Below, in pieces: positions 1 through 64,000 of a stretch of 64,000 nt of DNA. The number at the start of each line of letters is the position of its first letter. Position 1 is the stretch's first letter. Origin of the DNA: Zobellia uliginosa (GTDB lineage: Bacteria; Bacteroidota; Bacteroidia; Flavobacteriales; Flavobacteriaceae); contig NZ_JAHKPY010000003.1 in assembly GCF_018860745.1 (NCBI RefSeq), forward strand, positions 1,004,062 to 1,068,061. The letters run 5' to 3'. The translations under genes and the position numbers were made by a program. The notes under the pieces are model-generated. The model saw only the letters and a program-made list of their open reading frames with translations, was not told the origin of the DNA and made no database searches.

Positions 1-32
1 CAGTTATAATCAAATTTAAAACTCTAGAAAAT

Positions 33-962
33 ATGAAGAAACTTTTAAAAATCATTGGTGGAATTATTGGAGTATTAGTGATTGCTGTAGCAGTCATATA
101 CTTCTTCTTTCCAAAGGTTCTTGTAGACCAAACCAATGCCAGTTATGCTCGTGCTGCCAGTCTTGAGAAAAAAACGATTGAAATAAATGGTTACACTGTT
201 CATTTCTATGAAAGTGAAGGGAAAAATGATAAGCCAGACTTTGTTCTTGTTCACGGTATGGGAGATGATAAAAGTAGTTTTTTACAAACCGCTAAATTTT
301 TATCAGCAGACTATCATTTAATTCTACCCGATTTAGCGGGTCACGGTGAAAATGAAAGAAAAGAAGGACTTGATTATTCTATAGACGGACAAGCAACTTT
401 TCTGAAGTCCTTTTTAGAAAAACTTGGTGTAAATCAATTTAACCTTGTTGGTAACTCAATGGGTGGACATACCGCTGCAGCATATGCCATTAAATATCCC
501 AATGACCTTACCAACTTGATCTTACTTGATGCTGCGGGTATTAAAATAGATGACCACGTTGTGTATGGTGGTTTTGGTAAAGAAATTGAGAATAAAGAAG
601 AGTTAAATGCTGTGCTTTCACGCGTCTTTTATAAAGTGCCGGACCTTCCTGGACCTATAGCCGATTACATGATAGAAACCATAAACAATAGTAAAGATTT
701 TGTAGATGGTTCTTTAATTCCTGCAATTAAAAATGGAAAATATTTCAATCTTAAAGATGATGTGCAATCCATTAAAGCAGCAACATTAGTATTACAGGGC
801 AAACATGATGAAGTAGTAAGTTTTAACGTGGCTGAATACTACAGAGACCACATCCCCAATGCGAAGTTAGTAGTTATTGAAAACGCATCGCACTCTCCAC
901 AATTAGAAGTTCCGGAAGAAGTGGCTAATGATATTAAAAAATTCATTTCTAACACTAAATAA
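33..962 (+). CDS. Membrane-anchored alpha/beta hydrolase
   Basis: A 309-residue alpha/beta-hydrolase-fold enzyme. Residues 7-27 form one hydrophobic segment, so it is probably anchored in the inner membrane with the catalytic domain outside, or exported. The oxyanion region HGMGDD lies near residue 74, the nucleophile elbow GNSMGG places the serine at S142, and D259 (KHDEVV) and H287 (ASHSP) complete a catalytic triad. It belongs to the lipase/esterase-like group of proline-iminopeptidase and C-C hydrolase relatives, and the substrate cannot be read from sequence. Only 3 bp separate it from the next gene, so it is the first visible gene of an eight-gene operon whose start may lie left of the window. 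The family call is secure, the substrate unknown. Confidence 0.88.
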   Translation: MKKLLKIIGGIIGVLVIAVAVIYFFFPKVLVDQTNASYARAASLEKKTIEINGYTVHFYESEGKNDKPDFVLVHGMGDDKSSFLQTAKFLSADYHLILPDLAGHGENERKEGLDYSIDGQATFLKSFLEKLGVNQFNLVGNSMGGHTAAAYAIKYPNDLTNLILLDAAGIKIDDHVVYGGFGKEIENKEELNAVLSRVFYKVPDLPGPIADYMIETINNSKDFVDGSLIPAIKNGKYFNLKDDVQSIKAATLVLQGKHDEVVSFNVAEYYRDHIPNAKLVVIENASHSPQLEVPEEVANDIKKFISNTK

Positions 963-965
963 ATT

Positions 966-1814
966 ATGGAAACAGATACAAAAATTGTTCACGCAGCTAT
1001 CGTACAATATCACCGTTGGTATCTTTTTTATGAACGTGATTTTGAAAACAAACAGCGACTAGAAAATCAGTTAGAAATATTAGCAGATGATATAAAAATG
1101 AAATCTGCAGCTGGAGAAATGCAAGGCAAAGCGAATTATCCTGAAAGATTAAAAGTTTATAAAGGATGGAAAAATGCGCATCATATTCAAAATATAGTAG
1201 TTAATAAATTAGAGAACGGTACTGTTAATTTAGAAGCTGATATTATATATCAAAATTTAAAGTCAGACGGTTCTAATGACAGCTATCCTTTGCATTATAG
1301 CACATTTTTAAAAGAAGTTCCTGGTGCACTTTTACCTGTATTTACAGAAATCAATATTAAGCCTACTGGCGAGATTAAAGACCCAACGTTTGAGGATGCA
1401 TACCCAGAAAACCGAATGTTATCTCTTATACATTACTGGCTCTTAAATATGGAACAGTTAGATGGTAATGTCGCTCCATTTAAAGAGGTATTGGCTGATG
1501 GTTTTAAACTTAATTTTTCAACAAATAGCGAACCTATTGTTACCGTAGAGCAATTAGAACAGTGGTTGAATGGAACACCAAAACAATTGAAGGAAAGCAG
1601 TCATTTTCCAGAGAACTTTACTGTAAAAGTAATTTCAGAAAATAAATATGAAGTCAATGTAGATTTTGTTTGGAAAGGGATAACAAAAGAGGGTCAAAAA
1701 TTAACCGCAACTACCGCACACCATTGGATAGTAAAGGATAATCCAAATGACAGGTTTGCAAAAATAAAAGAGGTTACCATTATTCAAAAAGTGCCACTTA
1801 CTCCATTAAAATAA
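966..1814 (+). CDS. Protein with two NTF2/SnoaL-like domains
   Basis: A 282-residue protein without a signal peptide, hence probably cytoplasmic. It reads as two cone-shaped NTF2/SnoaL-type alpha+beta domains, about residues 8-135 and 150-275, each opening with a Tyr/Trp-rich helix (HRWYLFYE; IHYWLLNME) and ending in beta strands with conserved His/Trp (TTAHHWIV in the second). Such domains bind small hydrophobic ligands or act as isomerases and cyclases, and no catalytic residue can be assigned here. It follows the alpha/beta hydrolase by 3 bp and precedes the ABM protein by 29 bp, so co-expression is likely. The domain assignment rests on pattern and length and is moderate; the function is unknown. 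Confidence 0.6.
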   Translation: METDTKIVHAAIVQYHRWYLFYERDFENKQRLENQLEILADDIKMKSAAGEMQGKANYPERLKVYKGWKNAHHIQNIVVNKLENGTVNLEADIIYQNLKSDGSNDSYPLHYSTFLKEVPGALLPVFTEINIKPTGEIKDPTFEDAYPENRMLSLIHYWLLNMEQLDGNVAPFKEVLADGFKLNFSTNSEPIVTVEQLEQWLNGTPKQLKESSHFPENFTVKVISENKYEVNVDFVWKGITKEGQKLTATTAHHWIVKDNPNDRFAKIKEVTIIQKVPLTPLK

Positions 1815-1843
1815 AATATAATTCAATTATAAAGAACATTATT

Positions 1844-2467
1844 ATGAAAAGTACAATAGTAAAATTTACAGCAAAACCAGAACACAAAGATACGTTTGCA
1901 GCAACGCTTAAAGAAGCACAAGCTGCAACCCAAAAAGAAGCTGGCAATAAAGAGATTAGAGTATTTGTATCTAAATCAGAAGACAATGTGTTTTTTGTTT
2001 ACGAACGTTGGGCAGACAAAGCTGCTATTACATCTCACGATAAGGAACCACATACCAAAAAGTTAATGGAAGTAGGGCAAACTGCGTTACAAATGGCTCC
2101 TGATTTCTACTTTTTAGGCGATACAAATCCGCTTCCAGACCATTCTAAATCTGCAAATCCTGAAGATGACGTATTTATTATTTTCTTCATTTTTAAATTG
2201 AAAACTGAATTTAGAGAAGCACTTGTAGAGCAGTTTGAAGATCACATTACCCACACAAGAAAAGAGGAAGAAGGCAACATCCTTTTTGATTTATATACAG
2301 TAGATAATCAAGAGGATACCCTAGCAGTTTATGAGCATTGGAGAAAAGAATCTGATGTTTGGGACATTCACTTTAATCAACCTTATGCAGTAAAAACAGG
2401 CAAACTGATGGAAGAAGCTGTCATTGGTGATTTAAAGCAGTATATGAATTTCGTTACAGAAATTTAA
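1844..2467 (+). CDS. Antibiotic biosynthesis monooxygenase (ABM) domain protein, two tandem domains
   Basis: A 207-residue protein built from two ABM-type dimeric ferredoxin-fold domains (about residues 1-95 and 108-205). Each half carries the typical pattern of a strand with a VYERW or VYEHW motif, a stretch with His near HxxxPH or HFNQPY, and a terminal helix with KLMEE or KLMEV. ABM proteins include cofactor-less quinone-forming monooxygenases and heme-degrading enzymes, and most members of this type are uncharacterised. The fused tandem form could give a pseudo-dimer in one chain. There is no signal peptide. Operon position between the NTF2-like protein and the acetolactate decarboxylase suggests handling of a small reactive carbonyl or quinone, which is inference. 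Confidence 0.78.
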   Translation: MKSTIVKFTAKPEHKDTFAATLKEAQAATQKEAGNKEIRVFVSKSEDNVFFVYERWADKAAITSHDKEPHTKKLMEVGQTALQMAPDFYFLGDTNPLPDHSKSANPEDDVFIIFFIFKLKTEFREALVEQFEDHITHTRKEEEGNILFDLYTVDNQEDTLAVYEHWRKESDVWDIHFNQPYAVKTGKLMEEAVIGDLKQYMNFVTEI

Positions 2468-2499
2468 GAGAAATCAATAATCAACTAAAAAGCACTCTT

Positions 2500-3357
2500 A
2501 TGAAAAAAGCAATTCTATTAGTTTCCTTGGCAATTTTAGCAAGCTGCGGAAATCAGGACAAAAAAGAAGCAGTTTCAACTACAGAAACGCAAGATCACGA
2601 ACATCCGCATCCACACAACGTTGATGATAACGGATTAGCACCACATACGGAAAACACCATTCATCAATATGCGCCAACGGTTGCGTTGTTAAATAGTATA
2701 TATGAAGGTGATTTTACGCCAGAACAAATGGTACAGCAAGGTAATATTGGTATTGGTACCGTAAATCACCTAGCAGGTGAACTGGTTGCTGTAGATGGTG
2801 TGGTATATACTATTGATGCGGAAGGCGGAATTAAAGAGGCTCCGGAAGATTTAGAATCGCCTAATATGACGATGATTAATTTTCAACCTAAAAAAACGGT
2901 AACCGTTGAAAACATTACCTCTTATGAAGAACTAAACAAAGAACTTCAAAAATACTCTACTTCTAAAAACAGTTTTTATGCCTACAGAATTAAAGGAGAG
3001 TTTGGATATCTAAAAATGGCATCTGCACATAAAGTAGAAAATGAAGATGTTTCTCTATTTGAATATTTAGATACAAGGGTAATGTATACTAGAGATAATA
3101 TTAAAGGAACTTTAGTAGGCTTATTTACGCCAGATTATATTGGAAACGTAGTGATTCCGGGAATGCACTTTCACTTTTTATCTGAAGATATAACACTGGG
3201 AGGACATTTAGAAGATATCAAGTTTGATAAACTTCAAGTAGAAATTCAAGAAATAAACCAAGTAAACCTACAGCTTCCTCAAACCGAAAAATTCAGAAAC
3301 AAAACGTTGAAGCAAGGTGCCTCACCTAAAGCAACCGCAAAGCAAAACGGTAAATAA
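2500..3357 (+). CDS. budA: Exported acetolactate decarboxylase, lipoprotein
   Basis: A 285-residue alpha-acetolactate decarboxylase, the enzyme that turns 2-acetolactate into acetoin. The zinc ligands are present with family spacing (H223, H225 and H236 in GMHFHFLSEDITLGGH), and the GTVNHLAGEL stretch supplies the expected glutamate. Unlike the usual cytosolic enzyme it begins with a lipoprotein signal (lipobox LASC, Cys near residue 16), so it should sit in the periplasm or outer membrane. Just after the lipobox is a His-rich linker (DHEHPHPH, about residues 32-39) that could bind metal. It ends 7 bp before the next gene. The native substrate could differ from acetolactate. The family call is strong and the location is inferred from the lipobox. 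Confidence 0.9.
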   Translation: MKKAILLVSLAILASCGNQDKKEAVSTTETQDHEHPHPHNVDDNGLAPHTENTIHQYAPTVALLNSIYEGDFTPEQMVQQGNIGIGTVNHLAGELVAVDGVVYTIDAEGGIKEAPEDLESPNMTMINFQPKKTVTVENITSYEELNKELQKYSTSKNSFYAYRIKGEFGYLKMASAHKVENEDVSLFEYLDTRVMYTRDNIKGTLVGLFTPDYIGNVVIPGMHFHFLSEDITLGGHLEDIKFDKLQVEIQEINQVNLQLPQTEKFRNKTLKQGASPKATAKQNGK

Positions 3358-3364
3358 GAAGATT

Positions 3365-4936
3365 ATGAAAAAGTACATCATTTTGGTTTTAGCATTGTCT
3401 TTCTCTTTTGCAAGTAATGCGCAAAACACTAAAGAAGACAACTATAAAACAGGCGTAAAAATTGTTAATGAGGTTAATGGCGAAGGAGCTTCAAAAGGAT
3501 TAGAAGCAGCTTTTAAAAGTGTCTCTCCAGATATGGCAGATTATATTATTCGCTATGGTTTTGGAGAAATTTATAACAGAAAAGGCATAGATTTTAAAAC
3601 CAAAGAATTATTAATAATAGCTAGTCTTACTACACAAGCTAATGCGAAATCGCAGTTGAAATCACATATAAAGGCTGCCTTAAATTTAGGTGTTACGCCA
3701 AATCAGATTTCAGAAACTATGATTTTGTTAAGCCTGTATACGGGCTTTCCAGCTGCAAATAATGGCATTTTTACTTTAAAGGAAGTTTTAGAAGAAACAA
3801 ACTATACTGCATCTAATCACATAAATACAACACAGCAATTAGTTAAAAACTGGGAGTTAGATGGTTTTTCTATGCCTGAGTCTATTGTGGCATCACCAAC
3901 AGAGAATTGGTTATATGTTTCTAACGTAAATCAAAATAACAAAGGGTATATAAGTAGAATTTCAAAGGACGGAAAAGTTGATAATTATAAATGGGTAACT
4001 GGTTTAAATTCGCCAGCAGGCTTGGCATTATATCAAGACAAATTATACGTTGGCGATGGTAAGGAGCTTCATATTATCAATGTTAAAAATGGTAAAGTCG
4101 TAAATAGCATTACTTCTCCAGATGTTGTGTCATTAAATGATGTCGTGGTTTCTAAAAACGGACAGGTTTTTATTTCTGATATAGCAAGTGGTAAGATTTT
4201 CACATTAGTAAATAACAAATTAGAGGTTTGGTTTCAATCCCCTGAAATTAAGCATCCAAACGGACTTTATATTCAAAATGAAGACTTGGTTATTGCAAAT
4301 TTTGGTGAAGAATTGACTTTAGAAATTTCACCAGATAAGTTTGGCAGTCTATATAAAGTTAACCTAAAAGATAAAACGATAACACGGTTTAAAAGCAGTT
4401 ATCAACTAGGAGCTTTAGACGGTTTAACTGCTGTTAATGATGGTTTTTTAGTAACAGGAGGTACGGTTAGTGACTTGTTTTTTATAAATGAGAATACGCG
4501 ACAATTAATTGGAAACTTCCCGAAAGGTTTAGCAGATATTACTATAGAAAACAATGTTTTATTTACTCCGGTTCTATTTAGTAATTCGATAGCATCTTAC
4601 ACACTTCCATCAACTATTAGTAAAGCTATACCTGTAGATGAAAATTGGAAAAGAATAAACACAAAAGAAGAATACTTAAAGATAGCTGCCGACAATTTTT
4701 ATGGTGACAAAGACGGACAATCTGTTGCTACGCACGACGGACAAATATTTGGAGTTTTTGGAGGTAAAGTATTGACAGGTACTTGGGATTGGAAAAATAA
4801 TTTCTTCACCAGAACCAGCAAAATCGGAAATATGGATTTAGGGTATGATGAACTTGTAATTGAAGTTACAGATACCAAAATGCGCTTAACACTTAAGCAA
4901 GGCAAGGGAATGACCGTTGTCTACAATAAAAAATAA
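3365..4936 (+). CDS. Exported carboxymuconolactone decarboxylase-like / SMP-30-like beta-propeller fusion
   Basis: A 523-residue exported protein using the ATG at 3365; the reading frame stays open 16 codons upstream, but the ATG directly precedes a good signal peptide ending in SNAQ. Residues about 48-138 resemble the carboxymuconolactone decarboxylase (CMD) family, with the helix pair around SHIKAALNLGVTPNQISE and no CxxC pair, so not AhpD-type. Residues about 150-430 are a beta-propeller of the SMP-30/gluconolactonase type with repeated GLALYQDKLYVGDG-like blades. The last 90 residues form a separate beta-rich domain I do not recognise. The fusion suggests a two-step reaction on a lactone or cyclic compound in the periplasm, which is inference. 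Tight spacing on both sides places it in the operon. Confidence 0.72.
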   Translation: MKKYIILVLALSFSFASNAQNTKEDNYKTGVKIVNEVNGEGASKGLEAAFKSVSPDMADYIIRYGFGEIYNRKGIDFKTKELLIIASLTTQANAKSQLKSHIKAALNLGVTPNQISETMILLSLYTGFPAANNGIFTLKEVLEETNYTASNHINTTQQLVKNWELDGFSMPESIVASPTENWLYVSNVNQNNKGYISRISKDGKVDNYKWVTGLNSPAGLALYQDKLYVGDGKELHIINVKNGKVVNSITSPDVVSLNDVVVSKNGQVFISDIASGKIFTLVNNKLEVWFQSPEIKHPNGLYIQNEDLVIANFGEELTLEISPDKFGSLYKVNLKDKTITRFKSSYQLGALDGLTAVNDGFLVTGGTVSDLFFINENTRQLIGNFPKGLADITIENNVLFTPVLFSNSIASYTLPSTISKAIPVDENWKRINTKEEYLKIAADNFYGDKDGQSVATHDGQIFGVFGGKVLTGTWDWKNNFFTRTSKIGNMDLGYDELVIEVTDTKMRLTLKQGKGMTVVYNKK

Positions 4937-4951
4937 TTTAAAAGAAATATT

Positions 4952-5470
4952 ATGAAAAAAATACAATTATCAATAATAGTTTTAGGCACATTTTTATTAG
5001 CCTCTTGTACAGACAACTCAGCTGAGTCAAAAAAGCTAAATGAAAATATCTCACGTCTTGAGACTCAAATATCTACTCAAAAAGAGGAGAAAGCAACCTT
5101 AGAAGCAAATAAAAAATTGGTAACAGATTTTTATCAAGACCTTTTCGGTAATCAGAATTATCAAAATATGGATAAATATGTAGGTCCGGTCTATGTACAG
5201 CACAATCCCAATGTTGCCGATGGTAGAGAGGCATTGCAAAAAATGCTTCCGATTTGGTTTAAAGATACTCCGAAGTATAAGCTAAATTTTAACCTTGTAA
5301 TTGCTGAAAAAGACCTTGTTTTTGTGCAAGTAATTACCGAAAAAGACGGGAACAGAACATCTACAATGGACGTGTTTAGAGTTACAGATGGTAAAATATC
5401 TGAGCATTGGGATGCCTTCAATACTTTTAATGCGGGTGACAAATCTGCCAACGATAATCCATTATTTTAA
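4952..5470 (+). CDS. SnoaL-like (NTF2 fold) lipoprotein
   Basis: A 172-residue lipoprotein. The signal peptide ends in the lipobox LASC (Cys near residue 19). Residues about 25-55 are a charged heptad-like helix, probably a short coiled coil that holds the domain off the membrane. The rest is a SnoaL-like domain with the YVQHNPNVADG helix-strand motif and a closing EHWDAF strand. Family members are often annotated as polyketide cyclases, but in most genomes the role is unknown. It follows the CMD/propeller gene by 15 bp. The 125-residue protein at 8721-9098 is a clear relative without the lipoprotein leader, so a membrane-bound and a cytoplasmic version lie close together. Confidence 0.85.
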   Translation: MKKIQLSIIVLGTFLLASCTDNSAESKKLNENISRLETQISTQKEEKATLEANKKLVTDFYQDLFGNQNYQNMDKYVGPVYVQHNPNVADGREALQKMLPIWFKDTPKYKLNFNLVIAEKDLVFVQVITEKDGNRTSTMDVFRVTDGKISEHWDAFNTFNAGDKSANDNPLF

Positions 5471-5488
5471 TCAAAAAAAACGCACAAT

Positions 5489-6427
5489 ATGAAAGCAATA
5501 GTATTAGAAAAAGCAGGAGGACCAGAAAACCTTCACTTAGCAGAAGTAGCAAAACCAGGCATAAAAAATAACGAAGTATTAGTAGCGGTAAAGGCTATTT
5601 CATTAAACCCGGCAGATGTAAAACCAAAGTATCAAGATAAGATGCTGAATATGATGTACGGTGAAAAACGACCTGTTATTTTAGGCTGGGACATAGCAGG
5701 AACCGTAACAGAAGTTGGTACTGAAGTCACCAATTTTAAAATAGGCGACAAAGTCTTTGGTATGGTAAACTTTCCTGGTGTAGGTAATGCTTACGCGGAA
5801 TTTGTTGCTGCGCCAGAAGCACATTTAGCTACAATGCCAAACAACGTCTCTTTTGAAGAGGCTGCTGCTACAACCTTAGCTGCTTTAACTGCATTACAAA
5901 TCTTAGAAGGAAGGATTAATAAAGGTGATAAAGTACTAATACAAGCAGGTTCTGGTGGTGTCGGGCATTTTGCGATTCAAATTGCAAAAGCAATGGGAGC
6001 TTTTGTAAATACTACTGCCTCGGCAAAAAATAGCGAATTTGTCACCTCTATTGGAGCAGATAACGCAATAGATTATCATACTGAAAAGTTTGAAGAAATT
6101 TTATCCGATATCGACTTTGTATTAGATACACAAGGTGGTGAAGTATTAGAAAATTCAGTAAAAGTTTTAAAAAGCGGTGGTACAGCTTATACAACAGTAG
6201 GTATGGACTTAGATGACTTAAAAGCATCAGCTAAAAAGGAGAACAAAACCGTTTCAGACATCTTAGTACACTCTAGTGCTGAAGATATGAACACCTTAAA
6301 AGAAATGTTAGAAAACGGTAGTATTAAACCAAACATTTACAAGACGTTTGCTTTTGAAGATATGGCTGCTGCCCATACTGAAGTTGAAAAAGGAAGAACA
6401 GTGGGTAAAGTAATCGTGACACTTTAG
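5489..6427 (+). CDS. NADP-dependent medium-chain oxidoreductase (quinone-reductase-like)
   Basis: A 312-residue medium-chain dehydrogenase/reductase of the zinc-independent quinone oxidoreductase type. The N-terminal GroES-like half contains NPADVKPKYQ and GWDIAGTVTEVGTEV. The Rossmann half carries the nucleotide-binding turn in QAGSGGVGHFAIQIAK (about residues 150-165). Structural zinc cysteines are absent, fitting the NADPH-dependent enone/quinone reductases. It is cytoplasmic, with no signal peptide. It sits 18 bp after the SnoaL lipoprotein and 19 bp before the aldehyde dehydrogenase, suggesting that the operon ends with two redox steps on a carbonyl compound. The fold is secure, the substrate unknown. 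Confidence 0.88.
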   Translation: MKAIVLEKAGGPENLHLAEVAKPGIKNNEVLVAVKAISLNPADVKPKYQDKMLNMMYGEKRPVILGWDIAGTVTEVGTEVTNFKIGDKVFGMVNFPGVGNAYAEFVAAPEAHLATMPNNVSFEEAAATTLAALTALQILEGRINKGDKVLIQAGSGGVGHFAIQIAKAMGAFVNTTASAKNSEFVTSIGADNAIDYHTEKFEEILSDIDFVLDTQGGEVLENSVKVLKSGGTAYTTVGMDLDDLKASAKKENKTVSDILVHSSAEDMNTLKEMLENGSIKPNIYKTFAFEDMAAAHTEVEKGRTVGKVIVTL

Positions 6428-6446
6428 TATCAACTATTAAAACACA

Positions 6447-7943
6447 ATGAAAATGAAAACACAAGATAAATTACCGAATTATACGAGAAAAATATTTGTT
6501 GGTGGCGAATGGAAAGACGGAAAAGGACCAGCAATCAAGGATATTAACCCTTGGAACCAAGAGGAGTTATTCTCTTTAAATGGAGCCACTACAGATGATG
6601 TAAATGAAGCTTTTGAACAAGCAGCAGTTGCGCAGAAAAAATGGGCAGCTGTACTACCTCCTGAAAAGAGTAGAATGATGCTTAAACTAGCCGAAGTAGT
6701 TAGAAACCGAAAGCAAGAATTTGCAGAATGGGCAAGAAAAGAAGTTGGTGCAACCTTAGCAAAAGGGTATTTTGAAGCAGAATTAGTAGCTAGCGTTTTT
6801 GAAAGTGCTGTGCATTTACCATTATTAGTAGAAGGTAAAATATTACCACAAGATATTGATGGCAAAGAATCTATCGCAGTTAGAAAACCATTAGGAGTTA
6901 TTGGTTTAATTTCTCCTTGGAATTTTCCGGGTCAATTAACCGCGCGTACTTTAGGTCCTGCCTTAGCAGTAGGTAATGCGGTGGTTTTAAAACCAGCATC
7001 AACGTCTATAGTAACAGGAGGATTAATTTTTGCTTCTTTTTTAGAAGAGGCAGGTTTCCCTAAAGGGTTATTAAGTGTATTGCCTGGTGGAGGAAGTACT
7101 ATTGGTACTGCAATTACAAAGCATCCTATTTCAAAACTAATTTCGTTTACAGGCTCAACACCAGTTGGTCGTCAAGTTGGTAAAAATGCTCTGGAAGCAG
7201 ATATTATTAAAAATATCGAGTTAGAATTGGGAGGTAACAGTCCGTTTGTAGTATTAGAAGATGCAGATGTTAATCAGGCGGTTGAAGCTGCTGCTTGGGG
7301 TAAATTTATGAACCAAGGTCAGATTTGTATGGCTATCAACAGAATTATTGTAGAAGATAGAGTCTATGACGAATTTACAGAGAAGTTTATAGCCAAAGTA
7401 AAGACCTTAAAACGATTGGATATGAATGATCCAGATACGTTTGTAGGTCCTATTATTGATCAAAATCAGTTTGATACTGTTAAAGGGTTAATAGACGATG
7501 CAAAAGAACAAGGATATAAAATGGCATTAGGTGGTGAAGCCGAAGGTTTACATATGCCTCCACACATTTTTGTAGACGTTGACGAAAACTGCCCATTATT
7601 TCAAAATGAGATTTTTGGACCAGCAGTGTCTATTGCTAGAGCAAAAGATACGGAAGATGCGCTACGATTAGCAAATGCTACAGACTACGGTTTATCTAGT
7701 TCTGTATTTACACAAGACGAAGCAAAAGGAATGGCATTTGCACAAGGTATTGAAGCTGGTATGACACATATTAATGATCAACCAGTTAATGATAGTGCCT
7801 ATGCACCATTTGGAGGAGTTAAGAATTCAGGTCTAGGACGTTTTAATGGACAATGGGGTGTAAAATCCTTTACCGTTGCACATTGGATAACCATTCAAAA
7901 AACACCAAGAAAATATCCTTTTAAAGCAGCTGACTTTCAGTAA
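6447..7943 (+). CDS. NAD(P)-dependent aldehyde dehydrogenase
   Basis: A 498-residue aldehyde dehydrogenase of usual length that oxidises an aldehyde to the acid with NAD(P)+. The catalytic cysteine is C294 in NQGQICMA and the general base is E260 in LELGGNSPF, 34 residues apart as in the family. The cofactor site is marked by SPWNFPG and by FTGSTPVGRQVG. The GQICM context resembles the benzaldehyde/vanillin dehydrogenase branch, which is compatible with an aromatic or hydrophobic aldehyde but does not prove it. It is the last gene of the operon and is followed 25 bp later by a strong rho-independent terminator. Confidence 0.93.
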   Translation: MKMKTQDKLPNYTRKIFVGGEWKDGKGPAIKDINPWNQEELFSLNGATTDDVNEAFEQAAVAQKKWAAVLPPEKSRMMLKLAEVVRNRKQEFAEWARKEVGATLAKGYFEAELVASVFESAVHLPLLVEGKILPQDIDGKESIAVRKPLGVIGLISPWNFPGQLTARTLGPALAVGNAVVLKPASTSIVTGGLIFASFLEEAGFPKGLLSVLPGGGSTIGTAITKHPISKLISFTGSTPVGRQVGKNALEADIIKNIELELGGNSPFVVLEDADVNQAVEAAAWGKFMNQGQICMAINRIIVEDRVYDEFTEKFIAKVKTLKRLDMNDPDTFVGPIIDQNQFDTVKGLIDDAKEQGYKMALGGEAEGLHMPPHIFVDVDENCPLFQNEIFGPAVSIARAKDTEDALRLANATDYGLSSSVFTQDEAKGMAFAQGIEAGMTHINDQPVNDSAYAPFGGVKNSGLGRFNGQWGVKSFTVAHWITIQKTPRKYPFKAADFQ

Positions 7944-7967
7944 AATAGAATATTTAATTTCAACACT

Positions 7968-8014
7968 ATATGCTAGGGCCAGGCGCTACTCCTACCCTAG
8001 CATATTTTTATTTT
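7968..8014 (+). terminator. Rho-independent terminator of the eight-gene operon
   Basis: An 11-bp perfect stem (ATATGCTAGGG, 7968-7978, pairing with CCCTAGCATAT, 7995-8005) with a 16-base loop, followed by a T-rich run at 8006-8014. It begins 25 bp after the aldehyde dehydrogenase stop codon, marking the operon end and separating it from the MarC gene. Confidence 0.85.
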
Positions 8015-8061
8015 GGCTAACTTGTGATCAAAATCATATTTAAAGAAACCGTAACTTATAA

Positions 8062-8682
8062 ATGGATAACCTTATTACCTTTTCAATCACCGTATTCACT
8101 GGTTTTTTCGCCATAATGAATCCGCTTTCTAATATGCCTATATTTTTATCATTGGTTGGAGGTGCGGATAGAAAAACGCAACGGACTATTAGTAAAAAGG
8201 CTACATTAACAGCCTTTATTATCGTTACTATATTCCTTGTTCTTGGGAAATTTATATTTCTTCTTTTCGGAATTACAATACCTGCTTTTAAGATTACCGG
8301 AGGTATTCTAATCTTCTTTGTAGGTTTTGATATGCTTCAATCTAAAAAGTCTAATGTAAAACATTTAACGGATACGCATATAGACGAGGATCTTGCCATA
8401 TCTCCACTGGCTATTCCTATTTTAGCGGGGCCAGGAACAATCGTTACCGGAATGAATTTTGTTTCTAATGCGGGTTACCTTAAAATTGGCGTGGTTATAT
8501 TTATTTTCGGCCTGTTATGCTGGCTAACCTATTTTTCATTTATGTTGAGCGAATTGGTTATTAAAAAAATAGGTCATAACGTAATTTCGGTAATAGGGAA
8601 AATTATGGGGTTGATTATTGCCATTATTGGCACTGATATGATTATTCAGGGAATTAAAATATCATTTGAGCTTACCGCCTAA
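8062..8682 (+). CDS. MarC family integral membrane protein
   Basis: A 206-residue inner-membrane protein of the MarC family, with about six hydrophobic helices and the typical opening FFAIMNPLSNMPIFLSL near residues 16-32. A second family-like stretch is PILAGPGTIVTGM. MarC proteins are often labelled NAAT transporters, but their transported substrate is not firmly known, and the original link of E. coli MarC to multiple antibiotic resistance was not upheld. The gene stands after the operon terminator and 38 bp before the second SnoaL-like gene, so it may share a transcript with it. The family call is strong. Confidence 0.9.
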   Translation: MDNLITFSITVFTGFFAIMNPLSNMPIFLSLVGGADRKTQRTISKKATLTAFIIVTIFLVLGKFIFLLFGITIPAFKITGGILIFFVGFDMLQSKKSNVKHLTDTHIDEDLAISPLAIPILAGPGTIVTGMNFVSNAGYLKIGVVIFIFGLLCWLTYFSFMLSELVIKKIGHNVISVIGKIMGLIIAIIGTDMIIQGIKISFELTA

Positions 8683-8720
8683 CATCAAATCACTTAAGAC
8701 ATTTTTAAAAGTTTACTTGT

Positions 8721-9098
8721 ATGAATACATCAGAAAATAAGAAAAACGCCATTGCTTTCTATAGAATGGCATACGAAGGCAACCCAAAAGAAGCTATTGA
8801 TAAATTTTGCGGAGGTCAATACATTCAACACAATCCAGATGTGGCTAATGGACCACAAGGTTTTATAGATTATTTTGATAGAATGAAACGCGAATATCCA
8901 AAAAAGTCAATTGATTTTGTTCGTGCTGTGGCCGAAGGTGATTTAGTTGCCCTCCACACGCACCAAATCTGGCCAGATGATGATCAATATATAACAATGG
9001 ACTTTTTTCGGTTTGATCATAACGGTAAAATCTGTGAGCACTGGGATTCCATTCAGCAAATTCCTAAAAAATCGGCAAACCCAAACACCATGTATTAA
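8721..9098 (+). CDS. SnoaL-like domain protein, cytoplasmic
   Basis: A 125-residue single-domain SnoaL-like protein without a signal peptide. The motif YIQHNPDVANG near residues 35-45, the MDFFRF strand and the closing EHWDSIQ and KSANPNTMY match the lipoprotein at 4952-5470 position by position (QHNP-V-A-G, EHWD, SAN-N), so the two are homologues. The family takes in polyketide cyclases and many uncharacterised proteins. It may be the cytoplasmic counterpart in the same pathway, although the terminator at 7968-8014 and marC separate it from that operon. Function is not determined. Confidence 0.85.
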   Translation: MNTSENKKNAIAFYRMAYEGNPKEAIDKFCGGQYIQHNPDVANGPQGFIDYFDRMKREYPKKSIDFVRAVAEGDLVALHTHQIWPDDDQYITMDFFRFDHNGKICEHWDSIQQIPKKSANPNTMY

Positions 9099-9215
9099 AG
9101 GTAGATTTTAAGCAACTACGGCCAAACCTATTCTGCTTTTGTAATAAATTTAAGATATACGAGCGTTATTGTTCTCATTATATTCTTAGTTTTATCAATC
9201 TATAAACCATATAAC

Positions 9216-9650
9216 ATGACCATAGAAATATTACATAAGTACGATCTTAATGACCAAATTCAAGAAGAAATTCAGAATTTATATAAACAGCTGAACGATA
9301 AAAATTTACAGCGCCCATTACATCAAATACTTCAAGATGGAAATCATGTAATTTTAGCAGCATGTAAGGAAGAAGGTCATATTGTAGGGATAGCGCTTTT
9401 GGTTACATATAAGGTAATTTCAGGTTACCGAGGATTAGTCGAGGATGTTGTAGTTGATGCCGAACATCGTGGAAAAGGAATCGGTAGAAAACTTATGGAA
9501 AAACTATTAAAGGAGGCTGAACATCTAAATTTGGACGAAATACTTCTTTTTTCCGGACACCATAGAACTCCAGCAATAAATTTATATACAAGCCTTGGTT
9601 TTACCTTGAGAGAAAGCGGGGTATACAATTTAAAAGTTCCACAATCTTAA
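9216..9650 (+). CDS. GNAT family N-acetyltransferase
   Basis: A 144-residue single-domain GNAT acetyltransferase. The acetyl-CoA binding motif A is clear: VVVDAEHRGKGIGRKLMEKLL, about residues 82-102, containing the R/Q-x-x-G-x-G/A signature as HRGKGIG. The C-terminal strand-helix with HHRTPAINLYTSLGF completes the fold. The acceptor substrate cannot be predicted. A 117-bp gap upstream separates it from the SnoaL-like gene, and it converges with the S24 regulator, with only 7 bp between the two stop codons and no clear terminator. Confidence 0.9.
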   Translation: MTIEILHKYDLNDQIQEEIQNLYKQLNDKNLQRPLHQILQDGNHVILAACKEEGHIVGIALLVTYKVISGYRGLVEDVVVDAEHRGKGIGRKLMEKLLKEAEHLNLDEILLFSGHHRTPAINLYTSLGFTLRESGVYNLKVPQS

Positions 9651-9657
9651 AAAAAAT

Positions 9658-10422
9658 TTACACTTTTTTTACATGCCGCAACTGACTTTTTAACTCTTCC
9701 ATAGATTCTTGTAATTGTCTAAGGAGCCCCTTTTCTGTAGTAGCATCTTCTCCAAAAGTAATTCTACTGCTTACCTCCCAAATCTCCTGAATTTGAAAAG
9801 GTTTGATATCATATGGGGGATATGTTTCATTAAGCGATACCAAAGTAACATTGTTGGAATTTGGTCTTCTCTCTACTTTCTTGACCAAAACAGCATCCTC
9901 CAGCACAACCACATACATTTTATTTTGACTCACATCATCAATATGTTCTACTGCCTTGGCCAAAACCCACTCACCAGATCTTAAATTGGGCAACATACTA
10001 TCTCCATCAACCTGAAAACCACGGTACGTAGCATTTCTAAATTCAGGAATGGGCAAATCAAAAGCAGGAAGTTGTTCGTACCAACTGGTATCCGCGATGT
10101 TCTGCGGATATCCTGCCGCTGCCTTAGCATTTACCAAGACCATATTATCGTTACCAGCATTATCTACGGTAACCACTTTAGGGATAACACTTACCTTGGA
10201 AGTTTCCAAATACTGGTTATCACTGTCACCAAACAGCCACAGCGGATTAATCTTGAACTGCTTTAAAAGCTCCATCACAACTTTACCTGAAAGTTTAGTA
10301 CGCCCACGTTCTATATCCGCAGTAGTACTGGATACGCCAAGAAGCTTGGCAAATTCTGCTTGAGTATAGCCCAACTCACGGCGAATATCGGTGAAGCGTT
10401 TTAAAGTAATTTCATTTTCCAT
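9658..10422 (-). CDS. LexA-like transcriptional repressor (XRE HTH + S24 peptidase)
   Basis: A 254-residue self-cleavable repressor. Residues 1-65 are an XRE-type helix-turn-helix (YTQAEFAKLLGVSSTTADIERG). Residues about 95-215 are an S24 (LexA/CI-like) peptidase with the scissile A103-G104 in KAAAGYPQ, nucleophile S142 in DGDSMLPN and general base K181 in VLVKKVE. Such proteins cleave themselves in response to RecA filaments or similar stress and release the operator. The C-terminal tail is helical and charged. The gene is divergent from the radical SAM/DUF4130 repair pair, and the 164-bp space between them contains operator-like dyads and a promoter for this gene. It is probably a local SOS-type switch; a phage repressor origin is possible, but no phage genes surround it. 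Confidence 0.9.
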   Translation of the reverse strand: MENEITLKRFTDIRRELGYTQAEFAKLLGVSSTTADIERGRTKLSGKVVMELLKQFKINPLWLFGDSDNQYLETSKVSVIPKVVTVDNAGNDNMVLVNAKAAAGYPQNIADTSWYEQLPAFDLPIPEFRNATYRGFQVDGDSMLPNLRSGEWVLAKAVEHIDDVSQNKMYVVVLEDAVLVKKVERRPNSNNVTLVSLNETYPPYDIKPFQIQEIWEVSSRITFGEDATTEKGLLRQLQESMEELKSQLRHVKKV

Positions 10423-10457
10423 ATAATTCTTGAATTATCTCTGTTGGTCAAAGCAAT

Positions 10458-10477
10458 TGTAGACATTGCTATCTACA
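10458..10477. promoter_or_regulatory. Inverted repeat TGTAGA-N8-TCTACA
   Basis: A perfect 6-bp dyad with an 8-base centre, 36-55 bp before the S24 repressor start. It falls just past the expected transcription start of the repressor promoter (-7 element at 10489-10496), where bound protein would block elongation. It differs from the TTTGGA dyads, so it may bind another regulator or be chance. Confidence 0.35.
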
Positions 10478-10488
10478 CTACCCATTTT

Positions 10489-10518
10489 CAAATATACATA
10501 ATTTGGACATAATCCAAA
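10489..10518 (-). promoter_or_regulatory. Bacteroidetes-type promoter for the S24 repressor
   Basis: On the minus strand TTTG (10518-10515) is followed after 18 bases by TATATTTG (10496-10489), close to the Bacteroidetes consensus TTTG-N19-TAnnTTTG. The predicted start lies near 10482, giving a leader of about 60 bases. The -33 element lies inside the first operator-like dyad (10502-10518), which fits autoregulation. Confidence 0.5.
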
Positions 10519-10559
10519 ATTTTATTTGGAAAATATCCATAATATGGAATTTTTCCATA
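10502..10559. promoter_or_regulatory. Three tandem operator-like dyads TTTGGA-N5-TCCAAA
   Basis: Three dyads of identical architecture: TTTGGA/TCCAAA at 10502-10518, TTTGGA/TCCATA at 10525-10541 and TATGGA/TCCATA at 10543-10559, each with a 5-base spacer. They lie between the divergent repressor and repair genes and overlap the repressor -33 element and the sequence just before the repair-gene -7 element. Inference: these are the binding sites of the S24 repressor. Confidence 0.5.
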
Positions 10560-10565
10560 AATTTG
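10558..10565 (+). promoter_or_regulatory. Candidate -7 element for the radical SAM repair operon
   Basis: TAAATTTG matches the Bacteroidetes -7 consensus TAnnTTTG and lies 21 bp before the radical SAM start codon, with a predicted start near 10572. No good TTTG is seen at the -33 distance. It abuts the third dyad, so repressor binding should block it. Confidence 0.35.
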
Positions 10566-10586
10566 GAATAAATACTAACACACAAC

Positions 10587-11855
10587 ATGTCAATATCTTT
10601 TGAAAGAATAAAGGAAAAATTGAATATACTCGCCGATGCAGCTAAGTACGATGTCTCGTGCTCAAGTAGCGGAAGTGTTCGTAAGAATAACTCCAACGGC
10701 CTAGGGGATAGTAGTGGTATGGGCATTTGCCATAGTTATACAGAAGATGGGAGATGCGTATCCCTATTAAAAATTTTACTGACCAATCATTGTATTTTTG
10801 ACTGTGCCTATTGCGTTACGCGAAAAAGTAATGATGTGCAGCGCGCGGCTTTTAAAATACAGGAGGTGGTGGATTTGACTATCAATTTCTATCGTAGAAA
10901 TTATATCGAAGGGCTTTTTCTCAGTTCTGGAATATTCAAAAGTCCGGATTACACCATGGAACGTTTGGTGGCAGTAGCCAAAAAATTAAGATTGGAAGAG
11001 AATTTTAATGGTTATATACATCTAAAATCAATTCCCGGGGCTAGCGATGAACTCATGCGAGAAGCAGGGCTGTACGCAGATAGATTGTCGGTTAATATTG
11101 AGGTTCCCACAATTTCCGGACTTAAACTGTTGGCGCCTGATAAAAAACATGAAGATTTCACCAAGCCGATGTTGAAGGTAAAAAATGAGATCATTCAGTA
11201 CAAATCCGAGAAAAAAATAATCAAAAGCACCCCCAAGTATGCTCCCGCCGGCCAAAGTACTCAAATGATTGTGGGAGCCACAGGAGAATCAGACAAGGAT
11301 ATTATGTACTCTGCCACGCATTATTACAAAAATTATAATATGAAGCGGGTATATTATTCTGGTTATGTACCTGTAGCAGAAGATAGCAGGCTACCTGCTA
11401 TTGGCACACGAGTTCCTATGCTTAGAGAGAATAGGTTATACCAAACAGATTGGCTATTAAGGTTTTACGGATTTGGGGTTCAGGAGATATTGAATAATGA
11501 CCACCCTAATTTGGATATGGATGTAGACCCTAAATTAGGATGGGCTTTGCGGAACATGGAATACTTCCCCATAGATATAAATAAGGCAGATAAGAATGTA
11601 CTTGCTCGTGTACCGGGGCTCGGAATGAAATCCGTTCAAAAAATTATTAGCGCAAGAAAGTATCGGAAGTTGAACTGGGAGCATCTAAAAAAGATTGGTG
11701 TTGCCTTAAATAGAGCTAAATACTTCATTGTTTGTGATTCTAGCAAGTGGGAACATAGGGACATGGAAGGGACTAAGATAAAAGGTTTGATTCTACAAAA
11801 TTCGGTTGGGAAATTCAGAAAAGAGTATAGCACTCAATTGCAATTATTTAGTTGA
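10587..11855 (+). CDS. Putative DNA modification/repair radical SAM protein (TIGR03916-like)
   Basis: A 422-residue radical SAM protein of the group linked to uracil-DNA-glycosylase-like genes. The [4Fe-4S] cluster cysteines are C69, C73 and C76 in CIFDCAYC, the CX3CX2C radical SAM signature. Near residues 335-365 is a helix-hairpin-helix-like segment (NVLARVPGLGMKSVQKII), a non-specific DNA-binding element. Together these suggest radical chemistry on damaged or modified DNA; the reaction is not known. The start ATG is well placed 15 bp after a predicted transcription start. It is followed by its usual partner, the DUF4130 protein, and lies opposite a LexA-like repressor, so damage induction is likely. 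Confidence 0.88.
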   Translation: MSISFERIKEKLNILADAAKYDVSCSSSGSVRKNNSNGLGDSSGMGICHSYTEDGRCVSLLKILLTNHCIFDCAYCVTRKSNDVQRAAFKIQEVVDLTINFYRRNYIEGLFLSSGIFKSPDYTMERLVAVAKKLRLEENFNGYIHLKSIPGASDELMREAGLYADRLSVNIEVPTISGLKLLAPDKKHEDFTKPMLKVKNEIIQYKSEKKIIKSTPKYAPAGQSTQMIVGATGESDKDIMYSATHYYKNYNMKRVYYSGYVPVAEDSRLPAIGTRVPMLRENRLYQTDWLLRFYGFGVQEILNNDHPNLDMDVDPKLGWALRNMEYFPIDINKADKNVLARVPGLGMKSVQKIISARKYRKLNWEHLKKIGVALNRAKYFIVCDSSKWEHRDMEGTKIKGLILQNSVGKFRKEYSTQLQLFS

Positions 11856-11902
11856 TCTGGGCATTTTGCCCAAAGCATGTGAACAAAATAAAACGGAGAA
11901 CT

Positions 11903-12676
11903 ATGAATACTTTAAAATCTTTAATTTACGACGGAAGTTTTAACGGATTTCTTACTGCCATTTTCGTGGCGTTCGATGAAAAAACAAGAGTGGCCGATAT
12001 TCAGAAAAAATCTGCCTCCCAAAGCGGACTTTTTTCGGAAACAGAGAGTATTTTCACTCAAATGGATAAAGCACAAAGAGTGTGGAACGGAATAGATAAG
12101 AAGAGTCATACGGCTATACAAGATATCTACTTCGCCTTTCTGAGCGAAACCAAAGGAGTTGAAATGTTGTTGTATAGCTATATCCGAAAAATGTTTGCAT
12201 CTACTAATTCTATTTCTTCGGATTTTTCAGATGGTACGGTGTTGAAAATTAGCCAGCTTGCTAGGTCTGTGGGAAGGGAAAAACACAGAATGGAGGCTTT
12301 TGTACGTTTTCAATTGACAAAAGATAATATTTATTTTGCCAATATAGAACCTGATTTTGATGTACTTCCTCTAATTTCTAAACATTTCAGATCAAGATAT
12401 GCAGATCAACAATGGCTTATTTATGATTTTAAACGTAAATATGGTATTTACTTTGATTTAAATAAAGTTGAAATCATAACCTTAGACCTTGATTCTGCTT
12501 ATACAAATAGTATAAACAAAAGTGTTCATTTTGGTGACGAAGAGTATAATTACCAGGATCTTTGGAACAATTACTTCAAAAGTACCAATATTAAATCGCG
12601 CATTAATTTGAAACTTCACAATCAGCATGTGCCCAAAAGATATTGGAAGTATTTAAGTGAGAAAAAAGCCGTGTAA
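11903..12676 (+). CDS. TIGR03915/DUF4130 family probable DNA repair protein
   Basis: A 257-residue protein that begins MNTLKSLIYDGSFNGFLTAIF, the characteristic opening (YDGSFxGFLTAxF) of the DUF4130 family found beside the radical SAM gene; some relatives are fused to a uracil-DNA-glycosylase-like domain. The ATG at 11903 is chosen over an in-frame TTG at 11852 that overlaps the radical SAM stop, because it has GGAG at 11895 and gives the family N-terminus. The C-terminal part contains DRQWLIYDFKRKYGIYFDL-like sequence typical of the family. No catalytic residues can be named. It is the second gene of the repressor-controlled pair. Confidence 0.85.
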   Translation: MNTLKSLIYDGSFNGFLTAIFVAFDEKTRVADIQKKSASQSGLFSETESIFTQMDKAQRVWNGIDKKSHTAIQDIYFAFLSETKGVEMLLYSYIRKMFASTNSISSDFSDGTVLKISQLARSVGREKHRMEAFVRFQLTKDNIYFANIEPDFDVLPLISKHFRSRYADQQWLIYDFKRKYGIYFDLNKVEIITLDLDSAYTNSINKSVHFGDEEYNYQDLWNNYFKSTNIKSRINLKLHNQHVPKRYWKYLSEKKAV

Positions 12677-12733
12677 TTGTGCTGAAGAAAAGGTATTTAC
12701 AAAAGTTATTTTGAGAATGGGATTTTATTGCAA

Positions 12734-12772
12734 AAAAGGTGAACTCATTTGTTATTTACCACCTTTTATTTA
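12734..12772 (+). terminator. Possible terminator after the repair operon
   Basis: AAAAGGTG (12734-12741) pairs with CACCTTTT (12760-12767) across an 18-base loop, followed by a T-rich stretch. It lies 57 bp past the DUF4130 stop. The long loop makes it weaker than other terminators in the window. Confidence 0.4.
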
Positions 12773-12865
12773 AGGTCTCAACCCTTATTCGTTAACATAG
12801 ATATAAGTAAAGGCCGCTTCTTTCTTACAGGTCAAAAACGTACCTTTGCCACTTTGCTATAGAAA

Positions 12866-15706
12866 ATGATAGATTACGAAGAAAATATTGAGGTTCAGGG
12901 CGCTCGTGTCCATAACCTCAAAAATATTGATGTTACCATACCAAGAGAAAAGTTAGTTGTGATTACCGGCCTCTCCGGTAGCGGCAAATCATCACTTGCT
13001 TTTGATACCATTTATGCTGAAGGCCAACGAAGGTACATTGAAACTTTTTCGGCCTATGCGAGGCAATTTTTAGGCGGACTTGAAAGACCAGATGTTGATA
13101 AGATTGATGGACTTTCGCCCGTTATTGCAATTGAACAGAAAACTACATCAAAATCTCCCCGTTCTACAGTAGGTACGATTACTGAAATTTATGATTTTCT
13201 TCGGTTGCTTTTTGCTCGAGCCGGAGATGCCTACAGTTACAATACAGGTGAGAAAATGGTAAGTTATAGTGATGAGCAAATTAAAGAACTCATCAAAAAG
13301 GATTACAACGGTAAAAAAATAAATATTCTCGCTCCGGTTATAAAATCCAGAAAAGGACATTATAGAGAGCTTTTTGAACAAATTGCGAAACAAGGTTTTG
13401 TAAAAGTCCGTATTGATGGTGAGGTTAAAGATATTATCAAGGGTATGAAAGTAGATCGCTACAAGACCCATGACATTGAGATAGTTATTGATCGCCTCAA
13501 AATTACCGATACGGAAGATATGGACAAGCGTCTTTCCGAATCTTTGCATACGGCCATGTATAGCGGAGACAATGTACTTATGGTTCTTGAAGAGGGGCAA
13601 TTCTTAGCGCGGTATTTTAGTCGCGATCTAATGTGCCCTACTACTGGCATTTCCTATCCGGTTCCAGAACCAAATACTTTTTCATTCAACTCTCCAAAAG
13701 GCATGTGCCCTAATTGTAATGGGCTAGGTCATGTTTATGAAGTAAATGAAAAGAAAATTTTTCCCGATAAAAAGCTTTCCATTAAAGCTGGTGGAATTGC
13801 TCCATTGGGCGATTACAAAAATTCTTGGGCGTTCAAACAAATAGAAACTATAGCAAAACGTTACGGATTTGAACTGACAGACCCCATTTCTAAAATTTCT
13901 GAGGAAGCAATTAATATTCTTCTCAATGGCGGACACGAGAGTTTTGAGGTGGATTCCAAGTCGTTAGGCGTAAAAAGAAATTATAAGATAGATTATGAAG
14001 GCATTGCCAACTTCATAAAAAATCAATATGAAGAGGCTGGTACAACGGCATTAAAGCGTTGGGCCAAAGAGTATATGGACAAGATTACCTGTCCTGTTTG
14101 TGAAGGCTCCAGACTGCGAAAAGAATCGCTAAACTTCAAGATTGATGAGAAAAACATAGCAGAACTGGCTCATTTGGATATAGCCGAACTTGCTCTTTTC
14201 TTTAATGGGTTAGAAAAGAGACTAGAAGGGAACCAGCTAAAGATAGCGGAGGAAATTATTAAGGAGATACGTACGCGCATTCAATTTCTTTTAGATGTTG
14301 GGTTAGATTATCTTTCTTTAAACAGAAGCTCTAAATCGTTATCCGGCGGAGAGGCACAGCGTATACGATTAGCAACCCAGATTGGCTCTCAATTGGTAGG
14401 TGTTCTCTATATTTTAGATGAACCGAGTATAGGGTTGCATCAACGAGATAATACCCGACTGATCAAATCCCTTGAAGCACTAAGGGATATTGGTAACTCT
14501 GTGATCGTTGTGGAACATGACCGGGATATGATCGAGTGTGCGGATCATGTTATAGATATTGGGCCAAGAGCCGGAAAACATGGCGGGGAAATCATCTCGC
14601 AAGGCGCTCCGAAAGATTTAAAAAAGGAACATACATTAACTGCCGATTATATCACGGGAAAGAAAGAAATAGCCGTGCCAGCAAAGCGAAGAAAAGGTAA
14701 TGGTAAAAAAATCACTCTTACTGGATGTACGGGAAACAACTTAAAGAATGTTTCTATCACCATTCCATTAGGTCAGATGATTGGTGTAACGGGGGTATCG
14801 GGCAGTGGCAAGTCTACATTAATAAATGAAACCCTCTACCCTATTATGAATGCTCATTATTTTAATGGCGTTAAAAAACCTATGCCCTATAAAAAGATAA
14901 CAGGGCTAGAACATATAGACAAAGTTATTGACATCAATCAATCGCCCATAGGTCGTACTCCAAGATCTAATCCTGCTACCTATACTGGTGTTTTTGGAGA
15001 GATACGAGCCTTGTTTTCCAAAACTCCCGAAGCGTCTATAAGAGGTTACAAGCCAGGGCGATTCAGTTTTAATGTTAAGGGAGGACGTTGTGAAACTTGC
15101 CAAGGTGGAGGTCTTAGGGTTATTGAAATGAACTTTTTACCGGATGTTTATGTGGAATGCGAAACTTGCAACGGCAAGCGCTTCAATAGAGAAACATTAG
15201 AAATTAGGTACAAGGGGAAATCAATAGCAGATGTTTTGGAAATGACCATCAATGAAGCAGTAGACTTTTTTGAGCTTATTCCAAAAATATATCGTAAACT
15301 AAAAACGATCCAGGATGTTGGGCTAGGTTATATTTCCTTAGGACAACAGTCCACCACACTTTCAGGAGGGGAAGCGCAGCGTATTAAGCTGGCAACAGAA
15401 TTATCCAAACGAGATACCGGTAACACTTTTTATATTTTGGATGAACCCACAACAGGGCTTCATTTTGAAGATATTCGCGTTTTAATGGAAGTTTTGACCC
15501 GTTTAGTAGACAAAGGAAATACCATATTGGTCATTGAACACAATATGGATGTAATAAAAATGGTAGATTACATTATTGATATTGGTTATGAAGGCGGCCG
15601 TGGCGGCGGTAAAGTAGTGGCCAAGGGAACGCCAGAGCAAATAGCTCAGGATAAAAAGAGCTATACTGCCAAATACCTAAGATCAGAATTAAATATACCA
15701 GACTAG
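12866..15706 (+). CDS. uvrA: Excinuclease ABC subunit A
   Basis: UvrA, 946 residues, the damage-sensing ATPase of nucleotide excision repair. Two ABC modules are visible: the first Walker A is GLSGSGKSS near residues 35-43, the second GVSGSGKST near 643-651, with signature motifs [12 protein letters not shown] and [12 protein letters not shown]. Zinc-binding cysteine pairs [16 protein letters not shown], and CETCQGGG with CETCNGKR are all in place. Length is normal for the family. It stands alone with a 189-bp upstream gap, downstream of the other DNA-repair pair; no TTTGGA dyad was seen in its leader, so the S24 repressor probably does not control it. Confidence 0.98.
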
Positions 15707-15868
15707 ATGTTCTGGTCGCAGGTGGTTATTTTAAAGTATATCAACTCTGCCTATCCAGACTTTAGTCAAATTAATACTAACTTCGGCTATAAATATTTAT
15801 AGTTTTACAGTGCAATAAAATAAAAGCAATAAATTCACCCTCCGTAATAAATAAGTAGTTTTTTTGGA

Positions 15869-15886
15869 TTAGCATAATAATGCTAA
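15869..15886. promoter_or_regulatory. Inverted repeat in the leader of the LOG gene
   Basis: TTAGCAT-AATA-ATGCTAA, a perfect 7-bp dyad with a 4-base centre, 46 bp before the LOG-family start. It could be an operator or a small leader hairpin. There is no T-run behind it, so it is not a terminator. Confidence 0.3.
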
Positions 15887-15931
15887 CCAAGATACATGGA
15901 GGTGTATTTTATATAAATAAGAAAATAATAC

Positions 15932-16618
15932 ATGAGAAAAGAACAACATCACAAGGGTTGGAACGAAATAAAGACTAATGATTCTTGGGCCATTTTTAAG
16001 ATAATGGGCGAATTTGTAATGGGATTTGAAAAAATGGGCTCTATTGGGCCTTGTGTTTCTATTTTTGGTTCAGCGCGTACCAAACCAGGTGATAAATATT
16101 ACGGATTAGCTGTTAGCATTGCAGAAAGTATTGCAAATGCCGGTTATGGAGTTATTACAGGCGGAGGTCCCGGTATCATGGAGGCGGGTAACAAGGGTGC
16201 TAATTTAGCCGGTGGTACATCTGTGGGTTTAAACATTGATCTTCCCTTTGAACAACATGATAACCCGTATATTGATTCTGATAAAAGTTTAGACTTTGAT
16301 TACTTCTTCGTTAGAAAAGTAATGTTTGTTAAGTATTCACAAGGTTTTGTAGTTATGCCCGGTGGTTTTGGGACGTTAGATGAGCTTTTTGAAGCTATCA
16401 CCTTAATTCAGACCAATAAAATTGAAAAGTTTCCAATAATTTTAGTTGGTACTGAATTTTGGAGTGGCCTTATGGATTGGATTAAAAACACCATGTTAGA
16501 GATGAAAACCATAAGTGCCCATGATTTGGATCTTATAAAGATTGTTGACACGGAAGATGAAGTCGTAGATATCATTGACGCATTCTACAAGGGCCGAAAC
16601 CTGAGTCCTAATTTTTAA
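15932..16618 (+). CDS. LOG family protein (TIGR00730, Rossmann fold)
   Basis: A 228-residue LOG (Lonely Guy) family protein. The signature motifs are GGGPGIMEAGNKGA (about residues 73-86) and PGGFGTLDELFEA (about 145-157), the nucleotide-binding and catalytic region of cytokinin riboside 5'-monophosphate phosphoribohydrolases. Bacterial members cleave nucleoside monophosphates or act in nucleotide turnover. The protein is cytoplasmic. The following gene begins only 8 bp after its stop, so the two are co-transcribed, a neighbourhood I cannot interpret functionally. Confidence 0.9.
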   Translation: MRKEQHHKGWNEIKTNDSWAIFKIMGEFVMGFEKMGSIGPCVSIFGSARTKPGDKYYGLAVSIAESIANAGYGVITGGGPGIMEAGNKGANLAGGTSVGLNIDLPFEQHDNPYIDSDKSLDFDYFFVRKVMFVKYSQGFVVMPGGFGTLDELFEAITLIQTNKIEKFPIILVGTEFWSGLMDWIKNTMLEMKTISAHDLDLIKIVDTEDEVVDIIDAFYKGRNLSPNF

Positions 16619-16626
16619 TATCGCTT

Positions 16627-19482
16627 TTGAAAATCAAATCCCTCATATTTTCTTTTTATCTCGGAACATTAATTTTAGGTAGTTTCGGAGAATTGGCTGC
16701 GCAACATGAAAACATACTAACCGCTACCTTAGACGGTGAGAATAAAGAAATTCATGTACAGCAGGAGTTTACATATAAGAATAACTCTAATGTAACCCTA
16801 AACACCTTGTATTTTAATGATTGGGCACATTCCTATGCCAGTAAGAATACCGGGCTTGCGAAACGCTTTGACGAACAGTTCAAAAAAAGTCTGCATCTGG
16901 CAAAAAAAAGTGAAAGAGGTTATACAACTATAATTAGTGCTGTAGATAATGAATATAGAGGTCTTTTCTGGAAGCGCACCACAGGTGAAGACATCTTAAA
17001 AATAGACCTAAATAGTCCACTTCCACCTGGTGAATCCGCCAAGCTTTTTTTGACCTACACGATAAAACTTCCTGAAAACAAGTTTACGCCTTATGGATAT
17101 GACAAAAAAAGAAATGGCTATTACCTTAAGGATTGGTACTTAACACCATCCTATTTTGATGGGGCGTGGCATTTATATTCCAATAAAAACCTTGAGGATT
17201 TATTTACCGGTGTTACCGAGACAACGGTAAATTTCGTTTATCCCAGTAATTTACATCTAGCGACCAACTTTACGGTCTTAGGAAACTCTAAGATATTAAA
17301 TGGCCAGATGGCCCAGCTAACTGCAGAGCAACAAAAGAATTGCGAAATTTTGTTGAGTGTGGACAATAGGTTCATGACCCATGTTACCCCGCAAATTACA
17401 GTAATTACGGATATTGAAGCTTTTAGATATGCAGATGTGTTTAAAGGACTATCAATCAACAAGGTAACAGAATTTATAGAAAGTAATTTAGGGAAATACC
17501 CCCACCGCCAGTTATTGGTTAGTCAATTGGATTATGAGAAAAACCCGCTTTACGGTATAAATCAATTACCGTCCTTCATTCGTCCTTATGAGGAGCAGTT
17601 TCAGTTTGAAATGAAATTTTTAAAAACCGCACTCATAAATATTTTGGAAGAAACCCTTTTCCTAGACCCTAGAAAGGAACAATGGCTAAGTGATGCTATT
17701 GCTAACTATCTCATGATAGAATATGTAGAGCAGTATTATCCAGACCAAAAATTATTAGGCAAGCTCTCAAAAATATGGGGTATACGAAGTTTTAACTTGG
17801 CTAAAATGGATTTCAATGAACAATATCCGTTTTTATATATGCTTACCGCTCGAACAAACTTAGACCAGCCATTAAGCACTAGCAACGATTCTTTGATTAA
17901 GTTCAATCAAAAAATTGCTAATAAATATAAAGCCGGCTTAGGTTTGGCCTACCTTGCTAGTTATATTGGAAAAGATAAAGTTGATAAAAGTATAAAGATT
18001 TTCTACAAGCACTATAAATTAAGCCAAGTAAAGACGTTGGATTTTGAGTCGATTTTAAAGAGGTCTACAGATACTGATATTGATTGGTTTTTTAAGGATT
18101 TTGTTACTACCGATCGCAAAATCGATTTTAAAATCAAGAAGGTCGAAAAGACCGAGGATTCATTGCGAGTTACTATAAAGAACAAAAAGGGAACCAATGT
18201 ACCCATCTCATTATTTGGCTTAAAGAACGATTCCGTAGTCTCTAAATATTGGTTTTCGGGTATTAGCGACATCAAGACGGTTACCATTCCTAGAAACGAA
18301 GAAAAAAGACTTGTACTTAATTATGATCAAAAGATTCCTGAATTTAATCAACGGGATAACTGGAAATCGTTAGGCGGGTTTTTCTCTGGTAATAAAAAAT
18401 TGAAATTCACATTTTTCCGTGATTCAGAAAACCCATATTACAATCAAGTGTTTTATGTTCCGATTTTAAATTTCAATATTTACGATGGATGGACGCCAGG
18501 TATGCGACTATACAATAAAACTTTATTGGAGCGGCCTTTCGTATACGATTTTGCTCCCTCCTATTCTTTTCGAGAAAAGGCTTTTGTTGGTTCAGGAAGA
18601 ATCTCTTATCGCAAATATCTAAGCAAAAGTGGGCTGTATGTTGCCAATTATAGCATTGGGGGATCTACCTATCATTTTCAGGAAAATTCAAGATACTCAA
18701 CTATTACCCCTTCTATTACTTTTGGCTGGAGACCGGCAAACCTAATATCCAACAAAAGGGAATTCTTACGGTTTAGATATGTAAATGTGTTGAGGGATAA
18801 GGCCGAGAGTTTGGGCGACTTTGAAACGCCTCCGGATTATAGCATTCTAAATGCACGTTATACCAATAGAAATCCCGGTATTATAAATTATGTTTCTTGG
18901 TTTGCAGATGCACAACATGCAAGCGATTTTACTAAAGTAGCTTTTGAATTGGAATATCGAAAGCTATTTGAAAGTAACCGTCAATTCAACTTTCGCTTCT
19001 ATGCAGGTAAATTTATCCGGAATAAGACTACTGATTATAGAGACCCAAACTATTACAGCTTTGCATTAGATCGCCCTACGGACTATCTCTTTGATTATGG
19101 ATATTTAGGACGTTCTGAAGATTCGGGAATTTACAGTCAGCAAATTATTATCGCAGAAGGAGGGTTTAAATCCTTTTTACCTGAGGAATATAGGTTTGCC
19201 AATGATTACCTTACTACGGTTAATGCCAGCGTAAATTTGTGGAAATGGATTGAAGTCTACAGTGACTTGGGGTATGTTAAAAATAAAGGCGTTAGTGGAA
19301 AATTCGTTTATGATTCCGGTGTTCGTCTAAACTTGCTCACGGATTACTTTGAACTTTACTTTCCTGTATACTCCAACAATGGCTGGGAACTATCACAACC
19401 ACTTTATGGTGAGAAAATTAGATTTATTGTTACCGTAAGCCCTAAAACTTTAATTGGCCTATTTACAAGAAAGTGGTTCTAG
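16627..19482 (+). CDS. Exported M1-peptidase-like protein with degenerate active site and C-terminal beta-barrel
   Basis: A 951-residue protein starting at TTG, 8 bp after the LOG stop; the signal peptide ends in ELAAQ. Residues about 30-450 follow the layout of an M1 aminopeptidase (beta-saddle then helical gluzincin domain), but the zinc motif HExxH is missing: the aligned stretch near 338-370 reads ILEETLF, and the downstream Glu helix (normally NEGxAxY) reads WLSDAIANY. It is therefore unlikely to be a zinc peptidase. Residues about 640-951 are rich in alternating aromatic strands and end in KTLIGLFTRKWF with terminal Phe, like an outer-membrane beta-barrel. Role unknown; a surface scaffold or assembly factor is possible. 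Confidence 0.72.
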   Translation: MKIKSLIFSFYLGTLILGSFGELAAQHENILTATLDGENKEIHVQQEFTYKNNSNVTLNTLYFNDWAHSYASKNTGLAKRFDEQFKKSLHLAKKSERGYTTIISAVDNEYRGLFWKRTTGEDILKIDLNSPLPPGESAKLFLTYTIKLPENKFTPYGYDKKRNGYYLKDWYLTPSYFDGAWHLYSNKNLEDLFTGVTETTVNFVYPSNLHLATNFTVLGNSKILNGQMAQLTAEQQKNCEILLSVDNRFMTHVTPQITVITDIEAFRYADVFKGLSINKVTEFIESNLGKYPHRQLLVSQLDYEKNPLYGINQLPSFIRPYEEQFQFEMKFLKTALINILEETLFLDPRKEQWLSDAIANYLMIEYVEQYYPDQKLLGKLSKIWGIRSFNLAKMDFNEQYPFLYMLTARTNLDQPLSTSNDSLIKFNQKIANKYKAGLGLAYLASYIGKDKVDKSIKIFYKHYKLSQVKTLDFESILKRSTDTDIDWFFKDFVTTDRKIDFKIKKVEKTEDSLRVTIKNKKGTNVPISLFGLKNDSVVSKYWFSGISDIKTVTIPRNEEKRLVLNYDQKIPEFNQRDNWKSLGGFFSGNKKLKFTFFRDSENPYYNQVFYVPILNFNIYDGWTPGMRLYNKTLLERPFVYDFAPSYSFREKAFVGSGRISYRKYLSKSGLYVANYSIGGSTYHFQENSRYSTITPSITFGWRPANLISNKREFLRFRYVNVLRDKAESLGDFETPPDYSILNARYTNRNPGIINYVSWFADAQHASDFTKVAFELEYRKLFESNRQFNFRFYAGKFIRNKTTDYRDPNYYSFALDRPTDYLFDYGYLGRSEDSGIYSQQIIIAEGGFKSFLPEEYRFANDYLTTVNASVNLWKWIEVYSDLGYVKNKGVSGKFVYDSGVRLNLLTDYFELYFPVYSNNGWELSQPLYGEKIRFIVTVSPKTLIGLFTRKWF

Positions 19483-19596
19483 GATTTACTTGTCAAATTC
19501 TTAATAAACTCTCATTTTAGCAAACTATTATTGTCAATATACCATTGGATTACTCTGTTTTTTAAATATTTTTTAATCAAGTATGTTGTGCAAGCA

Positions 19597-19627
19597 TTGT
19601 AAAAATGCTTCTAGTTTATTATTTTTG
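19597..19627 (+). promoter_or_regulatory. Candidate promoter of the E1 dehydrogenase gene
   Basis: TTG (19597-19599) followed after 20 bases by TATTTTTG (19620-19627), a near match to the Bacteroidetes consensus. The predicted start near 19634 lies after the in-frame ATG at 19605 but before the ATG at 19647, favouring the latter as the start codon. Confidence 0.42.
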
Positions 19628-19646
19628 TGAAAACTCGTACAGCTTA

Positions 19647-22058
19647 ATGGATACTTCGCCTAAAACAAGTAATGATATTACGTTTGATGATTTCAAGACC
19701 CAAATCATAAGTGATTACAAAATTGCGGTTCTTAGTAGAACTTGTAGTTTATTGGGTAGAAAGGAAGTTTTGACCGGAAAGGCAAAATTTGGCATCTTTG
19801 GAGATGGAAAAGAACTTCCACAATTGGCCATGGCGCGATCATTTAAAGATGGAGATTTCAGAAGTGGCTATTACCGCGATCAGACTTTTATGATGGCATT
19901 AGGTCTTTTGACCCCAAAAGACATATTTCACGGTTTATATGCTACTACTGATATTGAAAAGGAACCTATGAGTGCTGGCCGGCAAATGGGTGGGCATTAC
20001 GTTACTCATAGCCTCAACGAAGATGGCAGTTGGAAAAACCTTGTAAAACAGAAAAACAGTAGTGCGGATATTTCCTGTACGGCGGGCCAGATGCCCAGAT
20101 TATTGGGTCTTGCCCAAGCCTCTAAAATGTACAGGGATCTAAAAGGAGTAGATGCCACTAAATTCTCGAACAAAGGAAATGAAGTTGCCTGGGGAACCAT
20201 AGGTAACGCCAGTACCAGTGAGGGTATGTTCCTGGAGACCATAAATGCTGCCGGAGTACTTCAAGTACCCATGGTCATAAGTATTTGGGATGATGAGTAT
20301 GGTATTTCCGTACCAGCAGAGTTTCACACTACAAAAGAAGATATTTCAGAAATACTCAGTGGTTTTAAACGAACCGAAGAACAGAAAGGTTACGAAATCC
20401 TAAAGGTTAAAGGATGGGATTATACGGCCCTCATGCATGCTTATGAAAACGCTTCGGATATTGCAAGAGATGAGCATGTGCCTGTTATTATTCACGTAAC
20501 GGAACTTACACAACCCCAAGGCCACTCATCTTCTGGCTCACATGAACGTTATAAAAATGAAAAGAGGTTAGACTGGGAAAAAGAAAACGATTGCAATAAG
20601 CGCTTTCGCGAGTGGATACTGGAAACAGGGATTACTACCGATGAAGAACTAAAAGCCATAGAAAAAAGTATTGTTAGAGAAGTTCGTTCCGCAAAGAGAG
20701 AAGCGTGGTCCGAATACTTGGAAAATCACAAGACACTTAAAAAGGAATTGGTCACTCTTCTGGACAGTGCCTCAGCAAAGAGCCAAAACAAGAATTTCAT
20801 AGCAAAAATAAAAAACGATCTTATTGCTATTGAGGAACCCATTAAGAAAGATTTAGCCGTTAGTGCGAGAAAAGCACTTAGGTACTTGATTGGTGAGTCG
20901 TTTCCTGAAAAACAAAATCTTCTACAGTGGACAAATATATTTCTAGAAGAAACACAACCGTTATATAGCGCGAACTTATATAACTACGGCCCTACGGGCG
21001 CTTTGAATGTAGCAGAGATAAAACCAGTGTATTCAGAAAATACTGAAAACGTGGACGGTCGCGTCATTCTAAGGGACAATTTTGACAAAATATTTGAAAA
21101 ATATCCCAACGCCTTGGTTTTTGGGGAAGATAGCGGAGCTATTGGTGACGTAAATCAAGGTCTTGAAGGTCTGCAAACCAAATACGGAAAACTTAGAGTA
21201 GCAGATACTGGAATACGAGAAACTACCATAATCGGACAAGGAACGGGTATGGCCATGAGAGGACTGCGTCCTATTGCTGAAATTCAATATCTAGATTATA
21301 TTTATTATGCCATAGCTACCTTAACGGATGATGTTGCTTGTTTAAGATACCGTACTTTTGGAAAGCAAAAAGCTCCATTAATCGTGAGAACCCGCGGCCA
21401 CCGTCTTGAAGGAATTTGGCATTCTGGATCCCCTATGGGCACATTGATCCACGCACTACGCGGTATGTATATTCTATCTCCAAGAAACATGACGCAAGCT
21501 GCCGGTTTCTATAATACTCTTTTAAAAACCGATGAACCGGCCTTGGTAATAGAGAGTTTAAACGGATATAGATTAAAAGAACAGAAACCATTGAATTTAG
21601 GTGAGTTCTGTACACCAATTGGCAAAGTGGAAACTATTAAAGAAGGAACCGATATTACCTTGGTTTCTTATGGTTCAACCTTAAGGATTGTTATGCAAGC
21701 GGCAGAAGATCTTAAGGAGGTGGGTATTAATGCAGAAGTTATTGATGCACAGACATTATTACCTTTTGATGTTTATCAAGATACACTAAAAAGTGTAAAG
21801 AAGACAAATAGACTACTTGTAATTGATGAGGATGTTCCTGGTGGATGTTCTGCATATATTTTAAATGAAATCATAGAAAAGCAAGGTGCATACGCCTATT
21901 TGGATTCAGCACCGCAAACCCTCAGTGCTCAACCGCATAGGCCAGCATATGGTACGGATGGGGATTATTTTTCAAAACCCAATGCTGAAGATGTTTTTGA
22001 AAAAGTATATATTATCATGAATGAATTAGACCCAGAAAACTTTCCTAGATTACGCTAA
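19647..22058 (+). CDS. 2-oxoacid dehydrogenase E1, fused alpha and beta subunits
   Basis: A single-chain E1 component (803 residues from ATG 19647) that decarboxylates a 2-oxoacid with thiamine diphosphate and passes the acyl group to E2 lipoate. The alpha part (about residues 10-390) has GYYRDQTFMMALG, the cofactor region GNASTSEGMFLE and the phosphorylation-loop-like SSGSHERYKNE. The beta part (about 460-803) has FGEDSGAIGDVNQG, and DTGIRETTIIGQGTGMAMRG. Fused E1 of this length is common in Bacteroidetes and is usually assigned to branched-chain oxoacids, though pyruvate is possible. No E2 or E3 gene lies next to it. The longer open frame from 19605 is disfavoured because a promoter-like element overlaps it. 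Confidence 0.9.
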   Translation: MDTSPKTSNDITFDDFKTQIISDYKIAVLSRTCSLLGRKEVLTGKAKFGIFGDGKELPQLAMARSFKDGDFRSGYYRDQTFMMALGLLTPKDIFHGLYATTDIEKEPMSAGRQMGGHYVTHSLNEDGSWKNLVKQKNSSADISCTAGQMPRLLGLAQASKMYRDLKGVDATKFSNKGNEVAWGTIGNASTSEGMFLETINAAGVLQVPMVISIWDDEYGISVPAEFHTTKEDISEILSGFKRTEEQKGYEILKVKGWDYTALMHAYENASDIARDEHVPVIIHVTELTQPQGHSSSGSHERYKNEKRLDWEKENDCNKRFREWILETGITTDEELKAIEKSIVREVRSAKREAWSEYLENHKTLKKELVTLLDSASAKSQNKNFIAKIKNDLIAIEEPIKKDLAVSARKALRYLIGESFPEKQNLLQWTNIFLEETQPLYSANLYNYGPTGALNVAEIKPVYSENTENVDGRVILRDNFDKIFEKYPNALVFGEDSGAIGDVNQGLEGLQTKYGKLRVADTGIRETTIIGQGTGMAMRGLRPIAEIQYLDYIYYAIATLTDDVACLRYRTFGKQKAPLIVRTRGHRLEGIWHSGSPMGTLIHALRGMYILSPRNMTQAAGFYNTLLKTDEPALVIESLNGYRLKEQKPLNLGEFCTPIGKVETIKEGTDITLVSYGSTLRIVMQAAEDLKEVGINAEVIDAQTLLPFDVYQDTLKSVKKTNRLLVIDEDVPGGCSAYILNEIIEKQGAYAYLDSAPQTLSAQPHRPAYGTDGDYFSKPNAEDVFEKVYIIMNELDPENFPRLR

Positions 22059-22148
22059 CTATTTGGTTATTAAACATATTGAACTCCAATACTTTTAACT
22101 AAGACATAAGGTGAAATATACTCATAGGTTTTTTTGTTTAAAATCTAT

Positions 22149-22179
22149 TTTGACAAATTCATAAAAAAGAATACTTTTA
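22149..22179 (+). promoter_or_regulatory. Candidate promoter of the doxX-like gene
   Basis: TTTG (22149-22152), 19 bases, then TACTTTTA (22172-22179): exact Bacteroidetes spacing and seven of eight -7/-33 key positions plausible (last base A instead of G). It lies 24 bp before the start codon. Confidence 0.48.
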
Positions 22180-22203
22180 TAATTAAAGTAAACTGAAAAA
22201 CGT

Positions 22204-22578
22204 ATGTCTAACGCACTTTTAAAAGATATTGGATTAGCTTTATTACGAATTGCAGCATCAGCAATGATGGCTGTTCACGGATATGGAAAATTACAGATGT
22301 TGATTGAAGGTGTAGAGTTTGGAGACCCTATCGGTATTGGTTCAACTCCTTCTTTGTTCTTAGCGGTTCTAGCTGAGCTTGTTTGTCCTGTATTAATCAT
22401 TATTGGTTTTAAAACCAGATGGGCGGCTATTCCTACATTAATCACCATGGGTATTGCTGCATTTATGGTACATGGTGCAGACCCTTTCCAAAAGAAGGAA
22501 TTAGCGCTTATTTACTTTGTTGTTTTTCTGGCAATTATACTTCTAGGCCCAGGAAAATATAGTATAGACAAAAGATAA
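22204..22578 (+). CDS. DoxX family membrane protein
   Basis: A 124-residue inner-membrane protein with four hydrophobic segments, typical of DoxX-like proteins. The first helix carries LALLRIAASAMMAVHGYGKL, matching the family opening in which a conserved Arg and His-Gly precede a Lys. A second helix has LAELVCPVLIIIGFKTRWAA. DoxX proteins have been linked to thiosulfate/quinone oxidation in archaea and to redox stress in mycobacteria, but the role here is open. The gene has its own promoter-like element and converges with holA with only 1 bp between stops. Confidence 0.88.
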   Translation: MSNALLKDIGLALLRIAASAMMAVHGYGKLQMLIEGVEFGDPIGIGSTPSLFLAVLAELVCPVLIIIGFKTRWAAIPTLITMGIAAFMVHGADPFQKKELALIYFVVFLAIILLGPGKYSIDKR

Positions 22579-22579
22579 T

Positions 22580-23581
22580 CTATATTATTTTTACCAACAA
22601 TTCTTTTAAAAGATCCGCTTGCGAATTTACATTTCCGCCCACACCTTTGCCCTTTAAGTCCATTTCACGTAGGGCAGATATAATTCCGCTTACCTTTCTC
22701 ATTGGATAGTTACGTGCTGCTGTTTGAAACTCGCCCACAAAGTATGGATTGATTCTTAAGGCACTTGCAACGCTTTTGGGTGAGTGATCATTTAATCCGT
22801 GGTACTGCAAAAGTTGGGTGAAGAAACTATGCAATAAGGTAACTGTTAGTACAAACGGGTTGTCCTTCGGATTCTGTGCAAAATAATTAATGATTCGCGT
22901 AGCTTTCAGTACATTTCGTTCACCAATGGCCTTTTTTAATTCAAAATTATTATAGTCCTTGCTAATTCCAATATGTGCCTCTATCTCTGCCGGAGTAATT
23001 TCACTCTGCTTTGGCAGAACTAATTGCAATTTTTCTATCTCATTATTGATACGACTCAAATCCGTTCCCAAATATTCGGTAAGCAAAATAGCAGCCTTGT
23101 GAGATATACTATACCCTCTGTTCTGTAGATTTTTCCTGATCCAGTCCGAAACTTGATTTTCATACAGTTTCTTGCTTTCAAAAAGAACTCCTGCTTTCTG
23201 AACCGCCTTGTATAATTTTTTGCGCTTATCCAATTTCTTGTACTTATAGCAAACAACAAGTACCGTGGTCATTTGTGGATTATCTACATATGAAGTTAAG
23301 TTTTCAATAGTACGCACAAGGTGTTGTGCTTCTTTTACAACAACCAATTGCCGTTCCGCCATCATTGGATAGCGTTTTGCATTAGCTACAATATCATCTA
23401 TAGAAACATCTTTACCATAAAGAACCATTTGATTGAATCCTTTTTCTTCTTCTGCAAGGAGATTTTTTTCAATATATGAAGCAATGGCATCAATATAATA
23501 AGGCTCCTCTCCAAATAAAAAATATATGGGCTTAATCGTACCCTTCTTTATATCTGTAACTATTCGTTTTGCTTCATCCAT
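22580..23581 (-). CDS. holA: DNA polymerase III subunit delta
   Basis: HolA, 333 residues, the delta subunit of the clamp loader that opens the beta clamp. The N-terminal AAA+-like domain starts with IYFLFGEEPYYID (the degenerate P-loop position of delta) and has LVVVKEAQHL. The middle and C-terminal helical parts include SRINNEIEKLQL and the sliding-clamp loader collar domain (NPFVLTVTLLHSFFTQLLQYHGL). Its start codon is 26 bp from the divergent HsdR_N-domain gene, so the two share a short promoter region, a neighbourhood I have in memory for Bacteroidetes. The stop is one base from the doxX stop. Confidence 0.93.
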   Translation of the reverse strand: MDEAKRIVTDIKKGTIKPIYFLFGEEPYYIDAIASYIEKNLLAEEEKGFNQMVLYGKDVSIDDIVANAKRYPMMAERQLVVVKEAQHLVRTIENLTSYVDNPQMTTVLVVCYKYKKLDKRKKLYKAVQKAGVLFESKKLYENQVSDWIRKNLQNRGYSISHKAAILLTEYLGTDLSRINNEIEKLQLVLPKQSEITPAEIEAHIGISKDYNNFELKKAIGERNVLKATRIINYFAQNPKDNPFVLTVTLLHSFFTQLLQYHGLNDHSPKSVASALRINPYFVGEFQTAARNYPMRKVSGIISALREMDLKGKGVGGNVNSQADLLKELLVKII

Positions 23582-23607
23582 CCAAAAAAAATCATCAAAT
23601 TTGCGAT

Positions 23608-24054
23608 ATGGTACCCCTTAATTTTCCAGAGTATAAATTCCGCTTCAAAAATAGCGAAAATAACGTGCGTATTTTTGACAGTATACGCAAAAAATTCGTG
23701 GTATTGCAGCCAGAGGAATGGGTACGACAACATGTTGTCAATTACCTGCTTACAGAAAAAAACTATCCTAAAAGCTTGGTAAACGTTGAGAAACAACTGA
23801 TTATCAACAATATCAAAAAAAGATATGATGTAGTCGTATTCAATTCAGATGGCAGTATTCACATTTTAGTGGAATGCAAAGCTCCGGAAATAACAATCAA
23901 TCAAACTACCTTTGATCAAATTGCACGCTATAATCTTGAGCTCAAAGCGGATTATTTAATGGTTACAAACGGATTGGAACATTTTTATTGTAAAATGGAC
24001 TTTACTTCAGAAAAATATACTTTTCTAAGGAATATTCCTGATTTTAGCCGTTAA
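23608..24054 (+). CDS. HsdR N-terminal-like PD-(D/E)XK domain protein
   Basis: A 148-residue stand-alone version of the N-terminal domain of type I restriction R subunits. The start is set at ATG 23608 (MVPLNFPEYKFRF), since the open frame further upstream reaches into holA. The PD-(D/E)XK-like core reads KKRYDVVVFN with the Asp, followed by ILVECKAPE with the Glu-x-Lys. No helicase or HsdM/HsdS gene is near, so it is not a working restriction system. It is probably a housekeeping nuclease-fold protein, given its conserved position beside holA. The next gene starts 12 bp downstream and is probably co-transcribed. Confidence 0.85.
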   Translation: MVPLNFPEYKFRFKNSENNVRIFDSIRKKFVVLQPEEWVRQHVVNYLLTEKNYPKSLVNVEKQLIINNIKKRYDVVVFNSDGSIHILVECKAPEITINQTTFDQIARYNLELKADYLMVTNGLEHFYCKMDFTSEKYTFLRNIPDFSR

Positions 24055-24066
24055 TTTGCGATTGTT

Positions 24067-25068
24067 TTGCGTATTGCTGTGGTCATATTAAACTGGAACG
24101 GAGAGGTACTTCTAGAAAGATACCTACCCTCTGTTATGCAACACTCCGGTGACGCAGAAATCTATGTTGTTGATAATGCTTCTACAGACGGCTCTGTTTC
24201 CTTTATTAGAAATAATTATCCTTCGGTAAAGATAGTCCAGAATAGCGAAAATGGAGGTTTCACAAAAGGATATAACGATGGTCTTAAGCATATAGATGCC
24301 GATGTTTATTGTCTATTGAATTCGGATATAGAAGTAACGGAAGACTGGCTCCCTCCTATTCAAGAAGTTTTTTCTAAAAATAATGAAATCGCCATTGTTC
24401 AGCCCAAAATACTCGATCTTATGCGTCCTGACCATTTTGAATATGCTGGAGCAGGAGGAGGTTTTATTGATAAGCTTGGATATCCTTTTTGTAGAGGCCG
24501 TATTTTTCAAGATCTTGAAAAGGATAATGGGCAATACAATGATATCACCGAAATTTTTTGGGCCACAGGTGCCTGTATGTTCATACGGAAAGAAGTTTTC
24601 TGGAGCCTCAATGGTTTTGATGAACATTATTTTGCGCATCAGGAAGAGGTTGATTTATGTTGGCGGGCCAAGAACGAAGGTCATAAAGTTTTTTATGTAG
24701 GTACTTCCAAGGTATACCACCTGGGAGGTTCAACACTTAGTAATATGAACCCTAAGAAAACCTACCTGAATTTTAGAAACACCCTTTTTTCTATTACAAA
24801 AAACCTTCCTAGAAGAACCGCACTGTCCATAATCATATTACGTCTATTACTTGATGGGATTGCAGCTGTGCGTTTTATCTTTCAATTTAGATTCAAGCAT
24901 TGCCTTGCTATTTTAAGGGCACACCTTAGCTTTTACAAGCATTTTAACAAAATGTACAAGAGACGCGAAAAAGCTAATTTTATCCAAAAGTATTACTATA
25001 CGAAGTCCATTGTATGGCAGCATTTCGTACATCATGTAAAGAAATTTAACGATTTAGTAAAACATTAA
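24067..25068 (+). CDS. Family 2 glycosyltransferase
   Basis: A 333-residue GT2 glycosyltransferase, starting at TTG 24067 (MRIAVVILNWNG), since the GT-A domain begins immediately. The nucleotide-sugar site is shown by VVDNASTDGS and the metal-binding motif by LLNSDIEV (about residues 78-85), and the acceptor side by FWATGACMFIRKEVF with the later HQEEVDLCWRA catalytic-base region. This layout matches rhamnosyl/GlcNAc-transferase-like enzymes of surface polysaccharide synthesis. The C-terminal 80 residues are basic with one hydrophobic stretch that may contact the membrane. The gene follows the HsdR_N protein by 12 bp. Confidence 0.9.
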   Translation: MRIAVVILNWNGEVLLERYLPSVMQHSGDAEIYVVDNASTDGSVSFIRNNYPSVKIVQNSENGGFTKGYNDGLKHIDADVYCLLNSDIEVTEDWLPPIQEVFSKNNEIAIVQPKILDLMRPDHFEYAGAGGGFIDKLGYPFCRGRIFQDLEKDNGQYNDITEIFWATGACMFIRKEVFWSLNGFDEHYFAHQEEVDLCWRAKNEGHKVFYVGTSKVYHLGGSTLSNMNPKKTYLNFRNTLFSITKNLPRRTALSIIILRLLLDGIAAVRFIFQFRFKHCLAILRAHLSFYKHFNKMYKRREKANFIQKYYYTKSIVWQHFVHHVKKFNDLVKH

Positions 25069-25171
25069 CTAATTTTACAAATGGTAAGTTTGGCGATTAT
25101 ATAATTTTGTCCCTTATTGAAACTAGTGAAAAAATCAAATAACAATCATTAAATACTTAGTATCTCTCATT

Positions 25172-26023
25172 ATGAAAAAATTAATTTTAGGCTGTTTAGG
25201 AGTGACCATGTTGTTGTCTTCTTGCGTATCATCAAAGAAGTATGCAGATTTAGAGTCAAAGCATAAAGAAGCACAAGATCTTTTGAATTCAGCAACTGTT
25301 AAATTGAACGATTGCTTAGAAGAAAAAGCTACAGCCAGTTCTAAACTCCAAACATTACAAGATCAAAACGCATTTTTAAAAGCGAATAACCAAGAGTTGA
25401 TCAATAATATGGGTAACTTAACTACATTGACTTCAAAAGGTGCCGAAAACTTAGAAAAATCTTTGGAGAGCTTACAAGAAAAAGATCTTACTATTCGTAA
25501 ATTACAAGATGCCATTACAAGAAGAGATTCTGTAAACCTTTCCTTGGTTCAGAGCCTTAAAGGGGTTTTGGGTAACTTAGATGATGAAGACATTCAAATA
25601 AGCGTTGAAAAAGGTGTTGTATTTGTTTCTATATCCGATAAGCTTTTGTTTAGCAGTGGTAGCTACAACGTTACTAGTAGAGCAAAAGAAATTCTTGGTA
25701 AAGTTGCACAGGTTGTAAACAACAAACCAGATTTTGAATTTATGGTTGAAGGTCATACAGATGATGTTCCTTACAGAAAAGGTGTTCTTCTTGACAACTG
25801 GGATTTAAGTGTAAAACGTGCTACAGCGGTTGTTAGAATTTTACAAAATGATTACAACGTTGATCCTAAGCGTATGACTGCTGCGGGTAGAGCAGAGTTC
25901 ATTCCTGTATCTACAACTGAAAAATCCAAAAACAGAAGAACTCGTATAGTAGTACTTCCAAAAATAGATCAGTTCTACAGTATGATCGAAGAAGGCATGG
26001 ATGATCCTGCCATCAACAACTAA
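25172..26023 (+). CDS. OmpA family lipoprotein with coiled coil
   Basis: A 283-residue OmpA-type lipoprotein. Lipobox LSSC puts the lipid Cys at about residue 18. Residues about 25-125 are a long coiled coil (heptads in SKKYADLESKHKEAQDL and ENLEKSLESLQEKDL). The C-terminal domain (about 145-265) is the peptidoglycan-binding OmpA domain, with FSSGSYNV, GHTDDVPY and NRRTRIVVLP motifs, including the Asp and Arg that bind diaminopimelate. It tethers the outer membrane to the cell wall. It is monocistronic, with a 103-bp leader and a strong terminator directly downstream. Confidence 0.93.
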   Translation: MKKLILGCLGVTMLLSSCVSSKKYADLESKHKEAQDLLNSATVKLNDCLEEKATASSKLQTLQDQNAFLKANNQELINNMGNLTTLTSKGAENLEKSLESLQEKDLTIRKLQDAITRRDSVNLSLVQSLKGVLGNLDDEDIQISVEKGVVFVSISDKLLFSSGSYNVTSRAKEILGKVAQVVNNKPDFEFMVEGHTDDVPYRKGVLLDNWDLSVKRATAVVRILQNDYNVDPKRMTAAGRAEFIPVSTTEKSKNRRTRIVVLPKIDQFYSMIEEGMDDPAINN

Positions 26024-26043
26024 GTAGAAACATTAGTATATTC

Positions 26044-26077
26044 AAAAACCGCAACTTTATAAGTTGCGGTTTTTTTA
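26044..26077 (+). terminator. Rho-independent terminator after the OmpA gene
   Basis: AAAAACCGCAACTT, a 3-base loop TAT, then AAGTTGCGGTTTTT with extra Ts: a long, nearly perfect stem ending in a T-run, 20 bp after the OmpA stop. It is A/T-flanked on both sides, so it can also serve the converging YciO/Sua5-type gene. Confidence 0.9.
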
Positions 26078-26118
26078 TGCTCAATGAATATTTGTTATGT
26101 AAAACAAAATAGTAGCAT

Positions 26119-26739
26119 TTAAAAGATATCCAAATCTCCCTTACCTTCTCTTATTATTTGCGGCTCTCCCCCAGATAAATCTACTACCGTAGAGGCTACA
26201 TTATCTCCATAACCACCATCAATAACAATATCAACTAAATTATCCCACTTTTCCAGAATAAGCTCTGGATCCGTAGTATATTCCAGTAAATCATCTTCGT
26301 CCCTTATGGATGTTGATACTATAGGATTACCTAGGCCATCTACAAGCGCTTTGGCGATTGCGTTATCAGGAACTCTAATACCTACGGTCTTCTTCTTTTT
26401 AAAATCTTTAGGCAAGTTTGTGTTACCGGGAAGAATAAAAGTATATGGTCCTGGTAATGCTCTTTTCAATATTTTAAAAGTAGGCGTATCAATCTGCCGC
26501 ACATAATCCGATAAATTACTTAAATCCGCGCAAATGAATGAAAAGTTCGCCTTAGCTAATTTTATTCCTCTGATTCGTGCTATTTTTTCTAATGCCCGTG
26601 AGTTGGTAATATCACAACCTAAACCATAAACCGTATCAGTAGGATAAATAACAAGGCCACCTTTACGCAGCACATCCACCACCCTACTAATTTCTTTAGG
26701 ATTAGGGTTCTCTTCGTATATTTTTATAAACTCGGCCAT
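26119..26739 (-). CDS. YciO/YrdC/Sua5 family L-threonylcarbamoyladenylate synthase-like protein
   Basis: A 206-residue YrdC-domain protein, the family that makes threonylcarbamoyl-AMP for the t6A modification of tRNA. The start of the domain, GGLVIYPTDTVYGLGCD, the stretch LAKANFSFICADLSNLSDY and the later VGIRVPDNAIAKAL and PIVSTSIRDED are typical. The KxR motif is altered in the way of the YciO branch (KANFSF), so it may be a YciO paralogue rather than the main TsaC. The gene converges with the OmpA gene, sharing the terminator between them. A -7-like element (TATTTTTG, minus strand) lies at 26765-26772. Confidence 0.88.
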   Translation of the reverse strand: MAEFIKIYEENPNPKEISRVVDVLRKGGLVIYPTDTVYGLGCDITNSRALEKIARIRGIKLAKANFSFICADLSNLSDYVRQIDTPTFKILKRALPGPYTFILPGNTNLPKDFKKKKTVGIRVPDNAIAKALVDGLGNPIVSTSIRDEDDLLEYTTDPELILEKWDNLVDIVIDGGYGDNVASTVVDLSGGEPQIIREGKGDLDIF

Positions 26740-26927
26740 AACACTGTCATCATTAACTCTACCTCAAAAATAATTCATTTTTCTTTATCATATTTAGCTA
26801 ACTCATTTATTCCCAGAACCAAACCAAAAGGACAAAATTTCAGTACATCCATTCATCGAATTATATAAATAAAACATACAGTAAAACGTTATAAAAAACG
26901 ACGAAATAAAATTTAAGCCCCTACTTT

Positions 26928-28853
26928 ATGAAACTATCTCCTTTATTTAGGTTATCAATGTGTTTACTGCTGATTTTTGCTTCGTGTTCCAAAGATTCCG
27001 ATGAGACCGTAGAAACACAATCAAAAAGCAACAAGAATGAAGTTCTAGAATTTAACATAAGTATTCAAGACACAAAGACTGAACTGGTAATCAATTCCAA
27101 CGAAATTCGTCAAGCATTCCCTTCTACAGTTGATCTGACGAGTTTAACCCCTGAAATCGTCATTTCTGAAAAAGCCACAATTTCACCAAAATCAGGTGTA
27201 ACTCAAGATTTTTCCAAAGAAGTCACTTATACGGTTACTGCTGAAAATGGTACAACCAATATGTATAAAGTTAATCTTACCAACGAAGAAGTAGAAACGG
27301 AAAATAAAAATGTGGTTTTTAGTTTCATGAACTTGCCTGAAGGCAGAAGTAATTTTAACCATATCAAACAACCGGAAGCAGAGGCAGATTCAATTCAGTA
27401 TCGTATTCCTTACTTAAGTAATATTCCGGCGCTAAAGCTCCAGGTTAATCTTCCAGAGGGAGCTAAAAGTGTACCTGAATCTGACGAAACATTGGATTTT
27501 ACCAATCCGGTTACCTATACAGTTACTTTTGATTCTGGGGACACTAAGAAATATATCATTAGTGTAGACAACCGTCTTGACCAAGTAAAACTACCTCCTT
27601 TTAGTATAAACATGTTTGCCGATAAAGCACCTGGCGAAACCATTACTTTTAACGCCTATCCTACTAATCCAATTTTGGACAGCGTTAAAGTCAATTTGAT
27701 AAACAGCCATACCCGCGAAAGCACACCGTTAATTGTTGAAAAAATTGAAAATATATCCTATAACAGTGATGCTGTCACAGCGCGGTTACCGGAATCATAT
27801 TTAAATGGAAGGTATGAGATCGAGATTTTTATAGAACATGATAATAGCACAGAAACCAATGATAGTGACCTTCGTTTCACCAAAGGAACACCCAATTTTA
27901 AATATGCCAGTGTTAACGGCGAATTGGATAGGGTTATAAGCCGACCTGGGGGGCACATTTCTGCAAACCTATACTTAGATCATTCTCGTTTGGAAGATTA
28001 CACTTTTAGCCTCAAGAAAGATGGTATAGCATATGAATTTACGAATGCAACCTATAGCTCTGGGTCCGGTAATGAGAGTTTTGTTCTTACCCTTCCTGAC
28101 CTGGATACTGCAGATGCCCCCAATGGTATGGATTACAAATTTGCTATTCATCTTGATGGAGAAACATATGAGTACGATCTTATTGACTACTGGGGAGAAG
28201 CTATAGCGGTAGTTTCAGGAGGAAGTCCAAAAAATGCATCCATTAATAAAAACATTTATACAAAAGGTGATATGTTAACCGTTACCGGTGAAAACCTATA
28301 TTTTGAGAATAAGGGGGAATATATATTTAGAGAACTATCTGAAATTATTTTAATATCTACGGAAGATAGCGGAAAAGACCTTTTATATCGCTTAGGAACA
28401 GAGTCAACTAGCGAAAATAGCCTAAGCCTGCGGATTCCCGATGAAGTTCAAAGTGGTAGTTATGAACTTAGATTAAGAAATAATTTAATTGGATACAATG
28501 ACAATAACGATGCAGAGACCGGTATAGAAATTGAAGTATTACAACCTGCATCAACACATCCTACTCTAGTTATTACCGAAGCTATAATAGGGGTTAAACC
28601 CGATAAAGCATTCTACCGGCAAGCAAATATAACATTCAACCAAAATATTGAAGGACTACAGATTAATGAAATTCTTTTTGTAGAGAACTCATTGAGCGTC
28701 AAAAATTTCTTAACCTACCCCAGCTCAATAGTTACTGGTGAAATAGAAAATGAATACCTAAATCAAATGGATGATAAGAGCGATGGCAAGGTCTTGGTTA
28801 CGGATAATGGAGTAACCTATGAAATTCCATTCTCAATTGTTTTTCAACATTAA
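26928..28853 (+). CDS. Surface lipoprotein with repeated Ig-like/IPT-type domains
   Basis: A 641-residue lipoprotein (lipobox FASC, Cys near residue 20). The N-terminal half has two consecutive repeats of an Ig-like fold of the DUF5018 kind, both with the pattern 'DFxxxVTYTVTxxxGxxxxYxVxxxN' (DFSKEVTYTVTAENG near 97-111, DFTNPVTYTVTFDSG near 190-204). The rest is beta-rich and contains an IPT/TIG-like segment (NIYTKGDMLTVTGENL, about 443-458). Such proteins are found at the surface of Bacteroidetes as binding or stalk elements. No neighbouring gene suggests a ligand: both flanks are unrelated and the gene is monocistronic. Confidence 0.7.
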   Translation: MKLSPLFRLSMCLLLIFASCSKDSDETVETQSKSNKNEVLEFNISIQDTKTELVINSNEIRQAFPSTVDLTSLTPEIVISEKATISPKSGVTQDFSKEVTYTVTAENGTTNMYKVNLTNEEVETENKNVVFSFMNLPEGRSNFNHIKQPEAEADSIQYRIPYLSNIPALKLQVNLPEGAKSVPESDETLDFTNPVTYTVTFDSGDTKKYIISVDNRLDQVKLPPFSINMFADKAPGETITFNAYPTNPILDSVKVNLINSHTRESTPLIVEKIENISYNSDAVTARLPESYLNGRYEIEIFIEHDNSTETNDSDLRFTKGTPNFKYASVNGELDRVISRPGGHISANLYLDHSRLEDYTFSLKKDGIAYEFTNATYSSGSGNESFVLTLPDLDTADAPNGMDYKFAIHLDGETYEYDLIDYWGEAIAVVSGGSPKNASINKNIYTKGDMLTVTGENLYFENKGEYIFRELSEIILISTEDSGKDLLYRLGTESTSENSLSLRIPDEVQSGSYELRLRNNLIGYNDNNDAETGIEIEVLQPASTHPTLVITEAIIGVKPDKAFYRQANITFNQNIEGLQINEILFVENSLSVKNFLTYPSSIVTGEIENEYLNQMDDKSDGKVLVTDNGVTYEIPFSIVFQH

Positions 28854-28889
28854 TATATCTTCTGTAAAATATACAACAATATGAAATGG

Positions 28890-28926
28890 AAAGCCCTAAG
28901 AAATAAATTCCTAGGGCTTTTTGTTT
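28890..28926. terminator. Bidirectional terminator between the lipoprotein and uvrD
   Basis: AAAGCCCTA pairs with TAGGGCTTT across a 13-base loop and is followed by TTGTTTG on the plus strand. It sits between two converging genes, the lipoprotein (stop 28853) and the helicase (stop 28946), and has A-runs on the left that give Us on the other strand. Confidence 0.78.
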
Positions 28927-28945
28927 GCTCTAAAAAAGCTATCGA

Positions 28946-31273
28946 TTAGCTTATCACCTCCAACTTAGCAAAGCGAAGCAATAACTTCTTTATATCTCCT
29001 TTTTCAAACTGAATTTCAGCCTTTTTATCATTACCTACCCCTTCAATTTTTATCACTTTGCCACGACCGAAACGAGTATGATTAATAACACTGCCTTCAG
29101 CTAGATTAGGGTCAACAGAATTGGTGTTCCCTACTGGTGTGGATAATTCCGGTTTTAACTTTCTTAACTTCCGTAATTGAATTTCGTTTGGTTTTTTACG
29201 AGTTGGTGGTGTGCCACCGGCAGGTTTATTCTGCCTTAACCTACTTTTATCCACTTCTCCAAAAATATCATTGTCCACAAGTGGCTTGTACCGGTAACCT
29301 GTATCAATTGGAGTAAGGTTTTCTACATATTTTTCATCTATTTCCTCTAAAAACCTACTAGGTTCAGCATCAATCAATTTCCCCCATCGATATCTGTTTT
29401 GAGTATACGTTAAATACGCTTGTTTCTCTGCACGGGTAAGTGCTACATAAAACAACCTTCGCTCCTCTTCCAACTCACTACGGGTATTCATACTCATACC
29501 GGAAGGAAAAAGATCTTCTTCCATTCCAACGATATAAACATATGGAAACTCCAATCCCTTTGCCAAGTGTATGGTCATTAAGGCCACACGGTCATCATCT
29601 CCCTTATCGTTGTCCAAATCCGTTGCCAATGCAACATCTTCTAAAAACTCACTAATACTACCCGTTGCATCCGCAATTTCTTTCTGTCCTTCCACAAAGT
29701 CCTTGATGCCGTTAAGAAGCTCTTCTATATTTTCCATTTTGCCAATTCCCTCTGGAGTGCCATCTTTTTTAAACTCCAAAAGAACACCGGACTTTTTAGC
29801 TACGTGTTCGGCCAATACAAAAGCATCCGTAGTTTCGTTCATGATCTGAAAACTTTGGATCATAGTCGTGAAATCCTGCAATTTGCGTTGTGTTCCCGCA
29901 TTAATTTTCAAATTGATTTTATCAAGATTCTGGATCACTTCAAAAATAGAGCGGTTATAATGGTTAGCCGCCACGGTCAACTTATCCAAGGTAGTTTGAC
30001 CTATTCCACGCGTAGGGAAATTGATAATACGTTTTAACGCTTCCTCATCTTTTGGATTGATAACCAAACGTAAATAACTCAATACGTCTTTAATCTCCTT
30101 TCTCTGATAAAAGGAAAGTCCACCGTAAATACGGTATGGAATATCTCTTTTACGTAGGGCATCTTCAATAGCACGGGATTGCGAGTTAGTACGATAGAGC
30201 ACTGCAAACTCACCATTGCCCAATTGTTCGTTCATCTTGTGATCCCAAATGGAACCCGCCACAAATCTACCTTCTTCAGCATCTGTAGTGCTCCTATGTA
30301 TTTTAATACTTCCCCCATCATCATTTGAGGTCCAAACTACTTTTTCTAGCTGTTCCTTATTATTGGCAATGATTGAGTTGGCGGCGTTTACTATATTCCT
30401 AGTAGACCTATAATTCTGCTCCAAACGATACATGCCTACATTATCATAATCCTTCTGAAAGTTCAAGATATTGCTAATGTTCGCACCCCGAAACGAATAA
30501 ATACTCTGCGCATCATCACCTACTACACAAATATTATGAAAACGGTCTGCAAGGGCTTTTACTATAAGATATTGGGAATGGTTGGTATCTTGGTACTCAT
30601 CTACCAAAATATATCGGAATCGGTCTTGATACTTAGCCAATACTTCTGGAAACCGATTCAAAAGTTCATTCGTACGAAGTAGAAGGTCATCAAAATCCAT
30701 CGCACCGGCTTTAAAGCAGCGATCCACATAATTTTGATATATCTCGCCCATTCTTGGTTTTTTAGCCATGGCATCTGCCTCCACCAAATCTGGATTGTTC
30801 AAGTAAGCCTTAACAGTGATAAGACTGTTCTTAAAGGACGAAATACGGTTCTGTACCTGCTTGTACTTATATATATCCTTATCCAGCCCCATTTCTTTAA
30901 TAATCGAAGCTAATAAACGCTGAGAATCCTGAGTATCATAAATTGTAAAGTTGCTAGGGAAGCCTAATTTATCTCCATCATAGCGTAAAAGCTTGGCAAA
31001 GACAGAGTGAAAAGTTCCCATCCATAGGTTTTTGGTCTCTGATCTACCGGCGATCTTGGCAATACGCTCTTTCATTTCACGAGCAGCCTTGTTGGTAAAC
31101 GTAAGTGCCAAAATATTAAATGGATCTACACCTTGCTGCATTAAATAGGCAATACGAAAGGTAAGCACCCTAGTTTTTCCCGATCCAGCTCCGGCAATTA
31201 CCATTAATGGTCCATCCTTATGTAGAACGGGTGCTCTTTGGGCATCGTTCAATTCATCTATGAAATTCTTCAA
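28946..31273 (-). CDS. uvrD: UvrD/PcrA/Rep superfamily I DNA helicase
   Basis: A 775-residue superfamily IA 3'-5' helicase that unwinds DNA during repair and replication restart. Motifs seen in order: Q-motif LNDAQRAPV, Walker A GAGSGKTRVLTFR, TFTNKAAREM, motif II in YILVDEYQDTNHSQY, GDDAQSIYSFRGA, motif IV LEQNYRSTRNIV, TIHLAKGLEFPYVYIVGMEE and VALTRAEKQ. The C-terminal Tudor-like tail (VINHTRFGRGKVIKIEG) is the RNA-polymerase-binding type seen in PcrA/UvrD. Length is standard. It is monocistronic, with the ychF gene 200 bp upstream. Confidence 0.95.
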   Translation of the reverse strand: MKNFIDELNDAQRAPVLHKDGPLMVIAGAGSGKTRVLTFRIAYLMQQGVDPFNILALTFTNKAAREMKERIAKIAGRSETKNLWMGTFHSVFAKLLRYDGDKLGFPSNFTIYDTQDSQRLLASIIKEMGLDKDIYKYKQVQNRISSFKNSLITVKAYLNNPDLVEADAMAKKPRMGEIYQNYVDRCFKAGAMDFDDLLLRTNELLNRFPEVLAKYQDRFRYILVDEYQDTNHSQYLIVKALADRFHNICVVGDDAQSIYSFRGANISNILNFQKDYDNVGMYRLEQNYRSTRNIVNAANSIIANNKEQLEKVVWTSNDDGGSIKIHRSTTDAEEGRFVAGSIWDHKMNEQLGNGEFAVLYRTNSQSRAIEDALRKRDIPYRIYGGLSFYQRKEIKDVLSYLRLVINPKDEEALKRIINFPTRGIGQTTLDKLTVAANHYNRSIFEVIQNLDKINLKINAGTQRKLQDFTTMIQSFQIMNETTDAFVLAEHVAKKSGVLLEFKKDGTPEGIGKMENIEELLNGIKDFVEGQKEIADATGSISEFLEDVALATDLDNDKGDDDRVALMTIHLAKGLEFPYVYIVGMEEDLFPSGMSMNTRSELEEERRLFYVALTRAEKQAYLTYTQNRYRWGKLIDAEPSRFLEEIDEKYVENLTPIDTGYRYKPLVDNDIFGEVDKSRLRQNKPAGGTPPTRKKPNEIQLRKLRKLKPELSTPVGNTNSVDPNLAEGSVINHTRFGRGKVIKIEGVGNDKKAEIQFEKGDIKKLLLRFAKLEVIS

Positions 31274-31383
31274 TTTGTTAAGGTATTTTTTACAATGGTG
31301 AATTTAACCATAAATAGGCTTATCCTAAAATGATGTTTATTTCTTTTATAAACAGTTTGATGTATTTATTCTTAAAATTAATG

Positions 31384-31416
31384 AAGACCACAAAAGATAA
31401 ACTTAAGTGGTCTTAA
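31384..31416 (-). terminator. Possible terminator after ychF
   Basis: AAGACCAC (31384-31391) and GTGGTCTT (31407-31414) form an 8-bp stem around a 15-base loop in the space between ychF and uvrD; read on the minus strand it is followed by CATTAATTTT. T-tract is poor, so termination is only suspected. Confidence 0.4.
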
Positions 31417-31472
31417 AACAGTGCAGTAGTACAAAATTGCTAAACAATCATAATACTTGTTTTATAAAAAAA

Positions 31473-32567
31473 TTATACGTTGAACCTAAAGTGCATGACA
31501 TCCCCATCTTTAACAATATATTCTTTACCCTCTACACGCATTTTACCAGCTTCCTTTACTTTAGCTTCACTACCAAATTGCACATAATCCTCATATGCAA
31601 TAACTTCTGCGCGAATAAAACCTTTTTCAAAATCAGTATGGATAACACCTGCAGCTTGAGGTGCGGTAGCGCCTACTGGGATAGTCCATGCACGTACCTC
31701 CTTTACACCTGCGGTAAAATAAGTTTCTAAATCTAATAGCTTGTATGCACCACGTATTAATTTTGCAGAACCAGGTTCATCCAAACCAAGGTCTTCTAGA
31801 AACATTTGTCGCTCTTCATAAGTTTCAAGCTCGGTAATATCTGCTTCGGTACCAACGGCCAAAACAACTACCTCCGCATTTTCTTGGGCAACGGCAGCTT
31901 TAACCTTATCTACATAATCATTACCTGAAGTTGCCGCACTTTCATCTACATTACAAACATACATTACGGGTTTGTCCGTTATGAATTGTAAAGGCTTTAC
32001 AAATTCCTCCCTATTGTCTTCTGATATATCTATAGCACGAACAGACGTTCCTGCCTCAAGACCTTCTTTTAATTTTAAAAGAACAGCTTCTTCTTTTTGA
32101 GCTTCCTTATTTCCTGTTTTAGCGGCACGTTTAACCTTATCCAATTTTTTATCTACTGTCTCGAGATCTTTTAACTGCAGCTCCATATCAATGGTTTCTT
32201 TATCGCGAATAGGATCAACAGAACCATCTACATGAACAATATTATCATCATTAAAACAGCGCAATACATGTAAAATAGCATCGGTTTCACGAATATTCCC
32301 TAAAAACTGATTTCCTAATCCCTCACCTTTACTTGCTCCTTTTACTAAACCGGCAATATCAACGATTTCTACAGTCGCAGGCAATACTCGCTCCGGATCT
32401 ACCAAAGACTCTAATTTCTGTAATCGAGCATCAGGTACATTTACAACCCCAATATTAGGTTCTATGGTACAAAAAGGGAAATTGGCACTTTGTGCCTTAG
32501 CATTGGAAAGACAATTGAAAAGAGTTGATTTTCCTACATTTGGCAATCCTACGATACCTGCTTTCAT
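31473..32567 (-). CDS. ychF: Redox-regulated ATPase YchF (Obg-like GTPase)
   Basis: YchF, a 364-residue member of the Obg/OLA1 group that prefers ATP and associates with ribosomes. The start is ATG at 32567 ([15 protein letters not shown]), not the 52 codons of open frame further upstream, because the family always begins at this P-loop strand. Other motifs: [21 protein letters not shown] (switch/G3), the substituted G4 region (VCNVDES), and the C-terminal TGS-like domain ending in [16 protein letters not shown] -7-like box TATCTTTG (minus strand) at 32632-32625 fits a transcript of about 50-base leader, supporting the short start. Confidence 0.96.
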
Positions 32568-32624
32568 CTTGAAAAAAGTAATTAAATGTTTGAATAAATT
32601 TAAAAGGTCTTCTAAAATAGTTTG

Positions 32625-32632
32625 CAAAGATA
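32625..32632 (-). promoter_or_regulatory. Candidate -7 element for ychF
   Basis: TATCTTTG on the minus strand matches TAnnTTTG and lies 58 bp before the ychF start at 32567. No TTTG was seen at the -33 spacing. Its position between the long and short possible starts favours the short one. Confidence 0.3.
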
Positions 32633-32821
32633 ACTTTTTGAATCGGTATATGAATACAACACTTCCACGACTTATAATTCTAATCAAACATACTTCTTTC
32701 CGGCAAAAATAAAACTTGAACAATATTCAACAGAACAAGTGTATTTCAAACATATATTCAACGTTTTCCTTTGGAGTCTTAATTTTTCTCTTGATTTAAC
32801 ACAATTTTAGTACATAATACA

Positions 32822-32829
32822 TATATTTG
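32822..32829 (+). promoter_or_regulatory. Candidate -7 element for the ECF sigma gene
   Basis: TATATTTG matches TAnnTTTG, 22 bp before the ATG at 32851, with predicted start near 32836. It overlaps the upstream in-frame TTG, so that TTG is unlikely to be used. There is no clear -33 element, which may reflect an ECF-dependent promoter. Confidence 0.35.
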
Positions 32830-32850
32830 GTTTCTGATTATTTCGAGAAC

Positions 32851-33429
32851 ATGAACACTTCATCTGAAAAATCTTTATGGAATTTATTTGTGGAAGGGGA
32901 TAAAAATGCCTTTTCGTCACTGTTTAAAACTTACTACTCTCCACTATACAGTTACGGATTGAAAATTTCCTCAGACCAATGCACCACTGAGGATTGTCTT
33001 CAAAATTTTTTTATTTACTTACATAAAAATAGAAGAAATCTAAGTGAAATTAATAATGTAAAATCTTACCTTTTTGTATCATTTAGAAGAGCAATTCTTA
33101 AAAATCTAAAACAAGAAAGAAGGTTCAGTTCATATGATGAAATTTTTGAGTCTAATCATTTATTTGCATTTTCACCTGAAGAATTAAAAATCGAACAAGA
33201 AATAAGTAACACCAAGAATACTGCCTTGGCTGTACTTTTAAACTCCCTCTCTACAAGGCAAAGGGAAGTTGTTTATCTAAAATATTACAGTGAACTCTCT
33301 ATTAAAGATACCGCCGAGGTTATGAATATATCTTACCAAAGTGTATTGAACACCTTGCAAAAAGCTTTTTCCAAACTCCGGAATGAGATAGTTGAGCAAG
33401 AAATATCTGCTGTTTTACAAAAAAAATAG
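32851..33429 (+). CDS. ECF-type RNA polymerase sigma factor
   Basis: A 192-residue sigma-70 factor of the extracytoplasmic function class. Region 2 (about residues 10-80) holds FEKSLWNLFVEGDKNAFSSLFKTYYSPLYSY-like sequence and AEDCLQ-like TEDCLQNFFIYLHKN; region 4 (about 125-185) has LNSLSTRQREVVYLKYYSELSIKDTAEVMNIS with the helix-turn-helix. Start chosen at ATG 32851 because the alternative TTG at 32827 overlaps the -7-like element. The three-gene layout sigma, FecR, TonB receptor is the cell-surface signalling unit typical of Bacteroidetes; the sigma factor should drive the receptor operon when the ligand is sensed. Confidence 0.92.
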   Translation: MNTSSEKSLWNLFVEGDKNAFSSLFKTYYSPLYSYGLKISSDQCTTEDCLQNFFIYLHKNRRNLSEINNVKSYLFVSFRRAILKNLKQERRFSSYDEIFESNHLFAFSPEELKIEQEISNTKNTALAVLLNSLSTRQREVVYLKYYSELSIKDTAEVMNISYQSVLNTLQKAFSKLRNEIVEQEISAVLQKK

Positions 33430-33485
33430 AAAAAGTAGGGTATAATAATAAAGTGATGGTCTCTTTACTATTGAAGACCATTCTT

Positions 33486-34484
33486 ATGAGTAATAAAAAT
33501 CTGTCCCTTTTAGAAATTCTTATTAATGACGCATCCTTTGTGAACTGGGCTAAAAACCAGAATCAAAATGATGTTGCCTTCTGGAAAAAATGGATTGCTG
33601 AACATCCTGATAAAATAGATACCGTGTACAATGCCAAGGCAATTGTATTAGGAATTCAGTTTAATCCAGTTCAAATTCCAGAAAACAAAATCAATAGGGA
33701 GCTTAATGATATTTTAGCTCAAATAGAACCTGGAGAAACCGCACCATTAAAGCCAAATAAAAAAACGAGTATCCTCACATATTTAGGCATAGCTGCGGCT
33801 GTGGTCCTTATAGTTACTTTTGTTAATAGATTTTCTGCCGAAGACAGTACTATAGTAACACATAAAACGGTTTACGGAGAAATAATAGACCTTAAACTTC
33901 CTGATGGAACTTCAGTTGTTTTAAATGGGAATTCCGAAATTTCATATGACAAATCCGCTCCCCGGAATATTAATTTAAAAGGAGAGGCTTATTTTAAAGT
34001 CAAGGCCATTCCTTCTACGCAAGCCAAATTTTGGGTTAACACAAAAGATTTAAAAGTAGAGGTCTACGGAACTCAATTCTCTGTAAATACAAGAAATGAA
34101 AAAACAGGTGTTCTCCTGGATGAAGGCTCAATACAACTTTTATTGGGCAATGGGTCTACTAGAAAAATGATACCAGGGGAAATGGTGTCTTATTCTGATG
34201 ATGACAAAGAAGTTACCCATAAAAAGGTGACTCAAGACCTTTCTTATTCTTTATGGCGCGAAGGAACTTATGTTTTCAATAACACCTCTGTATATGAGGT
34301 CATGAGAAATGTAGAGCATGCATATGGCTTGAAAACCGAATTTATAGACGAAGAACTTAAAAATCAAAAACTATCTGGGGGTATCCCTAATCAAAATCTC
34401 AAAATTTGTTTGTCAGCAATAGAAAAATCGACGGGAACTAGAATTGTCGTAAAAGACAAAAGGCTATTAATATTCAAGAACTAA
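33486..34484 (+). CDS. FecR-family anti-sigma regulator
   Basis: A 332-residue FecR-type protein (start ATG 33486; an in-frame GTG at 33453 is less likely). The N-terminal cytoplasmic part (about 1-95) binds the sigma factor, a single membrane helix follows (LTYLGIAAAVVLIVTFV, about residues 97-113), and the periplasmic FecR domain (about 130-240) contains GEIIDLKLPDGTSVVLNG and FYVNTKDLKVEVYGTQF-like strands. The last 80 residues are the DUF4974-type domain that contacts the receptor. Signals from the TonB receptor STN domain pass through it to the ECF sigma factor encoded upstream. Confidence 0.9.
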   Translation: MSNKNLSLLEILINDASFVNWAKNQNQNDVAFWKKWIAEHPDKIDTVYNAKAIVLGIQFNPVQIPENKINRELNDILAQIEPGETAPLKPNKKTSILTYLGIAAAVVLIVTFVNRFSAEDSTIVTHKTVYGEIIDLKLPDGTSVVLNGNSEISYDKSAPRNINLKGEAYFKVKAIPSTQAKFWVNTKDLKVEVYGTQFSVNTRNEKTGVLLDEGSIQLLLGNGSTRKMIPGEMVSYSDDDKEVTHKKVTQDLSYSLWREGTYVFNNTSVYEVMRNVEHAYGLKTEFIDEELKNQKLSGGIPNQNLKICLSAIEKSTGTRIVVKDKRLLIFKN

Positions 34485-34510
34485 CTAAAATCAATTTACA
34501 AATTAGAATT

Positions 34511-37500
34511 ATGAGAAAAACTATTATGAAAACACTGTTAACTGCCATCCTGATTTTAGGTACAGTGCAGATTCAGGCTTCGGACAAAAGCTTGAATATG
34601 GAATTGGAAAAGAATGTTGCTCTATCCGATTTTCTTAATGATGTGAGCAAAAAGCATAAAGTATTTTTTACTTACAATGCAAGCCTTATATCAGGGGAGA
34701 ATCTTGACCCTGAAGAATATAGATATAATAAACTGAATAAAATCATTACTAAACTTGAAAGTAAAACAAGTTTTGATTTTGAATATTTAGGCAACAACTA
34801 TTATGTGGTTTATCACAAAAAAGCAGGAAAAGCTAAGGTTAATAAGCTTTCGCTAAATAACCTAGGGTATAGCACGGTAGATTTATCAGAACTACAACAA
34901 TCGGTTACCGGTACTGTAAAAGACCAAGATGGTTTACCGTTGGCAGGAGTTAACGTTGTTGAAAAAGGTACCTCTAACGGGACAACAACAGATTTTGATG
35001 GTAATTACACCATTGATGTTTCTGATGGGGCCAGCTTAGAGTTTAGTTTTATCGGTTTTGCAAGTAAAATACAAAAAGTAGATGGTAAATCTGTTGTTAA
35101 TGTATCACTTAGTGAAGGTGTACAATTAGAAGAGTTTATTGTTGTTGGTTCTAGAACTGCACCAAGAAGTAATACAGATACGCCTTTACCAGTTGATGTT
35201 GTTGGCGTAAAGGAATTGACTTCTACCGGTCAAGCAACTTTTGATAAAGCTTTGCAGTACAGAATTCCATCATTTAATACGGTTCAAACACCAGTAAACG
35301 ATGCAACTTCTTTACTGGATCCTTATGAAATTAGAAACATGGGACCATCTAGAACATTAATTTTGATTAATGGTAAGCGTAAGAACTTAAGTGCCTTGTT
35401 ATATACACAAACATCTCCGGGTCGTGGTGAAACAGGTGCGGATATTTCTGCTATCCCTACAGATGCAATCAAAAGAGTAGAGATTTTAAGAGATGGTGCT
35501 TCTGCTCAATATGGTTCTGATGCAATTGCAGGTGTAATGAATATTATTTTAAAAGATTCACCTAATGAAGGCTCTGCTACCTTGCGCGGGGGAATTACTT
35601 CTGAAGGTGATGGTGAAATGTTTGGTGTGGCCGTTAATAATGGATCTACTATTGGTGAAGATAAAGGCTTCATAAACTACACTATTGACCTATCCAAAGT
35701 AAACCAAGCAAATCGTCCTGGTACGGTAAATGCAGCCGGTGAAGCTGTTGATTTTGGAGCTGATATTGCAGATGTACAGGAGTTCTTGTCTAGAAGACCT
35801 GATGCCGGAAATATTAATGGCTCTCCAGAAACTGCTGCTGCTAAATTCTCACTTAACTTAGGTTATGACTTAAGTGAAAACACTTCATTATATGGTAATG
35901 CAGCTTATGTCTACAAAGCCGTAAATAGTTTTGCTAACTATAGGACACCGTATTGGAGGACTGTAGATGATTACCCATATTTGGCAGATTTTTTCCCTGG
36001 AAACAATCCAAACACAGCTGGTGGTTATGATGGTTATGTTCCTACTTTTGAGGGTTTATTAAGTGATTATAATGCTACAATAGGTTTCAAATCAACTATT
36101 AATGATTGGAATATTGATGCAAGTTTTACAACCGGAGGTAACTTACAGACCTATAAAGTAAATGACACTCATAATAGAAACATCGTATATTCTCCATCAG
36201 TATTTATAGATGCTAACGGTAATGGCTCCGTTGATGACGGAGAAATAACAGAAGGTTCTGAACTATACAGAGAAAACAGTCAACAATCTTTTGATCCAGG
36301 AGGAACAAGATTTTCTCATAATGTAGGCAACATTGATATTTCAAGGTTGCTTTCTGATAAAATCAGTATTGGTTTTGGTGCTGAGTTCAGAACGGAAACT
36401 TTTGAAATCATAGAAGGAGAATTAGCTTCTTACGATGGTGGTGGTGCAGATTCTTTTGCTGGAGCCTCTCCTCAAAACTCAGGAAAATTCAACCGCTACA
36501 ATATTGGTGGCTACTTGAGTTTAGATTATGATGTAACCGATGCTTTCTTGCTAAGTGGTACTATTAGAACAGAAAACTATTCTGATTTTGGTAATGCTTT
36601 TGTATACAAGTTCAGTACCCGTTACAAAGTAGCCGACGCGTTTACTTTAAGAGGTTCTATTTCTTCTGGTTTTAGAGCTCCTACCCTACACCAAATATAT
36701 ACACAAAAAGCACAGTACAGTTTTGTTCCAGGACAAGGTATACAAGTAGGTGGTTTAATCAATAACGTATCTACACAAGCTAAACTTTTAGGTATACCAC
36801 AACTAGATGCTGAAACGTCTACCAACTTTACCATTGGTGTTGGTGGAAAAATTGCGGATAAATTTAGTTATACTTTGGATTATTACAATATTGTTGTTGA
36901 AGATAGAATTGTTTTAGGAAATGAAATAGGACCTAGTGGAGATGCCACAAACCCTTTAGATATTCTTTTAGCGAGCAATAACTTAAGTGATGTTAGTTTT
37001 TTCTCTAATGCTATTGATACCAGAACATCTGGTGTAGATGTTGTTCTTGCATATAAAGGCATAAAGCTTGGAGCTGGTAATTTAGATTTGAATTTATCTG
37101 GAAACTATACTATACAAAACGAACTTGATGGTCCTGTTAAGGATATTGATTTAGTAGCCAATTCCGGGCAATCTGTAGTAAATGAAACTCAGGAAGCTTT
37201 GTTTTTCACTTCACGTCCGCAAACCAAATGGATTTTTGGAATAAACTACGATATCAACAAATTCGGTTTCTCTTTGAACAACACGTATTTCGGGAAAACT
37301 AAATTCCAACAACAAGGTTTGGATGATAACTTGTTTACTGAGTTTACACCAAATGTCGTAACTGACTTAGGAATCAATTTTAATGCAACTGAAAAATTCA
37401 CGATTGCATTGAATGTAAACAACATATTTGATGTGTTGCCTGAGTGGAGTTTTCAATCCAAAAATTCTGCAGGAAATGCTATTTTGGCTGACCCAGCACA

Positions 37501-37621
37501 AGTCCAGAATCAATCTAACCTAATTACTTTCAACCAAAGATATTCTCAAATGACTTATGATGGTTACCATTTTAGTCAATTAGGAACGATGTTTAACTTG
37601 TCGCTAAACTATAAATTCTAA
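34511..37621 (+). CDS. TonB-dependent receptor with STN and carboxypeptidase-like domains
   Basis: A 1036-residue outer-membrane receptor. Signal peptide to about residue 24. The STN domain (about 28-100), a carboxypeptidase-regulatory-like domain (about 130-210, VTGTVKDQDGLPLAGVNVVEKG), the plug (about 215-345, with GPSRTLILINGKRKN and GSDAIAGVMNIIL) and a 22-strand-type barrel ending in LNLSLNYKF with terminal Phe are in order. The STN domain marks a transducing receptor that signals to FecR and the ECF sigma factor upstream. There is no SusD partner, so the ligand may be a siderophore or other small molecule rather than a glycan. Substrate not determined. Confidence 0.93.
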   Translation: MRKTIMKTLLTAILILGTVQIQASDKSLNMELEKNVALSDFLNDVSKKHKVFFTYNASLISGENLDPEEYRYNKLNKIITKLESKTSFDFEYLGNNYYVVYHKKAGKAKVNKLSLNNLGYSTVDLSELQQSVTGTVKDQDGLPLAGVNVVEKGTSNGTTTDFDGNYTIDVSDGASLEFSFIGFASKIQKVDGKSVVNVSLSEGVQLEEFIVVGSRTAPRSNTDTPLPVDVVGVKELTSTGQATFDKALQYRIPSFNTVQTPVNDATSLLDPYEIRNMGPSRTLILINGKRKNLSALLYTQTSPGRGETGADISAIPTDAIKRVEILRDGASAQYGSDAIAGVMNIILKDSPNEGSATLRGGITSEGDGEMFGVAVNNGSTIGEDKGFINYTIDLSKVNQANRPGTVNAAGEAVDFGADIADVQEFLSRRPDAGNINGSPETAAAKFSLNLGYDLSENTSLYGNAAYVYKAVNSFANYRTPYWRTVDDYPYLADFFPGNNPNTAGGYDGYVPTFEGLLSDYNATIGFKSTINDWNIDASFTTGGNLQTYKVNDTHNRNIVYSPSVFIDANGNGSVDDGEITEGSELYRENSQQSFDPGGTRFSHNVGNIDISRLLSDKISIGFGAEFRTETFEIIEGELASYDGGGADSFAGASPQNSGKFNRYNIGGYLSLDYDVTDAFLLSGTIRTENYSDFGNAFVYKFSTRYKVADAFTLRGSISSGFRAPTLHQIYTQKAQYSFVPGQGIQVGGLINNVSTQAKLLGIPQLDAETSTNFTIGVGGKIADKFSYTLDYYNIVVEDRIVLGNEIGPSGDATNPLDILLASNNLSDVSFFSNAIDTRTSGVDVVLAYKGIKLGAGNLDLNLSGNYTIQNELDGPVKDIDLVANSGQSVVNETQEALFFTSRPQTKWIFGINYDINKFGFSLNNTYFGKTKFQQQGLDDNLFTEFTPNVVTDLGINFNATEKFTIALNVNNIFDVLPEWSFQSKNSAGNAILADPAQVQNQSNLITFNQRYSQMTYDGYHFSQLGTMFNLSLNYKF

Positions 37622-37654
37622 GACTTTGTTTTAAGTGTAATATTGTTTTAGCTT

Positions 37655-37687
37655 AAACTGCCCAATTTCTTGGGCAGTTTTTTTTAT
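37655..37687 (+). terminator. Rho-independent terminator after the TonB receptor
   Basis: AAACTGCCCA and TGGGCAGTTT form a 10-bp stem with a 6-base loop, followed by a T-run of eight or more. It lies 34 bp after the receptor stop. Confidence 0.92.
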
Positions 37688-37761
37688 ATACCATATTTAG
37701 GCTTTGCATATTACAGCTACCAATTGTAAACTTCCATTTAATCCTCTTAAGGTCAAGAAAT

Positions 37762-37787
37762 AAAAAACCGGGCATTGCCCGGTTTTT
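37762..37787 (-). terminator. Rho-independent terminator after the ferredoxin gene
   Basis: AAAAAACCGGGCA pairs with TGCCCGGTTTTT in a long near-perfect stem; on the minus strand it is followed by a U-run and lies 37 bp past the ferredoxin stop at 37824. Together with 37655-37687 it insulates the two convergent units. Confidence 0.88.
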
Positions 37788-37823
37788 GATCTTTAAATTC
37801 TCAACTAAATATTCTTTGTCCAA

Positions 37824-38177
37824 CTATCCGTCAGGATGCATGAATTTTTGTTTTGCCAAAAGTGTTTCTTCAGACTCTACATGGTCTTCATCGGGCACAC
37901 AACAATCTACTGGGCAAACCGCTGCACATTGTGGCTCTTCATGAAAGCCCATACATTCCGTACATTTGTCCGGAGAAATATAATAAATCTCATCACTTAT
38001 AGGTTCCTGCACCTCCTCCGCATTTACAGCTTTTCCATCAGGAAGCACAACATCACCTTCAAGGGAAGTGCCATCTGTATAACGCCATTCATCCGCTCCT
38101 TCGTAAATTGCAGTATTCGGACATTCTGGCTCGCAAGCTCCGCAGTTAATGCATTCATCCGTTATTACTATTGCCAT
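37824..38177 (-). CDS. 2[4Fe-4S] ferredoxin
   Basis: A 117-residue bacterial-type ferredoxin with two [4Fe-4S] clusters: [12 protein letters not shown] near residues 9-20 and [18 protein letters not shown] further on. The long insertion between the second cluster cysteines (six extra residues) and the C-terminal helix mark the Allochromatium vinosum/YfhL type, whose clusters have very low potentials. The electron partner is unknown. It is encoded alone, divergent from the LuxC-like gene, and has its own terminator. Confidence 0.93.
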
Positions 38178-38309
38178 ATTATTTTTATTAAGCTGAACAG
38201 CCTCTTAAACCGTTCGTTAAATTTTCGTTTTAACCGTTAAAGCAAAAAATCGATTGAGTATTCTTACTTTTGCACAAAGGTACTTCGGAATACAATTTTG
38301 AACAAATAT

Positions 38310-39350
38310 ATGAACGACCATCACAAAACTTTTATTGCATTTGTTAAACTCGGCCACTTTCTTAGGGAGTTTGTTACATTGAAAACACCAAATGACGAAT
38401 GGTCGCAGAAATTAGACGATGCTGTTACTTTATCCAAGCATAAAAACGGTTGGTTCACAAGAGAAAATGTCATTAACTCACTTCAAAGTTGGGGAGAACT
38501 ATTAACCGAGGATAAACTTTCTGAATGGGTCAACTCTTATGATTTAACTACGAACAAACCAAAGACGGTGGCACTGATTATGGCGGGAAATATTCCCCTA
38601 GTTGGTTTTCATGATTTTCTGTCTGTATTGATAACGGGAAATAAAGTCATGGCAAAGCTTTCATCCAATGATGATGTTCTTATGCTATTCATAAAAAACT
38701 ATCTAACTTCTATTGAACCCAATTTAAAGGACTCCATAGAAATTTCAGATGGTAAAATGGAAGGTTTTGATGTTGTTATAGCAACGGGAAGCAACAATAC
38801 CTCACGCTATTTTGAGCATTATTTTGGTAAAGTACCCAATATTATTCGAAAGAATAGAAATTCAATTGCGGTTTTAACGGGAAAGGAATCTAAGCAGCAG
38901 CTACATGCTTTAGGAGAAGATATCTTTAGATACTACGGATTGGGCTGCCGGAGTGTTAGTAAAGTATTCGTGCCTCAAGATTTTGAATTCTCTACCCTGT
39001 TTGAAGCGGTTTATGATTATCATCCTATTGTAGACCACGTTAAATACGCTAACAATTACGATTACAATAAAGCCGTTTATCTCATGTCTGAATTTAAAAT
39101 ACTGGATAACGGATTTTTAATTCTCAAAGAAGACAAAAGCTACTCCTCTCCTATTGCATCCTTATTTTATGAACGCTATAAAAGTTTGGAATTGCTAAAA
39201 GAACGATTAATATTAGATACTAACGAATTGCAATGCATTGTTGGCAATGGTATTGTTAAAAATGAAATTGACTTTGGTCAGACCCAAAAGCCCTCATTAA
39301 CAGACTACGCGGATAATGTAGATACTGTTGACTTCCTGTTAAGAACCTAA
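38310..39350 (+). CDS. Acyl-CoA reductase (LuxC-like)
   Basis: A 346-residue protein of the LuxC/acyl-CoA reductase family that reduces fatty acyl groups to aldehydes with NADPH. It starts at ATG 38310, preferred over the in-frame TTG at 38298. The candidate catalytic cysteine lies in YGLGCRSVSKVFVP (about residue 212-218), and the nucleotide-binding part has ALIMAGNIPLVGFHDFL and IATGSNNTSRYF. It is shorter than LuxC of luminous bacteria, which is normal for the Bacteroidetes version. Its place between the ferredoxin and serC/serA genes is conserved in this group. The physiological substrate is not known. Confidence 0.83.
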   Translation: MNDHHKTFIAFVKLGHFLREFVTLKTPNDEWSQKLDDAVTLSKHKNGWFTRENVINSLQSWGELLTEDKLSEWVNSYDLTTNKPKTVALIMAGNIPLVGFHDFLSVLITGNKVMAKLSSNDDVLMLFIKNYLTSIEPNLKDSIEISDGKMEGFDVVIATGSNNTSRYFEHYFGKVPNIIRKNRNSIAVLTGKESKQQLHALGEDIFRYYGLGCRSVSKVFVPQDFEFSTLFEAVYDYHPIVDHVKYANNYDYNKAVYLMSEFKILDNGFLILKEDKSYSSPIASLFYERYKSLELLKERLILDTNELQCIVGNGIVKNEIDFGQTQKPSLTDYADNVDTVDFLLRT

Positions 39351-39426
39351 TAGAAATTTTTGTTAATAGTTAGATGCGTTTCCCTTAAATTCAAGACCTT
39401 TACCTCTTAATTTTTTTACATCCCTT

Positions 39427-40491
39427 ATGAAAAAACATAATTTTAGTGCCGGACCATGTATACTGCCCCAAGAAGTGTTGTTGAAATCTTCTGAAGCTAT
39501 TTTAGATTTTAACGGTTCCGGGCTTTCGCTCATAGAGGTTTCCCATAGAAGTAAAGACTTTGTAGAAGTCATAGAAAATGCTCGTAGCCTGGCGCTTGAG
39601 CTTTTAGGACTTCAGAATCAAGGTTACACTTCACTATTTTTACAAGGTGGTGCAAGTATGGAGTTTTTAATGGTGGCTTATAATTTTCTAGAGAAAAAAG
39701 CCGGATACCTTAATACAGGTACTTGGAGTGAAAAAGCTATCAAAGAAGCTAAATTATTTGGCGATGTGGTTGAAGTGGGCTCCTCTAAAGACGAAAATTT
39801 CAATTATATCCCTAAAGGATACGCGATACCTGAAGATCTAGATTACCTTCATATTACTTCTAACAACACTATTTTTGGAACGCAGGTAAAGAAATTTCCA
39901 AAGACCAATGTGCCTTTGATCTGTGATATGAGTTCTGATATTTTCTCTCGTCAAATGGATTTTTCTCAATTTGACCTGATTTATGCCGGTGCACAGAAAA
40001 ACATGGGACCGGCAGGAACCACACTTGTTGTAGTAAAAGATGATATTCTTGGTAAAGTTTCTAGAAAAATTCCTAGCATGCTAGATTACCAAGTACACAT
40101 ATCAAAAGATAGTATGTTCAATACACCCTCGGTCTTTGCAGTGTATACTTCCATGCTTACCCTACAGTGGTTAAAGAATTTAGGTGGAATTGATGCCATA
40201 GAGGAAATCAATGAGAAAAAAGCACGATTGCTATATTCTGAAATTGATTTAAACCCTGTTTTTAAAGGGTATGCTAATAAGGAAGATCGTTCTATAATGA
40301 ATGCCACCTTTAATTTAGCTGATGATAAATTAAAAGACACTTTTGATGCCCTTTGGAAAGAAGCTGGCATAAACGGGTTGAACGGTCACCGTTCTGTTGG
40401 TGGATACCGTGCTTCTATGTACAATGCACTTTCTTTAGAAAGTGTAGGTGTTCTTGTAGATGTAATGAGTGAAATGGAAAGAAAAGGGTAA
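39427..40491 (+). CDS. serC: Phosphoserine aminotransferase
   Basis: SerC, 354 residues, a PLP-dependent aminotransferase making phosphoserine from phosphohydroxypyruvate and glutamate; it also works in PLP synthesis. Family motifs: NFSAGPCILP at the start, QGGASMEF, TSNNTIFGTQ, and the PLP lysine in YAGAQKNMGPAGTT (about residue 196). The C-terminal HRSVGGYRASMYNA binds the substrate phosphate. It is 76 bp downstream of the LuxC-like gene and 98 bp upstream of serA, so the two serine genes act together although a hairpin lies between them. Confidence 0.96.
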   Translation: MKKHNFSAGPCILPQEVLLKSSEAILDFNGSGLSLIEVSHRSKDFVEVIENARSLALELLGLQNQGYTSLFLQGGASMEFLMVAYNFLEKKAGYLNTGTWSEKAIKEAKLFGDVVEVGSSKDENFNYIPKGYAIPEDLDYLHITSNNTIFGTQVKKFPKTNVPLICDMSSDIFSRQMDFSQFDLIYAGAQKNMGPAGTTLVVVKDDILGKVSRKIPSMLDYQVHISKDSMFNTPSVFAVYTSMLTLQWLKNLGGIDAIEEINEKKARLLYSEIDLNPVFKGYANKEDRSIMNATFNLADDKLKDTFDALWKEAGINGLNGHRSVGGYRASMYNALSLESVGVLVDVMSEMERKG

Positions 40492-40521
40492 CTAATCCCA
40501 TCAATTCGAATAAAAGAATGT

Positions 40522-40556
40522 GTCCGTTAGTATTTAACTAGCGGACTTCATTTTAC
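40522..40556 (+). terminator. Hairpin between serC and serA
   Basis: GTCCGTTAG (40522-40530) pairs with CTAGCGGAC (40538-40546), nine base pairs including one G-U, loop of seven, then TTCATTTTAC. The T-tract is weak, so it may only partly terminate and thus set the ratio of serA to serC. Confidence 0.5.
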
Positions 40557-40589
40557 TTGATAGTAATACTAATAAATTTTCCGAATAGA

Positions 40590-41540
40590 ATGAAGATACT
40601 TGCAAACGATGGAATAGCCCAATCTGGTATTAACGTACTTGAGAATTCAGGTTTTGAAGTCCTTACCACTACGGTTGCCCAAGAGCAGTTACAGAATTTC
40701 ATAAACGAGAATGACATAACTGGTTTATTGGTGAGAGGTGCCACACAGGTACGAAAGGATATTATTGATAATTGCCCTAGCCTAAGGCTTATAGGTAGAG
40801 GTGGCGTTGGAATGGATAATATTGATGTAGAATATGCCAAAGAAAAAGGTCTACACGTTATTAATACACCAGAAGCATCTTCATCATCGGTAGCGGAGCT
40901 TGTTTTTGCTCACCTTTTTGGTGGAGTAAGATATTTGCACGATGCCAATAGAAATATGCCCCTTGAAGGAGACAGCAATTTCAAACGCTTAAAAAAATCA
41001 TACGGAAGTGGAATAGAATTAAGAGGCAAGACCTTAGGAATTATAGGATTTGGAAGAATAGGACAGGCAACTGCTAAAATTGCTTTAGGTGTGGGCATGA
41101 AGGTTATTTTTCATGATCCATTTATTGAAAAAGCTTTAGTTAAGATTCCTTTTTTTGATGGACAATCCGTTTCTTTTGAATTTGAGTCGCAAAGCAAGGA
41201 AACTTTAATTTCTACTTCGGATTTCATAACACTTCATGTTCCGGCACAAAACAACTATGTACTTGGCAAGGAAGAATTTGAAATGATGAAGCCCGGTGTT
41301 GGTATTATAAATGCTGCTCGTGGTGGAGTCTTGGACGAAGTGGCTTTGGTTGATGCCTTAGAAAATGGTAATGTCATTTTTGCCGGTCTTGACGTTTATG
41401 AATCCGAGCCTTCACCTGAAATTAGAATTCTCATGCACCCAAATATTTCATTAACACCGCACATAGGTGCAGCTACAGGAGAAGCACAAAACCGAATAGG
41501 AATGGAATTGGCAGAGCAAATCATTACCTTGCTAAAATAA
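40590..41540 (+). CDS. serA: D-3-phosphoglycerate dehydrogenase / D-2-hydroxyacid dehydrogenase
   Basis: A 316-residue D-2-hydroxyacid dehydrogenase; given the adjacent serC it is most likely phosphoglycerate dehydrogenase, the first step of serine synthesis. Start ATG 40590 (MKILANDGIA) is taken over an in-frame TTG at 40557. NAD-binding GIIGFGRIGQATA is near residues 150-162, catalytic Arg in NAARGGVLDE, Glu in VYESEP and His in LTPHIGAATGEAQ. It lacks the C-terminal ACT regulatory domain of the long SerA, so feedback by serine would need another route. A terminator follows. Confidence 0.92.
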   Translation: MKILANDGIAQSGINVLENSGFEVLTTTVAQEQLQNFINENDITGLLVRGATQVRKDIIDNCPSLRLIGRGGVGMDNIDVEYAKEKGLHVINTPEASSSSVAELVFAHLFGGVRYLHDANRNMPLEGDSNFKRLKKSYGSGIELRGKTLGIIGFGRIGQATAKIALGVGMKVIFHDPFIEKALVKIPFFDGQSVSFEFESQSKETLISTSDFITLHVPAQNNYVLGKEEFEMMKPGVGIINAARGGVLDEVALVDALENGNVIFAGLDVYESEPSPEIRILMHPNISLTPHIGAATGEAQNRIGMELAEQIITLLK

Positions 41541-41559
41541 GTACGGTACAATACCTTTA

Positions 41560-41606
41560 AGAAAACCTCGTTGAAACATGTACTGTTTTGCGAGGTTTTC
41601 TCATTT
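41560..41606 (+). terminator. Rho-independent terminator after serA
   Basis: AGAAAACCTCG (41560-41570) pairs with CGAGGTTTTCT (41591-41601); the inner part AAACA/TGTTT pairs again, making a long hairpin. It is 20 bp past the serA stop and is followed by CATTTAT, a modest T-tract. Confidence 0.72.
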
Positions 41607-41810
41607 ATAACTGTGAAACACTAAACCAAAGAATAAATAGTGCACACGGATTTACACAAACAAAACAAATTAAGCTCTTGGATATCAAAAAGATACATTT
41701 TTTGAATTATTCAAATTTAGTCGGTATTTTACGTGTACTATTTTGATTATCCCGTATTTATCAAGGAATCTTTTTCGTAAATTGTAAATAATATTAAAAC
41801 ACTAAACATT

Positions 41811-42443
41811 ATGTCAGGATTATTAGATTTATTAAGCAGCCCAATGGGGCAACAACTTATAAGTGGTGTGGCCAGCCAGACCGGTAGTTCAACCGATCAA
41901 ACCGGCAGTGTATTAAGTATGGCTTTACCCGTGTTAATGGGTGCTATGAAAAAAAATGCATCCTCACCAGAAGGTGCCCAAGGTTTAATGAGTGCGCTTT
42001 CAGGAAAGCACGACGGTGGCATTTTAGACAATCTAGGTGGACTTTTTAGCGGCGGTGTTGACCAATCTGTAATGGATGACGGTGCTGGTATTCTAGGACA
42101 TGTCTTAGGCGGTAAACAAGCTACTGTAGAAAATGCGCTAAGCCAAAAATCAGGAATGGATACAGGTTCTGTTTCAACTATTTTAAAAGTTGCCGCCCCT
42201 ATTCTTTTAGGTTTCTTGGGCAAGCAAACCAAAGAACAGAATGTAACCGATTCTAATGGTATTGGTAACCTTTTAGGCGGACTAATGGGTGGCGGAGAAA
42301 CAGGTAACAAACAACAATCCTTGATAGAATCTTTTTTAGACTCCGATGGTGATGGTAGCATCCTTGATGATGTAGCTTCTATGGCTCTTGGAGGAAATAA
42401 AGGAGGAATAGGTGGTCTGTTAGGCGGTCTTTTCGGAAAGTAG
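41811..42443 (+). CDS. DUF937 domain protein
   Basis: A 210-residue Gly/Leu-rich protein of the DUF937 family. The repeated helical pattern GLLDLLSSPMGQQLISGVASQTG and VSTILKVAAPILLGFLGKQ, plus GLLGGLMGGG, and the Gly-rich tail ending in GGIGGLLGGLFGK are typical. The family has no proven function; it is related to the YidB proteins. No signal peptide is seen. The protein is encoded alone, after a 270-bp intergenic region, and is closed by a strong terminator. A calcium-like segment DSDGDGSILDD (about residues 176-186) resembles an EF-hand/dockerin loop. Confidence 0.83.
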   Translation: MSGLLDLLSSPMGQQLISGVASQTGSSTDQTGSVLSMALPVLMGAMKKNASSPEGAQGLMSALSGKHDGGILDNLGGLFSGGVDQSVMDDGAGILGHVLGGKQATVENALSQKSGMDTGSVSTILKVAAPILLGFLGKQTKEQNVTDSNGIGNLLGGLMGGGETGNKQQSLIESFLDSDGDGSILDDVASMALGGNKGGIGGLLGGLFGK

Positions 42444-42463
42444 GAAACACTTTTTATAATCTT

Positions 42464-42498
42464 AAAAAGCCACTTGTTGATACAAGTGGCTTTTTTTT
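42464..42498 (+). terminator. Rho-independent terminator after the DUF937 gene
   Basis: AAAAAGCCACTTGT, loop TGA-T, then ACAAGTGGCTTTTTTTT: a perfect stem of more than ten pairs with an 8-T run, 20 bp after the stop. Confidence 0.94.
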
Positions 42499-42538
42499 GT
42501 AAATTGGAGGAGCTACCTCAGAAAAGCTGCAAATAAAA

Positions 42539-42997
42539 ATGAAAAAAATATTTTTAGTTCTTGGTATATTCAGCCTGGCAATTTCATCAATTGTAAGCAG
42601 TTGCTCTAGCACTAAGGAAACCGTTACTGTTTCAGCTAAAGAGAAAACTGCTTTTCAGCAAAAGGAAGGAGATACCATAACCATTGCTAGTGATAAAACC
42701 GAATATGAGATTATCATCATTGAGCCGGGATTTAATTTTTGGCTACAGGGAATAGCAAGACCTCGGGATTATTATACTCAGTCGTTCATGGAAAATCGAA
42801 ACCAGATTTTTGTCACAAACTATAACCAAAGGGTTATGCAACCTATGCGCTTTGACCCTAATTTATATGAGCAACAAATAAATTATGAACCTCATATTGA
42901 TTATGGATATGAGGTGAATTATAAGCTATATAATTACTTTATATATTTTCAAAGAAAATACAATCAACGTCTAGGCCCCTTTGTACCAAGAATTTGA
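42539..42997 (+). CDS. Small Tyr/Asn-rich lipoprotein (DUF6146-like)
   Basis: A 152-residue lipoprotein with signal peptide and lipobox VSSC (Cys near residue 21). The mature part begins with a Ser/Thr-rich linker and continues with a compact domain rich in Tyr, Phe and Asn (IARPRDYYTQSFMENRNQIFVTNYNQRV and a tail FQRKYNQRLGPFVPRI, given here in pieces). I associate it with the uncharacterised DUF6146 family of Flavobacteria, from memory. It is followed by a small membrane protein with 27 bp between them. Function unknown. Confidence 0.7.
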   Translation: MKKIFLVLGIFSLAISSIVSSCSSTKETVTVSAKEKTAFQQKEGDTITIASDKTEYEIIIIEPGFNFWLQGIARPRDYYTQSFMENRNQIFVTNYNQRVMQPMRFDPNLYEQQINYEPHIDYGYEVNYKLYNYFIYFQRKYNQRLGPFVPRI

Positions 42998-43024
42998 TTG
43001 ACTATATTTGTCCAGACACACGTT

Positions 43025-43327
43025 ATGAAAAAACTAAAACAACGTTGGGGTGTTGACTCCAATATTCAGTTAGCAATTATTTTTATAGTCTTTGCTATTA
43101 CAGGTTCCACAGCTGCTAAACTAGCTGCTCCGGTAACTGCTTTTATGGGATTAGATAGTGAGACAACCAATGCTTGGTTGTATTGGACTTGCCGTATCCT
43201 TTTAATATTTCCTATTTACCAAGTGCTTTTAGTGGCCTTTGGATGGCTCTTCGGACAGTTTAAATTCTTTTGGAATTTTGAAAAAAAGATGATCAATAGG
43301 CTCGGTTTAGGCTTTCTGCTTAAATAA
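43025..43327 (+). CDS. Small two-helix membrane protein (DUF6787-like)
   Basis: A 100-residue inner-membrane protein with two transmembrane segments (about residues 12-35 and 58-80), basic ends, and an aromatic tail (WNFEKKMINRLGLGFLLK). The ATG at 43025 is chosen over an in-frame TTG at 42998. It resembles the uncharacterised DUF6787 family, conserved in Flavobacteriia next to the small lipoprotein gene. No catalytic motif is visible. Confidence 0.72.
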   Translation: MKKLKQRWGVDSNIQLAIIFIVFAITGSTAAKLAAPVTAFMGLDSETTNAWLYWTCRILLIFPIYQVLLVAFGWLFGQFKFFWNFEKKMINRLGLGFLLK

Positions 43328-43398
43328 TGTGTTTTCTTGTAATAGCTGATAATTTGTTATTTGTTTTTCATAGTGCAGAATTACTGGAAATCTAAATT

Positions 43399-44295
43399 TT
43401 ATTCGCTTGCGGCTCTGTTTTTAGATTTAAAATGAAAACCATGCACAAGTTGCCCTAAGAAACTTTTGGGCATTTCATCATCCCCTTCATAACCAAGTGG
43501 AACCAAGCCGCTATCCTCTGGAATATAGTTGGTCTTGAAAATATAATCCCATAAGCTTAAACTAATACCATAATTAACACCATTCTTCCTTCCTTCAGGT
43601 AGTTCATACGCATGATGGTACAAATGCATAACCGGATTATTAAAAATATATTTTAAAGGGCCCCATGTGAGCTTTATATTCGAGTGATTTAAGTGGCCGA
43701 TGGCAATTGCGAAAAAATGAACTATATAAGCTTGTTCTGGCTCAAAGCCACCCAAAATCATTACGGCAAAAGTTTTAAGTGGTTTGTAGAATAAATTTTC
43801 CATCCAGTGATATCTCATATGAGCGGCAAAACCCATTTCTTTTACACTATGGTGAACTTTATGAAATTCCCATAAAAAAGCATACCTATGAAGCAACATA
43901 TGAGTGAACCATTGTACAAAATCCAAAAGAATAAAAAAGACCACTAATTGTAAAAATGGCGACCAACCTCGTATATTAAACAAGGATAAAGTATCAACTG
44001 AAATACCTAAGTCTAAAAATAAGACTTCTAGCAACTTATAAAAACCACTTATAGCAATTGCAAAAAGAAAAAAATTAAAAAAAATATAAAATCCATCTAA
44101 CCAAAAATCCTTTCTGAAAACAGCTTGATTTTTACGCCAAGGAAAGGCTATTTCAAGAATCCAAACCAAAACGGAAAGTAAAATAATACCCCAAAAATAA
44201 TTGGTATACCAAGGCACATCAAACAGGATGGATTTCCATGTCCAATCTATCGTTCCCCTAAAGGAATTTATAAATGCATCAAAATACTTTTGCAT
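43399..44295 (-). CDS. Sterol desaturase/fatty acid hydroxylase family membrane protein
   Basis: A 298-residue integral membrane di-iron oxygenase of the sterol desaturase/fatty acid hydroxylase superfamily. The histidine clusters that bind iron are HMLLH, HKVHHS, HLNHSN and HLYHHAYELPEG, spaced as in the family. Several hydrophobic helices precede them. It probably hydroxylates or desaturates a lipid or carotenoid; the substrate cannot be told from sequence. It lies 40 bp downstream of sorB on the same strand, so it may be co-transcribed with the sulfite dehydrogenase genes. Confidence 0.9.
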   Translation of the reverse strand: MQKYFDAFINSFRGTIDWTWKSILFDVPWYTNYFWGIILLSVLVWILEIAFPWRKNQAVFRKDFWLDGFYIFFNFFLFAIAISGFYKLLEVLFLDLGISVDTLSLFNIRGWSPFLQLVVFFILLDFVQWFTHMLLHRYAFLWEFHKVHHSVKEMGFAAHMRYHWMENLFYKPLKTFAVMILGGFEPEQAYIVHFFAIAIGHLNHSNIKLTWGPLKYIFNNPVMHLYHHAYELPEGRKNGVNYGISLSLWDYIFKTNYIPEDSGLVPLGYEGDDEMPKSFLGQLVHGFHFKSKNRAASE

Positions 44296-44335
44296 GGTTA
44301 AGGGTATTTTCTATTTATGAGTCGAACAAAGTTTA

Positions 44336-44824
44336 TTAATCTTTCAATTCATACCAATCAATATCAGCTAGGACCTCTCTTCTTCCCTTTTTCTTTGGAG
44401 GATAGTTGGTAACCAAATAATCTATAATAATATCTTCATTTTCTCCTAAATCCCAAAGGTTTTGAGTATCCTGCATCCATTTAATAGTAGATTTCCAACG
44501 TTCCTTGTTCATACGGTTCTGCATTACCAATTTTGCTGAGTGGCAATTGGTACAGTTTTGCACAGTCTCAATCATTCCTGGTGCTTCAATAAAACCGGTC
44601 CGTACGTGAATACCGTTTTCTACTTTATCAAAGTCATCTTCCTCCGTAGGTACCGCGACCGTTTCAGAATCTGAGTCTGTATTCTCATAAAATGAAAATT
44701 CCGGATTTGTCATTAAGTAGATAACACCTATGGAAAGTACAGCAATTGATGCAAAAGCGATAATAACCACTTTATAAACACCTCCAAAATCTTTTCTCAG
44801 CTTCTCGTGATTTGGATTTTTCAT
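44336..44824 (-). CDS. sorB: Monoheme cytochrome c, SorB-like
   Basis: A 162-residue membrane-anchored cytochrome c. One N-terminal helix (about residues 18-40) is followed by an acidic linker and a single heme motif CTNCHSA (about residues 90-96), with a likely Met axial ligand in the KWMQDTQNLW part. Its ATG directly abuts the sorA stop (no gap), so the pair is translationally coupled. In SorAB the molybdenum enzyme passes electrons from sulfite to this cytochrome. The acidic linker would allow it to reach from the membrane. Confidence 0.85.
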   Translation of the reverse strand: MKNPNHEKLRKDFGGVYKVVIIAFASIAVLSIGVIYLMTNPEFSFYENTDSDSETVAVPTEEDDFDKVENGIHVRTGFIEAPGMIETVQNCTNCHSAKLVMQNRMNKERWKSTIKWMQDTQNLWDLGENEDIIIDYLVTNYPPKKKGRREVLADIDWYELKD

Positions 44825-46045
44825 CTATGCTATTTTTACGGCTATTCTATGACAAGCATTGTTTAGATACCCCTTAGGATTCCACCCTGGCAATAACATG
44901 GGCTGACTTACACCATTTGCATCCGTAGCCTTTGCCCAAACCTCATAGTACCCTTCTTTCGGAAAATCTATAGCTGCAGAAAAATGCTGCCATGCTAAGC
45001 GGTTGGCAGGCTTATCTAGTTTGCAAACCTTCCATGTAGCACCAAAATCAATTGAGTATTCCATTTTAACAACTTCCAACTCCCCTGCCCAGGCATGCCC
45101 TCTAATATTTAGCTTTTTGCCTTTAGAAATTATAGCGCCGGACTTGGGGTAAGTAATTAGTGATTTTACAGGCATAGATTCAATAATACACATATCCTCA
45201 TCCGCGACTTTTGCGCCGGGCGCTACTGGTTTACAAGGCACTCGATATGCAGTACCGGTCATTTTAGTACCGTCATGAACTATGTTTCTAATACTAATGC
45301 GCTGGAGCCATTTCCCGGAAACGGATGCGGGCCAACCACCTGCAATCACACGAAGTGGATAACCATGTGCCAAAGGAATATCTTCTCCGTTCATCTTAAA
45401 CGCCAATAATGTTTCGTCTTGCATCGCTTTCGCCATTGGGGCCCCTCTAGATATAGGTTCTTTAGAAGGATCGCGACTCAAATGTAAATCTGCAGCATGA
45501 TAGCCAAAATACACCGCATCATCTTTTATCCCAACATCCTCCAATACATCGCGTAGCCTAACTCCGGTCCAACTAGCACAATATACTGCTCCAATGGTCC
45601 ACTGGTTTCCTTTTGCAGGCGGGTCAAACTCACTACGTCCATTACCACCACATTCCAAAGTTAATTGGTAAGTATAATGTTTAAACTTTGATTTAAGTTC
45701 CTCTAAGGTATAGGTTTTCTTTTGTTGTACGGATTCCCCGTCAAAATCAAGAGTCCAATTTTTTACGTCGATATCTTCAGGAATTAGTCCATTATTACGG
45801 ACAAAAACGAACTTATTGGGCGTAATCTTATCATCCAACAAATGTGCCTGAGCTTCCATATTCCAAGGTTTGTCATTAAGCACAACCATTTCCTTGTCTT
45901 TATTAAATAATTTAAAAGGGTCTGGATCTTGTAATGCTAAGGGAATATAATTCTCCACCATTTTTGAGCCATATACAATGTCAGCTCCAATAATGCTGGC
46001 TAAAGATACAAGCGCAGCTTTACCTATAAACTTTCTTCTCTGCAT
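44825..46045 (-). CDS. sorA: Molybdenum-containing sulfite dehydrogenase, SorA-like
   Basis: A 406-residue sulfite oxidase-family molybdoenzyme. The twin-arginine signal MQRRKFIGKAA leads it out through the Tat system with the cofactor bound. The molybdenum cysteine is in LTLECGGNGRSEF (about residue 131), and the substrate pocket has GVRLRDVLEDVGIK and GYPLRVIAGGWPASVSGKWL. The C-terminal Mo-co oxidoreductase dimerisation domain begins near 290. The immediately adjacent cytochrome gene makes this a SorAB-type periplasmic sulfite dehydrogenase, though other substrates of the family cannot be excluded. A -7-like TAACTTTG lies on the minus strand at 46076-46069. Confidence 0.9.
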   Translation of the reverse strand: MQRRKFIGKAALVSLASIIGADIVYGSKMVENYIPLALQDPDPFKLFNKDKEMVVLNDKPWNMEAQAHLLDDKITPNKFVFVRNNGLIPEDIDVKNWTLDFDGESVQQKKTYTLEELKSKFKHYTYQLTLECGGNGRSEFDPPAKGNQWTIGAVYCASWTGVRLRDVLEDVGIKDDAVYFGYHAADLHLSRDPSKEPISRGAPMAKAMQDETLLAFKMNGEDIPLAHGYPLRVIAGGWPASVSGKWLQRISIRNIVHDGTKMTGTAYRVPCKPVAPGAKVADEDMCIIESMPVKSLITYPKSGAIISKGKKLNIRGHAWAGELEVVKMEYSIDFGATWKVCKLDKPANRLAWQHFSAAIDFPKEGYYEVWAKATDANGVSQPMLLPGWNPKGYLNNACHRIAVKIA

Positions 46046-46337
46046 AAAATTTAGGTCTGGGTTACACTCAAAGTTATAGTTATTTAGTGTTCCCTTCTAT
46101 GCTATTTTATGAATTTAATTTTTTTTTAAGGTTTTGGTTGTGATACTCTTAGAAAAGGTTAAACAAAATAATAAAGATTGTGGTTAGCCTTTTAAATAAA
46201 GGAGGTTTGGAGACTTATACTACAAAAAAATATAATTAGTTGTAAATGAGATTTGTAGTTGAAAACCTATTAAATCTATAGATTTTTGGAAAATGGTATG
46301 AACTCTTAATATCCACTAATTTAACCTTGATAAAAAA

Positions 46338-46643
46338 TTAAGTGTTAAATTCTATAGATTCTGCGTTCTTGGTTTTCTTAAAGACATAAGTATACAACCA
46401 CATTATCGTGAACGTTGGTATAACATCTAAACCAGGAATGATTTCTTCTAAAAATGTTACTACACCTGCACCTTGGCCTATTTTACCTTTGTACATACGA
46501 GTCATTAACCAACCAGCTAAAGGTGCCCACACGATATCTGAAAACTCACCAATGAACGGTATTGCAAATGATAGCATACCAATACCATCAAAGAGCAATC
46601 CTAAAAGGAGCTTTTTGTATTTTTCATCTTTCTCTTTTGACAT
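46338..46643 (-). CDS. Small conserved-looking membrane protein
   Basis: A 101-residue protein with about three hydrophobic stretches (GLLFDGIGMLSFAIPFIGEFSDIVWAPLAG in pieces, and IIPGLDVIPTFTIMWLYTYVF) flanked by charged ends. The Pro/Gly/Asp pattern 'FIGEFSDIVWAP' and 'IIPGLDVIPTFT' looks like an inverted re-entrant pair and is unlike random sequence. I recognise no family function. It is alone between sorA and folE, with a 292-bp AT-rich gap upstream of sorA to its right end. Confidence 0.7.
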   Translation of the reverse strand: MSKEKDEKYKKLLLGLLFDGIGMLSFAIPFIGEFSDIVWAPLAGWLMTRMYKGKIGQGAGVVTFLEEIIPGLDVIPTFTIMWLYTYVFKKTKNAESIEFNT

Positions 46644-46740
46644 TATATAAAGTATTAATTCTTACTATTTAACGCAATAAGAATGCCAAAATTAAATCTT
46701 AAAAATTGTTGATAACAAGAATATCCTGTTTAAGAGGTCA

Positions 46741-47340
46741 TTAAGACAAATCCGAACTGATAAGCTTCAAAAATTCATTGCGTGTTTCAATCTTCTCAAA
46801 CTGCCCCCTAAATCCAGATGTTGTAGTTACGGAATTTTGCTTTTGAACACCACGCATCATCATACACATGTGCGAAGCTTCAATAACCACGGCAACACCT
46901 TTAGGTTTTAATGTACTATTAATACATTCCAAAATATCATGCGTAAGACGCTCTTGTACTTGAAGACGGCGCGCAAAAACATCCACTACGCGTGGTATTT
47001 TACTTAGCCCTACAATATGACCGTTTGGAATATAAGCTACATGTGCTTTTCCAAAGAAAGGCAGCATATGGTGCTCACAAAGAGAATATAATTCAATATC
47101 CTTTATAATGACCATATCATCATAATCCTCTTTAAACATGGCCCCTTGAAGTATTTCTACCGCATCCTGTTGATAGCCTTGTGTAAGAAAAAGCATTGCT
47201 TTTGCTGCTCTTTCCGGTGTTTTTACCAATCCTTCTCTAGTGACATCTTCACCTATTCCATCTATAATTTTTGAAAATCGGTCTTTTACTTCGGTCGTGA
47301 TTTCCAAATTGTATTCTTCTAAATTTCTGTAGGGTGCCAT
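46741..47340 (-). CDS. folE: GTP cyclohydrolase I
   Basis: FolE, 199 residues, which opens GTP to dihydroneopterin triphosphate, the first step to folate (and to tetrahydrobiopterin). The zinc ligands are Cys and His in [20 protein letters not shown] and Cys in [12 protein letters not shown], with the product-binding [20 protein letters not shown] between them. Length and motif order are those of type IA enzymes. It is encoded alone, and no other folate gene is in the window. Confidence 0.96.
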
Positions 47341-47550
47341 AAAGCTGCTTTATCTTGTTTATTGTATGGGTAAAAATAGTAAACAAAAGTTCATATTTCT
47401 GCACAAAGTCGCCAATTTAATATTTTTTGTATCAAAAAAGGCATTTTAACCAATCCCTTAGTACACATCAAATTTCATTACTTTTACCAGCATAAGATGT
47501 TTTGGATTAGTTTTATCCATGAAATTCAAGCAGATCAAGAAGTATAATAT

Positions 47551-48243
47551 ATGATAAAAGCCAATAATATTAAAAAGTTTTACGGGGATTTAGCGGTACT
47601 TAAAGGAGTTGATCTTCATATAGAAAAGGGTGAAGTAATTTCTATAGTAGGTGCTTCCGGAGCTGGTAAAACTACATTATTACAGATTTTAGGCACTCTA
47701 GATGTTCAGTCCAATCCATCGGATAGTAAACTGTTGATAAATGGAACTGAGGTAACTGCACTGTCCGATAAAAATTTGGCGAAATTCCGAAATGAACATA
47801 TTGGTTTCATTTTTCAATTTCATCAGCTGCTTCCAGAATTTACAGCACTTGAAAACGTTTGTATTCCTGCATTTATAAAAAACACCTCTAAAGCTCAAGC
47901 TGAGGCCAAAGCCAAGGAGCTATTGAATTTCCTAGGTTTATCCGCGCGATATAACCATAAACCCAATGAACTTTCTGGTGGTGAGCAGCAACGCGTAGCA
48001 GTTGCCCGTGCTTTGATAAATGACCCTTCTATTATTTTTGCCGATGAACCTAGCGGCAACTTGGATTCCGAAAGTGCGGATAACCTGCATAAGCTATTTT
48101 TTGAGCTTCGTGATGAATTTGGACAGACCTTTGTAATCGTAACACATAACGAGCAATTGGCAGATATGGCAGACCGCAAACTAACTATGGTAGATGGGTT
48201 AATCGTTAACAAAGAAGTAGTTCTAGACACTCCTGAACTGTGA
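47551..48243 (+). CDS. ABC transporter ATP-binding protein, LolD-like
   Basis: A 230-residue ABC ATPase: Walker [10 protein letters not shown] near residue 36, Q-loop [16 protein letters not shown], signature [15 protein letters not shown], Walker [13 protein letters not shown] and switch His in VTHNEQLA. The [14 protein letters not shown] region and length match the LolD/MacB group, which extracts lipoproteins or drives other envelope tasks. The membrane partner (LolC/E or FtsX-type) is not adjacent, which is usual in Bacteroidetes. The next gene follows after 22 bp. Confidence 0.88.
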
Positions 48244-48265
48244 TATTTTTGAAACGCTTTACCGA

Positions 48266-49030
48266 ATGAACCGTACCGAATTAAAGCAATTTTTAGATGC
48301 CAAGGTATTGGAATATGAACATCCAAAATTCTTGGAGACAGACCCCATTCAGATTCCGCATAAATTTTCACGTAAAGAAGATATTGAAATCAGTGCATTT
48401 TTAACCGCTACCATTGCTTGGGGCAATCGTAAAAGCATTATCAAAAACGCCAACAAACTAATGGAACTCATGGGGAATTCACCCTATGATTACGTGCTTG
48501 AATATGAAGTTGATAAGACCGATGAACTATCCAATTTTGTACATCGGACCTTCAATGGTGAAGATTTAAACTATTTTATAAAAAGTCTACAGAACATCTA
48601 CGTAAATCACAATGGATTAGAATCGGTTTTTGCTAAGAAGTCCGAAGCCAACTCAATGCAAACGGCAATTTCGGAATTCAAGAAAACATTTTTTGAACTT
48701 CCACATCCTACTCGCACACAGAAGCATGTAAGCGACCCTTTAAAAGGTTCTGCCGCCAAGCGTATTAATATGTTTTTACGTTGGATGGTGCGAACCAACG
48801 CCACCTCCGTAGATTTTGGAATTTGGGACAGTATTTCTCCCAGCCAATTATCTTGCCCTTTAGACGTTCATTCAGGAAACGTTGGAAGAAAACTAAAATT
48901 ACTCACCCGAAAGCAAAACGATGCAAAGGCATTGGCAGAACTAGATAAAAACCTGAGAAAACTAGACCCTTTAGATCCAGTGAAATATGACTTTGCCCTG
49001 TTTGGTTTAGGTGTTTTTGAAAAGTTTTAA
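48266..49030 (+). CDS. TIGR02757 family protein
   Basis: A 254-residue protein of the uncharacterised TIGR02757 family, widespread in Bacteroidetes. Recognisable stretches include FSRKEDIEISAFLTATIAWGNRKSII near residues 34-59, FVHRTFNGEDL and LGVFEKF at the end, with conserved RxNMFLRWMVR (about residues 169-179) and CPLDVHSGN. The helical content and RWM/DVH motifs have led to suggestions of a DNA-glycosylase-like helix-hairpin fold, but that is unproven. It is probably co-transcribed with the upstream ABC gene. Confidence 0.87.
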   Translation: MNRTELKQFLDAKVLEYEHPKFLETDPIQIPHKFSRKEDIEISAFLTATIAWGNRKSIIKNANKLMELMGNSPYDYVLEYEVDKTDELSNFVHRTFNGEDLNYFIKSLQNIYVNHNGLESVFAKKSEANSMQTAISEFKKTFFELPHPTRTQKHVSDPLKGSAAKRINMFLRWMVRTNATSVDFGIWDSISPSQLSCPLDVHSGNVGRKLKLLTRKQNDAKALAELDKNLRKLDPLDPVKYDFALFGLGVFEKF

Positions 49031-49061
49031 AGCATTAAAGGGTAAAAATTAAAATTAAAGG

Positions 49062-49628
49062 CTAGGAGGCTATCAAACCATCTAGGATTGTTCTAAATTT
49101 TTCAGCGTTCCAATCTGTAGACCCCGTTTCTTTAACGATTATATTTCCAGATTTATCAATCAGAAAATTAGTTGGTATACTTTTTTCGTAAAGTGCCTCT
49201 GGAGTTTGCATTCTGGGAATATATACGGGAAGGTTAAATCCCTTTTTATCCAAAAACGCGCGAACAACCTCTGGTTCTTCATTTGTTAAAAGAATAAAAT
49301 TGATTGAACCACCATAATCATCATATAACTTTTGAATACCAGGCATTTCTGCAATACAGGGTGGACACCACGTGGCCCAATAACTTACAAAAGTCACTTT
49401 ATTGTTTCCTATTTTAATTTCCTTTAAAGCACCATTAAGAGTAGATACTTGATATGTAAATGGCGTAATTGAGACTTGATTAGCTTTATCTAAAGTTGAT
49501 GGAGAGAAAAATTGAATTTTCAAACTATTTAACGCAACCTGTATGGGCTTACGTGTCTGTGGAATGATTAGCAATAGTAAAAAAACCAACAGGACACCAT
49601 CACTAATACTAAGCTTTCTTTTTTTCAT
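49062..49628 (-). CDS. TlpA-like membrane-anchored thioredoxin
   Basis: A 188-residue TlpA/ResA-type thiol-disulfide oxidoreductase (ATG 49628; an in-frame ATG six codons upstream is less likely). A single hydrophobic segment (about residues 10-27) anchors it to the inner membrane. The active site is WCPPC near residues 88-92, in FVSYWATWCPPCIAEMPGIQ, and the cis-Pro region is SIPTNFLIDKSGN. It is likely to reduce disulfides in the periplasm, possibly for cytochrome maturation. It converges with the TIGR02757 gene and has no clear partner nearby. Confidence 0.9.
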   Translation of the reverse strand: MKKRKLSISDGVLLVFLLLLIIPQTRKPIQVALNSLKIQFFSPSTLDKANQVSITPFTYQVSTLNGALKEIKIGNNKVTFVSYWATWCPPCIAEMPGIQKLYDDYGGSINFILLTNEEPEVVRAFLDKKGFNLPVYIPRMQTPEALYEKSIPTNFLIDKSGNIIVKETGSTDWNAEKFRTILDGLIAS

Positions 49629-49688
49629 TATTATAAATAAGACCACAAATTGAAATACATCAATAGTACTTTAAGCAGATGAAGCTAT

Positions 49689-50048
49689 CTACTGACTTTT
49701 TTCGCTCATTTGTTTGAACTGCCTATAAATCCACTGTTTTTCTTTTAACGAAAACTCTTTATTTTCAAACCAGTCGTGAGCCGCTATTTTTTCATTCTCA
49801 ACTTGTGCATTGCGTATAGCCTCAATGGAAACCAAGTGCCAATGTACCCCTTTTTGACGGTTAACCGAATAGCCAATACTTTCCGTTATATAAGATATTT
49901 TAGGTCTGTTAATTAGTTTTGTGCCATTTTTTAAGACCGCGAGCGTTTTGGTTAGCTTTACAACCTCAGAAAAAGAATATCGTACAAAATCATTAAAACC
50001 TTCTTGTTTGGTATTGTATAGTTTATCCCCTACTTTAAGTTCTTCCAT
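49689..50048 (-). CDS. Hypothetical protein
   Basis: A 119-residue cytoplasmic protein without a recognisable family. It begins MEELKVGDKLYNTKQEG, an SH3-like barrel style opening, and its C-terminal half is helical and charged (EKIAAHDWFENKEFSLKEKQW). Gene-like composition and start argue for a real coding region. It lies 60 bp from the TlpA gene on the same strand and is followed upstream by a 400-bp gap. Function unknown. Confidence 0.6.
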   Translation of the reverse strand: MEELKVGDKLYNTKQEGFNDFVRYSFSEVVKLTKTLAVLKNGTKLINRPKISYITESIGYSVNRQKGVHWHLVSIEAIRNAQVENEKIAAHDWFENKEFSLKEKQWIYRQFKQMSEKSQ

Positions 50049-50385
50049 ATGCTAAAAAGCATGTAAAATTAAGGGCTTCAGATGGTATACGACTTATGAG
50101 GATATGATAAATTATTAACAATTTAAAATAAAATATATAACATGCTGAAAGTTAGTTACATACTTTCTGTTATCTATACTTTACTTGAACCATTATATAG
50201 AGTACATATGATAGGTGTTTCTGATAAACAAACCGTAATATACAGTTATTTTTCATTTGCTTCTACATGATTACTAAACAACGCACTATGCGAACATCAT
50301 CAGTTATCGCTTAATCTAAATGAGAATACATAAAACCGTTATTTTATAAACTAAAACCTGAATAAGTTTGAACGTTTACACTCAT
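50049..50385. other. AT-rich intergenic stretch without a gene
   Basis: About 340 bases between the hypothetical gene start and the sugar isomerase terminator. No open frame of coding quality, tRNA or strong repeat was seen; a short GAAAGT...ACTTTC dyad occurs near 50147-50168 but is not convincing. It should hold the promoter of the hypothetical gene, which I could not pinpoint. Confidence 0.5.
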
Positions 50386-50389
50386 TTTC

Positions 50390-50426
50390 CTAAAAAAAAT
50401 AAACCATTGTCTTTTGACAATGGTTT
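50390..50426 (-). terminator. Rho-independent terminator after the sugar isomerase-like gene
   Basis: AAACCATTGTC and GACAATGGTTT form an 11-bp stem with a 4-base loop (50401-50426). On the minus strand it is followed by a run of U encoded by the A-tract at 50390-50400, and lies about 22 bp after the stop of the isomerase-like gene. Confidence 0.9.
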
Positions 50427-50448
50427 ATAAAACTAATATATTTCTTAC

Positions 50449-51306
50449 TTATTTAAAACCGAACTTTTTTAGTCCTTTATGACTTACCTTAATAGCTTCT
50501 AGAGGTTCCATTTTAAAAGTTTTATCCTGCTCTACCATATAGTATTTCATACCAGATAATTTCTTTTGGGCATATATTGGGCCAAAATCAATACTACCGG
50601 TACCAACAGGTGCAAACCAACCGTCTTCATTCATATCTTTTACATGCCAAATCTTAAAACGTTTTGGATACTTCTTAAAGTAAGCCACCGGATCAGCACC
50701 TGCTTTTGTCACCCAAAACAAATCCATTTGAAAGTTGACCAACTTAGGGTCGCAATTCTCTAAAAGGTAATCAATGACCACTACTCCATCTTTGTCTTTT
50801 TTAAATTCAAAGTCATGATTGTGATAAAGTAATTTTAACCCTTGCCTCTTACATTTAGCTCCTAATTCATCAAGAATAGTGGCTAAATTCTCTGCGCCTC
50901 CGGTCATCCCCATTACCATGACCTCTTCCTGAAAGGTAAAAAGCCCCATTGGCGGAATCGGAATAACAAAATATTTGAATCCTGCAGATTTTACATCTGC
51001 GATCATCTTATCTGCATTTTCTAAGGTAACTGTTGATTGATGGCTGCTAATAGGCTTTAGTCCTAACTCCTTTAAAGTTTTTTTGAATTCTACCGGTGTC
51101 ATCCCATAAAATTTACCATCATCATAACCTGCCGCTTCTATATATTTGTAACCTGAATCTGCCACAGCCTTTAAGGTAGTTTTAGCATCAGATGCCATAT
51201 TATCCCTTAGGGTATACAAAGCTAAGCCTCCATAACTCTCTTGAGCATTAATAAATAAAGCCGATCCCATTAAAAGACAAACTAGCAGTACTTTGATTTT
51301 TTTCAT
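50449..51306 (-). CDS. Exported sugar phosphate isomerase/epimerase-like protein
   Basis: A 285-residue xylose-isomerase-like TIM barrel (AP endonuclease 2 family) with a signal peptide (about residues 1-21, ending FINAQ). Barrel motifs are KYIEAAGYDDGKFYGM, LLYHNHDFEF (metal His and Glu region), FQMDLFWVTKAG and WHVKDMNEDGW with a HVKD metal site, and VEQDKT near the C-terminus. Members are often called sugar phosphate isomerases, but exported ones act on unphosphorylated keto sugars or inositols. It is encoded alone with its own terminator, and the substrate is not known. Confidence 0.87.
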   Translation of the reverse strand: MKKIKVLLVCLLMGSALFINAQESYGGLALYTLRDNMASDAKTTLKAVADSGYKYIEAAGYDDGKFYGMTPVEFKKTLKELGLKPISSHQSTVTLENADKMIADVKSAGFKYFVIPIPPMGLFTFQEEVMVMGMTGGAENLATILDELGAKCKRQGLKLLYHNHDFEFKKDKDGVVVIDYLLENCDPKLVNFQMDLFWVTKAGADPVAYFKKYPKRFKIWHVKDMNEDGWFAPVGTGSIDFGPIYAQKKLSGMKYYMVEQDKTFKMEPLEAIKVSHKGLKKFGFK

Positions 51307-51475
51307 TTTTATTTAAGTTTAGTGAAGATTGCTAAGATACTATATCTTTATAAAAATAATTTGACCATTGACCTTAAAATGCAGTCTTACCAAATTCCAA
51401 TACTATTAAAACGTGAATCCATATTGTTAAAATGGTCGTGGATAAATGTAATTTTGAGCTCTAAATCGATTCCAA

Positions 51476-51871
51476 ATGCAATGTCCTTGCAATCCTGAAA
51501 ATTTATACGAATCATGTTGCCAAAAGGCACATAACAACATAAACACCGTCAATACTCCGGAAGAGCTAATGCGTTCCCGTTACAGTGCTTTTGTTTTGGC
51601 AAATATGGATTACTTACAAAAAAGCCACCATAGCTCTACCCGACCAAATAAACGCGAAAAGCGAGAAATAGAAGCCTGGACAAAAACTGTAAACTGGTTG
51701 AAACTAGAAGTTCTAAAAACAACTATGGGCAAAATTTCAGATACTGCGGGAACCGTAGAATTCAAAGCTTTTTATATAGAAAACGGAAAAATGGCCGTCA
51801 TTCATGAAAATTCCAATTTTACTAGAGAAAACGGTCATTGGGTATATGTGAATGGCAAACACAAGGCCTAA
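51476..51871 (+). CDS. YchJ/UPF0225 family SEC-C protein
   Basis: A 131-residue YchJ-type protein. The N-terminal CPCNPENLYESCCQ holds the SEC-C zinc-binding motif (CxC...CC) and is followed by an NTF2-like domain with TPEELMRSRYSAFVLANMDYL (residues about 27-47), the invariant LMRSRYSA stretch of the family. Zinc and an SnoaL-like pocket are expected; the role is unknown. A -7-like TAATTTTG is found at 51449-51456. It converges with the RND adaptor gene 26 bp away. Confidence 0.92.
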   Translation: MQCPCNPENLYESCCQKAHNNINTVNTPEELMRSRYSAFVLANMDYLQKSHHSSTRPNKREKREIEAWTKTVNWLKLEVLKTTMGKISDTAGTVEFKAFYIENGKMAVIHENSNFTRENGHWVYVNGKHKA

Positions 51872-51897
51872 AATTCTACCTATTTCTCGGAATACTT

Positions 51898-53046
51898 TTA
51901 CTCACCTCCAATGAGATTAAAAGTTCCTTTGGTCAATATTCTATCTTTCATTGTTAACTCTCCCATTGAGGACAATGATACTTCACCACCGTAAGTATTA
52001 CCTATTTTAACCAAAATCTGATCAAAGTAATAGCCGTCATCGGTTTCTTTATTCAATTTTAAAAGTGAATACGAATTTTCTACATCCACCACTGCAGTTT
52101 CTGCCAACGAATTTACCTCTTCTACTTCCGTCACAATTTCAGCTTCTACAAACATTCCCGTTAAGAAATTAGCATCTTTTTCATTTAATAGATGACCATG
52201 TATTTTAATTGTTCTATCTTCCTCAATAGCCGTTCCTATAAGATGAACTTCCGCATTATATAGATCATTGGAAGATTCTGGAACCTTGAAGTTGATTTTC
52301 TGGTCTTTTCTGATTTTCATGATGTCTTTTTCAAAAACCGATAATTCCAGATGGAGATGTTCATTGTTAATGATTTCCATGATTGATGTAGCTGGTGACA
52401 CATAAGTACCACGTGTTACATTAACCTTGGTTATACTTCCGGATAACGGAGCGAAAATCGTTACTTCGGAACTTAGGCTTCCCCTTTCGACCCGAGAGGG
52501 AGAGATGTTCAAAAGCGTTAATTGCTTTTTAAGACCATTGTGCTTAGCTACAGCCATTTTATAATTACTCTCTGCCTGTAGGAAGCTTTTTTGAGATGTA
52601 ATATTTTCATCCATCATAGTTTTTTGTCGCTCGTACTCGGACCTTAGAAAGCCTAATTTTTCGTTTACCTCCATATAGTCTTGTTGCAACGTTATAAAAT
52701 CTGGATTCTCAATAGTTACAAGTGGCTGTCCCTTCTTTACCTTATCGCCTATCAACAAAGGAACAGTCTTAATATATCCTCCCATAGTTGCATTAACCAC
52801 AGCTCTATTTTCTGGAGGGACATCAATCATTCCCGTAGTTTTTATAACTATAGGAAAGGTTTTGGTAATTATACTACCCAACTCCATTTTATTATGTTCA
52901 AACTGAGCTTTTGATACAAATATTTCAGTATCTACAGTTTCCGTTTTTTGACTTTTAGATTTACTGTTTTCAGAAGCTTTATCGCCACAAGCAAGTGCAA
53001 GAGTTATAAAGCTTAATATTATAATGTTATATATAATGCGTTGCAT
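51898..53046 (-). CDS. cusB: CusB-like RND efflux adaptor (membrane fusion protein)
   Basis: A 382-residue periplasmic adaptor with a lipobox LALAC (lipid Cys about residue 20). The beta-barrel/lipoyl parts have NRAVVNATMGGYIKTVPLLIGDKVKKGQPLVTIENPDF (shown in part) and the matching IFAPLSGSITKVNVTRGTYVSP; a long hairpin of helices lies between them (about residues 115-185). It links the inner-membrane pump to the outer-membrane channel. The start is 10 bp after the CusA-type gene on the same strand, so the three-gene operon is read from 57866 to 51898. Confidence 0.93.
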   Translation of the reverse strand: MQRIIYNIIILSFITLALACGDKASENSKSKSQKTETVDTEIFVSKAQFEHNKMELGSIITKTFPIVIKTTGMIDVPPENRAVVNATMGGYIKTVPLLIGDKVKKGQPLVTIENPDFITLQQDYMEVNEKLGFLRSEYERQKTMMDENITSQKSFLQAESNYKMAVAKHNGLKKQLTLLNISPSRVERGSLSSEVTIFAPLSGSITKVNVTRGTYVSPATSIMEIINNEHLHLELSVFEKDIMKIRKDQKINFKVPESSNDLYNAEVHLIGTAIEEDRTIKIHGHLLNEKDANFLTGMFVEAEIVTEVEEVNSLAETAVVDVENSYSLLKLNKETDDGYYFDQILVKIGNTYGGEVSLSSMGELTMKDRILTKGTFNLIGGE

Positions 53047-53056
53047 AATGCGTGTA

Positions 53057-56000
53057 TTAAAGTGTTATATAATTCATGGCGATTACTATTTGATTGTATT
53101 GCGAAAGCTTATCTAAATAATCTAACTTTACTTCATAGGCACTTTCCAAACTTTGAATGTACTGGTAAAAGTCCACCTCTCCATTTTTAAAGCTGCCATT
53201 TGCGGTTTTTATAATTTCATCAGAGAGAATACGCCCTTCCTGTTCATAATAATCTAAGGCTCTATTTAAATGATTCATCTGTTTTTTTAAAGCCATATAC
53301 TTAGCCTTTAGTAGAATAGCATATTCGTTATACTCCTCGGTAGCTATTTCTTTCGCAAAACTTGCCGCTTTAATTTTAGAAGCTTGTCCACCAAATAAAA
53401 CCGGAATCCTTAACCCCAATTGATAACCGTATAAATTACCATTAAGGCCCGAATTTGTTCCTTGAAAATAATTTAAGTTAATATCCGGCAAGAGACGCTG
53501 TCTTTCAAAATCCTGTTGATATTTTAAAAGAGAAATCCTGTTCTGGTAATATTTTATTTCTGCACTTCCATTAATGTCCGTCGCGTCAAAATTTACTTTC
53601 AAAATTGTTTCACGAACAATCGTCAGTTTATCCTCTGACTGTACAACCTTATTTAAGTTACTATAAGCCAAGGCAACATTTTGTTGTGCTTCATGATATT
53701 TTAAATTGATCTGCTTCTGTTTTGAAACTGCGGTTATTTTTTCCAGATAATTGGTTTCTCCCAACTCAAAACGTCTTGCGGCTACACTAGAAAAACTAGA
53801 ATACAGGCTGTCTAATGTGGCGAGCACTCGCTGCTTTTCTTGTGCAATTTGATAGGTGAAATATGCACTTGCTACACTTCTCTCTATACCTTTTTTCTGA
53901 ATTTCATACGAATTAGTAGCTAAAGCTAGATGAGCCTTATTGACTTTCTTTTCGGAAAAATATAGAGTAGGAAACTTAAAGTCCTGTTGAATGCCATAGA
54001 CCCGTAGTGGTTCATTGTTAGAGGCCAGATTATTTTCATCAAACTCATAATAGAGGTGAGTTTTATCAAAACTAAAAGCGCTATTTACTAAGGCATTTGA
54101 TTGTTTTATTTCCAACCTATGAGCATTGAGCCCCGCATTATTTTCTATAGCCAACAGAATTAAGGCTTCGCAATCCATAGACGTTTCTTGTGCATTGCTA
54201 TTCATTGAAACCATAAGCAAAATAACACCTAAACCAATTGATTTATTCTTATTAAAACCTGAGACTTTTTGCGTAGACTTTTCAAAATAAGAGTATAGTA
54301 CTGGCAAAACTACCAAGGTTAGCAATGTAGCAGTAATTAATCCGCCAATAACCACTGTGGCCAATGGCCGTTGTACTTCTGCCCCCGCATTTGTTGATAT
54401 CGCCATGGGTAAAAACCCAAAGGCAGCTGCCATTGCCGTTAATAAAACAGCACGTAACCTATCTTTTGCCCCCTGCTTAACCAGCTCATTAATATCATTG
54501 AATTGATTTCCCTTTTTCAGCTCTTTAAAATGTTCTATTAAAACAATTCCGTTAAGTACCGCAATACCAAAAAGTGCAATAAAACCAACCCCCGCAGATA
54601 TACTAAAAGGTAAGTCCCGTAACCACAACAATAAAACCCCTCCTACAGCTGCAAGCGGAATAGCTGAATAAATCATCAATGCCTCCTTAACCGATTGAAA
54701 AGCAAAATAAAGAAGTACAAAAATTAGAATTAGGGCAATTGGCACGGCAACCAATAATCTAGATTTTGCACTCTGAAGGTTTTCGAACTGTCCGCCATAA
54801 GTAATTGTATATCCCACAGGCAGGTCTATATTTTCATCTATTAATTTTTGCATATCATCCACAACAGATTGAAGGTCCCTATTGCGGACATTGACTCCCA
54901 CAACAATTCTTCGCCTAGTATCATCTCGGGATATCTTTGCAGCTCCTTTCTTATAAGTTATATCTGCCAATTCGTTTAAAGGTATTTTCCCTCCACTTGG
55001 AACATCTATATACAGGTTTTTAAGGTTTTCAATATCCTGTCGCAGTCGTTTATCTAGGCGCACAATTACATCAAAACGACGTTCACCTTCAAAAACTTGT
55101 CCTGCAGAACTACCGGCAAAACCCATAGAAACCATATCATTTACCTCTTGGATATTGAGACCGTATCGTGCAATCTTTGTTCTATTGAATTTTACATTCA
55201 TTTCAGGAAGCCCAACTATCTTTTCTACCGATATATCTGCAGCACCCTTTACATTTGTAATTAAAGTTCCTATTTCGTTTCCTTTTTTTGCTAGAATATC
55301 TAAATCATCACCAAAAATTTTGATTGCGATATCCGCCCTAACCCCAGTAATCAATTCATTAAATCGCATTTCAATAGGCTGGGTAAACTCAACCTCCATT
55401 CCAGGAATAACAGAAAGAGCCTCTTTAAATAGATCCGCCAGTTGATCTTTAGATTTTGCAGAAACCCATTCACTTTTAGGTTTTAGCACAATAATAACAT
55501 CGCTTTCTTCCATAGACATTGGATCTGTAGGCACTTCAGCTGCACCAATACGTGTAACCACCTGTTTTACCTCGGGGAATTTATCTAGCAGTATTTTTTC
55601 AATTTCCGTAGTGATTTCAACGGTATTGCTAAGGGAAGTTCCTGTCTTAAGAACAGGCTGGATCACAAAATCGCCTTCGTCTAAAGTTGGTACAAATTCG
55701 CCACCCATGACAGCGTACAAGTAAACCGCTACCGTCAATAACGTACAAGCTATTCCCAAAACCATACGTTTGCTATGTAAGGCCCAATGAATAACAGGCT
55801 CATACTTCTTATTTAACCATTTCATGAACCGAACCGATATATTTTTATCAGATGATATTGAGGGTTTTAAAAATACTGCGGCAGCTACAGGTACATAAGT
55901 GAAACAGAACAACATAGCTCCTAAAAGAGCAAAGCTAAAAGTTAGCGCCATTGGTTTAAACATTTTACCCTCTACTCCAGAAAGAGAAAGAATAGGAATA

Positions 56001-57391
56001 AAAACAATCAATATAATTAGTTGACCAAAAATAGCGGAATTCATCATTTTTGAAGCACCCTTAATGGTAATCTGATCCTTAATAAGTTGCTGTTCCGCGT
56101 TACTTACCCGAAGAATCTCATTCTTTTTCTGTGTGATTTGAAAGGCAATAAACTCCACAATTATTACTGCTCCATCTATGATGATTCCAAAATCTATTGC
56201 ACCCAAACTCATTAGATTAGCATCCACACCAAAAATATACATGAGGGAGAGAGCAAACAGTAAACATAGGGGTATAACTGATGCCACTACCAGACCCGAA
56301 CGAAAATTACCCAAAAGAAGAACGACCACGAATATTACGATCAAACATCCTAAAATTAGATTTTCGGATACGGTTAAAGTTGTTTTCGCAATAAGCTCAC
56401 TTCGATCTAAAAAAGCATTAATAAATACCCCTTGCGGTAAGGATTGAGATATATTTTCTACGCGTTCTTTTACGGCATCTATGACTTTTTTGGAATTGGC
56501 ATCCTTTAACATCATTACTTGCCCTAATACTTTTTCTCCTTCTCCGTTACCAGTTATGGCCCCAAAACGGGTTGCGCTTCCAAAACCTACTTCTGCTACA
56601 TCCTTAATATAAATGGGAAGATTCCCTTCATTTTTAACTACAATCGCACCAATATCCTCAAGTGAGCCGATCAACCCTTCTCCACGAATAAAATAGGCTT
56701 GGTTTATTTTTTCTATATAACCACCTCCAGAAATGCTATTGTTCATTTTAACAGCCTTATATACGTCTTGGGCCGTAATGTTCATAGCATTTAACTTTTC
56801 AGAATTTATAGCTACTTCATATTGTTTTAGAAAACCTCCCCAAGTATTGACCTCTACAACTCCTGGAATACCCGAAAGTTGACGTCTTACCACCCAATCC
56901 TGTATAGTTCGCAAATCTTCAGCACTATACTGGTCCTTAAACTCTGGAGCTACATCCAGTATATATTGATAGATTTCTCCAAGACCTGTTGTAATGGGGC
57001 CCATTTCAGGCACGCCAAATCCTTCAGGAATTTTTTCAGAGGCTGATTTAATTTTTTCAGAAATAAGCTGGCGAGGTAGATAAGTCCCCATATCATCTTC
57101 AAAGACTATGGTTACAACAGACAGGCCAAATTTAGACACTGACCTGATTTCCTTCACCCCAGGTAAATTGGCCATTTCCAACTCCACCGGATACGTTATA
57201 AACTGCTCTATATCCTGTGTAGACAGATTTCTGGAAGTAGTAATTACCTGTACCTGATTATTTGTTACATCAGGCACTGCTCCAATAGGTATTTGTGTTA
57301 TTGAATATAATCCAAAACCAATGATAAACGCGGTAAACAAAAGAACAATCAACTTGTTCTTTATGCTGAAATTAATGATATATGATAGCAT
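53057..57391 (-). CDS. cusA: CusA/CzcA-type RND heavy-metal pump fused to a TolC-like outer-membrane factor
   Basis: A 1444-residue fusion. Residues 1 to about 1040 are a complete heavy-metal RND pump with 12 helices (FSIKNKLIVLLFTAFIIGFG at the start, GAIDFGIIIDGAVIIVEF for TM4 with the proton-relay Asp, GVDANLMSLG). Residues about 1065-1444 are a TolC-like outer-membrane factor with its long coiled-coil helices. The junction holds a hydrophobic segment ending NSNAQ (about 1047-1066) that looks like an uncleaved or cleaved signal peptide. The OMF part is somewhat shorter than a free one. This makes one polypeptide out of CusA plus CusC; exported metal probably Cu, Ag, Zn or Co. Confidence 0.93.
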   Translation of the reverse strand: MLSYIINFSIKNKLIVLLFTAFIIGFGLYSITQIPIGAVPDVTNNQVQVITTSRNLSTQDIEQFITYPVELEMANLPGVKEIRSVSKFGLSVVTIVFEDDMGTYLPRQLISEKIKSASEKIPEGFGVPEMGPITTGLGEIYQYILDVAPEFKDQYSAEDLRTIQDWVVRRQLSGIPGVVEVNTWGGFLKQYEVAINSEKLNAMNITAQDVYKAVKMNNSISGGGYIEKINQAYFIRGEGLIGSLEDIGAIVVKNEGNLPIYIKDVAEVGFGSATRFGAITGNGEGEKVLGQVMMLKDANSKKVIDAVKERVENISQSLPQGVFINAFLDRSELIAKTTLTVSENLILGCLIVIFVVVLLLGNFRSGLVVASVIPLCLLFALSLMYIFGVDANLMSLGAIDFGIIIDGAVIIVEFIAFQITQKKNEILRVSNAEQQLIKDQITIKGASKMMNSAIFGQLIILIVFIPILSLSGVEGKMFKPMALTFSFALLGAMLFCFTYVPVAAAVFLKPSISSDKNISVRFMKWLNKKYEPVIHWALHSKRMVLGIACTLLTVAVYLYAVMGGEFVPTLDEGDFVIQPVLKTGTSLSNTVEITTEIEKILLDKFPEVKQVVTRIGAAEVPTDPMSMEESDVIIVLKPKSEWVSAKSKDQLADLFKEALSVIPGMEVEFTQPIEMRFNELITGVRADIAIKIFGDDLDILAKKGNEIGTLITNVKGAADISVEKIVGLPEMNVKFNRTKIARYGLNIQEVNDMVSMGFAGSSAGQVFEGERRFDVIVRLDKRLRQDIENLKNLYIDVPSGGKIPLNELADITYKKGAAKISRDDTRRRIVVGVNVRNRDLQSVVDDMQKLIDENIDLPVGYTITYGGQFENLQSAKSRLLVAVPIALILIFVLLYFAFQSVKEALMIYSAIPLAAVGGVLLLWLRDLPFSISAGVGFIALFGIAVLNGIVLIEHFKELKKGNQFNDINELVKQGAKDRLRAVLLTAMAAAFGFLPMAISTNAGAEVQRPLATVVIGGLITATLLTLVVLPVLYSYFEKSTQKVSGFNKNKSIGLGVILLMVSMNSNAQETSMDCEALILLAIENNAGLNAHRLEIKQSNALVNSAFSFDKTHLYYEFDENNLASNNEPLRVYGIQQDFKFPTLYFSEKKVNKAHLALATNSYEIQKKGIERSVASAYFTYQIAQEKQRVLATLDSLYSSFSSVAARRFELGETNYLEKITAVSKQKQINLKYHEAQQNVALAYSNLNKVVQSEDKLTIVRETILKVNFDATDINGSAEIKYYQNRISLLKYQQDFERQRLLPDINLNYFQGTNSGLNGNLYGYQLGLRIPVLFGGQASKIKAASFAKEIATEEYNEYAILLKAKYMALKKQMNHLNRALDYYEQEGRILSDEIIKTANGSFKNGEVDFYQYIQSLESAYEVKLDYLDKLSQYNQIVIAMNYITL

Positions 57392-57467
57392 TTTCTCATA
57401 AAATAAATAAACGTTAGACGTCCTAGTTTCACCATGATGAACGGACTTTTAAATGAATACGACTATT

Positions 57468-57866
57468 TTATGAATGCCGTGGTGGCTGTAGAATACCTTC
57501 TGAATGCAATGATGATGAAGGAGCTTGATAAAAGAAATTGTGTAACCTACTCTCAGAAACCTCAATTGTCCTTAAACCATCGGCCTGTTTATTTAGAACA
57601 ATTGCTGCAACGGAAGAAAAATGCGAATGATGTTGAAAAGGCAACTGCTCATGGTCTTCTTTTTCTTCTTGATGGTCTTTTTCGTGACTTGCTTTTAGTT
57701 CTCCATAATGTTTAGATATAAACACTATGACGTTATCACCGTATTGCTCACTATGATACTGAGCGTGCTCAAAAAATTCGTCTATTTGAGATACATCACA
57801 AAGCCCTATTCCTAAACTTTGCAATAGAACGAAGAATGATAACGCTATGGTAATTATTTTATTCAC
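57468..57866 (-). CDS. Small exported His-rich protein of the metal efflux operon
   Basis: A 132-residue exported protein. The signal peptide (about residues 1-23) is clear. The mature part has a His/Glu-rich centre, about residues 60-85, with HEKDHQEEKEDHEQ and QHHSH, typical of a weak metal-binding segment. It precedes the pump by 76 bp on the same strand and so leads the operon. Similar small proteins are commonly found ahead of CusA-like genes in Bacteroidetes, mostly uncharacterised. It probably buffers the metal for the pump (inference). An overlapping open frame on the plus strand at 57434-57715 is a shadow. Confidence 0.75.
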   Translation of the reverse strand: MNKIITIALSFFVLLQSLGIGLCDVSQIDEFFEHAQYHSEQYGDNVIVFISKHYGELKASHEKDHQEEKEDHEQLPFQHHSHFSSVAAIVLNKQADGLRTIEVSESRLHNFFYQAPSSSLHSEGILQPPRHS

Positions 57867-58390
57867 TACATTAAAGATAGCGATAAACGCTTTTATTTAC
57901 TCCCATGAGTCTATATTCTAACCTAATATAGAATTAGTCTACACACTAAATGGCGGATAGCTAAATTTTAAAAACTAGTTGTTGTAGCTTAAAAAAAAGA
58001 AGGATACCAAGACAAAACTGTATTTTATGTTTATAAAGCAGCATGGCAAATCTTATTTCGGAATATTTTTTCAAAAATTAAGTTTAATTTAATTTAAGCC
58101 AATTAAAAAAAAACGAAAGTATTGTATAACAGAAACTTACATATATTTTAGATAAAAAAATAGAAATAATATCACATCTATTTTCTGTTGTAATTATGAG
58201 TTTGAAAAGCAGCCAGAAAAAAAATTAACTGGGAAATAGCCCATTTTTAATAGTATTTTGTATTTTAAGATTAAATTTGCATCATTTTTGAAGCGAATTT
58301 AATTTGTTAAAGTAATTATAATCTATTTATGATTCTTGCGCATATTTTTTTGTTTAATTAATTTTACCAAAGTTCAAACGTAATATATTT
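57867..58390. other. AT-rich intergenic region (524 bp)
   Basis: A long stretch of very AT-rich DNA between the divergent His-rich protein and the 75-residue protein. No coding frame or tRNA is seen. It contains a possible -7 box TAAATTTG at 58272-58279, but with TTTG only 11 bp upstream, not the usual spacing. It should hold both promoters. Confidence 0.55.
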
Positions 58391-58618
58391 ATGGACATAT
58401 TAGAAGAAGCAGAAATTTTTGAAACTACCAAGATGAGTCACATGAGTACCAGTGACAGGGTAACTGCTTCAAGAGAGGCAAAACGACTTATTCTAGAAAT
58501 CAACGAAATTTACAAGAAAACAAAGGATGCTAACTTGATGGATGTCATGAAGCGTCTAACGGCGAAAAAGAAAAGAATCGATATTCGCTTAAAGGGAAGA
58601 CCCGATTCAGGAATCTAG
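58391..58618 (+). CDS. Small charged hypothetical protein
   Basis: A 75-residue basic/acidic helical protein (ILEEAEIFETTKMSHMS at the start, AKRLILEINEIYKKTKD in the middle, LTAKKKRIDIRLKGRPDSG at the end). Coding quality is good and the C-terminus ends in a basic RLKGR-type tail, so a nucleic-acid or protein partner is possible. I do not recognise a family; a conserved Flavobacteriia small protein is plausible. It is alone, with a 524-bp AT-rich upstream region and a hairpin about 110 bp downstream. Confidence 0.66.
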   Translation: MDILEEAEIFETTKMSHMSTSDRVTASREAKRLILEINEIYKKTKDANLMDVMKRLTAKKKRIDIRLKGRPDSGI

Positions 58619-58724
58619 GCGCCCAGGTGTGTAATATGCAAACTTTCCGTAAATCGTTTTACAACGGACGCATAATTCCTCATAAGGAATAATTTTCAAG
58701 ATTCTTTAAACTTTAAAACTATGT

Positions 58725-58766
58725 AGAAATGACCCATTTGGGTCTTTTCTGCGTTTGTTTTTTTTT
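58725..58766 (+). terminator. Hairpin terminator downstream of the small protein gene
   Basis: AGAAA-T-GACCC (58725-58735), loop ATTT, GGGTC-T-TTTCT (58740-58750), i.e. 10 pairs with one mismatch, then GCGTTTG and a run of Ts at 58758-58766. It lies 107 bp after the stop at 58618, leaving an unusually long 3' region. Confidence 0.75.
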
Positions 58767-58931
58767 GAATCAGAGGGTTGTTTAAAATCGTGTGATTGCG
58801 CAGCTATTTATTAAAATGTTGTGCTATAGTATTTTATGATTTATTCATAAGAAGAATAAAACTTATTATGAGGTTAGCCCTGAAGTAAGTTGCCTCCCTT
58901 AAATTGGCATCACGAATCTGAATTTAAAAGC

Positions 58932-58966
58932 AAAACCCCATAAACATACTGTTTACGGGGTTTTTT
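58932..58966 (-). terminator. Rho-independent terminator after tRNA-Ser (bidirectional)
   Basis: AAAACCCC and GGGGTTTTTT enclose TAAAC/GTTTA, an almost perfect stem around a 5-base loop. On the minus strand it follows the tRNA-Ser 3' end by three bases and ends in a U-run. Confidence 0.85.
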
Positions 58967-58969
58967 CTG

Positions 58970-59054
58970 CGGAGAAAGAGGGATTCGAACCCCCGGAGGT
59001 GTGACCCTCAACAGTTTTCAAGACTGCCGCATTCGACCACTCTGCCATTTCTCC
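58970..59054 (-). tRNA. tRNA-Ser (anticodon TGA)
   Basis: On the minus strand: 85 bases from GGAGAAATGGCAGAGTGG to the discriminator G. The acceptor stem GGAGAAA pairs with TTTCTCC, the T-arm holds GGTTCGAATCC, a long variable arm (GTTGAGGGTCACACCTCC region) marks a class II tRNA, and the anticodon loop CTTGAAA has TGA (plus strand 59018-59020). It reads UCN serine codons. CCA is not encoded. Confidence 0.97.
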
Positions 59055-59171
59055 TGAGTGCCTCATCAGGTATTCCCTGAATGCGGGTGCAAATATAGTA
59101 ACCTTTTTCAATTACGCAAAGGGCTTTTTACTTTTTATTTTTCTCTTCATAATTATAATTACAAATGACTA

Positions 59172-62100
59172 TTATCTTACAATAAATTTGCGGGTCTGTG
59201 ACCATTTTTTCCCTTGTACTTTTAGAATGTAAACACCCGTTCCTAAATCATCCGTAGCTAGTTGTTCAAAAGATTGTTGGCAATCCATCAACTTCGTCCA
59301 AGATCTAATAAAACGACCTTCTATAGTAAAAATGCTTAAGGTAAGATCTTCTTCATTTTCCTCACCATCCACTAACAATATATCAGCCGTTAGTGTTTTA
59401 GATCGATCTATGGGGTTTGGAAAGAGCATCACGTTATTTCCAGGATTTTTGAAATCTACTTTAATCTCATCAGAATAAACTGTTTTACCCTCTACGGTTA
59501 TAGCTGCTATCCTGTAAACAGCACTTCCAATTATAGGGCTGTAATCATACCCATTATAATTATTATGTCCTATTGATCTTACTCCTGGTTGATCGGTCAC
59601 AAATCTAAAATTATCACCGTTAACCGATTTTTCTATACTAAATGTTTCAATTCCTATATCGTTGTTAACCGTCCATTTGATATTCACTACGTGAGATTCA
59701 TTTTCAGAAAATACCTTTTCAAAGAAAAAATCACTTAAAAGCTCATTTGATTTTAATGCTACAGTGTTTGAACTTTCTTCATATGTCTTGCCCATAACAT
59801 CAACTTCCGAACCAAAAACCATATAATGCACTTCTTCATTAGTATGAGCGATTTCTACATCACCACATATCTCCTCTTCCACAAACACTCTCACATCCGT
59901 TCCTTTAAGTTCTTTATAGCGTAAAGATGCAGCATTACCCCCGTATTCAGACCCAAGACCACCTATGAACAAAGCATTATCGTCATAATTCTGTGAAAAA
60001 TTTAGAGTATGCCAGTTATGATTTACCGTACGACCGGAATTTATCATCTCAAAAGATGAATCACCTTCTGTTAATGTTCCAGGCTCAACAGCAAGCCAAC
60101 TTACTATTTCCGGTTTATGCCCGCCAATAGCATTGTCTCTTTCTTTTAACTTTAAACGGAGTTGATTTGTATTTGAGTAACGCTCGTCAAAAAATACGTT
60201 TACAGCTTCAGCCTCATTTTCTGTAACGCATTGGCCAAAAACTAATGGTTCTTCATTAAAAGAGCGATTGAACCTTTGTCTATACCACTGGTGATCACGA
60301 CCCTCTATATTTCCTGCTTGTAATAATTTGCCATTTACAAGTTCGTGCACCCCTGCTTCTACTACTATATAAGGAATAGTTTCAAAAAGATGACTTTCAT
60401 CCCAACACTCCCATTCATCAATGCGCACCCTAAAACTTGAGCTCGTTACATCCTTTACTCTTACTGTAGCCTGGTTAGAACCTTCATATGTAGGAGCGCC
60501 GGCAATAACAACTGGGTTTTTATAATTTCTATTTAATTTCACGGTTGCCCAGTTATGGTTAGCTTCAACTTTTCCGGTCTCACCAATAGCGCTTACTTCA
60601 GTTTCCTTACTAACTGGTTCAAGCTTCCATTTTTGATTTGCAGAGTTGCTTGATGTCCATGTTACCCCAGGTCTATCATTTTCCGTTGTGCCCTTTGAAA
60701 TATGAAGAGCAAGACCGTTGTATGCGCTGACTATTCTTAAATTTTCTCCATCTATATCTTCAAAATACCATAATTGGTGTTGACTACCATCCCACATTTC
60801 CTGAACTACATTAGACCCTCGTTCGGCCTTCAAAGTACGAAGTGACAACACCATGTCAGAATGTAAAGCTTTAATACGATATTTACCACCACCCATTTCC
60901 TCAACATACCATTTTCTGTCATCACCAACATTAGATATACTGTTTATAGCTCTTGCATTAGTTAGAAGAGACGCATCTTCAATTGCTAAATACTTTTCAA
61001 GATTTCCCATTTTTAGGTTATACCAACCGTTTTCAACTGATATAGGCCCATTTACATCCAAGCCATCTATCCAACCTGTAAGGATTTCTAGATAATCTTC
61101 ATCTAGCATATTACGTCCAATGGGTGGCATGCGATCATCTGAATTACTGGCATCCCTAACATATAAAGTTGAATTTATAACATCCTTTGGTTTTACAATC
61201 TTGTTACCTGGTATTGAGGCATGACTTTCAACATCTTGATTGATTAAATATTGGTCATAAAGGGCCGTCATAGCTCTACCATCAAATGCACCCTCTACCC
61301 CATTTGGACGATGGCAATATGCGCAATTGGCATCCATATATGAGCGCACCTTCATAACATCACTTGCTTTCTCTGAATTGATATGCGCAGATGCCGGCAG
61401 TTTTACATGGGATGGAATGTCATTAGTAAACATATTCAGGTGACTCCACGTCTCCAGTTGGTTGCCTGTTATACCTGTTGATGGATAGGTGAAATTTTTA
61501 TTGAGTTGCCGTGTTTTTAGACCTAAAGAATAGCCTGCAACACTATTATGACATTGCATACATTGATTACGAGTTGGAAAATCCCAAGTTTGCTCTACAA
61601 CCGACCCATCTTTTTTCTTGACCTGATATTTTTGTGAAATGGATTCGTCTAGCCCTACCAGAACGGCATCCGTTTGCTCATCGTTCCATTTGTAGGTAAC
61701 GGCATACGCATTATTATTCTCATTAAAGACTAAAAAACGGGTTTCCAGCTTGATGATTTTAGTAGAATCGTTTTCATCTATAGGAAGATTAAATTGTTTT
61801 ATAACCACCGTGCCAGGGGGAAATGACCAATTCTCTTCATTTTGAAAAACAATCTGCTCCGCAGCGGAATTATGTTCACCATCATTTGGTAACGCAATCC
61901 ATCGTTGCTTTTCAGCTCCATCTGACCATAAAGGTGTATTTACATCATATGGAACTATACCTGCCACAGGGGTAAGACTTTCTAAATCTGAAAACACATT
62001 TAAACTAGAAAGTTTTATTGGGGGATCGGATACAGTACCCGATCGTACCACCTTATGGATGACACCTCCATCTTGAGCTGTACCAAATAAGTCCAGTATA

Positions 62101-63452
62101 TACATATATCCGTCAGAATCTGTAAAAAACGAGGAAATACCATCTTTACTGCCTTCTCCATCTATAGGTACATTCATTAAATAACTAGCGGATCCTGTGT
62201 TTTGCCCTGTTTTTGTAAGTGTCCACACCTCTTGTGTCTCATGATCCCCAAATACATACTTGCCTTTTAATTCAGGGTAACGCTCGCCTCTATAAACCAT
62301 ACCGCCAATAACCGCTCTTCCAACAGATCTACCATAGCTATAAAGTGGGGGGCTGTCATTTCCAATAAGTGGGCTTGGCATTTCCGCTTTTCCGTCCTGG
62401 TCACCCTCACGATAAGGCCATTGCAAATTATCTCCTTTTCTAACTATGCTTACTTCTTCTTTTGAACCTTGACCTATATCGCCCACCCAAATATCACCTG
62501 TTACCGGGTCTAGGCTCATACGGTGTGGACTTCGCGTTCCTATGGCATAAAACTCTTCAAGATTGTCACCGCTTGAATCCACCCATGGATTATCGTTAGG
62601 TATATAGTAACCTTGTGTAAAGGAATCTGGCCACCCTGCCGGCGGCACTCCTGCATTAAGAGGCTGTTTTTTTATGGGATGACTGACTTCTCCACCCCTT
62701 TTATCTACATCAATACGCAATACCCCACCAAATAAATATTTATCTATTTGTTGAGTTACATTATAACTGTCATATGCGGCACCTTCATCACCAACTGCTA
62801 GGTATAAGAACTTGTCTTCAGGCCCAAAAAACATATCTCCACCATTATGCCAATCATGACGGTCAAAAATATTTATGAGAACTTCTTCACTAGAGGGGTT
62901 GATAGCGTTTGCTCCAATGGGCAGAGTAAATCTTGAAAGACGCATATATCCATCAACCGCAGGATTAACTCTATCCGTTCCCTGAATAGGCGTGTATCTA
63001 TAAAAAACATAAATATATTCTGCATTAGGAGAATCGGTCTGACCATATTCTGGATGCAGGACTATACCCAACATGCCACCATCCGCATAATTAACGACAT
63101 TATCAGAGATGTCTAGAAGTAACTGCTTAGAGCTGGTTTGGGCATTATTGGAAATTTTCCATATATGACCCTGTAATCCCAAAACTAAGAATTCATTCCC
63201 CCCGGGTAATTCTTCCATATCCACAGGATCAACAAAAGTCAGGTTAGGGAAAGCATTCGTTACGCTATAACTCGCATTAATATCTACGGTACCGGCAGGA
63301 GTTGAAGATGGAAAAACCCCGTTAAGATAAGCTCCTATCGGAACAGCATTTTTTAGTCCGGGCCCATAAAGAAAGGGTACAAAGGAAAAAGCTAGAAAGG
63401 TGGTGATAAAAAGGCATACCACACCTATCTTTTTTTGGTAGTTGGTTTTCAT
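59172..63452 (-). CDS. Secreted multidomain diheme protein: sugar-dehydrogenase-like propeller, ricin-type lectin, three repeats, T9SS sorting domain
   Basis: A 1426-residue secreted protein. After a signal peptide (about residues 1-30), residues about 55-475 are a PQQ-dependent sugar-dehydrogenase-like six-bladed propeller with HNGGDMFFGPEDKFLYLAVGDEG in part. Residues about 480-800 match the HNE_0200/TIGR03806 type with two heme motifs, CMQCH (about 631) and CAYCH (about 709). A ricin-type beta-trefoil lies at 811-944 with QHQLWYF and NQKWKLEP. Three H-lectin-like repeats occupy about 955-1215. A fibronectin-like part and a type IX C-terminal sorting domain (NVMLFPNPID...GVYILKV) end it. 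It probably oxidises a bound sugar or alcohol on the cell surface and passes electrons to the hemes (inference). Confidence 0.85.
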   Translation of the reverse strand: MKTNYQKKIGVVCLFITTFLAFSFVPFLYGPGLKNAVPIGAYLNGVFPSSTPAGTVDINASYSVTNAFPNLTFVDPVDMEELPGGNEFLVLGLQGHIWKISNNAQTSSKQLLLDISDNVVNYADGGMLGIVLHPEYGQTDSPNAEYIYVFYRYTPIQGTDRVNPAVDGYMRLSRFTLPIGANAINPSSEEVLINIFDRHDWHNGGDMFFGPEDKFLYLAVGDEGAAYDSYNVTQQIDKYLFGGVLRIDVDKRGGEVSHPIKKQPLNAGVPPAGWPDSFTQGYYIPNDNPWVDSSGDNLEEFYAIGTRSPHRMSLDPVTGDIWVGDIGQGSKEEVSIVRKGDNLQWPYREGDQDGKAEMPSPLIGNDSPPLYSYGRSVGRAVIGGMVYRGERYPELKGKYVFGDHETQEVWTLTKTGQNTGSASYLMNVPIDGEGSKDGISSFFTDSDGYMYILDLFGTAQDGGVIHKVVRSGTVSDPPIKLSSLNVFSDLESLTPVAGIVPYDVNTPLWSDGAEKQRWIALPNDGEHNSAAEQIVFQNEENWSFPPGTVVIKQFNLPIDENDSTKIIKLETRFLVFNENNNAYAVTYKWNDEQTDAVLVGLDESISQKYQVKKKDGSVVEQTWDFPTRNQCMQCHNSVAGYSLGLKTRQLNKNFTYPSTGITGNQLETWSHLNMFTNDIPSHVKLPASAHINSEKASDVMKVRSYMDANCAYCHRPNGVEGAFDGRAMTALYDQYLINQDVESHASIPGNKIVKPKDVINSTLYVRDASNSDDRMPPIGRNMLDEDYLEILTGWIDGLDVNGPISVENGWYNLKMGNLEKYLAIEDASLLTNARAINSISNVGDDRKWYVEEMGGGKYRIKALHSDMVLSLRTLKAERGSNVVQEMWDGSQHQLWYFEDIDGENLRIVSAYNGLALHISKGTTENDRPGVTWTSSNSANQKWKLEPVSKETEVSAIGETGKVEANHNWATVKLNRNYKNPVVIAGAPTYEGSNQATVRVKDVTSSSFRVRIDEWECWDESHLFETIPYIVVEAGVHELVNGKLLQAGNIEGRDHQWYRQRFNRSFNEEPLVFGQCVTENEAEAVNVFFDERYSNTNQLRLKLKERDNAIGGHKPEIVSWLAVEPGTLTEGDSSFEMINSGRTVNHNWHTLNFSQNYDDNALFIGGLGSEYGGNAASLRYKELKGTDVRVFVEEEICGDVEIAHTNEEVHYMVFGSEVDVMGKTYEESSNTVALKSNELLSDFFFEKVFSENESHVVNIKWTVNNDIGIETFSIEKSVNGDNFRFVTDQPGVRSIGHNNYNGYDYSPIIGSAVYRIAAITVEGKTVYSDEIKVDFKNPGNNVMLFPNPIDRSKTLTADILLVDGEENEEDLTLSIFTIEGRFIRSWTKLMDCQQSFEQLATDDLGTGVYILKVQGKKWSQTRKFIVR

Positions 63453-63623
63453 AGTGTTCGTGTTCGATGTGAAACTAATCTTAAAATTCGATGAAAGGAC
63501 AGAAGTTGACGACTAAAGACAGAAAAAATCGATGAACGAATAATCTTTCCAATTTGTTAAAAAGGAGTTGTTTTGACCGAATCTTTTTTTAGAAGCGAAT
63601 GCATTTTCACTAAATTGCCTAAC

Positions 63624-64000
63624 ATGAAGCAACCGTTGGTTAGCATTTTAATCCCTTTTAAAAACACAGAAGCCTTTCTGAACCAGTGCTTCGATTCTAT
63701 TCTAGAGCAGACCTATGAGAACTGGCAAATAGTTGCTGTTAACGACCATAGCTCTGATGGAAGTAGGAGTTTAGTACATTCCTATGCCAAGAACGACCGG
63801 CGTATACACCTATATGATAATGAAGAAAAAGGTATCATAGGCGCCTTAAGAACAGCATATAAGTGTAGTAACGGAAAGTTTATAACGCGAATGGATTCTG
63901 ATGATATCATGACAAATAACAAGTTAGAGGTAATGGTGAAATCCCTCTTAGAAATGGGAAAAGGACATTTGGCCGTTGGGCAGGTACGATATTTTTCTCA
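63624..64000 (+). CDS. Family 2 glycosyltransferase, partial (runs off the window)
   Basis: The first 125 codons of a GT2 enzyme, from ATG 63624, cut by the right window edge. It begins QPLVSILIPFKNTEAFLNQC, the GT-A nucleotide-binding strand, followed by AVNDHSSDGSR and the metal-binding RMDSDDIM (about residues 90-97). Likely a cell-surface sugar transferase. It is divergent from the large secreted protein. Confidence 0.9.
   Translation, partial: MKQPLVSILIPFKNTEAFLNQCFDSILEQTYENWQIVAVNDHSSDGSRSLVHSYAKNDRRIHLYDNEEKGIIGALRTAYKCSNGKFITRMDSDDIMTNNKLEVMVKSLLEMGKGHLAVGQVRYFS

Follow-up and report, generated by a model that had tools for sequence, protein, structure and literature searches.

The closest described relatives of the system considered here are the non-canonical LexA proteins of Bacteroidetes, among which a group recognizing GGA-N5-TCC is found mainly in Flavobacteriaceae (PMC8565304). 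As set out in the main text of that paper, the member of this group from S. agarivorans is a global repressor of the SOS response, for which DNA binding and induction by mitomycin were shown and cleavage was argued from the residues. The regulon inferred there includes dinB, splB-like and COG1573-COG4277 genes, and thus already an operon of the kind studied here; neither Zobellia nor Maribacter is named in that main text. Because both the switch and the place of the operon in the SOS regulon had been published, the finding of the first-pass annotation, namely a LexA-like repressor controlling a radical SAM/DUF4130 cassette, was largely known.

We analyzed a window of 64,000 nucleotides from Zobellia uliginosa, in which lexA is indeed divergent from the radical SAM and DUF4130 genes, as had been claimed (Table 1). 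In a Pfam scan the repressor matched HTH_3, HTH_19, HTH_31 and Peptidase_S24, with PF01381 (35 bits) and PF00717 (51.4 bits) above their gathering scores, and the LexA winged-helix domain PF01726 was absent, so that it is not a canonical LexA. The scissile A103-G104 and the catalytic dyad S142/K181, on which the earlier call of a self-cleaving S24 repressor was based, stand at the expected positions and are identical in all 81 aligned orthologs, including the one in the window. The protein is a member of the published GGA-N5-TCC group, with which it shares the HTH_3 and S24 domains, the Ala-Gly site, the Ser-Lys pair and GGA-N5-TCC in its own promoter (PMC8565304). In contrast, we found no description in that paper of a constant array of three operators, of DUF4130 without its partner or of the tail pattern seen here.

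Table 1. Features of the lexA-radical SAM-DUF4130 locus, in positions of the window
Feature	Position	Strand	Details and basis
Non-canonical LexA, HTH_3 + S24 peptidase, 254 aa	9658..10422	-	Pfam scan, residue check, ortholog alignment
lexA -7 box, TATATTTG	10489..10496	-	consensus TAnnTTTG; TTG 18 bp upstream (10517-10515)
Predicted operator O1, TTGGACATAATCCAA	10503..10517	.	inside lexA promoter
Predicted operator O2, TTGGAAAATATCCAT	10526..10540	.	GGA-N5-TCC palindrome
Predicted operator O3, ATGGAATTTTTCCAT	10544..10558	.	touches radical SAM -7 box
Radical SAM -7 box, TAAATTTG	10558..10565	+	21 bp ahead of ATG; no clear TTG upstream at the usual distance
Radical SAM protein, TIGR03916, CxxxCxxC + HHH_3 motif	10587..11855	+	profile scores, residue check
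DUF4130 / TIGR03915 protein, 257 aa	11903..12676	+	profile scores
DUF4130 tail motif, residues 246-254, RYWKYLSEK	12638..12664	+	tracks radical SAM gene presence
DUF4130 C-terminal Ala-Val, candidate C-terminal signal	12668..12673	+	retention in relatives

The operator-like DNA noted earlier between the divergent units proved to be three GGA-N5-TCC palindromes, which are predicted operators shared by the LexA-like repressor and the radical SAM/DUF4130 pair. Four matches to WTGGAN5TCCAW occur in the window, three of them in this intergenic region; shuffled windows had a mean of 0.51 matches and none of 100 reached four, and of 100,000 versions of the intergenic region shuffled base by base, 40 contained one site and no version contained more. 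All three operators are present at nine of ten aligned loci (the window, eight genomes of the same genus and G018), the third being broken in L052. The associated promoter boxes follow the -7 consensus TAnnTTTG given in PMC9723704. In a set of 80 loci, a box on the lexA strand lies at most 60 bp from the start of the lexA-proximal operator in 77, with an offset of 21 in 73, and a TAnnTTTG on the opposite strand adjoins an operator at 62 of 66 loci (65 with the pair and L098) and at all 14 loci with a lone DUF4130 gene. From this arrangement we infer that in the Zobellia genome the repressor would hold down its own promoter via O1 and, via O2/O3, that of the divergent radical SAM-DUF4130 unit, and that, on formation of RecA filaments on damaged DNA, it would cleave itself at A103-G104, allowing both units to be expressed. 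The basis for this here is the parts, the operators and their conservation, and for the relative in print it is binding and mitomycin induction (PMC8565304).

The radical SAM protein scores 675.9 bits against TIGR03916 (cut-off 343.5), has the cysteines C69/C73/C76 as first annotated, and its HHH_3 match (27.9 bits) is just above the cut-off of 27. The DUF4130 protein scores 279.3 bits against TIGR03915 (cut-off 112.25), and ATG 11903 is a better choice of start codon than TTG 11852, as its relatives begin at the former. Both proteins thus lie far above the curated cut-offs, and their genes are adjacent, as in the TIGR03916/TIGR03915 pair; the locus differs from that pair in that the DUF4130 proteins scanned lack a uracil-glycosylase domain and in that the radical SAM gene is missing in many relatives. 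No assigned chemistry for the pair was found in the literature searched, in line with its earlier description as chemically undefined.

Across 249 genomes of the family, none of the 79 with the radical SAM gene lacks DUF4130, whereas the radical SAM gene is missing from 27 of the 106 that have DUF4130, so that the pair is not an obligate one; several of these lone-DUF4130 genomes are metagenome bins, so that the absence of the radical SAM gene can reflect incompleteness. In the survey proposed by the first-pass annotation, of whether the repressor accompanies the pair in other genomes, it is the adjacent and divergent neighbor in 42 of the 79 radical-SAM-positive genomes and is not adjacent in 37, and all 27 lone-type DUF4130 copies examined are divergent from lexA. 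In six of eight unlinked pairs examined, the 300 bp preceding the start of the radical SAM gene contain no operator. Of the two genes, DUF4130 is hence the more constant neighbor of lexA; a search of one open-access library found neither this nor the lone state in print. The 38 lone-type proteins analyzed below include L204 (G242), whose genome also has a full pair, and L149, from a genome outside the searched set. Loss of the radical SAM gene is recurrent: the lone copies as a single old lineage were rejected by AU tests (p-AU 2.4e-39 for DUF4130 and 3.2e-40 for LexA), a result to be taken with caution given the long branches.

The absence of the radical SAM partner coincides with a change at the DUF4130 C-terminus. 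The motif [RK][YF]WxxLxEK is found in all 66 lexA-linked paired proteins and in 2 of 38 lone ones (L125 and L140, remnants being visible in others), which indicates that the tail tracks the radical SAM partner. Nine of 10 additional proteins from the family and 13 of 13 pairs of a phylum-wide sample also have it, and it is lost in L219, from a radical-SAM-less genome of another class.

Several other readings of these data were considered. A local private switch serving the cassette alone, as the first-pass annotation had it, would be consistent with the divergent placement of pair and repressor in 65 of 80 close relatives and in over half of the radical-SAM-positive family genomes counted above. 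However, intergenic copies of the same motif in the Zobellia genome also precede dinB, a Y-family polymerase operon that has an exonuclease divergent to it, and an SplB-like radical SAM gene, the repressor is single-copy, and a global SOS role is published for the LexA of its relative (PMC8565304). Raw counts were dropped as evidence here, as the 34 genome-wide motif matches equal the 34 of a mirror control, and likely sites are therefore marked by placement only. Of these matches to WTGGAN5TCCAW, the motif to which the survey was confined, seven were retained (three at the lexA locus and four elsewhere) and 27 discarded, 25 within mechanically called reading frames 60 aa or longer, some of which may be spurious, and two intergenic but ill-placed: C12:118675, 209 bp from a gene resembling apt by eye, and C10:685087, 3' of the neighboring gene. 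In light of the motif placement and the single repressor copy we reject a private regulon, to which we accord almost no credence; what stands of the earlier proposal is a LexA-like repressor of self-cleaving type sharing operators with a pair of undefined chemistry. A role of the pair in base excision, as a uracil-DNA glycosylase system, is suggested by its printed COG1573-COG4277 label (PMC8565304) and by a statement in PMC3765255 that DUF4130 associates with uracil glycosylases. Against this, no uracil-DNA glycosylase is among the 17 Pfam families matched by 42 DUF4130 proteins, and no relative was detected among solved structures, both at E up to 1, although there may be an activity that such scans do not see. 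The scans thus lend no support to the label in Flavobacteriaceae, and we regard this reading as very unlikely.

The lone DUF4130 genes could alternatively be relics of a broken pair that are still open by chance, as might be suspected from their long branches, the decay of the tail, a 45-aa remnant match in G148 and a pair in Maribacter sp. ACAM166 whose two matches both contain an in-frame TAG. We consider this unlikely, in that each of the 38 distinct lone proteins has an open frame of 200-310 aa when followed to its first stop codon, 24 residues are kept in at least 90% of the 38, and the lone loci retain operators and promoter box. Moreover, dN/dS is 0.064-0.148 in six of nine pairs of lone genes, the other three not being computable, and 0.036-0.160 for residues 1-195 in five computable pairs, with dS near or beyond saturation in most. 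Where testable, the lone copies hence look selected. A further possibility is that the radical SAM enzyme modifies the DUF4130 tail, i.e. acts in protein maturation rather than jointly with DUF4130 on DNA. This would fit the absence of any radical SAM gene without DUF4130 in the family sample and the retention of the aromatic tail motif with the enzyme, even in L230 (G455), where the two genes are on different contigs. But the enzyme's marginal HHH_3 motif points to DNA, docking accounts for the same data, and a Trp-Lys crosslink is weakened by the variability of the residue after the tail Trp (K, N, H, P or Q); we therefore hold tail modification to be improbable as well.

Taken together, we favor as probable a scheme in which the SOS switch governs both units, lexA-DUF4130 is the steady unit under it, and the DUF4130 core has an independent role. 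The radical SAM enzyme would depend on DUF4130, most likely via the C-terminal [RK][YF]WxxLxEK tail together with portions of segment 114-135; these appear to decay once the radical SAM gene is lost, though V123, K127 and E131 within that segment are kept in lone proteins. The positions lost in lone proteins fall within 114-135, 165-169 and 201-254. Within the clade that has close LexA relatives, Ala-Val/Ala is a frequent ending of DUF4130, apparently kept under selection in lone proteins, which the scheme includes as a candidate degron. More tentatively, DUF4130 might be a sufficient SOS-induced unit, kept short-lived by this degron, with a dispensable radical SAM enzyme that docks on or modifies its tail. 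If this bolder version is true, the repeated natural loss of the enzyme would mark the partner interface residue by residue. In the lone-DUF4130 lineages nature has thus repeatedly performed an experiment on this enzyme pair, for which no assigned chemistry was found; they separate a possible role of DUF4130 alone from one requiring the radical SAM enzyme and point to residues for mutation.

The final two residues outlast the decay of the tail in most lone proteins, which suggests that this predicted SOS protein carries a signal at its C-terminus, perhaps a degron. It is plausibly of the ClpXP type: ssrA-type degrons have LAA and AAV variants (PMC9382460), and the predicted SOS-induced DUF4130 resembles them in its Ala-Val or Ala-Ala end, a likeness confined to the last residues. 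The Ala-Val end is seen in 44 of 65 paired proteins, being absent from the lexA-linked pairs L215 and L216, which have a more distant LexA, and from the lone-type L203-L205. Among the 38 lone proteins, 33 have Ala at -2, with all four Ala codons used and tails of 21 to 77 aa, compared with an AV or AA ending in 0 of 136 and in 23 of 859 control frames.

The repressor, which the first-pass annotation had described as a switch private to the radical SAM/DUF4130 cassette, carries A103-G104, S142 and K181 as stated there, all identical in 81 of 81 aligned orthologues, and its nearest named relative is a 99% identical protein of Zobellia barbeyronii. It is a non-canonical LexA of the GGA-N5-TCC group already published for Bacteroidetes; in the account of this group in PMC8565304 the S. 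agarivorans protein binds GGA-N5-TCC, mitomycin C induces its predicted targets other than recA, and the inferred regulon includes a COG1573-COG4277 operon. Perfect WTGGAN5TCCAW sites number 34 in the 4.86 Mb host genome, the same as in a mirror control, and seven were retained by placement: three before lexA/radical SAM, one before dinB, two between a 95-aa gene, which a Y-family polymerase follows, and a divergent exonuclease, and one before an SplB-like PA0069-family radical SAM gene. Given that the genome holds one copy of the repressor and that sites also precede the dinB, Y-family/exonuclease and SplB-like genes, it is most likely global rather than private. By homology, the cassette would very likely be under SOS control via LexA.

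Features of the lexA-cassette locus in the window
Feature	Position	Strand	Remark
Repressor (lexA)	9658-10422	-	HTH_3 and S24 domains
Operator O1	10503-10517		lexA-proximal
Operator O2	10526-10540
Operator O3	10544-10558		radical SAM-proximal
Radical SAM gene	10587-11855	+	TIGR03916
DUF4130 gene	11903-12676	+	TIGR03915
uvrA	from 12866		after DUF4130

A fourth perfect site of the window, at 63148-63162, lies inside a mechanical reading frame and is probably due to chance. At another locus of the same genome (L017:1048-2950, contig C1 of G000) a double operator at 2512-2545 separates the 95-aa gene, followed by the Y-family polymerase, from the 120-aa exonuclease, which matches part of RNase_T only. 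This polymerase reads SSIHSFY where the dinB product of locus L026 reads SSIDEFY, and is perhaps catalytically dead.

The radical SAM and DUF4130 genes both score well above the curated cut-offs, and the three palindromes between repressor and radical SAM genes, with flanking TAnnTTTG boxes, are conspicuous amid more variable DNA in ten loci (the window, eight same-genus genomes and G018), one of which has the third operator broken. Flavobacteria use TAnnTTTG as their -7 box (PMC9723704), so the boxes at these places put O1 inside the predicted lexA promoter and have O3 touching the -7 box of the predicted divergent promoter. Three operators whose starts are 18 and 22-23 bp apart recur in the cassette-less locus L098, in 60 of the 65 paired loci and in 30 of the 38 lone-type loci. 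In 73 of 80 loci the lexA -7 box and the lexA-proximal operator are set at an offset of 21. Of the 80 relatives, 50 showed uvrA in the flanking DNA retrieved, some loci being on short contigs.

Among the best 80 of 403 confirmed, named relatives, radical SAM and DUF4130 genes are divergent from lexA in 65, a lone DUF4130 is found there in 14 (six with isolate-type titles lacking 'MAG' or 'uncultured': L082, L114, L117, L118, L146 and L149), and neither in one. In the last, Maribacter sp. ACAM166 (L098, L159/L169), both genes are matched on a different contig, and each match contains an in-frame TAG. TIGR03916 was absent from the 13 lone genomes searched (all but that of L149) and present in 5/5 paired controls, with TIGR03915 in 19/19 genomes searched. 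A tool-drawn family sample of 249 genomes has TIGR03916 in 79 and TIGR03915 in 106, of which 100 exceed the cut-off and the other six all lack radical SAM; radical SAM never occurs without DUF4130 (0/79), and DUF4130 occurs without radical SAM in 27/106. All 27 lone-type copies, those of 26 of these 27 genomes and the second one of G242, are divergent from lexA, with 143-454 bp between match ends. G242 has this copy (L204) and a complete pair 2.8 Mb off (L206). In G148, one of the 27, the DUF4130 match spans 45 aa only; a 70-aa frame ending near an RYWKYL motif (L218) is the whole DUF4130 found there, and the radical SAM gene was not found in that genome. In 57 of the 79 radical-SAM genomes there is a repressor with 47% identity or more, adjacent to the pair in 42, while 18 have only a 30-38% identical homologue, never adjacent, and four have none. 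In a phylum sample of 296 genomes, leaving out weak sub-cut-off TIGR03916 matches, nearly all to its HHH end, both families occur in 90 (three radical SAM matches being partial), DUF4130 only in two (G067, G316) and radical SAM only in two (G309, G400), both at contig ends.

The lone proteins have decayed unevenly. Taking 99 columns on which at least 97% of 66 paired proteins agree, we scored 38 distinct lone proteins; a genome search had found no radical SAM gene for 36 of these, and the other two are L149 and L204. Mean retention was 0.87 (residues 1-60), 0.77 (61-113), 0.52 (114-135), 0.68 (136-164), 0.40 (165-169), 0.87 (170-200) and 0.32 (201-257). The C-terminal motif [RK][YF]WxxLxEK is kept in 66/66 lexA-linked paired proteins versus 2/38 lone ones. 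Of 12 further family proteins whose genome has a radical SAM gene, 11 carry it too, or nine of ten new ones (L212 and L217 repeat L107 and L093), the sole miss, L209, reading KRYWQYLPEV. All 13 phylum-sample pairs have it, a count that omits L219 (no radical SAM gene; motif lost), L230 (genes on different contigs; motif kept) and L234 (cut by a contig end). Because the two lone exceptions, L125 and L140, sit beside paired relatives in the tree, they would fit a recent loss of the radical SAM gene; remnants persist in L131, L148, L149 and L183. The simplest reading of this decay pattern is that the radical SAM enzyme docks on the DUF4130 tail; a rival reading is that it modifies the tail instead. 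Sequence search returned no solved structure of a DUF4130 relative.

The 14 lone proteins call for eight changes on the DUF4130 tree, five or more of them forced by starred branches, and for 12 on the LexA tree, with eight or more forced; the tree with 38 lone proteins requires eight, at least six forced. The 14 as a single clade were rejected on both DUF4130 and LexA proteins. Lone proteins are on long branches, and dN/dS for lone pairs was 0.064-0.148 in the six of nine pairs that were computable, with dS often near saturation; it was 0.036-0.160 over residues 1-195 and 0.19-0.38 beyond (five pairs each). Ten paired-paired comparisons gave 0.022-0.049 in the nine computable. DUF4130 is likely to have a separate role of its own. 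Between L148 and L149 synonymous divergence is 0.10 from codon 196 to the end versus 1.25 in the core, perhaps through recombination or DNA-level constraint.

The extreme C-terminus persists: 33 of the 38 lone proteins have Ala at -2 and 31 have Val or Ala at -1, with the paired consensus matched in about a fifth at positions -5 to -38 (ungapped comparison). Selection seems to act on these residues at the protein level, since the four codons of Ala and the four of Val are all used and the tails past the core landmark range from 21 to 77 aa. Among other reading frames, AV or AA ends occur in 0/136 of 150 aa or more from the window and L017-L049, and in 23/859 of 200 aa or more from the 80 loci and the window, the latter mostly of one family with a look-alike end. 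An AV end is found in 44/65 paired proteins; it is absent from seven unlinked pairs, from lexA-linked L215 and L216, which have a more distant LexA, and from lone-type L203-L205. The AV-less proteins count against a universal signal, and the claim is confined to one clade. AAV is a known ssrA-tag variant in E. coli ClpXP degradation (PMC9382460), and the Ala-Val end is most simply read as a candidate degron. The radical SAM proteins of L078 and L084 also terminate in Ala-Val (MAV, KAV).
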